A program made the position numbers and the translations under genes. 41,214 bases of DNA, taken from the IMG/VR virus record IMGVR_UViG_3300050015_000175, positions 1-41,214 of that record; one strand, written 5' to 3'. The DNA is from a virus. A model generated the notes under the pieces. That model was given only the letters and a program-made list of their open reading frames with translations. It was not told the origin of the DNA and did no database searches. Positions 1 through 41,214 of this stretch are shown here, piece by piece. Position 1 is the stretch's first letter. Each line of letters starts with the position of its first letter.

Positions 1-127
1 GGCGGCATATTAGGGGCTACAGCGGCACGAAAACAGATAGATGCACAGATGGCACAAGTAGCGGCAAATAAGCCACAACCAATAATTAGACAGTCAACTC
101 TTGCAGATAAAACCGCAAAACTTTTAC
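1..127. repeat. Terminal direct repeat, left copy
   Basis: The first 127 bases are identical to the last 127 bases. A length of exactly 127 equals a common maximum assembler k-mer, so this is most simply the overlap left when a circular contig is linearised, not a biological terminal repeat. The reading frame continues cleanly across the join, which confirms circularity. Confidence 0.95.
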
Positions 128-3100
128 CTAATAATTATGCTAATTACAGTGAGAACTTCAACTCAAAAGGCGAAAAGGCTATGGGCGGTTATACACCTTT
201 AGGCGAAAGACTTTTAAGTATACCAATATCCTTAGGGAATACAATCAGTGCCCCTGCTACAACCTTACGTGCGGCTATTCCTATGGCTACAGACAGGTTC
301 GGTAGCGTTTCAAAATCAGATGGATATTATAGTTTAATGAATATGATATCTGATTTATCGGGGAAAAATGTTGATAAAGCAATTCAAAGTGTTCCTGGTA
401 TTGGCGGAGGGCTTGACATTGCGGCTAATATCGTGGGTGATACATTAACAGACCCCACAAGCATAATCGGTGCACAGGGCATAGGAAATGCAAGGCAATT
501 ATTTAAAATAGGTAAAGCAGGAGCGTTAGAAGATGCTCTAAATAGTGCAACAAGTGTTAAAAGGGCGGCAGAATTAGCGAGTGCAAGTAAATTGTTTAAT
601 GGGAGCAAAGCAGTTTTAGCGACAAATGTTGTTAAAAGCACTACTCCTATTCTTGAAAATGGTAAACGTTTTGATAATGTTGTTGAAAGAAATCTTGGCG
701 AGGCAGCAGTACAGCCCTCTACAGCCCTCCCTAACACCCTATTGCCAAAAGCGGATAACATAGGGGTAAAGGTGGAAAACCCCTCTACGGTGGCACAGAG
801 CGTGTCACAAGATAACGCTACAGGTTTTGGTAAAAATACAGTTGGTGCAGGAGAAAGTCAATTCCCTTATAAGGAAAAGGTATCTGAATTTTATAATAAC
901 ACTATTCACAACACCAATATTCTTGATGATGTTGCAAAGCAAAACCTTAATGCAACGGACTTTACAAATCCAGTCGTGTCCGAAAATCAAAGCTTATTAG
1001 AGGCAAAGCAAAGACTACAAGTTGATTTTGAGGGCGAAGTTGCAGACTTAGGGCAGGCGAATAGAGGGCTTGTGGGTTCCGCTGATGTTGATACCGCAAT
1101 GGGTATTTTAGGCGATTATGGCGATAAACTTTCTAAGTCGGAAAACGCTGTTGAAGAAATGGCAAACAAAGAAGAATTTGCGACTTGGGCGAAAAATGTA
1201 GGGCAAAAAGCTCACGAAGGTGGTCAAGTATTACAGGGGTTTGCAAAATACACACGCACATCAGAGGGCAAAGTTGTTGAAGAAATTAACAAACTTGAAA
1301 ATGCTAATCGAAAACTAACTGATAAGGTTGACGAACTCGGCAATACTGCTAAAACTCCTTTAGGCAAAAAGATTGATGAAGAAACAAAAGTTGCTAAAAC
1401 TGCGGTAGATGGCGTTAAAGAACGTGCTGCAAAACAAGTTGACAGCGAAATTAAGCCAGAGGAACTACTTGCAAAAAAAGTTGACAATACCTTAAAGGTC
1501 GAGAATGCTAAAAAATCAAATGCAATTCAAGACATGGTAAATGAACTTTTCAAATCTGCTAAAGAAAGTCCTTTACCCGAACAGCTAAAAGCTACGCCTA
1601 AAGACCCAGTCGAATATCTAAAGCAAGCTATCCAAAACAAGGCTCAATATGGTGATGTGTGGGAAAAGGCAAAGATAATTTTAAAAGAGAAATATGCAGG
1701 TGACACCGAAATATCCAGTATTTTAGAGGATTATTTTAACAAAGGAATTATACCGCCTTACTCAAATGCAACTCTAAACAGTAGCGTCAATGCTTCTATG
1801 AAAAGCCTTGCACAGGTTCTTACCGATATCGCAAAGTCTACAAGTGGCGATAAAAAGAAATCGTTAGAGCAACTAACACAATATTTAGTTGACCGTACAG
1901 GTGCTACAGGTGAAGATGCCACGCTACTTGCAAAGAAAATACAATCACGCTTTGATGAACTTGTCTCTTTAAAAAGTAAAACTATTCTAACGAATCTACT
2001 TAAACCGTCAAGTGGTGGCACAGTTAAAAAGACAATGCTTGATAAAGTGCAAGAATTGGGCAATTTAGGGGCGTTTGATGATGCCTCAATTGCGGATTTA
2101 ATAAAAGAAAAATACGGTTTAGGCACTCTTAACAGTGATGATGTTGCAAGAATCTATGAGTTAATGCAAAAATCAGCGACAGAAACAGACGATTACATGA
2201 AACGAGTTTATGCCGCTAAAGCCTCGCAGGTAGTAGGGAATAAATTACCGTCAACTTTGCGTGATAAGGTTTTAGCATTGCGCAGAATACCGATGTTGTT
2301 AAGTCCTAAAACACTTTTTTCACACAATGCACTTGGCAATGTTACTTATAGTACACTTGAAGATACAAAGGATGTTCCGGGTGCAATAATCGACAGACTT
2401 GTATCAATTAAAACAGGTGTAAGAACAACCATTACACCTTTTCACATTGAAACTATCAAGGCAAAATTGGGTGGTGCTAAAAAAGGAATAGTCGAGATAA
2501 GAAAAGATATTAAAAATGGTGTGGATACTTCGCCAACAGCTCATGAGTACAACAATAAGAAAGTATTTAAAAATAGTATTGGTAACGCATTAGACACTAT
2601 TTTAAACAAAGGGCTGCAAGTTGGTGATAGACCTGTTTATCAAGCGGCACTACAGAGTAGAATGACAGAGCTAAAAATACTCGGCAGGGATATTACAGAT
2701 GTAAATGTTCAGGCAGAAGCTAAACTACTTGCTTTAGAGAGAGTTTTTCAAAATGATAGTGCATTAAGTAAAAAGGCTATGGCTTTACGAGAATCATTGG
2801 GGGTGTTTGGGGATATAACAATGCCCTTTGCACAGACACCATCTAATATATTCGATAAACTTTTAGACTATTCGCCTTATGGGCTTTACCGTTCAGTTAA
2901 ACTTTGGGGTAAAGTTGGGGAATCAGCTTGGAGTCAGAAGCGTTTTGTTGATACGTTAAGCAGAACGCTCACAGGCGGCGGCATATTGATGTTCGGCTAC
3001 ACTCTTGCATCAAAAGGAATAATCACAGGCAAGCAAAACTCAAACCCTAAAGTAGCAGCGGCGGACAGATTAGCAGGAAAACAGCCTTATTCTATTTTTA

Positions 3101-3909
3101 TCGGCGGCAAAAGCTATACTTTCGCTTGGCTTACCCCTGTTGGCAGTTTGTTAGCGGCCGCGGCGGATGCTTATAATGGTGGGCAAAGCAAGGGTGATGT
3201 ATTAGGCAAGGCTTTAGCAGGTGTTGGCGGCGGCATTAACGCATTTTTCCAACAATCTTATTTAGTGGGGTTAAGCGATATGCTAAGTGGCTATGACCCC
3301 TCACAAGGAATAATCAATACTATTGCAGGGGTTCCAGCACAGTTTATGCCTGCTATAGGAAGTTCAGCGGCAAAGGTTATTGACCCTTATCAGCGCAATA
3401 TAAAAGATGCTAACCCTTTATTGTCAGCAGGCAAACAAGTAATAGCTAAAATACCAGGTGCAAGTACGTTGCTTCCGGCAAAGATAGATTCATTCGGTCA
3501 ACCAATAAAGAACTTTCAAGGTCGGTCAGTAGGTTCAAACATTGCAGAATCGTTTATATCGCCCGGCTACTTAGGTGAAAATCAGCAAACTCCGGCTGAT
3601 AAAGAACTATACAGGCTATATCAATCAACAGGTGATTCGTCAACATGGGCGAGCCCGTCATCAAAAGAAGTTGTAAGTGGTAGCAAAACTTACACCATGA
3701 CCGATGCGGAATATACCAAGTATCAACAAACAATGGGTACAGCATCACAAAATGCAATTACACGCTTACTTAACAATTCAGCTTACAAAAGGTCAAAGGA
3801 TTATATAAAAGGAGCTACACCCGACAAATTAGGCATGATTACAAAAGCTTATGCAACAGCTAAACAAGTAGCAACAGCAGAATTTTTAAAAAGCAGGGGG
3901 GTTAAATAG
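1..3909 (+). CDS. Internal virion / DNA-ejection protein, 3' part (gene crosses the circle junction)
   Basis: The frame is open from base 1. The true start is the ATG at 40917, giving a 1359-residue protein once the circle is closed. Its length, its position after the 715- and 309-residue tail proteins and before the fibres, and the long Ala/Lys/Glu-rich helical middle suggest an ejected internal virion protein comparable in size to T7 gp16 or the P22 ejection proteins. I see no lysozyme or transglycosylase motif. Two hydrophobic Gly/Ala-rich stretches encoded near 2970-3030 and 3110-3260 could insert in the host membrane. The stop overlaps the next gene's GTG by one base. The assignment is from context and size; no family signature was recognised. 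Confidence 0.65.
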
Positions 3910-4715
3910 TGAAAACTCAATATGTCCCCGAAACACGGAAAACGCTTGTATGGAATGGCAGGTCATGGCAGATACAACAAGTTAATGCCGATTGGAACTC
4001 TACAAGCGGTGACAGCCTAATATTGAATAAGCCTATTGTTTTAAACGGTGTAAAAGGTGATACAGGAGCAACAGGGTTAACAGGTGCTACAGGTCCACAA
4101 GGCGTTAAGGGTGATACTGGCAGTCAAGGTATACAGGGTATTCAAGGCGCAAAGGGAGATACAGGAGCAACAGGAGCAAACGGCACAAATGGCACTAATG
4201 GCGCTGATGGTATAGGAACAGCCTCATCCGTTGGAACGCTTATAAATTCCCTTACAGCCAAGACAACCCCCGTTGATGCGGATATGGTTGGATTAATGGA
4301 TTCAGCCGCAAGCAATATATGGAAAAAGTTATCTTGGGCAAATATAAAAGTTGCTCTAAAAAGTTATTTTGATACACTTTATTCTGCGATTACACAGCCC
4401 TCGTGGACTGCTCCTGCTCTTCAAGGCACATGGGTTTATTATGGTACTTACACTACACCGGGATATTATAAAGACACAATCGGAGAGGTACATCTAAAGG
4501 GAATGGTCAAAAGTGGAGTAACAGGTGCAATATTTATTCTTCCGGTAGGATGTAGACCTTTAGAATCGCATAGTTTTGCCACTATAAGTTATGACGGAAC
4601 TAATCAAGTAGTGGCATTTATTGAAGTCCGTGCAAGCAATGGGTATGTGATGCAGCAAGGTGGCGGCACTAATTATCTATCACTTGATGGCATTACATTT
4701 AAGGCAGAACAATAA
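3909..4715 (+). CDS. Collagen-like tail fibre protein
   Basis: This 268-residue protein starts at a GTG that overlaps the upstream stop (TAGTG), so it is translationally coupled to the ejection protein. Residues about 48-98 are Gly-X-Y triplets rich in Thr, Ala, Asp and Gln, which form a collagen-like triple-helical stalk. The C-terminal 100 residues are Gly/Tyr/Thr-rich and resemble a beta-structured receptor-binding tip. The N-terminal 45 residues, with a WNGRSWQ segment, would attach to the virion. It is expected to form a homotrimeric fibre that contacts the cell wall. The collagen repeat is seen directly; the adhesion role is inferred from position and architecture. Confidence 0.8.
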
Positions 4716-4727
4716 GGAGGTTTACAA

Positions 4728-6875
4728 ATGTCTATATTACATAAAACAATAAGCTTAACCGTATTGGGTAACACACTCACTGTCATGGACGGTATGACAG
4801 GATTACCAACAACCGATGCAGGGGTGCAGGGCGAACATGGGGCAACAATGCTTCACGTTGCCATACCCACCGATTGGCAGGACTTGACGGTCAGATTAAA
4901 GGTCATAGCCTCAAATGGAGCTTATGACGAAAGCGACTTGCCTGTTGATAATGTAATAAATATGTATTTAAGGCAGGGCGTAACGATTCCGGGCAATCTG
5001 GTTGTGTCTTTAGTTGGTTCAGGTTCTGACGGAGTTAGAAAAACGGCTGATTGCAAAACTTTAAGGATTATGACAAGCGCAATAGAAGTTGAATTAGTAA
5101 ATCGCAATTACCCTTATCCCATTAAGCACTTAACAAGTTCGGGCGGTGTAGTTGTTGAACAAACTTCAAATGATACATGGAATGTTGATGCTTCGGGGTT
5201 TGGCGGTGATATGGCACACGCCAATTATGCGAATGGCAGCGGTGAGGCGAATATAAACAAGGTCGATAATGCGATTCATGCAGATAAAGCCTCTGATACT
5301 GCGCCATATTCTCAACTTGAAAATAGAATCAATGACAAAGTGGATAAAAACAGTTCTGGGCAAGTTACATATGGAATGTTAGCGCAAGACGTACGCACTC
5401 AATTTACAGGCGGCAATACTGCAATTGTCGGTGTGGATGCAGTAGGAACAGAGAATCTTTCGGATGGTGCTGTCGCACCTGAAAAAACATCATTTTTTGA
5501 TATAAGCCCAAATTTATTCAATATTGATACAATTATACCTTTATCATATGTTGATGAAAGTACTGGGGCAATATTAAGCCACACAAGTTATTATGCAACT
5601 GATTTTATACCAGTTTCCTCGGGTTTGCAGTATACAAGAACATATGCTAACGCTAAATCGTATGCTTTTTATAATGTAAGTAAAACTTTTATTTCAGCGG
5701 GTAGTTCATCATTATCTACAATTACAATGCCATCAACTGCGGCATATATACGGCTAACAATAGAGCCGTCTCTTTTACAATATTATCAATTTGTAAACGC
5801 TACGTCATTATCTTCATATCAACCTTATTATAAAAGATTGTTATATTCAGCAATGCCTTTTGAAATTACACATAGAAGTTTAAACCTTTTTAATGCCGCA
5901 ACAATTACCTTATTATCAGCATTAGATGAAACGACAGGCGCGGTAATTAGTCATGCAAGTTATTGTGTTTCAGATTTTATACCTGTAATAGTGGGTATGC
6001 AGTATATAAGAACATATAATACACCCTTATATTGGGTATTTTACGATTCTGCAAAAGTTCTTATTGCTATTACTATTGCCGCAAATGCCACAGCCCCCAC
6101 AAATGCCGTATATATGAGGGTAACTATATCACCCGATATATTATTAAACTATCAAATTCAATCGGGAACTGTATTATCAACTTATGAGCCATATGGTCAA
6201 ATTCAGCAAATAGAAGTGAACAAAGCTAATATAGATATTTTAACATCAAAACTTCATGGTAGGCTTACAGGTAAAAAAGCTAATTTCTTAGGTGACAGTA
6301 TCACCTGGGGATATAGTCCTGTTGATGATGGCAGTCAATTAGCAAATCCTTTCCCAACTCTTGTCGGTACAAACTTAGGCCTTAGCACTGTCCGCAACTA
6401 TGGTGTGTCTGGTTCAACAATGTCCGGTACAACCGGAACGTCAAAATTTGTAGATAGATATTCTGGTATGGATAGCGACGCTGATTTAATATTTGTTTTA
6501 GGTGGTACGAATGACTGGGCGTTAAGTTATCTAATTGGTACAATTTCAGATACATCATCAAGTACTTTTTATGGGGCTTTAAATGTTTTAGTGACAGGAT
6601 TACTAAATAAATATCCAACGCAAACTATTGTTTTAAGTACTCCTATGCATAGACAAGGCGATACTGCAAATTTAGATTTAATAAATTATCGCAATGCAAT
6701 TATTAATATTGGTGCAAAATATGGTATTTCTGTATTAGATTTATATGCTACAAGTGGATTTTATCCAGACAATGCTACAAATTATACTGCAATTTGTCCA
6801 GATGGTAGACATCCAAATGCCGCAGGACATATTAAATTAGCAAATAGGATAAGCGGTTTTTTAACAACTTTATAA
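4728..6875 (+). CDS. Receptor-binding protein: BppU-like N-terminus, SGNH/GDSL hydrolase C-terminus
   Basis: This 715-residue protein has a strong RBS (AAGGAGG) ahead of its ATG. The first 130 residues resemble the N-terminal domain of baseplate upper proteins of Gram-positive phages. Two related beta-rich segments follow (around residues 260-380 and 385-495, each beginning with a similar SLNLFNAATIT/SPNLFNIDTII phrase), so there is an internal duplication. The C-terminal 200 residues are an SGNH hydrolase: block I GDSITWG near residue 522, block III GGTNDW near 591, and the catalytic Asp/His in DGRHPNAAGH near 691. It probably deacylates or trims host surface glycopolymer during adsorption. 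Confidence 0.82.
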   Translation: MSILHKTISLTVLGNTLTVMDGMTGLPTTDAGVQGEHGATMLHVAIPTDWQDLTVRLKVIASNGAYDESDLPVDNVINMYLRQGVTIPGNLVVSLVGSGSDGVRKTADCKTLRIMTSAIEVELVNRNYPYPIKHLTSSGGVVVEQTSNDTWNVDASGFGGDMAHANYANGSGEANINKVDNAIHADKASDTAPYSQLENRINDKVDKNSSGQVTYGMLAQDVRTQFTGGNTAIVGVDAVGTENLSDGAVAPEKTSFFDISPNLFNIDTIIPLSYVDESTGAILSHTSYYATDFIPVSSGLQYTRTYANAKSYAFYNVSKTFISAGSSSLSTITMPSTAAYIRLTIEPSLLQYYQFVNATSLSSYQPYYKRLLYSAMPFEITHRSLNLFNAATITLLSALDETTGAVISHASYCVSDFIPVIVGMQYIRTYNTPLYWVFYDSAKVLIAITIAANATAPTNAVYMRVTISPDILLNYQIQSGTVLSTYEPYGQIQQIEVNKANIDILTSKLHGRLTGKKANFLGDSITWGYSPVDDGSQLANPFPTLVGTNLGLSTVRNYGVSGSTMSGTTGTSKFVDRYSGMDSDADLIFVLGGTNDWALSYLIGTISDTSSSTFYGALNVLVTGLLNKYPTQTIVLSTPMHRQGDTANLDLINYRNAIINIGAKYGISVLDLYATSGFYPDNATNYTAICPDGRHPNAAGHIKLANRISGFLTTL

Positions 6876-6906
6876 TAATCGACAGTCAAATTAAAGGGAG
6901 GTCAAC

Positions 6907-7743
6907 ATGAAAATCAAAGACATATCCCAGTATGACACAAGCACAGATTTTTTGCAGCATGACGGTTTCATCATTCGAGCAATTCGCACAAATGGTTTAC
7001 TTGACACATCGCTTGATACACATATAAACGGTGCAAAAACAGCAAACAAACCATACGGATTTTATTTCTACATAAATTTCAAGCGTAATTTACAAGCGCA
7101 GATAAATGTAATCAATAACTTTTTAGCAAGTCATCCTTGTGCTTTACGCCCTGCAATAGACATAGAAAGGGACAGTTACGATAATAGTGTTGTACCCTCC
7201 AATATTGGCAATATCGTCAATGCGTGTCAATCCGGCGTGCCAAATTCGATGATTTATTGCAACCCCGATATGATTAAAAATTATCTCGGCAGTAATTTTA
7301 AAATTAATTATTTATGGTTGGCACAGTATGGAGTTTCACAGCCTACATTTTTTGCAAATTGTAATCATTTAGGTTGGCAGCACCGGGAAAACCCAGACGA
7401 AAATGAATTTAAGGAGGACGTACTTATGAACACTTTACCAACTGCCCTATTTATTGATGCGGCAGGGGTAGCAACAATCAAGGTTTCTGGATGGGCAACA
7501 GCGCCAACTGGCATTAACCGCATTGATATTTACCTTAACAACGAGGTTAGTCCTCGGGCAAGCGCTCACACAGGGATGCCTCGTCAAGACGTAGCGGACA
7601 ACCTTAAAAATCCAGATGCTATTAATTCTGGCTTCGATTGTGACGTGCCTTTGACAGATCTGTTTAAAGGCATACAGCAAATAAGGATTGCGGCCATTGC
7701 AAATGATAGTACAGTTGAGTGGAAAATTATTAAATTTAATTAA
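6907..7743 (+). CDS. Endolysin: GH25 lysozyme-like with C-terminal Ig-like/cell-wall domain
   Basis: This 278-residue enzyme follows GGGAGG. Residues 1-170 match a GH25 (Chalaropsis-type) muramidase: N-terminal DISQYD, the acidic catalytic strand PAIDIERD near residue 92, GFYFYINF, and a late YLWLAQYG strand. Residues about 176-278 form a separate beta domain with a VSGWA strand and a SGF segment, like the repeats found C-terminally in clostridial amidases and probably wall-binding. It cleaves peptidoglycan at the end of the lytic cycle after holin release. It lies immediately downstream of the fibre genes and upstream of three membrane-protein genes, forming the lysis cassette. Confidence 0.82.
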   Translation: MKIKDISQYDTSTDFLQHDGFIIRAIRTNGLLDTSLDTHINGAKTANKPYGFYFYINFKRNLQAQINVINNFLASHPCALRPAIDIERDSYDNSVVPSNIGNIVNACQSGVPNSMIYCNPDMIKNYLGSNFKINYLWLAQYGVSQPTFFANCNHLGWQHRENPDENEFKEDVLMNTLPTALFIDAAGVATIKVSGWATAPTGINRIDIYLNNEVSPRASAHTGMPRQDVADNLKNPDAINSGFDCDVPLTDLFKGIQQIRIAAIANDSTVEWKIIKFN

Positions 7744-7759
7744 TTGGGGGGCATGACAT

Positions 7760-8377
7760 ATGGCAGCAGTACGATTATTGCACAAACAAGGAGAAAATTA
7801 TGACAATGGTTGTGGTACAGATGGGTGTAATGTATTGCAAATTGTGGGCGTGCAAATTAATGCATTATCAGATGCACAGGAAAGCAATACGAGAAGTATT
7901 CAAACACTTATAACTGAAAAATTCGATAATATAGAAAAAAACAACATTAAAGAGTCTAATCGTATTGATGAACTGCGGAAAGGTGATATGGAGGCAGTGC
8001 GTATTGCAAACGATAGTACTGTCAAACGAGCAGAACTATTAAGTACGCAGCTAGTAGAAACTGCTGAAACAGTACGCAAAACTACGGACACATTAGCAAC
8101 TACTGTAGCAACTCAATTTAAACAAATTACCGATAGGCAAGATGAAAAGATAGCTGCTTTAGAGAGAGTAAATTGGGAAAACAGTGGTAAAGCAGGAGCA
8201 TCACCCACTCTTCAATCACTGGTGACAGAGTTGATAGCTCTCAAAAGCACTAATGATACTAATGCTGGTGTTGCTAAAGGACAACAAGTAACAAAAAATA
8301 GTTTAATAGTGATATTAACTATTGCCATTGCAGTTATTACTGTAATAATGTCACTAATAAGTTTCTTTAGGGTGTAA
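7760..8377 (+). CDS. Coiled-coil membrane-anchored lysis-cassette protein
   Basis: This 205-residue protein has a long alpha-helical, Gln/Thr/Lys/Glu-rich middle (residues about 30-140, probable coiled coil) and one C-terminal membrane span (residues about 180-202, rich in Ile/Val) ending in FFRV. The N-terminus has a CGTDGC pair. It sits between endolysin and holin. C-tail-anchored coiled-coil proteins in this position include XhlA-type holin partners, so an accessory lysis role is plausible. No specific family is recognised, so the function is inferred from position and topology. Confidence 0.7.
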   Translation: MAAVRLLHKQGENYDNGCGTDGCNVLQIVGVQINALSDAQESNTRSIQTLITEKFDNIEKNNIKESNRIDELRKGDMEAVRIANDSTVKRAELLSTQLVETAETVRKTTDTLATTVATQFKQITDRQDEKIAALERVNWENSGKAGASPTLQSLVTELIALKSTNDTNAGVAKGQQVTKNSLIVILTIAIAVITVIMSLISFFRV

Positions 8378-8382
8378 AAATC

Positions 8383-8475
8383 ATGAATAAATACGACATA
8401 ATTTCATATATTCTTACGATGATAATCGGCGTTATCCTTGTGTTATTTTTTGAAACATTAATAAATTTATTTTAG
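8383..8475 (+). CDS. 30-residue single-span membrane peptide
   Basis: This short ORF starts six bases after the preceding stop and codes for one hydrophobic helix (residues about 7-24) with an acidic residue near the end of the span. It lies between the coiled-coil protein and the holin, so it may be a small lysis regulator or second holin. No clear RBS is visible upstream and the ORF is short; translational coupling to the upstream gene would be needed. Confidence 0.45.
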   Translation: MNKYDIISYILTMIIGVILVLFFETLINLF

Positions 8476-8489
8476 AAAGAGGTATTAAA

Positions 8490-8690
8490 ATGCAAACTCA
8501 AAGCAGATGGAAGTCAGCAATTTTATGGTCAGCAATCGTAGCACAGTTAATCGCACTATTACAGCTCACAGGCGTATTTGCAAAGATGGGTTTAGATGCA
8601 GGGTATGTGGGTAATGTTTGCGCAACAGTATTGCAGTTGCTCGTTATTATTGGTATAGTTAATAATCCGAGTGATTCGCAAAAAATCTAA
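8490..8690 (+). CDS. Phage holin, LC3-type
   Basis: This 66-residue protein has two membrane spans (about 10-29 and 37-57), a short turn between them, and a C-terminal VNNPSDSQKI tail. That is the layout of small Gram-positive phage holins of the phi-LC3 (Phage_holin_1) type, which usually end their second span with a (V/N)NP or (V/D)DP motif. It has a good RBS (AGAAAGAGG). It would form the membrane lesions that let the endolysin out. It is the last gene of the late operon and is followed directly by a bidirectional terminator. Confidence 0.82.
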   Translation: MQTQSRWKSAILWSAIVAQLIALLQLTGVFAKMGLDAGYVGNVCATVLQLLVIIGIVNNPSDSQKI

Positions 8691-8700
8691 TAGAAACACA

Positions 8701-8740
8701 AAATACCCCACAGGCTCAATTACGAGTTTGTGGGGTATTT
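8701..8740. terminator. Bidirectional intrinsic terminator between lysis and lysogeny regions
   Basis: A 12-bp perfect inverted repeat (8701-8712 with 8729-8740, AAATACCCCACA and complement) is followed by a T-run on the + strand and flanked by A/T on the other side. It ends the late operon after the holin and the leftward toxin transcript, whose stop codon lies at 8742-8744. Confidence 0.88.
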
Positions 8741-8741
8741 T

Positions 8742-9212
8742 TTATATCTCTTGTTTTGTAGCCGCAGTTTCTTGTTCAGTATCAATTGAAAATATGTATT
8801 GCTCAAAATATTGCATTGTAGAATAACTGCACAGTTCTCTGTTTCTATCAACGTTAAGGTTCTGTCTTGCCTTTTTATAATCGCTTATGTATTTAATCAT
8901 TCTTTGATTAATAATGAACTCTTTCCCTTTTAAACTTTCAAATTCGTCCTGTCTAATATGAGGTTTAATATCGTTATTGAGATATTCCGGCTTTAGAACT
9001 ATAACTGCTTTAGAAAAGTCTAATCCACAACGCTCTTTTTTATTAGTCCACAGTACATGTGGGTGAGAGATATTAGAACGCAGCGGAATCGCAAAATTAA
9101 GTCCGCATATCATTGTATAGACTTGGGTATACGGTCTTTTTTCCTTCTTTTCAATTTCGTGACATTCAGAGAAATCTTCATAAAATAGTTTAGATAAAAA
9201 TTTAAACGTCAT
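8742..9212 (-). CDS. Type III toxin, TenpN/ToxN-like endoribonuclease
   Basis: This 156-residue protein reads like the TenpN branch of the ToxN/AbiQ family of type III toxins: KRPYTQVYTMICGLNFAIPL, an IRQDEF segment and the C-terminal STMQYFEQYIF, with the usual family length. These toxins cut mRNA at specific sequences and are held inactive by a pseudoknotted repeat RNA. That RNA is present immediately upstream on the same strand (9260-9350), followed by a terminator hairpin at 9232-9260 that limits toxin expression, which is the canonical type III layout. RBS AAGGA lies about nine bases upstream of the ATG. In a prophage this is most likely an abortive-infection system against other phages. 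The family call is from memory of the consensus; the adjacent RNA supports it strongly. Confidence 0.78.
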   Translation of the reverse strand: MTFKFLSKLFYEDFSECHEIEKKEKRPYTQVYTMICGLNFAIPLRSNISHPHVLWTNKKERCGLDFSKAVIVLKPEYLNNDIKPHIRQDEFESLKGKEFIINQRMIKYISDYKKARQNLNVDRNRELCSYSTMQYFEQYIFSIDTEQETAATKQEI

Positions 9213-9231
9213 TTTATTTCGTCCTTACATG

Positions 9232-9260
9232 AGAAACAGCCTCATATAGAGGCTGTTTCT
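9232..9260 (-). terminator. Hairpin between type III antitoxin RNA and toxin gene
   Basis: There are perfect 12-bp arms (9232-9243 and 9249-9260, AGAAACAGCCTC and complement) with a 5-base loop. The T-tract after it on the - strand is short, which suits the partial readthrough needed for toxin synthesis in type III systems. It lies 20 bases from the toxin start. Confidence 0.75.
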
Positions 9261-9350
9261 TCTCGGTGAGCCTTTTTTATTTTACCCTGCTCACGCCCTA
9301 TGAGCAGATCTTCTCGGTGAACTTTCTTTTTACTCACGTTCTATGAGTTC
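9260..9350 (-). repeat. Two tandem antitoxin repeat units
   Basis: Unit one spans 9311-9350 and unit two 9260-9310 (reading leftward). They share the loop TAGnnCG, an A-rich spacer and the 3' block TCACCGAGAA, and differ in stem length (5 versus 7 bp) and linker length. Divergence with preserved pairing argues that RNA structure, not sequence, is selected. Confidence 0.75.
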
Positions 9351-9400
9351 TTCTCTTTGTAGATCTCTCTACGCATGTATTATTAGCTTTTGCTATCGTC

Positions 9401-9429
9401 ATTATGCGCTTTAGAATATACGGTGTCAA
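9401..9429 (-). promoter_or_regulatory. Consensus promoter of the type III antitoxin-toxin locus
   Basis: Reading leftward: TTGACA (9424-9429), 17-bp spacer, CATAAT (9401-9406). This near-consensus sigma-70/sigma-A promoter would give strong constitutive synthesis of the antitoxin RNA, independent of the integrase operon that ends just upstream. Confidence 0.85.
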
Positions 9430-9467
9430 TAGTTTTTTTTAAAATAGGCAAATAACTTTTAAATTTA

Positions 9468-9495
9468 ACCCCACTACTCAATAGAGCGGTGGGGT
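9468..9495. terminator. Terminator after the integrase gene
   Basis: The 7-bp arms ACCCCAC (9468-9474) and GTGGGGT (9489-9495) enclose a 14-base loop. The T-rich side is better on the + strand (TATTTATTTT) than on the - strand (TTAAATTT), so it may work in both directions, insulating the integrase operon from the antitoxin promoter. Confidence 0.6.
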
Positions 9496-9546
9496 ATTTA
9501 TTTTAGTCTTCTAACATGTGTGTTCTTCTGATAAAGATTGAACAGG

Positions 9547-11055
9547 TTATATACAATTTTTTCTTAATTCAGTTTCAATAATGAAATCCTTTGGTTTTGC
9601 AGATTTATCTTTATAATAGTAAGCTTTTTCAATTACGCTTTTGAGTAGTTTATTCTTTTCGGCAGCGTTACAAACCCAATAGTTTTGCAAAACGTATTTA
9701 ATTTGCGGTATGAGTCTGTTAGTGCGTTCGTGCTGCGTTTTTTCTTCTTCTTCGATTAATTCTAAGGCTTTGTTTAATTCGCTTGTACGCCCTCGTAAAC
9801 GGCTTTCACGCTCTTTGAATAATTCAACAGTGTAAAGCCCCTGCTCTAATAAGTCATATAGTTTTTCTTCTTGCTTTGCTATTTTTTTAAGTTCTGTTTT
9901 CATAGCATCTATTTGTACTTTTTTATTTACTTCTTGCGGCTTACTGTGTTCTTCATTTATCAAGTTATCGTATAATTCTTTAAGCTCATAAATAACTTTT
10001 TCTTCAACATAATCAAGTCGAGAAGATTTATTACAGCCAGCAGTAATGCAAAGAATATGTGCTGTTTGATATTTTCTATCTGCAAAGGCTCTGCGTGACA
10101 TAGCATGTCCGCAAACCGAACACATTAAAATTCCTGCAAGTGGATTTTCTATCTGATTGCTTTGTCTATACGGTACATGATATTTACCGGTTAAAATAGC
10201 GTTTGCTGTAATGAAAATATCTTCGCTTATTATAGCCGGATGGATACCATCTACAACTAGCCATTCGCTTTCCGGCAGATATTCTACTTTGTGAAGTTCG
10301 CCTTTTGATTTTGGGCGCAAACATTTTTTTCTATTCCAAACTATTTTCCCAATGTAAACCGAATTAGTTAATATTTTTCTAATGCTTGTACGGCAAAACT
10401 GTTCTCCCCGATGTGGCTTTACACCCATATTACTAAGCGTATAACATATTGATTGGCAACCCTCGCCTTGAATATATAAGTCAAAAATCAGTTTTACAAT
10501 TTCACTTTCTTGCGGATGGGGTTCCAATGTCGGCACTTTGTCTTTATATACTTTAAGATATCCAAAAGGTGCATTAGCTATGTAACCACCTTTTTCAATA
10601 GTTGCCCTAATGCCACGTTGTAGCCGTTTCTTAATCATTTTTAATTCTTGCCTTGCCATGAATGTTTTTAATTCGGTTTGCGTTTCGTCAATCTCGTTGT
10701 TAAGGTCATATGTCTTATCAGGCGTTATAATAGCCGTGTTGGTGTCTTTAAAGGTATTGAGTATAAAACCTTGCTCCTGCATGTTGCCACGCCCCAGACG
10801 GTCAATATCCATGCACAGGACACCGCTATATTTCTTGTCTTCAATATCTTTGAGCAATTCAACCATTAAAGGACGCGCGAAAAGACTGTCGCCACTGACA
10901 ACTTCTTCGTATACACGTTTTATGCTTATTGTATGTGCTTTTGCAAATTTGACAAGATGTGTTTTGTGCTTTTCAAGTACCGTTTGAGTATCTTCATTTT
11001 CTTCTGCTCTGCTCTTGCGAAGATACATAGCACAGTTAGCGTAAAAGTCTTTCAT
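9547..11055 (-). CDS. Large serine recombinase (phage integrase)
   Basis: This 502-residue protein has an N-terminal resolvase catalytic domain (about 1-150): MYLRKSRAEE with the nucleophile Ser15, and the VLCMDIDRLGR strand. A recombinase domain follows (about 165-290, including GYLKVYKD and the NSVYIGKIVWNRKK region), then a zinc ribbon (CSVCG near 318 and a later Cys pair) and a coiled-coil arm rich in Glu/Lys/Leu (about 370-440). Such enzymes integrate phage DNA at a specific attP/attB pair and excise it with a directionality factor. The ATG is one base downstream of the membrane-protein stop, so both are probably cotranscribed with the repressor. attP should lie close by, but no site could be defined. 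Confidence 0.95.
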   Translation of the reverse strand: MKDFYANCAMYLRKSRAEENEDTQTVLEKHKTHLVKFAKAHTISIKRVYEEVVSGDSLFARPLMVELLKDIEDKKYSGVLCMDIDRLGRGNMQEQGFILNTFKDTNTAIITPDKTYDLNNEIDETQTELKTFMARQELKMIKKRLQRGIRATIEKGGYIANAPFGYLKVYKDKVPTLEPHPQESEIVKLIFDLYIQGEGCQSICYTLSNMGVKPHRGEQFCRTSIRKILTNSVYIGKIVWNRKKCLRPKSKGELHKVEYLPESEWLVVDGIHPAIISEDIFITANAILTGKYHVPYRQSNQIENPLAGILMCSVCGHAMSRRAFADRKYQTAHILCITAGCNKSSRLDYVEEKVIYELKELYDNLINEEHSKPQEVNKKVQIDAMKTELKKIAKQEEKLYDLLEQGLYTVELFKERESRLRGRTSELNKALELIEEEEKTQHERTNRLIPQIKYVLQNYWVCNAAEKNKLLKSVIEKAYYYKDKSAKPKDFIIETELRKNCI

Positions 11056-11056
11056 A

Positions 11057-11608
11057 TTATTTATCCTTTACAGACGTATAAAGAATAACAGCTGGTAATA
11101 GCAATAATAAACACTCTACGCCCATTATAATAAGCCATTGAGGATAGTCTATTTGAAGGTCTACATTTGTTTCATATCTTCTGCTTGTACTGTTATCCAA
11201 CATTGATGTAGCCGCCCATTTATATGTTTCGGTAATATTGTAAAAACCAGTTGCTGTTCTTTCTTTTGTATTTCCGTCACGGTATTCGGCATATTTAGGC
11301 ACGTGAAAAAATGTAGTGTAAATTAGTGAAACAATAAATAACAAATAAAGCAGGATAGCTATTACCTTTTTCATATTATTTAACTTTTTAATAAATAATA
11401 TGAAAAAGGTTTTAATTTTTTTGAAATTTTTAAAGAAAATGACTACAAATAACGTTAAACAAATAATTGATATAAAAATTGCGATATATTGATATGTAAA
11501 GTCTTGAACTTGCGGAGAATAACCCTGACTTCTCATTTCAGCGTATAATTCCGAGGCTGTCGGTCTACTTGATTGAGTTTGTGCGATAATGTTCTGCATT
11601 GTCGACAC
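11057..11608 (-). CDS. Lysogeny-region membrane protein sharing the RPTASELYA motif with the virion ejection protein
   Basis: This 183-residue protein has an RBS GAAGGAAG ahead of its ATG. Residues 15-23 read RPTASELYA, identical to residues 3-11 of the 1359-residue ejection protein and nearly identical to its residues 29-37. The rest is a membrane protein: spans at about 41-60, 80-99 and 157-178, a strongly basic region between the first two, and a polar outside loop of about 55 residues before the last. Residues 78-183 start MKKVIAILLY and look like a self-contained two-span protein, so the N-terminal motif segment may have been added by fusion. It lies between repressor and integrase on the lysogenic strand, the usual place for superinfection-exclusion or conversion genes. 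Function is inferred. Confidence 0.7.
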   Translation of the reverse strand: MSTMQNIIAQTQSSRPTASELYAEMRSQGYSPQVQDFTYQYIAIFISIICLTLFVVIFFKNFKKIKTFFILFIKKLNNMKKVIAILLYLLFIVSLIYTTFFHVPKYAEYRDGNTKERTATGFYNITETYKWAATSMLDNSTSRRYETNVDLQIDYPQWLIIMGVECLLLLLPAVILYTSVKDK

Positions 11609-11691
11609 TTCCTTCTATATTTTACCCTTTCAGGGGTATACTTACTATTCATCGTATCCTTAAAATAATACTAAATTCGACATTATTTTCC

Positions 11692-11719
11692 TTGACAAAT
11701 TTATCTATAAAGTTATAAT
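11692..11719 (+). promoter_or_regulatory. Consensus rightward promoter inside the lysogeny operon
   Basis: TTGACA (11692-11697), 16-bp spacer, TATAAT (11714-11719): both boxes are exact consensus. It points toward the 3' end of the repressor gene, against the lysogeny operon. Its transcript would carry a 45-codon ORF and could run antisense to the repressor mRNA. Confidence 0.75.
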
Positions 11720-11767
11720 TAAAATTACTGAATGGGAACATTGTTTTTTAGAAAGAAGTGAATAAAA

Positions 11768-11905
11768 ATGGCAATGTTGCGCCTAAAACATGTTACATAT
11801 CGAGCATTCCCAGAGCCACTGTCAAAATTGAAGTTTATTGAAACAAAGCACTCTGTATTAATAAACGTTAATTTTCGGCCTTATCCTCTTCAATCAACTT
11901 CTTAA
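11768..11905 (+). CDS. Possible 45-residue ORF overlapping the repressor 3' end
   Basis: An ATG lies about 40 bases after the predicted start of the 11692-11719 promoter transcript, with a poor RBS (AAGAAG). The basic peptide product overlaps the last 38 bases of the repressor gene on the opposite strand. AACATTG upstream of the ATG and CAATGTT just inside the ORF could pair and hide the start region. It may be a peptide gene or just part of an antisense RNA; I recognise no family. Confidence 0.3.
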   Translation: MAMLRLKHVTYRAFPEPLSKLKFIETKHSVLINVNFRPYPLQSTS

Positions 11906-12206
11906 TAATTTCAATTTGTTCGGCAGTAAACCCCTTAAAATCCTTGCTGACAGTGGCAATAACCGTTTCGGATAAACCCGGGACGGTTATTTTTTTGTCC
12001 GTTTCGGGGTTGAAACCGAGAATGTAATCTGTTGTTACGCTGAAATATTCAGCGTACTTGCGTAGCAGCTCATAATCAAGTTGCAATGTTTCATTTTCAT
12101 ATTTACCGATAGACGACTGGGATTTATCAAATATTGCTGCTAATTCGCTCTGGGACAAGTCCTTATCTTCCCTTAATTGTCTTAATCTTCTGCCTAACTC
12201 TTTCAT
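11868..12206 (-). CDS. CI-like XRE-family repressor
   Basis: This 112-residue protein (start ATG at 12206 chosen, with GGTGAT seven bases upstream; a GTG at 12215 is also in frame) has an HTH_3 domain at residues about 6-60: LSQSELAAIFDKSQSSIGKYENE and YILGF. The short C-terminal part ends in an acidic/basic helix and has no LexA-type peptidase domain, so induction would need an antirepressor or another route than RecA-stimulated self-cleavage. It is transcribed leftward, divergent from a Cro-like gene, so it is the likely lysogeny repressor binding the 12207-12341 intergenic region. Confidence 0.85.
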   Translation of the reverse strand: MKELGRRLRQLREDKDLSQSELAAIFDKSQSSIGKYENETLQLDYELLRKYAEYFSVTTDYILGFNPETDKKITVPGLSETVIATVSKDFKGFTAEQIEIIKKLIEEDKAEN

Positions 12207-12341
12207 CTTAATCACCTTTTAAATATTATTATTCCAATTTAGACTAATTACGCTAATAACTATTGACATATCGAATAAATAGTATAGAATATAATATATA
12301 GTCCAATACATATTAAATATTCTAAATAAGGGGGTGACGGG
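12207..12341. promoter_or_regulatory. Divergent immunity control region between repressor and Cro
   Basis: The very AT-rich 135 bp contain a rightward promoter TTGACA (12263-12268), 16-bp spacer, TAGAAT (12285-12290) driving the early operon. Inverted ACTATT/AATAGT arms flank its -35 box and spacer, a plausible operator. A leftward -10-like AATAAT lies close to the repressor RBS. Exact operators cannot be fixed from one sequence. Confidence 0.65.
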
Positions 12342-12533
12342 TTGTACAAGAACAAAATCCGTGAAATCAGAAACAGTAAGAGCTTAACTCAAATGCAACT
12401 TTCCGAAAAGCTCAATATCACGCAGTCGGAACTTTCGAAGATTGAAAGAAAAAGTGAACCACCAATTGACATAGTTTTTAACCTGGCAAAACTTCTAAAT
12501 ATGCCAGTAACTTCTATTTATTCCGAAACATAA
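12342..12533 (+). CDS. Cro-like XRE regulator
   Basis: This 63-residue protein starts with TTG behind AAGGGGGTGA. Almost all of it is one helix-turn-helix domain: LTQMQLSEKLNITQSELSKIE, then a helix leading to MPVTSIY. It is the first gene of the rightward early operon and divergent from the CI-like repressor, the classic Cro position. It would repress the repressor promoter and favour lytic growth. Confidence 0.82.
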   Translation: MYKNKIREIRNSKSLTQMQLSEKLNITQSELSKIERKSEPPIDIVFNLAKLLNMPVTSIYSET

Positions 12534-12609
12534 TAAATACATAGTATAAAATGGAATATTAAAAGTCAATGGAAATAAATTAAAAATTGCATATTTTGTA
12601 TACATTCAG

Positions 12610-12638
12610 AAACTTTTCAATAAATAATGAAAGTTTTT
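12610..12638 (+). terminator. Possible attenuator/terminator after cro
   Basis: An imperfect AT-rich hairpin (AAACTTTtCA paired with TGAAAGTTT) is followed by TTTTG. It lies between cro and the HNH gene and between two copies of TTTGTATAC (12595-12603, 12645-12653). Weak; it could be an antitermination or operator zone. Confidence 0.35.
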
Positions 12639-12659
12639 GTGTAATTTGTATACCCAAAA

Positions 12660-13526
12660 ATGAAATGTGAGGAAAGAAGAAAGAAGTTGAAAGCAATGGA
12701 ATACAAAATTATTTTAGATGGGAAGATTAAGGTAAATGAGCAAGGAAATGTTTTAAGATTACATAAAGGCAATTGGGAGGTTGCGAGCATATTTAACACA
12801 AGTAGAAATTCAAAATATAAAGCATTTACTTATATGAAAGACGGAAAGCAAAAACATGAATATGTACATAGAGCAATAGCGATAGCCTTTATATCCAATC
12901 CGAATAATTATCCTCAAATTAACCATATCGACGGAAATTCTCAAAACAATAATATTTGTAATCTTGAATGGTGCACAGCCAGCCAAAATGTTCAGCACGC
13001 ATACAAAACAGGATTAATTAATGTTTTTATAAATGCCGAACCCTGCATTTCATGTGGAGAACCGACTAGAGCAAAAGATAAGATTTGCCCAGCGTGCAAA
13101 TCGGTTTTGGATTTGGAGGCCAGCAAAGATAATACCTTTGCGAGAAGGCGAGATGAAGTTTGCTCAATTGATTTAGGTATACTCACTGAAGTACAACGCC
13201 AATATATCATAAAGCGTACGAATGGGATGTCTATTGGGGGAATTGCGAAATATTACGAAGTATCAAGGCAATGTGTGCAGGAAGCAATACAACGCTCAAT
13301 CGAAAAATCTGTCAACCCCAATAAATTCAAAAAATCTGATATTGACCGTCTACAACAATTACAAAGATGGATTATTAGGAAGAGGGCGAAGGTAGATATA
13401 TTAAAAAGCGAGTTGGTTGTACTTACACAAGAAATTGAGTGTCTTGAAAAAGAAATCGACTCTAACCCTAATTTTAACGCCAGATATGCAAGCGATAAAA
13501 TCTCACAGTTTACGCAGGTGATGTAA
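12660..13526 (+). CDS. HNH endonuclease with C-terminal zinc ribbon and HTH
   Basis: In this 288-residue protein, residues about 12-120 form an HNH homing-endonuclease domain of the NUMOD4/HNH type: VHRAIAIAFI, INHIDGN with the catalytic His, and NLEWCTASQN. A Cys2-Cys2 ribbon (CISCGE, CPAC) follows near residues 128-145, then a helix-turn-helix (about 190-215, MSIGGIAKYYEVSRQCVQEAI) and a C-terminal coiled coil. It could be a free-standing homing nuclease or a phage regulator that gained a nuclease. No RBS precedes the ATG used here; ATG 12696 is an alternative that keeps the nuclease domain. Confidence 0.75.
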   Translation: MKCEERRKKLKAMEYKIILDGKIKVNEQGNVLRLHKGNWEVASIFNTSRNSKYKAFTYMKDGKQKHEYVHRAIAIAFISNPNNYPQINHIDGNSQNNNICNLEWCTASQNVQHAYKTGLINVFINAEPCISCGEPTRAKDKICPACKSVLDLEASKDNTFARRRDEVCSIDLGILTEVQRQYIIKRTNGMSIGGIAKYYEVSRQCVQEAIQRSIEKSVNPNKFKKSDIDRLQQLQRWIIRKRAKVDILKSELVVLTQEIECLEKEIDSNPNFNARYASDKISQFTQVM

Positions 13527-13575
13527 TAGCAACAAGTACAACCCTATCTGCATAAACATTAATGAGGTGATTGTA

Positions 13576-13782
13576 ATGGAAGAAATTTACCCAATACCGG
13601 CAGCGATAAATGCAAAATTAAAGCATCCTTTTAGACCATTGAGCGAATATGACATAGTTAAAAGATACCCAGACGGAGGAATGTTCTTAGGCAAGTTTAC
13701 CGAAAACAGGCTCACTAAAAAAGATGTTGCTTATATGGTTGAAATAAACAGGCAAGCAGCTTTAAAGCAACTAGCACCGTAA
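13576..13782 (+). CDS. Small early protein, unknown function
   Basis: This 68-residue protein starts at the ATG at 13576, preceded by GAGGTGATT; an upstream in-frame GTG at 13567 overlaps the RBS and is less likely. The second half (LTKKDVAYMVEINRQAALKQLAP) is helical. No family recognised. Confidence 0.6.
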   Translation: MEEIYPIPAAINAKLKHPFRPLSEYDIVKRYPDGGMFLGKFTENRLTKKDVAYMVEINRQAALKQLAP

Positions 13783-13824
13783 AGGTGCTGATAAAAATAG
13801 GACAAGTTGAAAGGAATGATAAAA

Positions 13825-13983
13825 ATGTCTAAAAAATCAGTTGCTGATATTTTATCAGAATATGCAGAAGAACTTAGCATTAAAGAAGTTGAGATACCAG
13901 AAATTGAAATAAATTGGTATGAAGCCATGTCAGAAGAGGAAAGGCAAAAGTACGATTCCGATTCTAACTACGGTTGCTGGTAA
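13825..13983 (+). CDS. Small acidic early protein, unknown function
   Basis: This 52-residue, strongly acidic protein (SKKSVADILSEYAEEL, then EIPEIEINWYEAMSEEE) has an RBS AAAGGAATG upstream and ends 16 bases before the next start. Small acidic early phage proteins are often host-takeover or anti-defence factors, but nothing specific is recognised. Confidence 0.55.
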   Translation: MSKKSVADILSEYAEELSIKEVEIPEIEINWYEAMSEEERQKYDSDSNYGCW

Positions 13984-13999
13984 GGAGGGACAAGCCAAA

Positions 14000-14173
14000 A
14001 TGACAAAGGTTGAAGGGTTCCGGCTGCATCTCAAAACCGAAGATTTTCAAATATTTTACAATTACGACACAAAGCAATATATGACGGTTTGTGGTGGTAA
14101 AAGTGAGATAGTCGATAGCTTTTTGAGTGCTTTTAGAAAAGGGCAGGAAATGAGGGGGGAGCATCGTGGATAA
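14000..14173 (+). CDS. Small early protein, unknown function
   Basis: This 57-residue protein has its start set by AAGGAGGG about 14 bases upstream; the frame extends upstream without an RBS and overlaps the previous gene. Beta/alpha composition; the stop overlaps the next gene's GTG. Not recognised. Confidence 0.6.
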   Translation: MTKVEGFRLHLKTEDFQIFYNYDTKQYMTVCGGKSEIVDSFLSAFRKGQEMRGEHRG

Positions 14174-14330
14174 AGCAACATTCGCAGGAATCATACTCTT
14201 AGGGGTGGCTATGGTGTGGATGGTGGCGTTAATAGTCATAGACCGGATACTTACCCCTAAAAAGAAAAAGACCGCCAAAACGCTTACTACAACGCTTGAC
14301 GGCAAAAGAAAAATCACAAGAAAATTATAA
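14166..14330 (+). CDS. Small single-span membrane protein
   Basis: This 54-residue protein starts at a GTG behind AGGGGGGAG and overlaps the upstream gene by eight bases. One membrane span (residues about 6-28) is followed by a very basic cytoplasmic tail (PKKKKTAK...KRKITRKL). Typical of small phage early membrane proteins; function unknown. Confidence 0.6.
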   Translation: MDKATFAGIILLGVAMVWMVALIVIDRILTPKKKKTAKTLTTTLDGKRKITRKL

Positions 14331-14352
14331 AACTATTTAAGGAGAAAGTCAA

Positions 14353-14529
14353 ATGTTTAATAACTTTTTCTTTGACCTTGCACAAGCACAATATGAAAGA
14401 GAAGAAGCAGAAAAGGATATTGGATTAGGTCATTGCTTTGTTTGTGGCTGGCCTGTTAGGGAAGATTCAGAGTACGAATATAAGGGCGAAAATATTAAAC
14501 ACACAAATTGTAAGGAGGAAAAATTATGA
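14353..14529 (+). CDS. Small zinc-finger-like protein
   Basis: This 58-residue protein follows AAGGAGAAAG. Residues 28-31 are CFVC, with a later Cys53 and His50 that could complete a zinc site. The stop overlaps the next start (ATGA), so the two are coupled. Unknown function. Confidence 0.6.
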   Translation: MFNNFFFDLAQAQYEREEAEKDIGLGHCFVCGWPVREDSEYEYKGENIKHTNCKEEKL

Positions 14530-15290
14530 ATAGTAAAGATGTGAAAATAGGCGATAAGGTTGTCCCACATGATAAAACACCGCAAGGATTTTGTGGAGAT
14601 GCAACACACGGAAATGATTGGAAAGGTTTTTGCAATGGCAACAATCAACATAAAGAGCGTTTTAATTTTTTTAAAGAAAACGGATTTTTATATGTTTCAA
14701 ATATTTATCACGGTAGTAATATTGTTTGCCTTTCGTATGACGGAAAAACTGCGGGTTCTACCTTTAGAGCTTCCGACTTCAACCCCTACGTTGAAACCCC
14801 CCAAGACAACTCAATCAAAAAGCACGTCATCATGGGCAACCGCACAATCGTTTATCTCGCAGGACTTCGCAAGGGTATTGCAACGTGTTCGCCAGCAGAT
14901 ACATTTTTACCCGTGAAAGGGCTTGCAATAGCCTACGCAAGGGCTTTAGGGCAAAAAGTAGAAGATATCAAGATTGAGATTAACCCTTGTGCGAGTGCTT
15001 GCAAGGTGGTTGAGGACAAGCCTACTTTTGAGGTTGGGGATAGGGTTAAATTCCGTGAAGATTTAAATGAGGGTTGGCAGTATGACGGTATGACTTTTAC
15101 TTATTCAATGAAAACAAATTTGCCTAAAACGTTTGCTTTGCCAGAGATTGACGAAGTGAATAATTGCCACATTAATGGTTGGCATTTTTCTTTAGCAATG
15201 CTTGAAAAAATCCCGCAACCCGCAAAGCATGAAATTTTTGTTGATGGTGTGAAGTATGTGAGGTGCGAAAATGGAAACCAAACTTTTTGA
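14526..15290 (+). CDS. Conserved-looking early protein with a KOW/SH3-like segment
   Basis: This 254-residue protein starts within the ATGA overlap and has AAGGAGG upstream. Two similar phrases, VKIGDKVVP at residue 6 and FEVGDRVKF near 173, suggest small beta-barrel (SH3-like) modules, with a Cys-rich stretch around residue 155 (NPCASACKV). Residues 95-150 are denser and mixed alpha/beta. The 3' end overlaps the next gene by 20 bases. I do not recognise the family. Confidence 0.65.
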   Translation: MNSKDVKIGDKVVPHDKTPQGFCGDATHGNDWKGFCNGNNQHKERFNFFKENGFLYVSNIYHGSNIVCLSYDGKTAGSTFRASDFNPYVETPQDNSIKKHVIMGNRTIVYLAGLRKGIATCSPADTFLPVKGLAIAYARALGQKVEDIKIEINPCASACKVVEDKPTFEVGDRVKFREDLNEGWQYDGMTFTYSMKTNLPKTFALPEIDEVNNCHINGWHFSLAMLEKIPQPAKHEIFVDGVKYVRCENGNQTF

Positions 15291-15618
15291 GGTAAGAGCA
15301 GTTGCTACATGTATGCCAATTATGGCAGTAAAACTTGACGCAGTGAATGAGGCGGAAGCATGGCTTTTAGGCATGTCGGGTTATGGATTTAACCCGATGA
15401 AATGGAAAGATTATATTTTCGTGTTCCCCATAGAACGTGAGGGGAAAGCAGTTACAGACCCATATAAGCAAGATTGTAGCGAGCTGCATACTGCACATCA
15501 GTACATTAACGAGCACTTTGATGAATTGGAACACGGAGCGGTAATTGATACTGATTTTATTTTGGGAAGAACTGAAAGTCCTGTGGAATCAGACCGTTTT
15601 TACAAATGGGGTGGGTGA
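15271..15618 (+). CDS. Early protein, unknown function
   Basis: This 115-residue protein overlaps the previous gene by 20 bases with GAGG just upstream of its ATG. Mixed alpha/beta composition with an acidic second half (YINEHFDELEHG). The stop is followed immediately by the next start. Not recognised. Confidence 0.6.
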   Translation: METKLFEVRAVATCMPIMAVKLDAVNEAEAWLLGMSGYGFNPMKWKDYIFVFPIEREGKAVTDPYKQDCSELHTAHQYINEHFDELEHGAVIDTDFILGRTESPVESDRFYKWGG

Positions 15619-15619
15619 T

Positions 15620-15805
15620 ATGGACAACGGGTTTTGCTTTGGCGATAAAGTAAAAATAATCAATCCGATATTACAAGGAATGCCCGAAGTTGACGGTTAC
15701 ACAGAAGTAGCGGAGGTTGTCGGTTTTGAATATGGGCATGTCAAGGTAAGGTGCGGCAGCAGAATACTTATTTGTTACCCAGAAGATTTGAAGAGGGTGG
15801 AATAG
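15620..15805 (+). CDS. Small SH3-like early protein
   Basis: This 61-residue protein starts with FCFGDKVKII and continues VAEVVGFEYGHVKVR, a pattern of short strands and turns typical of a small beta-barrel. The start at 15620 is chosen because GGTGGGTGAT precedes it. Its stop overlaps the next GTG (TAGTG). Confidence 0.6.
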   Translation: MDNGFCFGDKVKIINPILQGMPEVDGYTEVAEVVGFEYGHVKVRCGSRILICYPEDLKRVE

Positions 15806-15969
15806 TGACAGTTTATGAATTAATCGGTGAATTAACATCATACAGTCCAGATTGTATTGTAAATGTAAATGTTATAACCGAACACGAAAATTATGAAAGC
15901 CTTGAAATTGAACATTTAACACAACCTTATTATGAACACAAATATGTGTATATAAGGGCGGTGGATTGA
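15805..15969 (+). CDS. Small early protein, unknown function
   Basis: This 54-residue protein starts at a GTG overlapping the upstream stop, with GAGGGTGG upstream. It is Tyr/Asn/Glu-rich (VTVYELIGEL, HKYVYIRAVD) and resembles the short VYELIxEL proteins seen in many Gram-positive phages. Function unknown. Confidence 0.6.
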   Translation: MTVYELIGELTSYSPDCIVNVNVITEHENYESLEIEHLTQPYYEHKYVYIRAVD

Positions 15970-16199
15970 TGGCCTTTGACAAAGGGGTTGACTACTACAC
16001 CAAAGCTACAGCCGTTATAGTAGTCAATTTTCCGGAAAATAAAACCATATGTCAATATTGCCCTTATGCTAAAAACGAAGATAGCCTAAAACGGTACAGG
16101 TGCATTATCACGGGTGAAATGCTTGTTTATCCATTCACAGGGCGAGGAAATGAGTGTCCACTTATTGTAGAGGAAATAGCGGTCACAGATTTAATTTAA
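15969..16199 (+). CDS. Small Cys-rich early protein
   Basis: This 76-residue protein has its ATG overlapping the previous stop (TGATG). CQYCPYA near residue 29 with later single Cys residues (YRCIITGE and NECPLI) gives a probable four-Cys zinc or metal site. A common layout in Gram-positive phage early operons, function unknown. Confidence 0.6.
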   Translation: MAFDKGVDYYTKATAVIVVNFPENKTICQYCPYAKNEDSLKRYRCIITGEMLVYPFTGRGNECPLIVEEIAVTDLI

Positions 16200-16209
16200 G
16201 GAGTATTAA

Positions 16210-16875
16210 ATGAATAATCTTGAAATTTATAACAAAGTGAGAGCCGTTCCTGCTGATGCAAAAAAACCTATTGCGGCAGGACGGTTAAAAGGTAAAACAG
16301 ACATAAACCCCATGTGGCGTATAAAAATACTTACGGAACAGTTTGGGGTTTGCGGAACAGGTTGGAAATATGTTGTTGATAAACTTTGGACTGAAAACGG
16401 TGGTAAAAGTGAAATAGCGGCGTTTGCTTTGATAAGTCTTTATGTTAAAAACGGAGAAAATTGGAGTGATGCTATACCAGGAATTGGCGGTAGTTCTTTT
16501 GTGGCAGAGGAAAGTAGAGGGTTATATACAAGTGACGAGTGTTACAAAATGGCTTTAACAGATGCCATTTCCGTTGCGTGTAAAGCTTTGGGAGTTGGTG
16601 CAGATGTTTACTGGGAAAGTGATAAAAGCAAATACGATAGAGTTCCTGCTGCAATTCCAGTAAAATCACCTATAATCCCTACAACACCACCAGAGCCGCC
16701 TAAAGTCTACGAGTGTTTCTCATGCAAAAAGCCTTTTAGAGATTTTAAACACAACGGCAAAAGCTACACAGCAGGGCAAGCTTTTCACATGAGCGAAACA
16801 AAATACGGCGGTAAAGCTTACTGCTTTGAATGTGGTAAAACAGTGCCGTTACCACTAAAAGAGATTGTGAACTGA
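16210..16875 (+). CDS. Rad52/22-type single-strand annealing protein (Sak-like)
   Basis: This 221-residue protein follows AAGGAG. Residues about 1-145 match the Rad52/Sak annealing fold: VRAVPADAKKPIAAGRLKGK, INPMWRIKILTEQFG, and YTSDECYKMALTDAISVACK followed by LGVGADVYW. The C-terminal extension has a zinc ribbon (CFSCKKPF near residue 161, CFEC near 208). It anneals complementary single strands in phage recombination and replication. I see no exonuclease or SSB gene next to it, so it may use host partners or one of the unassigned neighbours. Confidence 0.88.
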   Translation: MNNLEIYNKVRAVPADAKKPIAAGRLKGKTDINPMWRIKILTEQFGVCGTGWKYVVDKLWTENGGKSEIAAFALISLYVKNGENWSDAIPGIGGSSFVAEESRGLYTSDECYKMALTDAISVACKALGVGADVYWESDKSKYDRVPAAIPVKSPIIPTTPPEPPKVYECFSCKKPFRDFKHNGKSYTAGQAFHMSETKYGGKAYCFECGKTVPLPLKEIVN

Positions 16876-16938
16876 TTAATACCGTTTTGATACTATCAGC
16901 ATATATGGGCAGTGGAAAGCTGCCCGAAAGGAGAAATA

Positions 16939-17121
16939 ATGAACAAGGAGCAGAACGAGTTTTGCGAATGGCAACAAGAGGACGAGGATAGTTCAGATTA
17001 TTCATCCTCATGCGGAAGTGAATTTGTGTTTAATGAGGGTGACCCTAATAGTAATAGTTTTATTTATTGTCCGAATTGTGGCAAACCAATAAAAGAAATT
17101 CAATGGCAGTTAGATGAATAA
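16939..17121 (+). CDS. Small zinc-ribbon protein
   Basis: This 60-residue protein starts at 16939 behind AAAGGAG. Acidic first half; FIYCPNCGKPIKE near the C-terminus is half of a zinc ribbon, with earlier Cys residues (C9, C25) possibly completing it. Unknown function. Confidence 0.6.
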   Translation: MNKEQNEFCEWQQEDEDSSDYSSSCGSEFVFNEGDPNSNSFIYCPNCGKPIKEIQWQLDE

Positions 17122-17162
17122 ATAATACAATACGTATAATTTAGGTGGATGGAGGCGATTAG

Positions 17163-17459
17163 ATGGCAGACCGAAAAATAGACGCTATGCACAAAGAATA
17201 CGGCATAACTCATATTTATCATCAATGTAAAGAGTGTTGTAATTTTATTAAAGGGCCATATCACGATATGACACTGCGAAAGTGTAAAGCTTACGGATTG
17301 ACCCACAGTGAGGCTACGGATTGGGCGGGCAAGAGTGACGCTTGCGGCATGTTTGATGTGCCGTTTGAGATTACCAAAAGAACGCCATTAATTGATGTTT
17401 TAAAGCACAGCAAAAAGGAAATAGATAATATGCCTTTAGACGGTCAAGAAGAATTTTAG
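17163..17459 (+). CDS. Cys-rich phage protein, unknown function
   Basis: This 98-residue protein follows GGAGGCGAT. A HQCKECCNFI segment and later Cys in RKCKAYG and DACGMF make a likely metal site of a type frequent in clostridial phages just upstream of replication genes. Stop followed directly by the RBS of the replication initiator. Confidence 0.65.
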   Translation: MADRKIDAMHKEYGITHIYHQCKECCNFIKGPYHDMTLRKCKAYGLTHSEATDWAGKSDACGMFDVPFEITKRTPLIDVLKHSKKEIDNMPLDGQEEF

Positions 17460-17475
17460 GAGGTGATTTTATAGT

Positions 17476-18336
17476 GTGAACAACGATATAACTCTTAACC
17501 GCAAAATTCTTAAATGGGGTTGGTACAAAGATTCAATAACAAAAGATGTGTTTATCCATTTACTTTTAAATGCAAATTGGCATAGTGGGGAACACTTAGG
17601 GCAGCCACTTTTAAGAGGTCAATGTATATTTGGTAGAAAAATATTTTCAAAAGAATTAGGGATATCAGAGCAGTCAATAAGGACAGCAATAAACCACTTA
17701 AAATCAACCAACGAAATAACCATCAAATCAACCAACAAGTTTAGCGTCATAACCATAGTGAACTACAATGTTTATCAATCGTCAAAAAATGAATGTGAAC
17801 AAACTATGAACCCTCAAATTATGAACGAAAAATCAACCAACAAATCAACCAACAAAAATCACGAGTTAAATGGCTTATGTACTGCATTAAATGAAGATGA
17901 AAATATTAACAGTAACCAACAATCTAACTTTCCACTAACCAACAACCAACCAGCAACTAACCACATCCAAGAAGGTAATAACTACGTAGTATCTTCTAAC
18001 GAAGATACTTGTCCGAACAAAAGTCCGGACGCACAGAAAATTTTTGAACATGAAAGTATACCTTACAGGTTGGCAATCAAGTTATCTAAAGTTATCCATG
18101 ACGAGAGAGTAAATCCAACTGCCAAAAAACAGGACGAACAACAATTACAAAAATGGGCATTAACTTTTGACAGAATGATACGCCTTGACAAGCGAGAACC
18201 TAAAGACATAAATAACGTTTTTGAATATGCACTGTTTGGAGATCCTTTTTGGCGAACGAACATGTTATCAGCCGAAGCGGTCAGAAAACACTATGACAGA
18301 GTTTACCCATTAATGATAAAAGACAGGAGTGGCTAA
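17476..18336 (+). CDS. DnaD-like replication initiator / replisome organiser
   Basis: This 286-residue protein starts with GTG behind AGGAGGTGA. The N-terminal 100 residues are a winged-helix domain (ILKWGWYKD, KELGISEQSIRTAINHLKS, ITIVNYNVYQ), shared by many Gram-positive phage initiators. A low-complexity Asn/Thr/Ser/Gln linker (about 100-180) follows, with many ACCAAC-type codons, then a C-terminal helical domain (AQKWALTFDRMIRLD-type, ending FWRTNMLSAE). Its stop abuts the helicase start, supporting a role in origin binding and helicase loading. The Asn-rich linker DNA, rich in AACCAAC repeats, could itself contain the origin. Confidence 0.78.
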   Translation: MNNDITLNRKILKWGWYKDSITKDVFIHLLLNANWHSGEHLGQPLLRGQCIFGRKIFSKELGISEQSIRTAINHLKSTNEITIKSTNKFSVITIVNYNVYQSSKNECEQTMNPQIMNEKSTNKSTNKNHELNGLCTALNEDENINSNQQSNFPLTNNQPATNHIQEGNNYVVSSNEDTCPNKSPDAQKIFEHESIPYRLAIKLSKVIHDERVNPTAKKQDEQQLQKWALTFDRMIRLDKREPKDINNVFEYALFGDPFWRTNMLSAEAVRKHYDRVYPLMIKDRSG

Positions 18337-19665
18337 ATGGACGTAAACCTTGAAGCAGAGCAATGTGTGCTTGGCGCTATCTTAATTGATGCCCTTCATG
18401 CTCTGCCGGTAGCAATAGACATTATTTCAGCAGCGGATTTTTACACAGTGCCTCATCAGCAAATTTATACCGCAATGTTAAAAATGTATTCGGAAAATTC
18501 AGCCGTTGACTTTGTAACACTTTCAGAAAAATTGCAAATTGACGATGCAAAAAACTATCTTTTAAGACTTGCGGATATGGTGCCATCTATAGCAAATACA
18601 AAAGCATATGCCGAGATTGTTGTTAAAAATGCCAAAGTCAGAAAATTTAAGCAAGTAATTTCGGAAGTAGAAACGGTCACAGCTGAAAACATAGACGAAG
18701 TTATAGAAAAGTTGCAAGCAGATACATATAGCTTTACCGCCAACACCGCCAAGAGAGGACTTAGAGCTACAAAGGATATTGCAATAGACTGGTACACCAA
18801 TTTATTTAAAAATCAAACACAGATGCGTGTAGACACAGGGTATGCAGACCTTGACAGGATTTTAAAGGGTATGTGGGGCGGTAATCTTATTTTATTGGCT
18901 GCTCGTCCTGCGGTTGGCAAGTCGGCTTTTGCCTTAAACATTGGTAAATACATAGCAAAGCAAGGTAAGACAGTAAACGTGTTTTCATGCGAAATGGAAG
19001 AAAACGAGTTAATGGAGCGCATGGTTGCAGACGAAAGCGGCGTGTGTATGGATGACCTTATTGATTCTGAAAGTTTAGTAGGCAATCAAGAAAAAATTGC
19101 CCAAATTGCAAAAGGTGTTGACACAGTTTACAAATTGCCCTTGAACATATCGGATAATTCGAATATCACAGTTTCACAAATCCGGTCACAATGCCGCATG
19201 ACTAAAAATTTAGGATTAATAATTGTTGATTACTTACAACTGCTACAGAGTTCCAAAAAAACAGAAAACCGCAACCAGGAAGTTGGAGCAATTAGCCGGG
19301 AACTTAAAAATTTAGCAAATGATTTAAAAGTGCCAGTGTTGGCATTATCACAGTTGAACCGAGAAGCTGGCAGGGGCACTGCGCAGCCCACAATGATAAA
19401 TCTTAGAGATAGCGGCGAGCTTGAACAAAATGCAAATAAAATAATGTTTATTTGGGATATCGATATTGAGCGGCATATTGTGGCGGTGAGTGTTGCTAAA
19501 AACAGGCGTGGCAGTTTAGGACAAGTACAGTTTATTTTTGACGGTAGTCATATGACACACAGACCGCTTTTGATAAGTGACTATGTAAAGCCGAAAGGAG
19601 ATAAAAAGATTGACTACGATAACGAATTCAGCGGAAAAGGCAGAGGCAGTAAAGAATATTATTGA
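18337..19665 (+). CDS. Replicative DNA helicase, DnaB-type
   Basis: This 442-residue protein has a DnaB N-terminal domain (about 1-100, EAEQCVLGAILID, DFYTVPHQQIY), a linker helix, and a RecA-like C-terminal ATPase: Walker A ARPAVGKS near residue 190, SCEMEENELMERM, Walker B LIIVDYLQLL near 290, and the DSGELEQNANKIMF arm. It forms a hexamer and unwinds DNA at phage forks. The start follows the initiator stop with no gap. No DNA polymerase or primase is encoded, so host enzymes are used. Confidence 0.95.
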   Translation: MDVNLEAEQCVLGAILIDALHALPVAIDIISAADFYTVPHQQIYTAMLKMYSENSAVDFVTLSEKLQIDDAKNYLLRLADMVPSIANTKAYAEIVVKNAKVRKFKQVISEVETVTAENIDEVIEKLQADTYSFTANTAKRGLRATKDIAIDWYTNLFKNQTQMRVDTGYADLDRILKGMWGGNLILLAARPAVGKSAFALNIGKYIAKQGKTVNVFSCEMEENELMERMVADESGVCMDDLIDSESLVGNQEKIAQIAKGVDTVYKLPLNISDNSNITVSQIRSQCRMTKNLGLIIVDYLQLLQSSKKTENRNQEVGAISRELKNLANDLKVPVLALSQLNREAGRGTAQPTMINLRDSGELEQNANKIMFIWDIDIERHIVAVSVAKNRRGSLGQVQFIFDGSHMTHRPLLISDYVKPKGDKKIDYDNEFSGKGRGSKEYY

Positions 19666-19804
19666 CGATGCAAAAGCAATCAAAGTGTTTTGTGACAAGT
19701 ATGAGATTTATGTAGCTAGTAAAAAGCGATTATATAAATTAAAACTTAACACATCGGAATACGACACTGCAATTATACGGTTGTGTAATGCGTTACATCT
19801 TTGA
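19610..19804 (+). CDS. Small protein overlapping the helicase 3' end
   Basis: This 64-residue protein starts at a TTG within the last 56 bases of the helicase gene, in another frame, preceded by AAAGGAGAT. Helical Lys/Ala-rich first half (AEKAEAVKNIIDDAKAIKVF). The good RBS supports translation. Unknown function. Confidence 0.55.
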   Translation: MTTITNSAEKAEAVKNIIDDAKAIKVFCDKYEIYVASKKRLYKLKLNTSEYDTAIIRLCNALHL

Positions 19805-19926
19805 ATGCCATTGTAACCCTGTAGCGTGACCGCAGAGCGATTTAACCAGCAAAAGCGATAAAGACTAGGGGTAGATATTAAAAGCTGTCACAGAGCCTTG
19901 TAGAGGGGCAGAGAGGAGATAGTAAA

Positions 19927-20364
19927 ATGATTGAGAATAGATTGACAAATCCAAAGCATGGAGATGTGAGGGCGATACGTTTCCCAAACTATGAATCGGC
20001 AACGTTTGAAATGATTGACCGCCTTGCTGCCTATGAAGATACCAGCCTCACACCCGAAGAAATCACCGTCATGCAGGAGGAAAATGCCTCACGCCCTATT
20101 CATTTAACGAGCGAAGAGCTGAATGAAAAGGAAAATGAAGCAAACGATATAGGATATCAGTCAGCACTTAGAGATAGCAGAGATTATCCAGCGTGGGATA
20201 ACGCAAAAACATTTCAAAAATTTAAGCAGGAAAATGCCATCCTTAAAAAAGCTTTAGAATTGGTATTTAAGACATTTTGCACAAAGGAAGAATTAAAACC
20301 ATCGATTGATTATTGGATGAATGATTTTATTCAGCAAGCCAAGGAGGCACAAGATGGGAAGTAA
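19927..20364 (+). CDS. Conserved phage protein with RLAAYEDTSLTPEEI motif
   Basis: This 145-residue protein follows GAGGAGATAG. The IDRLAAYEDTSLTPEEI segment near residue 35 is a recurring motif in many clostridial phage early proteins; the rest is helical and acidic, probably coiled coil. It overlaps the next gene by 11 bases. The function of the motif family is unknown to me. Confidence 0.7.
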   Translation: MIENRLTNPKHGDVRAIRFPNYESATFEMIDRLAAYEDTSLTPEEITVMQEENASRPIHLTSEELNEKENEANDIGYQSALRDSRDYPAWDNAKTFQKFKQENAILKKALELVFKTFCTKEELKPSIDYWMNDFIQQAKEAQDGK

Positions 20365-20629
20365 TAGCGGAACAATTAAACTCGAAGACATTACTCAAGA
20401 GCAAATTGAGAAGTTTTATGAATTTCTTCAAGGCGAGGTACCGGACGATTTGCGTATGAAGCGCCCACCTCATTTATCTGAGCAAATGGCTTTTAGAATT
20501 ATTTATTATCTGCAAGAGGAATTCGAAATTTTACCAGATATTTATGAGCGATGTAAAACATGCGGGTGCATATACAATTCTGAAAACGAGGGAAACGATT
20601 TACACTGTGATTATTGCAGAAAGGATTAG
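20354..20629 (+). CDS. Zinc-ribbon early protein
   Basis: This 91-residue protein has its start fixed by AAGGAGG at 20341. Helical N-terminal part (LEDITQEQIEKFYEFL) and C-terminal zinc ribbon CKTCGC ... CDYC. Not otherwise recognised. Confidence 0.65.
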   Translation: MGSNSGTIKLEDITQEQIEKFYEFLQGEVPDDLRMKRPPHLSEQMAFRIIYYLQEEFEILPDIYERCKTCGCIYNSENEGNDLHCDYCRKD

Positions 20630-20634
20630 GCAAA

Positions 20635-20937
20635 ATGATGGAGAAAATAAGAATGAGACTAATTGATGCGGATGCGCTCAAAGAATCAGCATACAAAGGC
20701 TACCATACGCCAGGAGAAATTGACCCCATGGTTGTGGATGCTGATGATATTGAGAACGCACAAACTGTTTATTCTATTGAGGTTACGAGGTGCAAAGATT
20801 GTATCAAACGCAATACGCCAGATTGCTTGATGTGGTATAACTGCTCAATTTGTGGCGGCCAGTGGACTTGGGAAACTGATAACGATTATTGTAGCGCAGG
20901 CGAGCGAAAGGATGGTGTTAAAAATGACGTTGAATAA
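20635..20937 (+). CDS. Phage protein with MRLIDADAL motif
   Basis: This 100-residue protein belongs to a common phage type beginning RLIDADALKE, usually followed by a Cys cluster; here CKDC, CSICGG and a late Cys are present. An RBS (AAAGGATTAGG) lies upstream and an ATG at 20638 is equally possible. Probably metal-binding; function unknown. Overlaps the next gene by 14 bases. Confidence 0.7.
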   Translation: MMEKIRMRLIDADALKESAYKGYHTPGEIDPMVVDADDIENAQTVYSIEVTRCKDCIKRNTPDCLMWYNCSICGGQWTWETDNDYCSAGERKDGVKNDVE

Positions 20938-21115
20938 TGACGATACAGAATCAGAACAGTACATTGCATCAATGCACAGGCCAACAGATGTTTTGCTTAA
21001 CTGTGAAAGATGTCAACGACTGTTTTATGCTGATTATGAAATATCAAAGCACCGATATGAAAAAAAGATACCATTACTGTGTTTGAGATGTAGACACGAT
21101 GGTGCTAAAGCATGA
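20924..21115 (+). CDS. Small zinc-finger-like protein
   Basis: This 63-residue protein starts at 20924 behind AAAGGATGG. CERCQRLF and CLRCRHDG form a two-CxxC site. The stop overlaps the next start (ATGA). Unknown function. Confidence 0.6.
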   Translation: MTLNNDDTESEQYIASMHRPTDVLLNCERCQRLFYADYEISKHRYEKKIPLLCLRCRHDGAKA

Positions 21116-21282
21116 AAAAACTTAACTTATTTTTAGACCTCCTAACAATTGCTTGCTTAATTCTAATTGCCGCTATTTTTATACTCTCTGTAATATTAAT
21201 AAACTATGATATGGCAGTTGCGGCTGGGATTGGATTAGCTCTGGGGATTTACGTTTTACAATTTAGGAGGGATGGGAAATGA
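21112..21282 (+). CDS. Small two-span membrane protein
   Basis: This 56-residue protein starts in an ATGA overlap. It has two hydrophobic stretches (about 7-27 and 31-49) and a basic C-terminus (QFRRDGK). The stop overlaps the RusA start. Unknown function. Confidence 0.6.
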   Translation: MKKLNLFLDLLTIACLILIAAIFILSVILINYDMAVAAGIGLALGIYVLQFRRDGK

Positions 21283-21671
21283 CTTTTACAGTAATGGGTA
21301 AGCCTATTGCAAAAGGGCGACCTAAGTTTGCAAGGCGAGGTAATTTTGTATCTACATACACGCCAGAAAAGACAGTTACATACGAAAATCTTGTAAAGCT
21401 GATGTATATGCAAGCAGGGGGAACAATGTTTGAGGGTGAAGTTGCGATGAAAATCGAAGCATTTTTTGAATTACCAAAGTCAGCACCAAAAAGGGTTAGG
21501 GAAATTATAAATATATATCCGCATACTATCAAACCTGATGCCGACAACGTGGCAAAAAGTGTAGCAGATGCACTTTGTGGTTACGCGTACAAAGATGACA
21601 GCCAAATTACAAGTTTATTAGTTTTAAAAAATTATGGTGATGTTGCAAAGGTAGTTGTAACTATTGTATGA
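21279..21671 (+). CDS. RusA-like Holliday junction resolvase
   Basis: This 130-residue protein follows AGGAGGGATGGG. Family signatures: GKPIAKGRPKFAR at the N-terminus, YTPEKTVTYE, and KPDADNVAKSVADAL followed by YKDDSQI with the metal-binding Asp residues. It would cut four-way junctions made during phage recombination and before packaging. It works logically with the Rad52-like annealing protein encoded upstream. Confidence 0.92.
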   Translation: MTFTVMGKPIAKGRPKFARRGNFVSTYTPEKTVTYENLVKLMYMQAGGTMFEGEVAMKIEAFFELPKSAPKRVREIINIYPHTIKPDADNVAKSVADALCGYAYKDDSQITSLLVLKNYGDVAKVVVTIV

Positions 21672-21706
21672 GCCGTATATAACAATACAAATTTTGGAGG
21701 TGCAAA

Positions 21707-22300
21707 ATGATTAGAGGCGAATTATTTAATCAAGACATGGTAAAAGCGTTTTTAAAGGGTAGGAAAACTAGGACAAGTAGACCTATAAAACCGCAACCAA
21801 CAAGGGCATATTGGTGTGGTATCGGTCATGGTTGGGATGATGGGCACGGTTATGAGATTAAGCCCAAACACCGCATTGGCGACATCATTTATGCAAGAGA
21901 AACATGGAATTGCATAAGGACAGGTAATGGTCAAAAAGTACCGTTTAAAACCGAATACTGGTACAAAGCTAACAATGATTTTGAAGATTGTGCAGATGAA
22001 AAATGGCGTCCCTCAATCCATATGTCCCGTGAAGCTGCCCGCCTATGGTTTAAGGTGACGGATGTAAAGGTGCAAAAGCTGGACGATGTGACGGAACAGG
22101 ACGCGGTTGAGGATGGATTTAAATATCGTGGCTGGTCTCCAACGTTTAATGACCCAGATTCTGGCGGAGATGGAGAATGCGAAACTCCGCTTGACCAATT
22201 TCAAGATTTTTGGCTCAAACAATACGGCGACAATCAACCGTGGATGTGGGTTTATTACTTAAAACTGATTACAAAGGAGGAGGCACAAAATGAGCAGTAA
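21707..22300 (+). CDS. ASCH-type phage protein
   Basis: This 197-residue protein starts with MIRGELFNQDMVKAFLKGRK and continues TRTSRPIKPQP, IGDIIYARETW and the late W-rich segment PWMWVYYLKLI. This is a well-known phage protein type related to ASCH/PUA-like domains, which bind RNA or modified nucleic acid; the exact role is unknown. RBS TTGGAGGTG. Overlaps the next gene by 11 bases. Confidence 0.72.
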   Translation: MIRGELFNQDMVKAFLKGRKTRTSRPIKPQPTRAYWCGIGHGWDDGHGYEIKPKHRIGDIIYARETWNCIRTGNGQKVPFKTEYWYKANNDFEDCADEKWRPSIHMSREAARLWFKVTDVKVQKLDDVTEQDAVEDGFKYRGWSPTFNDPDSGGDGECETPLDQFQDFWLKQYGDNQPWMWVYYLKLITKEEAQNEQ

Positions 22301-22475
22301 AACAGTTTACGGACTTTTAAAAGAGGCATATTGGGATTTATGCACGCCTTTGTCCGAAGCAGGAAGTGTAAATCACTTAGCAAATATCTCAAAAAATAAT
22401 GCGAGGTTAAAACTAAAATTAGCTCTAAAATCACTTGAAGAAGATTCAAACACCTACAAACTGGTGAAAGAATAG
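22290..22475 (+). CDS. Small helical protein, paralogue of 25133-25378
   Basis: This 61-residue protein starts MSSKTVYGLLKEA. The same opening and nearly the same DNA (22286-22328 versus 25129-25171, 42 of 43 bases) recurs at 25133. RBS AAGGAGGAGG. It ends directly at the hairpin that also closes the RHH gene on the other strand. Unknown function. Confidence 0.65.
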   Translation: MSSKTVYGLLKEAYWDLCTPLSEAGSVNHLANISKNNARLKLKLALKSLEEDSNTYKLVKE

Positions 22476-22497
22476 AGAGTGGCTATTTACCACTCTC
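22475..22497. terminator. Hairpin at convergent gene ends
   Basis: Perfect 8-bp arms GAGAGTGG (22475-22482) and CCACTCTC (22490-22497) with a 7-base loop. It sits where the early operon meets the leftward RHH gene and contains that gene's stop codon. T-tracts are weak, so it may only slow or partially terminate transcription. Confidence 0.5.
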
Positions 22498-22632
22498 AAC
22501 GTCCTTTAATATTAAATTTAAAACATAATTGCTTATTGACCTATTTTCAGATTTTGCTTTTTTCTCTAATTTCAATTTTGCTTCTTTTGGCATGGTAATT
22601 AAAATTCTTGTACTTTCTTCTGAAACCGCCAT
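22483..22632 (-). CDS. Ribbon-helix-helix (Arc/CopG-like) repressor of the HNH cassette
   Basis: This 49-residue protein reads leftward, inside the otherwise rightward early operon. A beta strand (ESTRILITMPKEAK) followed by two helices with RSISNYVLNLIL is the RHH fold; such dimers bind short repeated operators. RBS GAGGTGAT seven bases before the ATG. Its own promoter and the promoter of the HNH gene are back to back at 22651-22713, with AGTGATATA boxes over both -10 regions. It most likely represses both. Confidence 0.8.
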   Translation of the reverse strand: MAVSEESTRILITMPKEAKLKLEKKAKSENRSISNYVLNLILKDVESGK

Positions 22633-22650
22633 ATTATCACCTCGTTTAAA

Positions 22651-22713
22651 AGTATATCACTTAATAACATAGGTGTCAAATAATTTGACTTAGTGATATA
22701 AAAGTGATATAAT
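22651..22713. promoter_or_regulatory. Symmetrical divergent promoters with RHH operators
   Basis: Leftward: TTGACA (22674-22679), 17 bp, TATACT (22651-22656). Rightward: TTGACT (22685-22690), 17 bp, TATAAT (22708-22713). The two -35 boxes form a 15-bp palindrome GTCAAATAATTTGAC (22675-22689). AGTGATATA lies at 22692-22700 and 22703-22711, and inverted at 22653-22661. The operator copies cover both -10 regions, as expected for an RHH autorepressor. Confidence 0.85.
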
Positions 22714-22734
22714 ATATATAGGAGAGTGATGAAA

Positions 22735-23487
22735 ATGGATGTTAAAATTTGTAGCAAGTGCGGGGTAGAGTTTCCTGAAACAGCCCAATATTTTTACATT
22801 AAAGGAAAAGGAAAGGTTGGGTTTAGGTGTATTTGTAAAAAATGTACGAGTGAACAAGAACTATCCCATAAAGATCAAAAAGCAGAATATGACAAGATAT
22901 ACCGTCAGAACAATTTAGAGAGAGAAAGAGAGAACGATAAAAAGTATTACCAAAATAATAAAGAAAAATATAAAGATTATAAAAGGCAGCATTATGAGAT
23001 GAACAAAGAAACAATAATAGAAAATCAAAAGCAATATTACATTCAAAATAAACAATATATTTTTGAATATCAAAAAAAATATAGAAAACTTAACGTAGTT
23101 AAAATATCCGAGCAAGGGAAAAAATATAAAAAATGCCATATTGAAGAAAGCAACATTAGACGCCAAATCTACATATCTAAAAAATTATCTCTGCCACACA
23201 CGTTAACTAAAGAACTTTGGAAGAGGATTAAGCAGGAATTTAATTACAGATGTGCTTATTGTGGAAAATTAAAGCCGCTTACTCAAGATCATTTTATTCC
23301 ATTATCTAAGGGAGGAGAATATACAATAAACAATATAATTCCAGTTTGCAAGAGTTGTAACAGCAGTAAAAATAGCGGAGATTTTTTTATATGGTATCGC
23401 AATCGGGAATTTTACAGCAAGTGCAAAGAGTATAAAATTTTAAAATTTTTGCATTACAGCGGAAATGTACAACAGCTGTCTTTTTAA
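22735..23487 (+). CDS. HNH endonuclease with own promoter (homing-type)
   Basis: This protein of about 250 residues (starts at 22726, 22729 and 22735 are in frame; 22735 fits the GGAGAGTGAT RBS best) has an N-terminal zinc ribbon (CSKCGVEF ... CKKC). A long Lys/Asn/Tyr/Glu/Gln-rich repeat region follows (about 40-125, recurring YYQNNKEKY/HYEMNKET/YYIQNKQY), probably a coiled or DNA-tracking arm. The HNH domain is at about 165-225 (CAYCGKLKPLTQDHFIPLSK, NIIPVCKSCNSSK). More AT-rich than its neighbours and driven by a private RHH-controlled promoter, it looks like a mobile homing endonuclease inserted in the early operon. Confidence 0.85.
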   Translation: MDVKICSKCGVEFPETAQYFYIKGKGKVGFRCICKKCTSEQELSHKDQKAEYDKIYRQNNLERERENDKKYYQNNKEKYKDYKRQHYEMNKETIIENQKQYYIQNKQYIFEYQKKYRKLNVVKISEQGKKYKKCHIEESNIRRQIYISKKLSLPHTLTKELWKRIKQEFNYRCAYCGKLKPLTQDHFIPLSKGGEYTINNIIPVCKSCNSSKNSGDFFIWYRNREFYSKCKEYKILKFLHYSGNVQQLSF

Positions 23488-23497
23488 AGGAGATTAA

Positions 23498-24619
23498 ATG
23501 AAAATAGAAATTAAAACAGCATTATCTAATTTAGTCAATGAATTTGGAAAAAATCGAAGAATATCATGGAATTCCGTTGCAAGATCGATGCAATCAACCG
23601 AGGGAATTAATCTCAAGCCAGATCAGTGGAGATCTGCTTATAGAAGTATGACCGGATTATCTCACAAAGCGAGAGCGGAAAAAAGGAGGAATGCTAAGAT
23701 GGTGAGCGAAATTAGCACAAGCCAAAACATGGTTGACAATAGCGTACACAGCGTACACATTGACAATGGCGCACATTTGGCTGATGAAAAGAGCGTGAAA
23801 GTAAAAATTGAGGTTGTGCAGAACGATATTCTAAAGGCCGAAAAGCAGGAATTATTGAAACAACTTTATACGAGCGAAAACAAACACACAGAAAATTGGA
23901 ACGGTGAACAGATTATCAGATTTGGAGTTGTATCTGATTGCCACCTTTGCAGCAAATATCAGCAACTTACATTTTTAAATCACCTGTATGACATATTTCA
24001 AAGCGAGGGGATTTCAACTGTTTATAATCCCGGTGACATAACAGAGGGATATAAAATGCGATTAGGTCACGAATTTGAAATTTTTAAATTTGGGGCAGAT
24101 GAGCAAGCAGATTATGTCATTGATGTATACCCGAAGAGAACAGGGATTGTAACAAAATACATAACAGGCAATCACGACCACAGCCATATTAAAAATGGTG
24201 GTACTGATATTGGCAAGATAATTTCAAATAAACGTGACGATATGGTTTATCTGGGAATGGCAAACGCAAAAGTATATATTACAGAAAACTGTATTGTAGA
24301 ACTCAATCACCCTCTTGACGGAGCCAGTTATGCGTTGAGTTATGCTCCTCAAAAAACTATTGATGCAATGTCAGGCGGCACGAAGCCGAATATTTTACTT
24401 AACGGTCATCATCACAAAATATTTTATATGCTCTACCGAAACATACACGCTTATGAATGTGGCACAACACAAGCGCAAACTCCCTGGATGTTGGGGAAGA
24501 GATTAGCGGCTAACGTCGGCGGCTTGATTATTGAGGTACATGTTGATAAAGAGGGAACTATCACAAGGTGTAAAGGTGAGTATATACCGCAATATATAGC
24601 TCTAAAAAATGATTATTGA
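23498..24619 (+). CDS. Calcineurin-like metallophosphoesterase with N-terminal DNA-binding-like region
   Basis: This 373-residue protein follows AAAGGAGAT. Residues about 140-355 carry phosphoesterase motifs: SDCHL (near 148), NPGDITEG, TGNHDHSH, and NGHHHK, matching the D-x-H / GD / GNHD / GHxH metal-site series. Residues 1-65 are basic with a helical ISWNSVARSMQ segment that could bind DNA, followed by a Ser/Lys/Glu-rich linker. The substrate is unknown; phage members of this fold include nucleases and polynucleotide phosphatases. The HNH cassette lies directly upstream and could share transcription. Confidence 0.82.
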   Translation: MKIEIKTALSNLVNEFGKNRRISWNSVARSMQSTEGINLKPDQWRSAYRSMTGLSHKARAEKRRNAKMVSEISTSQNMVDNSVHSVHIDNGAHLADEKSVKVKIEVVQNDILKAEKQELLKQLYTSENKHTENWNGEQIIRFGVVSDCHLCSKYQQLTFLNHLYDIFQSEGISTVYNPGDITEGYKMRLGHEFEIFKFGADEQADYVIDVYPKRTGIVTKYITGNHDHSHIKNGGTDIGKIISNKRDDMVYLGMANAKVYITENCIVELNHPLDGASYALSYAPQKTIDAMSGGTKPNILLNGHHHKIFYMLYRNIHAYECGTTQAQTPWMLGKRLAANVGGLIIEVHVDKEGTITRCKGEYIPQYIALKNDY

Positions 24620-24684
24620 TTTTAAATTTTGCACAAAATTATTGAAAAAACAACCACAATGAGCAGAACCAAAAATAATATTAT

Positions 24685-24731
24685 ATTCACTTACAGATGA
24701 ATATTAACGTTTTATTCACCTGTAGATGAAT
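24685..24731 (+). repeat. Imperfect 18-bp direct repeat
   Basis: 24685-24702 and 24714-24731 both read ATTCACnTnnAGATGAAT with three differences, 29 bases apart, in the short gap before the next gene's RBS. It may be a protein-binding site or a remnant of an inserted element. Confidence 0.45.
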
Positions 24732-24758
24732 TGTAAATTTAAAGGAGGATATAAAATA

Positions 24759-25136
24759 ATGAGTATTAAATTATCAGATGTAAATGATTCAACTAAATTA
24801 TGTGTGTCAAACATGGGTGATGGTGATATTGCCGTAATGACAAAGTTGGACTTTTTAGACAGTTCACAATTTTTAGATATGGATAAAAACGATAAGGAGA
24901 CCATACCCGATATTTCTATTGCCGAACCTATGACTGCAAATTTTAGCTTTGAAAATGTGCTTGAAAATTTGGCTGATGAAATGCACGAAGATTGGCAAGA
25001 AGATGTGACATATGACCTTAATAAAGTTTTAGATCTAAAAGAAATAGAAGATAAAATCAATAAGGTATTTGCAAAAAATCCGACTTATTACGAGGGAACT
25101 TTTGTTGAAATTGATATGGAACGAGGTGCAAAATGA
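24759..25136 (+). CDS. Acidic early protein, unknown function
   Basis: This 125-residue protein starts at 24759 behind AAAGGAGGAT; an earlier in-frame ATG at 24726 would overlap that RBS. Very acidic (DDSS/DMDKNDKE, ADEMHEDWQED), mixed alpha/beta. Stop overlaps the next start. Not recognised. Confidence 0.65.
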   Translation: MSIKLSDVNDSTKLCVSNMGDGDIAVMTKLDFLDSSQFLDMDKNDKETIPDISIAEPMTANFSFENVLENLADEMHEDWQEDVTYDLNKVLDLKEIEDKINKVFAKNPTYYEGTFVEIDMERGAK

Positions 25137-25378
25137 GCAGTAAAACAGTTTATGGACTTTTAAAAGAGGCAAGGGATTTAATGAAAAAATCATTCTATTC
25201 ACTTTATCCGCAAGAGTTTGAAGAATTTATCGATGATGCACAAGGCAAACTTTTCTATGAGGCACTGGATAAGTTAGAGACAGCCTTAAATTCCCTTGAA
25301 ACAGACGAAAATATTTATAAGCACATTAAAAACGATGCACTCCCAGATGCTTCAAGAAGGGAGATAGGCAATGAGTGA
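25133..25378 (+). CDS. Small helical protein, paralogue of 22290-22475
   Basis: This 81-residue protein starts in an ATGA overlap. The first 13 residues MSSKTVYGLLKEA and the surrounding DNA match the 22290 gene; the remainder is helical and diverged. The pair marks an internal duplication of the early operon. Unknown function. Confidence 0.65.
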   Translation: MSSKTVYGLLKEARDLMKKSFYSLYPQEFEEFIDDAQGKLFYEALDKLETALNSLETDENIYKHIKNDALPDASRREIGNE

Positions 25379-25643
25379 AATTGAAAAGGCAATAGAATAC
25401 TTAAAACCGATTGCAGAAAGCGCAACGGTTGGGACATATGGGGAAAATTTAAGGATTGTCATTAAAGCAAGTGAAAAGCAAATGCCAAAAGAGGTCAATA
25501 ATAGCCTGTTAAATTACTCAAATTTGCCTGTAAGTAGATGCCCCATATGTTTTAAAAGAGGGTTGAGTCCCTATGAACATAAATACTGCCCTGATTGCGG
25601 TCAAGCCTTAAAATTTGAAAAGGAAAAAGTGGTGGGAGGCTAA
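25371..25643 (+). CDS. Small helix plus zinc-ribbon protein
   Basis: This 90-residue protein starts MSEIEKAIEYLK; the C-terminal zinc ribbon is CPIC ... CPDCGQAL. It is paralogous to 26759-27064 (EIEKAIE start, same ribbon ending CGQALL). Common in Gram-positive phages; likely a small nucleic-acid or protein adaptor. Confidence 0.65.
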   Translation: MSEIEKAIEYLKPIAESATVGTYGENLRIVIKASEKQMPKEVNNSLLNYSNLPVSRCPICFKRGLSPYEHKYCPDCGQALKFEKEKVVGG

Positions 25644-25646
25644 TAA

Positions 25647-26432
25647 ATGTTAGAACTTAACAAAATATACAATGAAGATTGTTTAGAGGGCATGAAGCAT
25701 ATAGATGATAAGTCTATTGACATGATATTGTGTGACTTACCCTATGGAACTACCGCCTGCAAATGGGACACGATAATTCCTTTTGAGCCTTTATGGGAGC
25801 AATATGAGAGAATTATAAAAGATAATGGTTCTATTGTATTAACGGCAAGTCAACCTTTTACTACGGAATTAATAAATAGTAATAGAAAATTATTCAAATA
25901 TACGTCTGTGTGGATAAAAGATAAACCATCTAATTTTGCAAATGCCAATAAAATGCCTATGCGATATCATGAAGATATAGTTGTATTTTATAAAAGCTTA
26001 CCTAAGTACAATAAAACTTTTGAAGAAAGAGAGGGTGCTGGTAAAAATAGAGTGGGATATACTATAAATAATGGATTTGAAGATAGCGATATTAATGAAC
26101 ATAAAATAGGATGCAAACCTCAATCTAAACAATATTCTGATATGAAACAGATTGGAACTGTGATAAAAGCAAAAATAGAAATTAGAAAAACAGGAGATCA
26201 TCCAACTAAAAAACCAATATTATTGTTTGAGCATTTAATTAAAACTTATACAAATGAAAGTGATATTGTTTTAGATAATTGTATAGGATCAGGAACAACA
26301 GCAATAGCTTGCATCAATACTAACCGAAATTACATAGGATTTGAAATTGACAAGGATTGTTTTAACAAGGCGCAGGAACGAATTGATGCGGTAAAATCAC
26401 AAGTTAGACTGGAGGACGAAAATGAAATTTAA
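25647..26432 (+). CDS. DNA methyltransferase (N4-cytosine/N6-adenine type), orphan
   Basis: In this 261-residue protein, residues 30-33 are DLPY, the catalytic motif IV of amino-methyltransferases, followed by GTTACKWD. The AdoMet-binding motif is near the C-terminus (LDNCIGSGTTAIA, about residue 210), so motif order is IV then I, as in the beta class. HPTKKPI precedes it. No restriction endonuclease is adjacent; the enzyme most likely methylates phage DNA to escape host restriction. Target site cannot be read from sequence. Confidence 0.9.
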   Translation: MLELNKIYNEDCLEGMKHIDDKSIDMILCDLPYGTTACKWDTIIPFEPLWEQYERIIKDNGSIVLTASQPFTTELINSNRKLFKYTSVWIKDKPSNFANANKMPMRYHEDIVVFYKSLPKYNKTFEEREGAGKNRVGYTINNGFEDSDINEHKIGCKPQSKQYSDMKQIGTVIKAKIEIRKTGDHPTKKPILLFEHLIKTYTNESDIVLDNCIGSGTTAIACINTNRNYIGFEIDKDCFNKAQERIDAVKSQVRLEDENEI

Positions 26433-26769
26433 AGGAAACAAAAAACCAGGCACTAAGCTATTATGGTATCTCGTTCATCCGCTTCATACATACGGCAGTC
26501 CCGATTTAAACAGGTCACTTATACAGTTTGTTGAGCGGGAACTTAACGACATGGAGATATATTACATTAGCCCTATATCGATTATCCCGCCGAACACGCC
26601 AGAACCCGCGGCAATGGAAAAATGTGACTGCTTGTTAATGGCTTGCGACGGACTGATATTATGCCAGAATTGGAAAAAATCAAAAGGCTGCCAACATGAA
26701 AAAATATTTGCTGAAAAATTGGGGCTTGAAATATTAGAAATAGAGGAGGCCTTGAAAAATGAAAAATGA
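26422..26769 (+). CDS. DUF4406 / nucleoside 2-deoxyribosyltransferase-like protein
   Basis: This 115-residue protein has YLVHPLHTYGSPDLNRS at the start, PISIIPPN, a Cys/Asp segment (MEKCDCLLMACDGLILCQNW), and a late EKIFAEKLGLEILEIEEA. This is the phage DUF4406 type, which has the nucleoside 2-deoxyribosyltransferase-like fold. A nucleotide metabolism or nucleotide-signal role is possible. Overlaps the methyltransferase by 11 bases. Confidence 0.8.
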   Translation: MKFKGNKKPGTKLLWYLVHPLHTYGSPDLNRSLIQFVERELNDMEIYYISPISIIPPNTPEPAAMEKCDCLLMACDGLILCQNWKKSKGCQHEKIFAEKLGLEILEIEEALKNEK

Positions 26770-27064
26770 GATTGAAAAGGCAATAGAAACATTAACAAAT
26801 ATCTATGAAACATTATCATACCAGAGTGAAGTAAGTAACAGCACTAACAGAAAAACAGGAATAGTTAATATACCGTTTAACAGGATAAATGATACGATAA
26901 CAGCTATTAAAGCCTGTAATAAGCAAATTCTAAAAGAAGCCAAAGAGAATGCGGTGCAAGGAAATTGCTACGGTTGCCCCGATTGCGAATCATTAATTGT
27001 ACCATGCCAAAAATATTGCGTTAATTGCGGACAGGCCCTTTTATGGGTACATAAAAATGTTTGA
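26759..27064 (+). CDS. Helix plus zinc-ribbon protein, paralogue of 25371-25643
   Basis: This 101-residue protein starts MKNEIEKAIETL; the C-terminal ribbon has CYGCPDCESL and CVNCGQALL. Same architecture as the 25371 gene. Overlaps both neighbours. Function unknown. Confidence 0.65.
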   Translation: MKNEIEKAIETLTNIYETLSYQSEVSNSTNRKTGIVNIPFNRINDTITAIKACNKQILKEAKENAVQGNCYGCPDCESLIVPCQKYCVNCGQALLWVHKNV

Positions 27065-27326
27065 ATATCGTCAGGGATATTTTAAAGCCTTACTTGATTT
27101 AAACAATTACACAGATAGTAATAGCGTAGATTTAAAACGGATGAAACTTAAAAAGTTTGATTTTATAGTGTCCCTGATTAAAAAATTATTAACAAATGGT
27201 ATTGAAATGGATTTATTTATAAAATACGGCGGAGAAGTCGAAACAATTTATAATCCCGAAACCAAGCAGGTTGTTAAAATTAAAGACAAATTTAATAAAG
27301 AAGGTGAGGGCATAAATGAGCAATGA
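27057..27326 (+). CDS. Small early protein, unknown function
   Basis: This 89-residue protein has its ATG inside the overlap with the upstream gene; no RBS is visible, so translational coupling is likely. Helical first part (MFEYRQGYFKALLDL) then an INPETKQVVKI-like end. Not recognised. Confidence 0.55.
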   Translation: MFEYRQGYFKALLDLNNYTDSNSVDLKRMKLKKFDFIVSLIKKLLTNGIEMDLFIKYGGEVETIYNPETKQVVKIKDKFNKEGEGINEQ

Positions 27327-27894
27327 CATAATATTCACGTCAACCCCTAAATGCAATGTCTGTAAAGGCTTGTTGATGGGTGCAAGTGATTACAACAGTA
27401 CCCAGTCACCCTGCTACCCCTGCGAGTTGTTAGGTAAGCAAATTATAGGGGTAATGCCCCAAAAGCCCGTACAGGACAAGCCAGTGCAGTCTAACAGGCA
27501 ATTAGCTTTTAAATACTTTGAGGATGGCAAAACAACCGCGCAAGTCAAAGAGATGTTAAACCTTAAAACTCATGCCGCGAGTGATTATCGATATCAATAT
27601 AATATCAGGTCTGACAGTGCTTCAATGTTGCATGAGCAGTCAAAAGCTAATCATGAGTTAGCTATAAAGTTATATTCAGAGGGTGGCAGTGTTGCGGACG
27701 TGGCAAAAGAAACAGGCTTTGCAATTAGCACAGTAAAAAATATTATCGGCGGTACGACAATTTCAAAAGATAGAAAAGTTAAAAGAAATGCCGAAATATT
27801 GAGGATGGCGGCAAAGGGGATTTCCGTAAAAGATATTGCTAAAAAACTTGGCATGAACATTTCGACTGTAAAAAATATTAGGTGTAAAAAATAG
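27316..27894 (+). CDS. Protein with zinc motif and tandem helix-turn-helix repeats
   Basis: This 192-residue protein has CNVCKGLL and CYPCELL near the N-terminus, a probable zinc site. Two clear resolvase-type HTH units follow: SVADVAKETGFAISTVKNI near residue 128 and SVKDIAKKLGMNISTVKNI near 171, plus a weaker one near 75 (TTAQVKEMLNL). The two good copies share the STVKNI ending. Last DNA-binding gene of the early operon; a late-gene activator is possible but unproven. Confidence 0.75.
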   Translation: MSNDIIFTSTPKCNVCKGLLMGASDYNSTQSPCYPCELLGKQIIGVMPQKPVQDKPVQSNRQLAFKYFEDGKTTAQVKEMLNLKTHAASDYRYQYNIRSDSASMLHEQSKANHELAIKLYSEGGSVADVAKETGFAISTVKNIIGGTTISKDRKVKRNAEILRMAAKGISVKDIAKKLGMNISTVKNIRCKK

Positions 27895-27934
27895 CATAGT
27901 AAAAGCCTTTGACGGGCAAAAAGGAGATAACAGA

Positions 27935-28243
27935 ATGATTGAAACTAAAAATAAGGTATGGTTAATTAAAAGACTGGACGAGCTAAGAAAAAGCTGCGCT
28001 TATAGTGCGGTTTCACCAGATAAAGAGTATTATACCGCAAAAGCTCAGGCATATAAAAAGGCGCGAGAACTTGCTGAACTTATAGACACCAAAAATTCAC
28101 CGCAAGAAGTAGAAAATATGAAAGTTGAGATTTCTTGTTTAAAAGAAAGTGACAAAGCAAGTTTAAATATAATAATAGATTTGCGAAAACGAATAGACAG
28201 TTTACAAAAGCAAATTATAATAATTAACGCAAAAAAGGAATAG
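27935..28243 (+). CDS. Coiled-coil protein, unknown function
   Basis: This 102-residue protein follows AAAGGAGAT. Highly charged and helical throughout, with a C-terminal heptad region (IIDLRKRIDSLQKQIIIINAKK). Last gene of the rightward early operon, followed by a hairpin terminator. Not recognised. Confidence 0.6.
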   Translation: MIETKNKVWLIKRLDELRKSCAYSAVSPDKEYYTAKAQAYKKARELAELIDTKNSPQEVENMKVEISCLKESDKASLNIIIDLRKRIDSLQKQIIIINAKKE

Positions 28244-28247
28244 TAAA

Positions 28248-28275
28248 AGCCCACTACCTTAATTGGCGGTGGGCT
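28248..28275. terminator. Terminator at the end of the early operon
   Basis: Arms AGCCCAC (28248-28254) and GTGGGCT (28269-28275), followed by AATCTTTCT on the + strand and by TTTTAC on the - strand. It lies between the early operon and the convergent 40-codon gene, so it may serve both. Confidence 0.6.
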
Positions 28276-28317
28276 AATCTTTCTGCCGGATATTAGCGTC
28301 CGGTTCGCTATTTAACT

Positions 28318-28440
28318 CTACCGTGCACAAAAAGCGATTTCAACGCCCTGCGTTTTGTATTCCCATTCGTTATAATCATTTGGGTGTAATTTTCTTGCTT
28401 CTTCTTTTAGCCCTTCGCTCAATTCGTTGTATTTTTTCAT
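28318..28440 (-). CDS. Small leftward protein under RHH control
   Basis: This 40-residue protein reads leftward with RBS AGAGGGAT and an own promoter at 28481-28508. Lys/Glu-rich with HPNDYNEWEYKT in the middle. The promoter spacer is filled by the RHH palindrome, so the gene is likely silent when the RHH protein is present. Unknown function; its isolated opposite orientation suggests a regulatory or lysogeny-related peptide. Confidence 0.6.
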   Translation of the reverse strand: MKKYNELSEGLKEEARKLHPNDYNEWEYKTQGVEIAFCAR

Positions 28441-28480
28441 TTTAAAATCCCTCTTTCAATTCGTTTTTTGGTGTGATTAC

Positions 28481-28508
28481 AGTATAACATTGCATAATGT
28501 CATGTCAA
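28481..28508 (-). promoter_or_regulatory. Leftward promoter with palindromic operator in the spacer
   Basis: Leftward TTGACA (28503-28508), 16-bp spacer, TATACT (28481-28486). The spacer contains ACATTGCATAATGT (28487-28500), arms ACATT/AATGT, which recurs at 28576-28589 upstream of the RHH gene. Confidence 0.8.
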
Positions 28509-28575
28509 TAGGCATTTAAAAAGTATTATTCGGCAATAGTCACAATCTTTAGTAATGTTATTTGTGCATTATATC

Positions 28576-28607
28576 ACATTGCATAATGTCGTTGAAAGTG
28601 GTATTAT
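28576..28607 (+). promoter_or_regulatory. Rightward promoter and operator of the RHH gene
   Basis: TTGCAT (28579-28584), 17-bp spacer, TATTAT (28602-28607). The 14-bp palindrome ACATTGCATAATGT at 28576-28589 covers the -35 box. An identical copy covers the divergent leftward promoter 90 bp away, so one repressor could bind both, possibly looping between them. Confidence 0.78.
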
Positions 28608-28624
28608 ATTGTAGAGGTGATAGT

Positions 28625-28822
28625 ATGCAGACTAAAGCGCATATCAAGGCTACTAATAAGTGGATAGCAAAAAAGCGTGACCGAATAACTGCCATAGTAG
28701 CAAAAGACCGTAAAAGCGAACTAAAAGCCATTGCAGCCGCACAAAACGAAAGCCTTAATACTTTTATCATTAAAGCCATAGACGAGCGTATAGAGAGGCT
28801 GAAAGGGGATGAAAAGGGATGA
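28625..28822 (+). CDS. Arc-like ribbon-helix-helix repressor
   Basis: This 65-residue protein has its start at 28625 set by AGAGGTGATAG. The basic N-terminal half is followed by ELKAIAAAQNESLNTFIIKAIDERI, the RHH helix pattern of Arc-type phage repressors. Preceded by its own promoter overlapped by a palindrome and followed by a coupled 45-codon gene and a terminator: a small autonomous regulatory operon at the early/late boundary. Confidence 0.8.
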   Translation: MQTKAHIKATNKWIAKKRDRITAIVAKDRKSELKAIAAAQNESLNTFIIKAIDERIERLKGDEKG

Positions 28823-28956
28823 AAAAAGAAAAGAAACGCAATGAGAAAATACCGCCTCCCATTACAGTTGGTGAAATACAAATACCGGTAGAAGTTATTA
28901 TTATGTCGTCACCGGAAGCAGTGGAAAAACTCGTATCTGATTTTAAAAACAAATAA
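28819..28956 (+). CDS. Small protein coupled to the RHH repressor
   Basis: This 45-residue protein starts in an ATGA overlap with the RHH gene, with AAAGGGG upstream. Basic N-terminus then a Pro/Ile/Val strand (IPPPITVGEIQIPVEV) and a short helix. It could modulate the RHH protein, but no family is recognised. Confidence 0.55.
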   Translation: MKKEKKRNEKIPPPITVGEIQIPVEVIIMSSPEAVEKLVSDFKNK

Positions 28957-28965
28957 ATAGCAAGG

Positions 28966-28993
28966 CCGTCCAATTAGGGCGGTTTCTTTTTTT
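28966..28993 (+). terminator. Intrinsic terminator after the RHH operon
   Basis: 6-bp stem CCGTCC (28966-28971) with GGGCGG (28977-28982), one G-U pair, 5-base loop, then a T-rich tail (28983-28993). Ends the two-gene RHH operon ahead of the late region. Confidence 0.82.
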
Positions 28994-29093
28994 ATCCATG
29001 AGTTGCACAAACCGCAACTACAAAAAAACCAGTGTATATTATAGTAGAGATAATTATAAAAGTATAAAAAAGCCCGAGGATACGTGGAAGCTG

Positions 29094-29121
29094 TTACAAT
29101 TTGTGCAATCGGGTATATAAT
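29094..29121 (+). promoter_or_regulatory. Probable promoter for the HTH/terminase region
   Basis: TTACAA (29094-29099), 16-bp spacer, TATAAT (29116-29121), 22 bases before the GTG at 29143. A candidate start of late transcription, or of this gene alone. Confidence 0.6.
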
Positions 29122-29142
29122 GTATATAAAGGCGGTGATAAT

Positions 29143-29655
29143 GTGAGTGCATACAGGATTAATAAGGATAAAGACAATCCATATCTAATGATTAATAAGC
29201 AGTGCCTGGATGATGTCACATTGAGCCTTAAAGCTAAAGGGATGCTTACATATCTATTGAGTTTACCGGATGATTGGCAGATATACGAGGACGAGATTGT
29301 AAGGCATCACAAGGACGGCAAGGACAGTATCAAGAGTGCTATTAAAGAGCTTATAACATCTGGGTATATTATAAGAGAGCGTAAGAGAGACGATTTAGGA
29401 CGGCTAAGAGCTTATAATTACAATGTATATGAGATAAGCCAAAAACCTTGTAATAATGCGGTATCAGTCCACAGCGGATTATCCAACGTAGGTAAATCCG
29501 CTACTACTAATATACACTGCACTAATAATGAGCATATAAAGCAACTAAAAAAAGATAAGCTTACAAAGCAGGAGATAATATCCAAAGCTACATATGATTT
29601 TGCCAGAATAAATTATTTAAAAGAGCAAGTGGTTAAACAAATAGCACACAATTAA
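29143..29655 (+). CDS. Helix-turn-helix protein (replication-initiator-like winged helix)
   Basis: This 170-residue protein starts at a GTG behind GGCGGTGAT. The first 95 residues match the phage/plasmid winged-helix type with LSLKAKGMLTYLLSLPDDW, VRHHKDGKDSIKSAIKELI and a YNYNVYE end. Often annotated as a helix-turn-helix domain protein in Gram-positive phages and plasmids. It lies directly before the small terminase, so it could regulate late genes, but the similarity is to replication initiators. Confidence 0.75.
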   Translation: MSAYRINKDKDNPYLMINKQCLDDVTLSLKAKGMLTYLLSLPDDWQIYEDEIVRHHKDGKDSIKSAIKELITSGYIIRERKRDDLGRLRAYNYNVYEISQKPCNNAVSVHSGLSNVGKSATTNIHCTNNEHIKQLKKDKLTKQEIISKATYDFARINYLKEQVVKQIAHN

Positions 29656-29684
29656 AGATATATATTAATAAGAGGTGATTAAGG

Positions 29685-30173
29685 ATGGCTGATAGAGGTA
29701 GACCGACATTATATAAAGATGAATATGTAAAGCTTGCATATAATTATTGTTTGTTGGGTGCTACTGATGCAGATATGGCTAAATACTTCGATGTTGATGA
29801 GAGCACTGTTAATAATTGGAAGAATGAACATGAAGAATTTTTAGTGTCCATAAAAGAAGGAAGAATAGAAGCTGATACAAAAGTAGTAAAAAGTTTATAT
29901 AAAAGAGCCATCGGCTACGACCAAAAGACAGATAAAATCTTTCAATTTCAAGGCGCACCGGTTGTGGTTCCTACAATAGACCACATCCAACCGGATACCA
30001 CAGCACAAATATTTTGGCTTAAAAATAGGCAGCCAGTTAAATGGCGTGACAAAATCGAGGTTGATCAAAACATTACTGGTGATTTTGCTATCAACATCAA
30101 TGTAGTAAACCTTAATGATTTGCATAAACAAGACACATTACCTGCAAAAAAAGACGTTATATTGATAGATTAG
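29685..30173 (+). CDS. Terminase small subunit
   Basis: This 162-residue protein has an N-terminal DNA-binding helix-turn-helix (GATDADMAKYFDVDESTVNNWK), a central oligomerisation helix (about 60-75), and the family's AQIFWLKNRQPVKWRDK segment near residue 105. It recognises the packaging site and hands phage DNA to the large subunit. The last codons cross a run of seven A; a -1 shift there would replace the last six residues by 35 more in-frame codons that read like protein (see findings). Confidence 0.85.
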   Translation: MADRGRPTLYKDEYVKLAYNYCLLGATDADMAKYFDVDESTVNNWKNEHEEFLVSIKEGRIEADTKVVKSLYKRAIGYDQKTDKIFQFQGAPVVVPTIDHIQPDTTAQIFWLKNRQPVKWRDKIEVDQNITGDFAININVVNLNDLHKQDTLPAKKDVILID

Positions 30174-30659
30174 AGCAACATTATGTCAACAAAATACTTG
30201 CAAGTGCTATAGATGGCATAGCTAAGCCAATGTGTATTCGACAAAAGAATGATTTTGTATAAATCAGAGAAGGTCAAATTTAAAACTGGAGGTTATGACT
30301 TGCAAAAGCAGCATAGCATACTGCCTATATAGCATAGCATGCAAGCAGCAAGGCAAGCCATGTAGTGCAGCACATCAGGCATACAACACCATCTATATAA
30401 TGTAGCGTCCTGCTGCTGGTTGGCTCACATATTGCACCACACAGACCCCGGGGGGATAGCAAGAAAGACCCACCCGCCTCACAGTCAGATACATATACAT
30501 CACCACCCACAAAAATTCAAATTCTACAAAAGTTATAACAGTTTACTTTTTTATTCCAACCCTCTCTCTCAACCCGTGACAATTTGTCACACATTAATTA
30601 ACTTTCAAATCAGTCGGCTACAAATTGTAACCTACTCAATATCTGAAATAATTTTCTAA
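30174..30659. other. Gene-free region upstream of the ncRNA; candidate packaging site
   Basis: There is no convincing gene. The stretch includes the possible frameshift extension of the small terminase (to 30262), a 10-bp direct repeat AGCATAGCAT (30310-30319, 30331-30340), a strikingly G/C-rich spot GACCCCGGGGGG near 30443, a C-rich/G-poor segment (30460-30575), and a 15-bp palindrome GTGACAATTTGTCAC (30576-30590). Location between the terminase genes makes it a candidate pac or cos site. Function not proven. Confidence 0.45.
30625..30652 (+). promoter_or_regulatory. Possible promoter of the large structured RNA
   Basis: TTGTAA (30625-30630), 16-bp spacer, AATAAT (30647-30652), placing a start near 30659-30662, right at the 5' arm of the long-range closing helix. 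Moderate match only. Confidence 0.5.
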
Positions 30660-31325
30660 GTAAATTCGTATGTGGTGGCGGAATAGGTAGACGCAATTAC
30701 GATGTGTGAGAAATCACACTAAGAAGAGCTGCAAGGTGACAGTCCACAAATCCTTGCCCACATACTTATTTTATACATTTGGACTTCGCTGATAATCAGC
30801 GTTTGCATACTTATTTTCAATCGTAAAACTATTTTCATCCCTTTAGTGGTCGGGGTTATGACCACCCCAAGCGGGGGCAGATTCAAAGATATGTCAGGAT
30901 AAGTCCAGATGTCTGCCCCACAAAACTTTATATCAAATGTTTGTTGTTTATCAGTATCAACTAAAAAAACTGTATCAATGCATCCGCTCCCCGATATGCG
31001 GAATATAAAAGGTCGGGTTCAAATAGCAAATACGAATTGTCTGCCTGTCGTCTGGCGACTAACAAATTGACGACTTGAAATAAAGGAATGCACAACATTG
31101 CACATAATACAGGCCGAATATGTACGACAAAGTCAGAATCTATTGTCGGTAAGTTTTATGTGGGGAGCAATTGACATTTTAACTTTGTCTGTCGATTGCA
31201 TGTTAAGTACGGTGGGGACTTAACGCAAATTAAATATCAAGTGGCCTGCTCCCGAACACGGAGCCTCCACAACAAAGCCGCTATATGCGGTAAGTGGGGT
31301 ATGGCTTAGGCTGTATCCCTTTTTA
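30660..31325 (+). ncRNA. Large structured phage RNA, about 660 nt (GOLLD/ROOL-like class)
   Basis: A gene-free stretch between the terminase genes is packed with helices. Domain one (30663-31038) is closed by a perfect 9-bp helix, AATTCGTAT with ATACGAATT. Inside are a tRNA-Leu-like D-arm (GCGGAATAGGTAGACGC), a CGCTGA/TCAGCG hairpin (near 30788), GTGGTC/GACCAC (near 30846), GGGGCAGA/TCTGCCCC (near 30874 and 30912) and a T-loop-like GGGTTCAAAT (near 31015). Domain two has GTCGTC/GACGAC, CGACAA/TTGTCG, GTTAAGT/ACTTAAC and GGGAGCA (31163-31169) with TGCTCCC (31247-31253). It ends in an intrinsic terminator. Length, phage location and ornate fold recall GOLLD and ROOL RNAs, but family membership is untested. 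Confidence 0.7.
31296..31324 (+). terminator. Intrinsic terminator of the structured RNA
   Basis: GGGGTA (31296-31301) pairs with TATCCC (31314-31319, one G-U) and is followed by five T residues. It defines a 3' end for the RNA about 15 bases before the large terminase frame opens. Confidence 0.65.
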
Positions 31326-31339
31326 TATTGTAAATCAGC

Positions 31340-32902
31340 GTGCATAACTTGTCGCAATATTTTAGCACGTTTTATTTAGGCAAGTTTAACGGTGTCTTTC
31401 GCCACAGCAATAAACCGTTGCCCAACAGGGCTAAAGGAGTTGATAATACGGCAAGTAATAAAGCTAATAACGATATTAATTTTGACGTATTCCCTAATCA
31501 ACTTCTTTTTATGCAGTCTACTGTTGATGAAGTCTTGTATGGTGGAGCGGCGGGGGGTGGTAAAACTTTTTCGCAAATAATGGATGCTTTTATTTATGCT
31601 TTAAAATATAACGGTTCTAAACAGTTAATTCTTAGGCGTACATTTCCAGAACTTGAAGCTTCATTTATTAGAGATAGTTTAGCTTTATACCCAAACGATA
31701 AGTTTAACTATAATCAGTCGAAGCATACCATGACTTTTATAAACGGCTCAATTATAGACTATGGCTTTTGCGAGAGCGAAACAGATGTTTTTAGATATAA
31801 GTCTGCTGCTTATGATGTTATTAGATTTGATGAACTTACAACCTTTACGGAATTTCAGTATACATATCTTATCAGCCGAAACAGGGGAGCGAACAACTTT
31901 CCTAAAGCTATGAAGTCCTCAACTAATCCTGGAGATATTGGGCATGAATGGGTAAAGTCAAGATTTATAGACGGTGTAGAACCTAACAAAATTCAAAGCA
32001 TACCTATGGAAGATGGTTCAATCTCAACAAGATTATTCATTCCCTCAAAAGTAGACGACAATATATTTTTGATGGATAAAGACCCTGCATATAAAAGCAA
32101 ACTTCTACAGTTACCCGAATCCCAAAAGAAAGCCTTACTTTATGGTGACTGGGATATATTTGAGGGGCAGTATTTCAATGAGTTTAGTAAGCAGATACAC
32201 GTATGTAAGCCGTTCCCTATTCCCTCATCGTGGAATAGATACTATATAAACGATTACGGACTTGATGCACTTGCAGGACTATGGATTGCAATTTCTTTAG
32301 AGGGCAAAGCCTATGTTTACAGGGAAATATTCAAGGGCAAGGACGCAAAAGAACAAGATGCCGCTAATGGGTTGATTGTTTCGGAAGCCGCTAAAAGGAT
32401 ATTAGAACTTGAACTTAATGAGCCTAATATTTATTTGAGAATAGCACCGCCTGACTTATGGGCAAGGCGCAGCACAGATGGATTAAGCCCTATAGATCAA
32501 TTTACTAACAGCGGATTGTACTTTCAAAAGGCAGATAACAACAGGGTAAACGGGTGGTACGCTCTTAAAGAATGGCTAAAACCCATTGCAGATGGTAAAG
32601 GAAATACATCAGCAAGACTACAGATATTTGAAAACTGCATTAACCTGATTAGGTGTTTGCCCTTACTGCAATACAGCCGAAAAGATGGCAACGATGTAGC
32701 AACAGAACCCCATGAGATTACCCATTTACCAGATACCTTAAGGTATTGGGCAATATCAAGACCAACAGTTCCAATACCAAACGAGATTGAACCATTGTTT
32801 AGTTTTGCAGAAGAAAGAGAAGATTACCTTAACGCACAAAACCCTTACCGTGATTACGGCGCAGCGGGCATAGATTCAGAATATTTGTATGGAGGATTTT
32901 AA
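31340..32902 (+). CDS. Terminase large subunit
   Basis: This protein has up to 520 residues. ATPase domain: Walker A GGAAGGGKT at residues 68-76, Walker B VIRFDE near 160-165, and SSTNPGD (coupling motif) near 190. The nuclease domain follows from about 300 (NDYGLDALAGLW) to the C-terminal LPDTLRYW. It drives DNA into the procapsid and cuts it. The start is uncertain: the frame opens with GTG at 31340 but has no RBS, sitting directly after the structured RNA's terminator. The first 45 residues do not look like the family, so translation may start at a later non-ATG codon. Confidence 0.92.
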   Translation: MHNLSQYFSTFYLGKFNGVFRHSNKPLPNRAKGVDNTASNKANNDINFDVFPNQLLFMQSTVDEVLYGGAAGGGKTFSQIMDAFIYALKYNGSKQLILRRTFPELEASFIRDSLALYPNDKFNYNQSKHTMTFINGSIIDYGFCESETDVFRYKSAAYDVIRFDELTTFTEFQYTYLISRNRGANNFPKAMKSSTNPGDIGHEWVKSRFIDGVEPNKIQSIPMEDGSISTRLFIPSKVDDNIFLMDKDPAYKSKLLQLPESQKKALLYGDWDIFEGQYFNEFSKQIHVCKPFPIPSSWNRYYINDYGLDALAGLWIAISLEGKAYVYREIFKGKDAKEQDAANGLIVSEAAKRILELELNEPNIYLRIAPPDLWARRSTDGLSPIDQFTNSGLYFQKADNNRVNGWYALKEWLKPIADGKGNTSARLQIFENCINLIRCLPLLQYSRKDGNDVATEPHEITHLPDTLRYWAISRPTVPIPNEIEPLFSFAEEREDYLNAQNPYRDYGAAGIDSEYLYGGF

Positions 32903-33169
32903 ATGATTGATGTTTTAATAAGTGCAGCCGCTGGGATATTTGTTTGCATATTCGGTATGTGGTGCTTTATCAGAGGGCAGCAGAACGCCTTGCAGATGGC
33001 ACGTAAAGAAATACCAGTACAGATACGCAACCCCGTACAAGTCGCTGTAGAGGGCATACAAGACGTTGCTAAAGATGTTAAGGACAGTAAGAGAATAACA
33101 GACTATAACACACAAGTACAAAACATGCAGAATTTTAGTGGTGAACTTGAAACTGATAAGGTGGTGTAA
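32903..33169 (+). CDS. Small protein with N-terminal membrane span
   Basis: This 88-residue protein follows TGGAGGAT; the ATG abuts the terminase stop. A single hydrophobic span (about 4-24), then a charged helical tail (VEGIQDVAKDVKDSKR). Located between large terminase and portal; unknown virion or assembly role. Confidence 0.65.
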   Translation: MIDVLISAAAGIFVCIFGMWCFIRGQQNALQMARKEIPVQIRNPVQVAVEGIQDVAKDVKDSKRITDYNTQVQNMQNFSGELETDKVV

Positions 33170-33172
33170 TTT

Positions 33173-34909
33173 ATGCCGAACAAAATAGTGGCACCAGATG
33201 CAAGCAGAATGTGGAATTTATACCAAACAGGCGTTACATATAAAAGTACCATTAATTTGTATGACACTGTAACACGTAATGAACGCTTTTATGTTGGTGA
33301 CCAGTGGGGAGGGGCTAACACTTCACTTCCTAAACCTGTAATAAACTTCATCAAGCGAAGTTGCCAGCAGAAAGTAGCAAATACAGCCTCGAGCAGAATA
33401 AAAGCTTTATTCACTGCACCAAACTGGCCTAAAGAAGTTGTTACACCAGAAACAGAAAATGCAATAAATACAGCAAGTTTAGAAACCCTTAATGCTGCTA
33501 AAAATGGCACTAAGTTGCCCGACAGTCCTTACGTATCTTCTGCCGAAAGCACCGTGTTAAGCGGTATGTTTGAAAACGATTGGGCAAAACTCAACATGGA
33601 TTATATCAATCAGTGCGGCCTACTCGATGCCTGTATCAGCGGAGATTATATCCTATACAACTACTGGGACAACAAGGAAGAAACCGGACAAGCAAGCAAG
33701 GGCATGATTGGCGTAGAAACAATAGACAACGTTAATTATTTGCCGAATGATGTTAATGAACGTGACCCGCAGAAACAACCTGGCATGATTATTGCAAGGC
33801 GTGAACTTGTTGAAAGCGTCATATCACAAGCAAAAACAAATGGTGTAAAAGCTGATGATATAGAAACCATTAGGCAAGATGAAGATTACAATTATCAAAG
33901 CGGAGATATGTCAAAAATAGAACTTCAAGACAAAGAAAACGGCAAATGTATAACTTTATTGTACCTATGGCGTGACCTTGATTCAGGTAAAATATTCGCT
34001 CAAAAAAGTGTAAAGGGTATGATTATCCGCAAGATGTGGGACACAAAACTCACAAGATATCCTATATCGATAATGAACTGGGAACTGCGTAAAAATAGTT
34101 GCCACGGCAGAGCAGAAGTCACAGGGCTTGTGCCTAATCAAGTGGCGGTAAACAAAGTGTATGCTTATGCAATTTTATACATTTTGCAATTAGGAATGCC
34201 TAAGGTAATTTATAGTACATCAGCAGGAATACGCAAGTGGGATAATGACCTTTCAAAGCCAATAGCAGTGAATTGTGATATAAATATTGCGGCAAAGTAC
34301 CTGCAACCTGCAAGTATGCCAAATGATGCTTATGCTTTACCCGACAAACTCATGCGTGCAACCCTTGAAATGATGGGTAGTAATGATGTTTCAATGGGCA
34401 ATGTCAATCCAGTAAATTCAAGCGCATTTTTAATGGCAAAAACACAAGCAGAGGTCCCGATAGAGAACATAAAACAGCGTTTTTATGCCTTTGTTCGTGA
34501 ATTTGCCCGTAATTGGCTTGACATGGAAATCAATTACATTGATGTAAAACGATATATAACCCTTGCAGATGACCACAGTCACGAATACCCCGCAATATTT
34601 GACCCTGCAAAAGTAAAAGGCAAACTTTGGAGTGTGAAAATAGACATAGGACCCACAAAAGACTTTGTCGACAACAGCATGGAAAACCTTGCAAAATCCG
34701 TACAAAGCGGGCAGATAGACTTTTTAACATTCCTTAAAGCAGTACCGAATAATTATTTTCCGAATAAGTCAGAAATGATTGATTTGATAGAAAAAAGACA
34801 AGCAGAACAAGCCGCACAGGCACAAAGTCAGGCTTTAGAGCAGATAAAAGCAAAACAAGCAACTCCACCACCAATGTTTCAACCACCACAGATGGGACAA
34901 ACACAATAA
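33173..34909 (+). CDS. Portal protein
   Basis: This 578-residue protein lies between terminase and scaffold, as portals do. N-terminal RFYVGDQW motif near residue 41, GMIGVETIDN and a long helical C-terminus ending in a Gln-rich tail (EQAAQAQSQALEQI, then PPMFQPPQMGQTQ). Portals form the dodecameric DNA channel of the capsid vertex and the docking point for terminase and tail. Call rests on size, motif pattern and order. Confidence 0.88.
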   Translation: MPNKIVAPDASRMWNLYQTGVTYKSTINLYDTVTRNERFYVGDQWGGANTSLPKPVINFIKRSCQQKVANTASSRIKALFTAPNWPKEVVTPETENAINTASLETLNAAKNGTKLPDSPYVSSAESTVLSGMFENDWAKLNMDYINQCGLLDACISGDYILYNYWDNKEETGQASKGMIGVETIDNVNYLPNDVNERDPQKQPGMIIARRELVESVISQAKTNGVKADDIETIRQDEDYNYQSGDMSKIELQDKENGKCITLLYLWRDLDSGKIFAQKSVKGMIIRKMWDTKLTRYPISIMNWELRKNSCHGRAEVTGLVPNQVAVNKVYAYAILYILQLGMPKVIYSTSAGIRKWDNDLSKPIAVNCDINIAAKYLQPASMPNDAYALPDKLMRATLEMMGSNDVSMGNVNPVNSSAFLMAKTQAEVPIENIKQRFYAFVREFARNWLDMEINYIDVKRYITLADDHSHEYPAIFDPAKVKGKLWSVKIDIGPTKDFVDNSMENLAKSVQSGQIDFLTFLKAVPNNYFPNKSEMIDLIEKRQAEQAAQAQSQALEQIKAKQATPPPMFQPPQMGQTQ

Positions 34910-34978
34910 TTCTTTCTAAGATATGGGCTGCAAAAGCGCACCGCCGCAAACTCGCCCACAAACGGTAAGAGGTATTTT

Positions 34979-35848
34979 ATGGAAAACGAAAATTTGGCTG
35001 CCAATGTTGATGTAGTGAACGTTGCTACATCAGAGGTACTCGCCACACCGCCACAGTCCGCTATAGAAGCCGTAACAGCTCAACCAAGCACAATTGTTAA
35101 ACCAGTAGAAGTAGCCCCTACAGCAGCCACACAAGTGGTAACTGAAACTAAGGACTATTCCGACAGGCTGAACAAAGACCGTGACAAGTTTGTTTCTGAA
35201 TTGTCAGATGGCAAGTTTACATCTTATAAGCAGTTTAAACAGGACAAACTCGAAGCTAAGTCTAATGTAAATGTTGAGCTTTCACCAGCGGAAAAAGCCA
35301 TAGCGCAGGGCGTTTATGATGCCACTTACAGGGAACTTTCAGACGAGGGTAACACCGAATCAGTAGCTAAGCGGCTTGCAAAAGTTGAGGCAGATACAAG
35401 AGCAGGAGAGTTAATTTCTGCAAAGCGTTTACAAGTTGAGCAGGAACATTCAGCTATTTCAAAGCAACTTGACATGATTGTCAGGGCTAACCCCGATTTC
35501 ACTAAAAACGGAGAGGTTAACATCCCCGACGAAGTGATGGAGGGAATCAAGAAGTATATTGACTTAGGGCTTGCCGATGAAAAGCACCCCTTTGCTGCAT
35601 ACAAGCTTTTTGAAGCAGAGCAAACAGGCAAACTGACTAATTCTAAAGTGCTGGAACTTGAAGCTAAGATTGCCGCAATGAATAGCAACACATCGGCGGC
35701 AGGGGCAACGACAGGTAGCATTTCAAGTGATACGGCAACAGAAAAGGACTTTTACACATCCGAGGAGTGGAGCGCACTTCCAATGGATACCAGACAAAAA
35801 TTTATTAGAAACGGCACATTTGATAAGTGCGCCGTTAAGTGGAAATGA
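34979..35848 (+). CDS. Scaffold protein
   Basis: This 289-residue protein follows AAGAGG. Low-complexity Thr/Val/Ala-rich start, charged helical centre (about 55-220, SPAEKAIAQGVYDATYREL) and a compact C-terminal EEWSALPMDTRQKFIRNG segment. Position directly before the major capsid gene and helical, Lys/Glu-rich composition are typical of phage scaffolds, which direct capsid assembly and leave before packaging. Confidence 0.78.
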   Translation: MENENLAANVDVVNVATSEVLATPPQSAIEAVTAQPSTIVKPVEVAPTAATQVVTETKDYSDRLNKDRDKFVSELSDGKFTSYKQFKQDKLEAKSNVNVELSPAEKAIAQGVYDATYRELSDEGNTESVAKRLAKVEADTRAGELISAKRLQVEQEHSAISKQLDMIVRANPDFTKNGEVNIPDEVMEGIKKYIDLGLADEKHPFAAYKLFEAEQTGKLTNSKVLELEAKIAAMNSNTSAAGATTGSISSDTATEKDFYTSEEWSALPMDTRQKFIRNGTFDKCAVKWK

Positions 35849-35863
35849 GAGGAGTAAAAACAT

Positions 35864-36736
35864 ATGGCATACGCTAATTTAAAACCAGAGGTATGGAGTA
35901 CAACCGTACTCATGGCACGTGACAAAAAGACAATAGCAGTTCAAAACTCTTGGAGGCAATTCGAGGGGGATATCAAAAAAGCAGGTGACAGAGTTCACAT
36001 TACAGGTCTTTCGGGTGCTACAATTCAGGATTTGCCATCGAGTGGCGTAATCGCTGATCCCGAAGTCATAGGTGATAACGGACTTGAACTTTTCATTGAC
36101 CAGAAAAAGTATATAAACTTTAAGGTTGATGATATTGATCAACTCCAGAGTAATGTTCAGGTTCGCAGTTCTATCACATCAAAGACAGGCAACAACTACG
36201 CAGTTATGCAGGATAAGTTCATTTACGGACTTGCTCTCGCAGCAGCAGCAGGCGGCGGGCTTACGGCTGATGGTTATACCGTAACTACCACAGCGGCTAA
36301 TATTCTTTCCGTTCTGTCTGGTGCTATAGCAATGGTTCAGAGCAATGACGGTGAGGGTACATTCTTAGAGGTTCATCCTTACGTGTTTCAGTTGCTACAG
36401 CAAGCAATTACAGCTATTCAGCTACCTAATGACAGCTTACTGCAAAACGGTTTAAAGGGTATGTTGTGGGATAATAAAATATACATGTCCTCACTCATTC
36501 CCGTAACAACCGATGCGGCAGGTGGCACACCGGCAGTACCAGGTTCAACAGGTGCTATTTATCACTGTTTTGTCAGGACACAGGAAGCTATTGCTTTCGC
36601 AGAGCAGAAGTCAATTGCTTTTGAGGGTTACAGACAGGAAAAAGGCTTTGCGGATGGCCTCAAAGGCTTTGGACTGTATGGCGGTAGAATTGTCAGACCT
36701 ACCGAACTCGTTGATGTGAAAATAAAGATTAAGTAA
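35864..36736 (+). CDS. Major capsid protein
   Basis: This 290-residue protein follows GAGAGGAG. The start AYANLKPEVWSTTVLMAR and later VHPYVFQLLQQA, YRQEKGFADGLKGFGLYGGRIVRP are typical of HK97-fold coat proteins of the P22-like group. It would form the icosahedral shell. The codon use is less AT-biased than in the early genes, in keeping with high expression. Confidence 0.85.
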   Translation: MAYANLKPEVWSTTVLMARDKKTIAVQNSWRQFEGDIKKAGDRVHITGLSGATIQDLPSSGVIADPEVIGDNGLELFIDQKKYINFKVDDIDQLQSNVQVRSSITSKTGNNYAVMQDKFIYGLALAAAAGGGLTADGYTVTTTAANILSVLSGAIAMVQSNDGEGTFLEVHPYVFQLLQQAITAIQLPNDSLLQNGLKGMLWDNKIYMSSLIPVTTDAAGGTPAVPGSTGAIYHCFVRTQEAIAFAEQKSIAFEGYRQEKGFADGLKGFGLYGGRIVRPTELVDVKIKIK

Positions 36737-36753
36737 GAGAGGGGATAATATAA

Positions 36754-37122
36754 ATGGCAGCTTTAGCTAAAACTTCTATCGTAACTACCGACCTATTTAA
36801 AGTAATTACCTTTACGGGTTCGTCTGGTTCAGATACTATTGCACTCACAGCGTCAGACGGGCAGACAGACATAATCATAAACAACACCAACGCAACCGCC
36901 GGGCAGATTGCCACAGTTACTCTTAAAGCGGGTACGGGCATACTTTCTCCATTGGGTGATGTTGTTATAGCAATCCCGATAAGTTCGATGGCTCATATTA
37001 ACCTTAACGCTATAGGCTCGGCTCGTCTTAAAGACTTAACAGGTAACTTAACTGTTACCGTTGCCGTTGCCGCCGCAGGTGTGGTCGCAAGCGTTCTCAT
37101 AGGTATTGCAGAAGCACAGTAA
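36754..37122 (+). CDS. Small beta-rich virion protein (decoration-like)
   Basis: This 122-residue protein is rich in Thr/Val/Ala/Ile with repeated short strands and almost no aromatic residues, as in capsid decoration or head-fibre proteins. It follows the major capsid gene immediately with RBS GAGAGGGG. Role inferred from position and composition. Confidence 0.65.
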   Translation: MAALAKTSIVTTDLFKVITFTGSSGSDTIALTASDGQTDIIINNTNATAGQIATVTLKAGTGILSPLGDVVIAIPISSMAHINLNAIGSARLKDLTGNLTVTVAVAAAGVVASVLIGIAEAQ

Positions 37123-37182
37123 TTGACAGATGGGGGCGGCAAAAAGTCGCCCCTTACCCCAAAACTTTAGTGAGGTAAGAAT

Positions 37183-37476
37183 ATGCTATTTAAAACATAT
37201 CCTAATTTTAATGTTTGCAGAAACGGAAAATATATCGCACGTTCTGATGAAAACGGCATTTTTGAAGTGCCGGACGGTGATTTTAATATTGCCTACGTGG
37301 GACTTATGTTTGAACAAGTGCCAGAAGTTGAACCCGAAAAAATAGAAATTCCCACAACTTTGAAAACAACTAAACTTAATAATAAAGGTGGTGTTAAAAA
37401 TGTCACTAACCGTAAGAGAAGTAACTCAAACAGCCCTAAAACTACTCGGCCGAGGGGGAAATCGGGGCAACATTGA
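37183..37476 (+). CDS. Small virion-module protein with basic tail overlapping the next gene
   Basis: This 97-residue protein follows GTGAGG. Folded-looking first 55 residues (YPNFNVCRNGKYIARSDENG, FEVPDGDFNIAYVG), then a disordered, Lys/Arg/Ser-rich end (about 70-97) that overlaps the following gene by 77 bases in another frame. The basic tail may be a by-product of the overlap. Function unknown. Confidence 0.6.
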   Translation: MLFKTYPNFNVCRNGKYIARSDENGIFEVPDGDFNIAYVGLMFEQVPEVEPEKIEIPTTLKTTKLNNKGGVKNVTNRKRSNSNSPKTTRPRGKSGQH

Positions 37477-37804
37477 CGAAAACAGAGAAAGCAAATATTT
37501 TGCAATTGCGCCAACAACTTGTGATTCTTTACAAGCAGAATTATTAATATGTGAGGGTTATGATTTTGACACATTACCTTTACCACCTACCTTAACAAGT
37601 CTTGATGATGTTTTGACAGTATCGGATATGACCGCAAGGCGTGTAATGGTTCAAGGCATGGCAAGAGATTTTGCCGCACTTGATGAAGATGTAAACAAGG
37701 TGTCATTTTTTGGTATTAAGTATGAAAACGCTAAAAATCAAATGTCGCCAGTTGCACTTAATATTGTTGATTCACTCGGACTTTTGACAGACCTTAATAA
37801 TTAG
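37400..37804 (+). CDS. Head-tail adaptor / connector candidate
   Basis: This 134-residue protein has its ATG at 37400 preceded by AAAGGTGG; an upstream GTG at 37388 is less likely. Helical, with VREVTQTALKLLG near the start and SVSDMTARRVMVQGMA-like helices. Size and position between capsid proteins and the 715-residue tail protein match gp4/gp11-type podoviral adaptor proteins, which join portal to tail nozzle. Confidence 0.65.
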   Translation: MSLTVREVTQTALKLLGRGGNRGNIDENRESKYFAIAPTTCDSLQAELLICEGYDFDTLPLPPTLTSLDDVLTVSDMTARRVMVQGMARDFAALDEDVNKVSFFGIKYENAKNQMSPVALNIVDSLGLLTDLNN

Positions 37805-37814
37805 GGGTGATTAT

Positions 37815-39962
37815 ATGAAAATTCCCACAATGGCATCTTTGGATGATAGAAAATTAGAAATACAACCGTTTGGGGGATTAAACACCTCTAAACTTGATAC
37901 AGAAATAGACGACAATCAAATGTCAGATGCAAACAATGTGTATTATAGGAATAAACTTTTAAGTATGCGTCCAGGACTTATAAAACAGATTGAACAAACT
38001 TATGGGAAAATTGTTGATGTTTACCCTCATAGCATAGACGGCAGTTCACTTTTAAATAAGACTACTAAAAACGGTGTAGTTATATTTGAGCAATATGGAT
38101 TTTATATAATTACAGAAACAAATATAATTGCATATTCAAACGGTTCGTTCATTGCAATACCGACAGCCGGAATAGATACAGACGGCACATGGTCTTACAC
38201 ATATGAAAATTATAATTATTCAAATTGCACTATTTCTAATTATACAAGCGAAAGTAAAACGTTAACAGATGTTGATAATAATGATATATATGTAAGTTAT
38301 GGAATGAGTTTTCTAATTGTAGGCGCAGCAGATTCGGCAGGCAGCAGAAGAATTGTACGAGTGGGTAACTACCTTTACAGTTCACTTGTTAGTATGTATG
38401 GAATGGAAAGTACCTATAGACATATTAGTCCTTATTATATGTCGGATAGGGTTGTAGCGGGTGCAGGGTGGACTAACCCGTATTATCAGCCCAATCAACC
38501 GTATTATACAGGGCGTTGGATGGCTCATATTCCATCTATTTATACAAATATGAACGCTTCGGGTTCGGGGGATAAATTAGAATCAAGAAATTATCTTACA
38601 CCTTATGTGCGTAATGAGTTTATGACAGATACCACAAGTACGGTTTACAAATTATTTGACGAAGTGTTAGATAATAGTATCGTGCTAATTCAAATTAATC
38701 CAGGTCAAGAAGAAGATTTCTTTATTTTTGATGCAGGGGTTACAAGTTATACCGCCGGAATAACAATAACCCTTGATAGAGATTACGGCACAATAACGCT
38801 TGAAATTCCTTTAGACACAATAAATCAGTCTGTTCCTAACATGATTGTAACGTATGCCAAAACTGTATATAAAGCCCCTAACCCTGTTTACAAATGCACT
38901 TTATCTTCATGGTTCGGCGGTTCATATCAAGGCGAAACTTCTGGCGACAGTCTGTTCGTAAGTGGCAACCCAGACGAACCCAATGCGGTGTATTGGTCGG
39001 CAGTTAAAGACCCTACATATTTTCCTGTAAGCAATACAGATTACGTGGGCGCACCGTCAGAGCCTATAACAGCGTTTGGCAAAGCATTTAGCAAACTTGT
39101 TATCTTAAAGGAAAACAGCACATATGAAAAAGGCTTTTCGTGGGATAGTGTTAATAGTACTGCTTACTTCCCAACAAGTGAAATTCATATTGGTATCGGT
39201 TGCGATATGCCAAAAAGTGTTCAATTCCTTAATAATAATCTTGTATGGGCAAATAGCAAAGACGGTGTGCATACCCTTACCACTACAAACACTTCAACCA
39301 CTACAAACATATATACCGAAAGAATAATACAACCGCTTTCGCAAAATATCAACAATGAGATACTTTCAAATCCTCTTGCAGACTTGCAAAATGCGGTGTC
39401 TATTGATAACGGTTATTACTATATTCTCTTTGTCGGTAAAAATATTTACTTATGGGACTACAATACCACCCCTTTTATAAATTATTCGGATACTGTAAAA
39501 CTACAGAATAGACTTGCGTGGTATCGGTGGACTGTTCCTCATATTTTTACAACAATGTTTTTAAAGGATGGTAAAGTATGGGGTTCTGCACTTGAAAACA
39601 ATTTCTTTTATGCTTTTGACCCTTTGCAATCTACTGATGATGGCGTTTGGTATGAAGCTTACCTTTACTCTAAAGCCTTTGATAATGGCGTACCAGAGCG
39701 AATGAAACAAGTCAATAAGATATGGCTATCAATGTCAAGCAACGACTACACGACTGTTGAGGGGCTTCTCATTGATGAATATGGAGAGCAAACTGAACTG
39801 ATAGATATTGACGATAGCAATACTGTAATGCCTTTTAATTTATCTTTATCTTCCGATTGGACACAACAATATCAAGTAGGTTTGAAACGCATTGAGGGAG
39901 ACAATAACACATTTGGGTTAAGCAAATTTATTATAAATGTCAAAATCGGCAGACTGATATAA
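37815..39962 (+). CDS. Tail nozzle / DNA stabilisation protein (P22 gp10- or T7 gp12-like)
   Basis: In this 715-residue protein, FGGLNTSKLDTEIDDNQMSD and RPGL near the N-terminus form a signature of podoviral tail proteins (the phrase GGLN ... D-N-Q followed by R-P-G). The remainder is Tyr/Thr/Ser-rich beta structure in repeated blade-like units, as in the nozzle beta-propeller. It would form the hexameric tail tube below the adaptor. Its presence with no tape measure or tube gene is the main reason to call this phage a podovirus. Confidence 0.8.
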   Translation: MKIPTMASLDDRKLEIQPFGGLNTSKLDTEIDDNQMSDANNVYYRNKLLSMRPGLIKQIEQTYGKIVDVYPHSIDGSSLLNKTTKNGVVIFEQYGFYIITETNIIAYSNGSFIAIPTAGIDTDGTWSYTYENYNYSNCTISNYTSESKTLTDVDNNDIYVSYGMSFLIVGAADSAGSRRIVRVGNYLYSSLVSMYGMESTYRHISPYYMSDRVVAGAGWTNPYYQPNQPYYTGRWMAHIPSIYTNMNASGSGDKLESRNYLTPYVRNEFMTDTTSTVYKLFDEVLDNSIVLIQINPGQEEDFFIFDAGVTSYTAGITITLDRDYGTITLEIPLDTINQSVPNMIVTYAKTVYKAPNPVYKCTLSSWFGGSYQGETSGDSLFVSGNPDEPNAVYWSAVKDPTYFPVSNTDYVGAPSEPITAFGKAFSKLVILKENSTYEKGFSWDSVNSTAYFPTSEIHIGIGCDMPKSVQFLNNNLVWANSKDGVHTLTTTNTSTTTNIYTERIIQPLSQNINNEILSNPLADLQNAVSIDNGYYYILFVGKNIYLWDYNTTPFINYSDTVKLQNRLAWYRWTVPHIFTTMFLKDGKVWGSALENNFFYAFDPLQSTDDGVWYEAYLYSKAFDNGVPERMKQVNKIWLSMSSNDYTTVEGLLIDEYGEQTELIDIDDSNTVMPFNLSLSSDWTQQYQVGLKRIEGDNNTFGLSKFIINVKIGRLI

Positions 39963-39974
39963 GGGGGTAGAAAG

Positions 39975-40904
39975 ATGGCAACATATGACGAATTAATAGC
40001 AGCCTTCACAAAACAGGCAGATGCAAAATACAACCCATTAAATGACACAGTTAAAAATGATTACCAGACGCAGATTAATAATTTAACTGCTCAATATCAA
40101 AACTCTTTGGGAATAGCAAATCAAGATAAGGCTGCAATACCGGGACAATTTCAGCCTGCAAGAGAATCCGCATATCTTGCAAGTCAAAAGGCTGCACTCG
40201 CTGCCCCTGCTGTCACATCAAACGCTGGCTATGCTTCGGGCAGCGGCTTAAATTATGACTACTTGCAAGGGGTTAATAACACATGGCAAAAGTCGGCTGA
40301 TACAGCCAATAAAGGGCAGGACGCGGCAACTTTACAAGCACAGAATAATATTAATACTATGGGTATTAATTACAATACAAGCAATTCAGACCTTGCAAGT
40401 AAAGAAGCAGCGGCACTCGCAGATATTGGCTCACAGCGTTCTGATTATATAAGCACAAATGCTACAAACCAGTACAACACAGAGCAAGCACTTGCACAAG
40501 CACAAAGGCAACATGACCAAGATAGAGCAGATGCGCAAGCGGCGGCAGTAGTCACAGCACAGGCAAAAGCGGCAGCCGCAGCTCCTACTATTGAAGCAAT
40601 CGTGCCGAACTTTATAAAAACTATGAGCGGAAACGGTAAAATGAATGATTATAACACCTTAAATAGCCAGTTAGATTATTATGGCATTGCTGACCCAGCA
40701 CAAAGACAGCAAGCTTTAACTATGGCAGGGTTACAAAATGCACCGCAAGAAAGTGAAACAGGCGTTTGGCAAGCAATGACCGCAGCAGGAGAGCAATCAA
40801 AGTGGAACAAACAAGCAATGTTAAAGGTACTTGATAGCAGATATAACGAGGGTTCAATAGATGGTAATGCTTATGCAGCCATGATTCAACATTACGGACT
40901 TTAA
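39975..40904 (+). CDS. Internal virion / tail protein, helical
   Basis: This 309-residue protein follows AAGGGGGTAG. Ala/Gln/Asn-rich, almost wholly helical (ALAQAQRQHDQDRADAQAAA near the middle), with many Tyr-Asn pairs. Encoded between the nozzle protein and the large ejection protein, the place of the small internal core proteins (for example T7 gp14) that are ejected with DNA. No direct family motif seen. Confidence 0.65.
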   Translation: MATYDELIAAFTKQADAKYNPLNDTVKNDYQTQINNLTAQYQNSLGIANQDKAAIPGQFQPARESAYLASQKAALAAPAVTSNAGYASGSGLNYDYLQGVNNTWQKSADTANKGQDAATLQAQNNINTMGINYNTSNSDLASKEAAALADIGSQRSDYISTNATNQYNTEQALAQAQRQHDQDRADAQAAAVVTAQAKAAAAAPTIEAIVPNFIKTMSGNGKMNDYNTLNSQLDYYGIADPAQRQQALTMAGLQNAPQESETGVWQAMTAAGEQSKWNKQAMLKVLDSRYNEGSIDGNAYAAMIQHYGL

Positions 40905-40916
40905 GGGGGTAAAAAT

Positions 40917-41214
40917 ATGGCAAGACCAACAGCATCAGAATTATACGCAAGTTTAAAAAGCGGAAATGTACCCCAAACGCCAACTGTTAATGTTGCAAAA
41001 AGGCCAACAGCGCAGGAACTTTATGCTCAAATCAAGCCTACAGTGGCATTTAAACCAGATACTACGCTTATGCCCGCAAACCTCAATGGCGGCATATTAG
41101 GGGCTACAGCGGCACGAAAACAGATAGATGCACAGATGGCACAAGTAGCGGCAAATAAGCCACAACCAATAATTAGACAGTCAACTCTTGCAGATAAAAC
41201 CGCAAAACTTTTAC
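40917..41214 (+). CDS. Internal virion / DNA-ejection protein, 5' part
   Basis: The ATG at 40917 follows AAGGGGGTAA and opens the 1359-residue gene that continues at base 1 once the circle is closed (41088 equals base 1). Residues 3-11 and 29-37 are RPTASELYA and RPTAQELYA, a tandem linear motif separated by 17 residues. The first copy is identical to residues 15-23 of the membrane protein at 11057-11608. See the 1-3909 entry for the body of the protein. Confidence 0.8.
   Translation, partial: MARPTASELYASLKSGNVPQTPTVNVAKRPTAQELYAQIKPTVAFKPDTTLMPANLNGGILGATAARKQIDAQMAQVAANKPQPIIRQSTLADKTAKLL
41088..41214. repeat. Terminal direct repeat, right copy
   Basis: Exact copy of bases 1-127. Removing it gives a 41,087-bp circle with an uninterrupted ejection-protein frame. 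Confidence 0.95.

Follow-up and report, generated by a model that had tools for sequence, protein, structure and literature searches.

A divergent tRNA-like RNA unit, very probably of a phage-borne family, in a non-coding locus between terminase genes

Mimicry of tRNA by non-coding RNAs is a known phenomenon. The stable RNAs of the phage T4 tRNA cluster (species I, species II, RNA C and RNA D), which we take to be stable non-tRNA RNAs, resemble the RNAs studied here by description only. We know of no catalogued family in which a conserved tRNA-Leu-like frame is combined with an interchangeable core that replaces the anticodon. ROOL and GOLLD are large, phage-borne structured RNAs with pseudoknots and nearby tRNA genes (PMC12286853). 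The tRNA-like domain of the bacterial RNA YrlA has been proposed as a possible competitive inhibitor of an anticodon nuclease (PMC7790460).

We analysed a virus record of 41,214 bases (the window), in which the stretch at 30660-31325 lies between the terminase small (terS) and large (terL) subunit genes of a Bacillota-type phage. As with GOLLD and ROOL, this locus is phage-borne, structured, often near tRNA genes and of comparable length (PMC12286853), but it is modular and rearranged, whereas GOLLD and ROOL have one fixed design. The family of tRNA-like RNAs in which we place its 5′ unit resembles class II tRNA-Leu in the D-arm sequence TGGCGGAATAGGTAGACGC, in the acceptor/D/T layout and in a T-loop that adjoins the acceptor. 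It differs from tRNA-Leu in lacking an anticodon arm with a 7-nt loop, in its T-stem (6 bp versus 5 bp) and T-loop (TGCAAAT versus TTCRANY), in a core of 70-150 nt and in having no encoded CCA. YrlA and other bacterial Y RNAs are likewise non-coding RNAs that carry a tRNA-like domain, but the RNAs described here have an acceptor stem, and their frame follows the order found in tRNA. In tmRNA, too, tRNA-like ends are joined to further structured elements, but a D-arm is present here.

Rfam 15 yielded no match in the region at gathering score and, over 30150-31420, none of relevance at E<=10. The initial annotation had suggested membership of, or kinship with, GOLLD or ROOL; neither covariance model matched at E<=10 over 30150-31420, and we abandon that assignment. 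We also rejected a tRNA (no call by ARAGORN or Rfam, and a hairpin with a GAAA tetraloop where tRNA has its anticodon), a tmRNA (no match by ARAGORN across the whole window or by Rfam, and no tag reading frame recognised) and, prompted by the Leu-like D-arm, a tRNA-borne group I intron (no Rfam match). No Y RNA family was among the Rfam matches at E<=10 for the window and one strong family member, the Y RNA models of the library being unchecked. With the region as DNA query, nothing similar turned up in an annotated phage collection, and we found no description of the family in Rfam 15 or open-access full text, a scope outside which lie subscription journals and preprints.

Coding status and surroundings of the locus

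The region is a conserved non-coding structured-RNA locus. It had been described as about 660 nt without a gene between the terminase genes, and this holds: no ORF longer than 55 aa lies wholly inside 30660-31325, and the ORFs tested have in-frame stops or only fragmentary matches in relatives. The region folds more stably than dinucleotide shuffles (z=-3.1; second run, z=-2.8), against z=-0.4, +1.1 and -1.3 for three flanking stretches in the same test. Parts of the locus were identified in seven other viral contigs (L002, L003, L004, L048, L050, L053 and L054) by a terminase search and short patterns. The genes and signals around the locus are as follows:

29685-30173, + strand: terS, terminase small subunit gene (phrog_309, E=2.3e-49)
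30625-30652, + strand: promoter-like site, TTGTAA-16-AATAAT with TG ahead of the second hexamer (consensus scan only)
31340-32902, + strand: terL, terminase large subunit gene (Pfam Terminase_3, E=3e-10; phrog_979, E=8e-45)
31379-31440, + strand: leader with hairpin 31388-31392/31415-31419, a CCC/GGG hairpin and a Shine-Dalgarno-like AAAGGAG by the terL start (motifs conserved in six relatives)

Promoter-like sites occur in the region in about the number expected by chance in the consensus scan, and the site at 30625-30652 is not visible in relatives. In the leader stem 31388-31392/31415-31419, pairing is mostly kept despite changed bases (hand alignment). The start codon of terL is uncertain; compared with the window (31340-31470), L004 (4240-4340) carries an additional base near AAAGGAGTTGATA, and for this reason the GTG at 31340 may not be the true start. 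Between terS and the RNA, 30174-30560 is non-coding, with conservation of about 80-86% in L002 and L004. This stretch, which contains CCCCGGGGGG near 30447, looks like a cos or pac site.

The tRNA-like unit and its phage family

We identified a tRNA-like domain of about 100 nt at the 5′ end of the locus, which the initial annotation had overlooked. In an unconstrained fold, 30667-30766 forms a cloverleaf with these parts:

30667-30766, + strand: tRNA-like RNA domain (covariance model R1, 50.9 bits, E=1.2e-11)
30668-30675/30758-30765, + strand: acceptor stem, 8 bp
30678-30694, + strand: D-arm of Leu type, preceded by TG, a 3-bp D-stem with loop GAATAGGTAGA
30704-30719, + strand: 6-bp GAAA-capped hairpin at the anticodon-arm position
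30731-30757, + strand: T-arm with a 6-bp T-stem and an enlarged loop

Five of the six pairs in the GAAA-capped hairpin are changed on both sides in L050, which is a compensatory pattern. The domain has no encoded CCA.

Similar units, with the T-loop TGCAAAT and a longer core, are found in L016, a related terminase locus, and in L019. The search pattern derived from these two, GGAATAGGTARAC-N70-100-GGTGCAAATCC, matches at least 120 viral contigs; it amounts to about 23.5 fixed bases at 31 gap lengths, and by our estimate far fewer than one match would be expected by chance in 1e11 bases. The family frame consists of a variable yet paired acceptor, a fixed D-loop and the TGCAAAT T-loop, around a hypervariable core. 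Among the matches listed, 94 of 116 copies have all 7 bp of the acceptor paired although the pattern leaves it unconstrained, and GC, AT, CG and TA pairs are all seen at most positions; the 6-bp T-stem is complete in 112 of the 116. In an alignment of 50 sequences with unrelated cores, 95.5% of the frame cells are paired and 213 are compensatory, compared with 34-46% paired in slid controls.

The covariance model R1, built from those 50 sequences from phages other than that of the window, gives 50.9 bits (E=1.2e-11) for the window, 51.1 for L050, 46.5 for L003, 44.1 for L054, 33.2 for L048 and 19.1 for L053. The window score exceeds the level of real tRNA-Leu (24.5-41 bits), as an annotated tRNA-Leu scores a weak 24.5 bits and tRNA-sized genome matches 35-41 bits. 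The paired acceptor of at least 7 bp and the 6-bp T-stem by which we recognise the family are both present in the window (8 bp and 6 bp, unconstrained fold). The T-loop TGCAAAT is not; the window and L050 have an enlarged TG-(8-9 nt)-CAAAT loop. The window core, at about 36 nt, is also below the 70 nt or more of the family, while those of its relatives L048 and L054 are about 90-120 nt. Because of the enlarged T-loop and the short core, we regard the window copy as a divergent member or derivative rather than a typical one. As a statement of structural identity, its membership of the family is very probable.

In the units of L003, L048 and L054 the D-loop lacks GG, and the T-loops, TGGAAGT or TGAAAGT, are missing the C with which GG would pair. 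This hints that a D-loop/T-loop contact may be coevolving in copies of this type, which are few.

The core is exchanged within a conserved frame. Among the matches listed, 101 of 124 copies have cores without clear mutual similarity, and three pairs of loci combine near-identical flanks and the same acceptor with unrelated cores: L085/L086 (flanks 97% and 93%), L144/L166 (95% and 100%) and L082/L130. On average the cores fold more stably than shuffles (mean z -0.59, SE 0.10), and a helix of 6-9 bp at the end of the core, just 5′ of the AU before the T-stem, is present in 49 of 101 cores versus 14 in shuffles. An unrestricted test for a pseudoknot common to all family cores was negative. At one spacing, picked after seeing the data, 9 cases against 3.5 expected are suggestive of a further core pseudoknot. 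Examples that look convincing come from single classes only, with CGGGTG/CACCCG in L116/L142 versus CGAGTG/CACTCG in L125, and a Listeria class recognised by eye. The cores of L095, L079, L105 and L165 include pieces resembling a T-arm, for example GGTTCGAATCC, and look as though built from tRNA parts.

Occurrence of the family and its possible roles

The family is found in Listeria phages (LP-101, P70, B054 and others), in Enterococcus phages (the EFDG1 group and others) and in the Lactobacillus plantarum phages LP65, phiJL-1 and Sha1. Most of the phage matches listed have no annotated feature over the element, and the family is widespread in phages and apparently unannotated. The match in phiFL2A is shorter, with the 3′ portion of the motif lying between ArpU and the terminase and only a partial R1 match. 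Three of 786 bacterial genomes have an R1 match at E<=1e-12, a lower bound with eight candidates scored per genome; this rarity fits a phage-borne element.

Many copies lie between an ArpU/RinA late regulator and the terminase. Among the matches listed, a terminase large subunit was recognised at 40 of 120 family loci; in 39 of the 40 it shares the strand of the element and lies downstream of it, mostly at 0.6-4.4 kb, and an ArpU- or RinA-type late regulator lies upstream on the same strand in 34 of 34 matches among those listed, some loci possibly being in both sets. Copies in EFDG1 and LP65 lie within tRNA arrays. Tandem copies with differing cores occur at L081:12083-12388 and in phage LP65 (L193:2920-3281). 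In Listeria phage LP-101 (L191:3842-4267), the regulator-terminase gap contains rli62, a tRNA-like RNA and mcrA RNA in series.

We propose, with a probability of about 0.5 for the explanation as a whole, that the locus is a non-coding RNA island with a trans-acting tRNA-like RNA made of a frame and an effector or decoy core. The 5′ unit has a frame like that of tRNA-Leu, made up of acceptor, D-arm and T-arm and presumably a D-loop/T-loop elbow, in which an exchangeable structured core replaces the anticodon and variable arms. Most likely the RNA would be transcribed along with the late operon, and it may be trimmed and stabilised via its tRNA-like ends. Lacking an anticodon arm, it is not expected to decode. 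The frame could be recognised by, or compete for, host tRNA-binding factors in trans, and the hypervariable core may offer a surface that acts as effector or decoy and changes in the course of conflict, for instance with host defences by which tRNAs are sensed or cut. Further structured RNA, closed by a conserved terminator-like hairpin, is contributed by the 3′ modules.

A stable, tRNA-handled RNA with a changing domain would be consistent with the conserved frame, the exchanged core and the location in late operons or tRNA arrays, and the copies in the tRNA arrays of EFDG1 and LP65 favour action in trans. As to mechanism, the RNA might compete for, or deceive, host or defence tRNA-binding factors; we consider this the likeliest mechanism and put it forward tentatively. 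To our knowledge, Hughes-type precedents are scarce. By analogy, the competition with an anticodon nuclease proposed for YrlA (PMC7790460) may serve as a precedent for the decoy idea. We also speculate that Bacillota-type phages possess a general cassette-RNA system, in which a tRNA-derived chassis handled by the host as tRNA would carry structured domains swapped against defences; such generality is possible, if doubtful.

Several points argue against the proposed trans-acting RNA. The window copy, with its enlarged T-loop and short core, is degenerate and its role might have changed. Core exchange can also result from neutral recombination at a hot spot. The cores have no antisense signal to their own locus, as the longest complementary match averages 9.5 nt against 9.25 nt for other loci.

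The main rival is a cis-acting element of the late operon that would control terminase-operon transcription, mRNA processing or, like the phi29 pRNA, packaging near cos/pac. We consider it rather unlikely. The constant position and strand of the family upstream of terminase, the location of the window locus between terS and terL, and the hairpins and conserved leader immediately 5′ of terL all suit such an element, but a cis signal hardly accounts for core exchange or for copies within the tRNA arrays of EFDG1 and LP65. The window RNA is, moreover, closed by a terminator-like hairpin, and the next recognised downstream gene in L050 and L054 is not terL.

Downstream modules and the extent of the RNA

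Beyond the tRNA-like unit, the window locus contains the following segments:

30767-31038, + strand: variable middle, with a hairpin near 30790-30810, a GGTC/GACC hairpin, a GGGGCAGA/TCTGCCCC hairpin and a pseudoknot-like element at 30982-31019
31039-31085, + strand: module D, H-type pseudoknot-like, GCC 31043-31045/GGC 31054-31056 crossed by GTCGTC 31047-31052/GACGAC 31069-31074 (pairing by eye)
31086-31237, + strand: module E (about 150 nt), an optional block with about 95% identity in L048, L050 and L054
31238-31325, + strand: module F, with a GTGG/CCAC stem, hairpins 1 and 2, and a terminator-like hairpin with T-run (seven sequences)
31248-31252/31260-31264, + strand: hairpin 1 of module F, compensatory changes at 4 of 5 pairs in seven sequences
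31278-31281/31287-31290, + strand: hairpin 2 of module F, most pairs kept with changed bases (hand alignment)
31296-31319, + strand: terminator-like hairpin and T-run, stem identical in six relatives

The variable middle is replaced or missing in relatives, and its pieces are in altered order in L004. The window and L050 correspond over the full length of the locus at about 73%; their ends align and their middles are unalignable. Pairing in the hairpin near 30790-30810 is kept in L004 and mostly kept in L048 (hand alignment), and the pseudoknot-like element at 30982-31019 was assigned by eye. Module D is nearly invariant in seven sequences, so that its conservation is clear but its covariation is not. 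Module E is missing from L002, L003, L004 and L053. In module F, all 133 cells are paired in the seven sequences. The downstream segments appear to be a set of structured RNA modules, with covariation covering part of them.

True tRNA genes directly follow module F in L003 (Thr) and L050 (Ile), as does a tRNA-Asn recognised by eye in L053. The picture of a structured phage RNA locus near tRNAs, anticipated in the initial annotation, agrees with these comparisons. The individual long helices fared less well. Each is present as complementarity in the window. The 9-bp match 30663-30671/31030-31038 is of a kind expected by chance about 0.8 times per 660 nt by our calculation; the relatives do not conserve it as a long-range helix, and the acceptor stem of the tRNA-like unit, with which it competes, has better support. 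The 8-bp GGGGCAGA/TCTGCCCC pairing (30874-30881/30912-30919) lies in a segment replaced in relatives, and the 7-bp GGGAGCA/TGCTCCC pairing (31163-31169/31247-31253) competes with the covarying hairpin 31248-31252/31260-31264.

Because relatives reorder, drop or interrupt modules, we interpret the locus as an RNA island and not as a fixed 660-nt RNA; in L054, a small ORF with a Shine-Dalgarno sequence lies between the tRNA-like unit and module D with the other 3′ modules. Alternatively, the locus could encode one large, ornate RNA about 660 nt long, GOLLD/ROOL-like and perhaps multimeric, with the tRNA-like part as its 5′ domain. This fixed architecture, favoured in the initial annotation, is improbable. 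It would agree with the full-length alignment to L050 and, as for ROOL and GOLLD, with the 660-nt length, the pseudoknot-like elements and the nearby tRNA genes (PMC12286853), but it does not sit well with the shuffled or split modules, the unconserved middle or the absence of a GOLLD or ROOL match in Rfam. The further suggestion of a new class is supported, but takes a different sense here, namely a tRNA-like family of many Bacillota-type phages together with shuffled small modules.

Chance folding of a degenerated tRNA array is very improbable and, for the family as a whole, already contradicted: true tRNA genes downstream in relatives, the tRNA-Leu-like frame and the T-arm-like GGTTCGAATCC pieces of some cores would suit decay, but compensatory pairing is unexpected under it and yet occurs in 213 cells of 50 sequences, the hairpins of the window locus covary too, and non-tRNA features (the 6-bp T-stem, the TGCAAAT loop and the long core) are common across the family.

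The family is directly testable, as commonly studied Enterococcus, Listeria and Lactobacillus phages carry it, mostly unannotated. It also offers a concrete clue to the reason for the co-occurrence of large phage RNAs with tRNA islands at common loci. If phages do use cassette RNAs of this kind, the window would illustrate the assembly of larger, ornate RNA loci from such a chassis and additional modules.

Elsewhere in the window, the Rfam 6A RNA (RF02925, 61.3 bits) is found at 9261-9311 on the minus strand, beside a serine recombinase gene.
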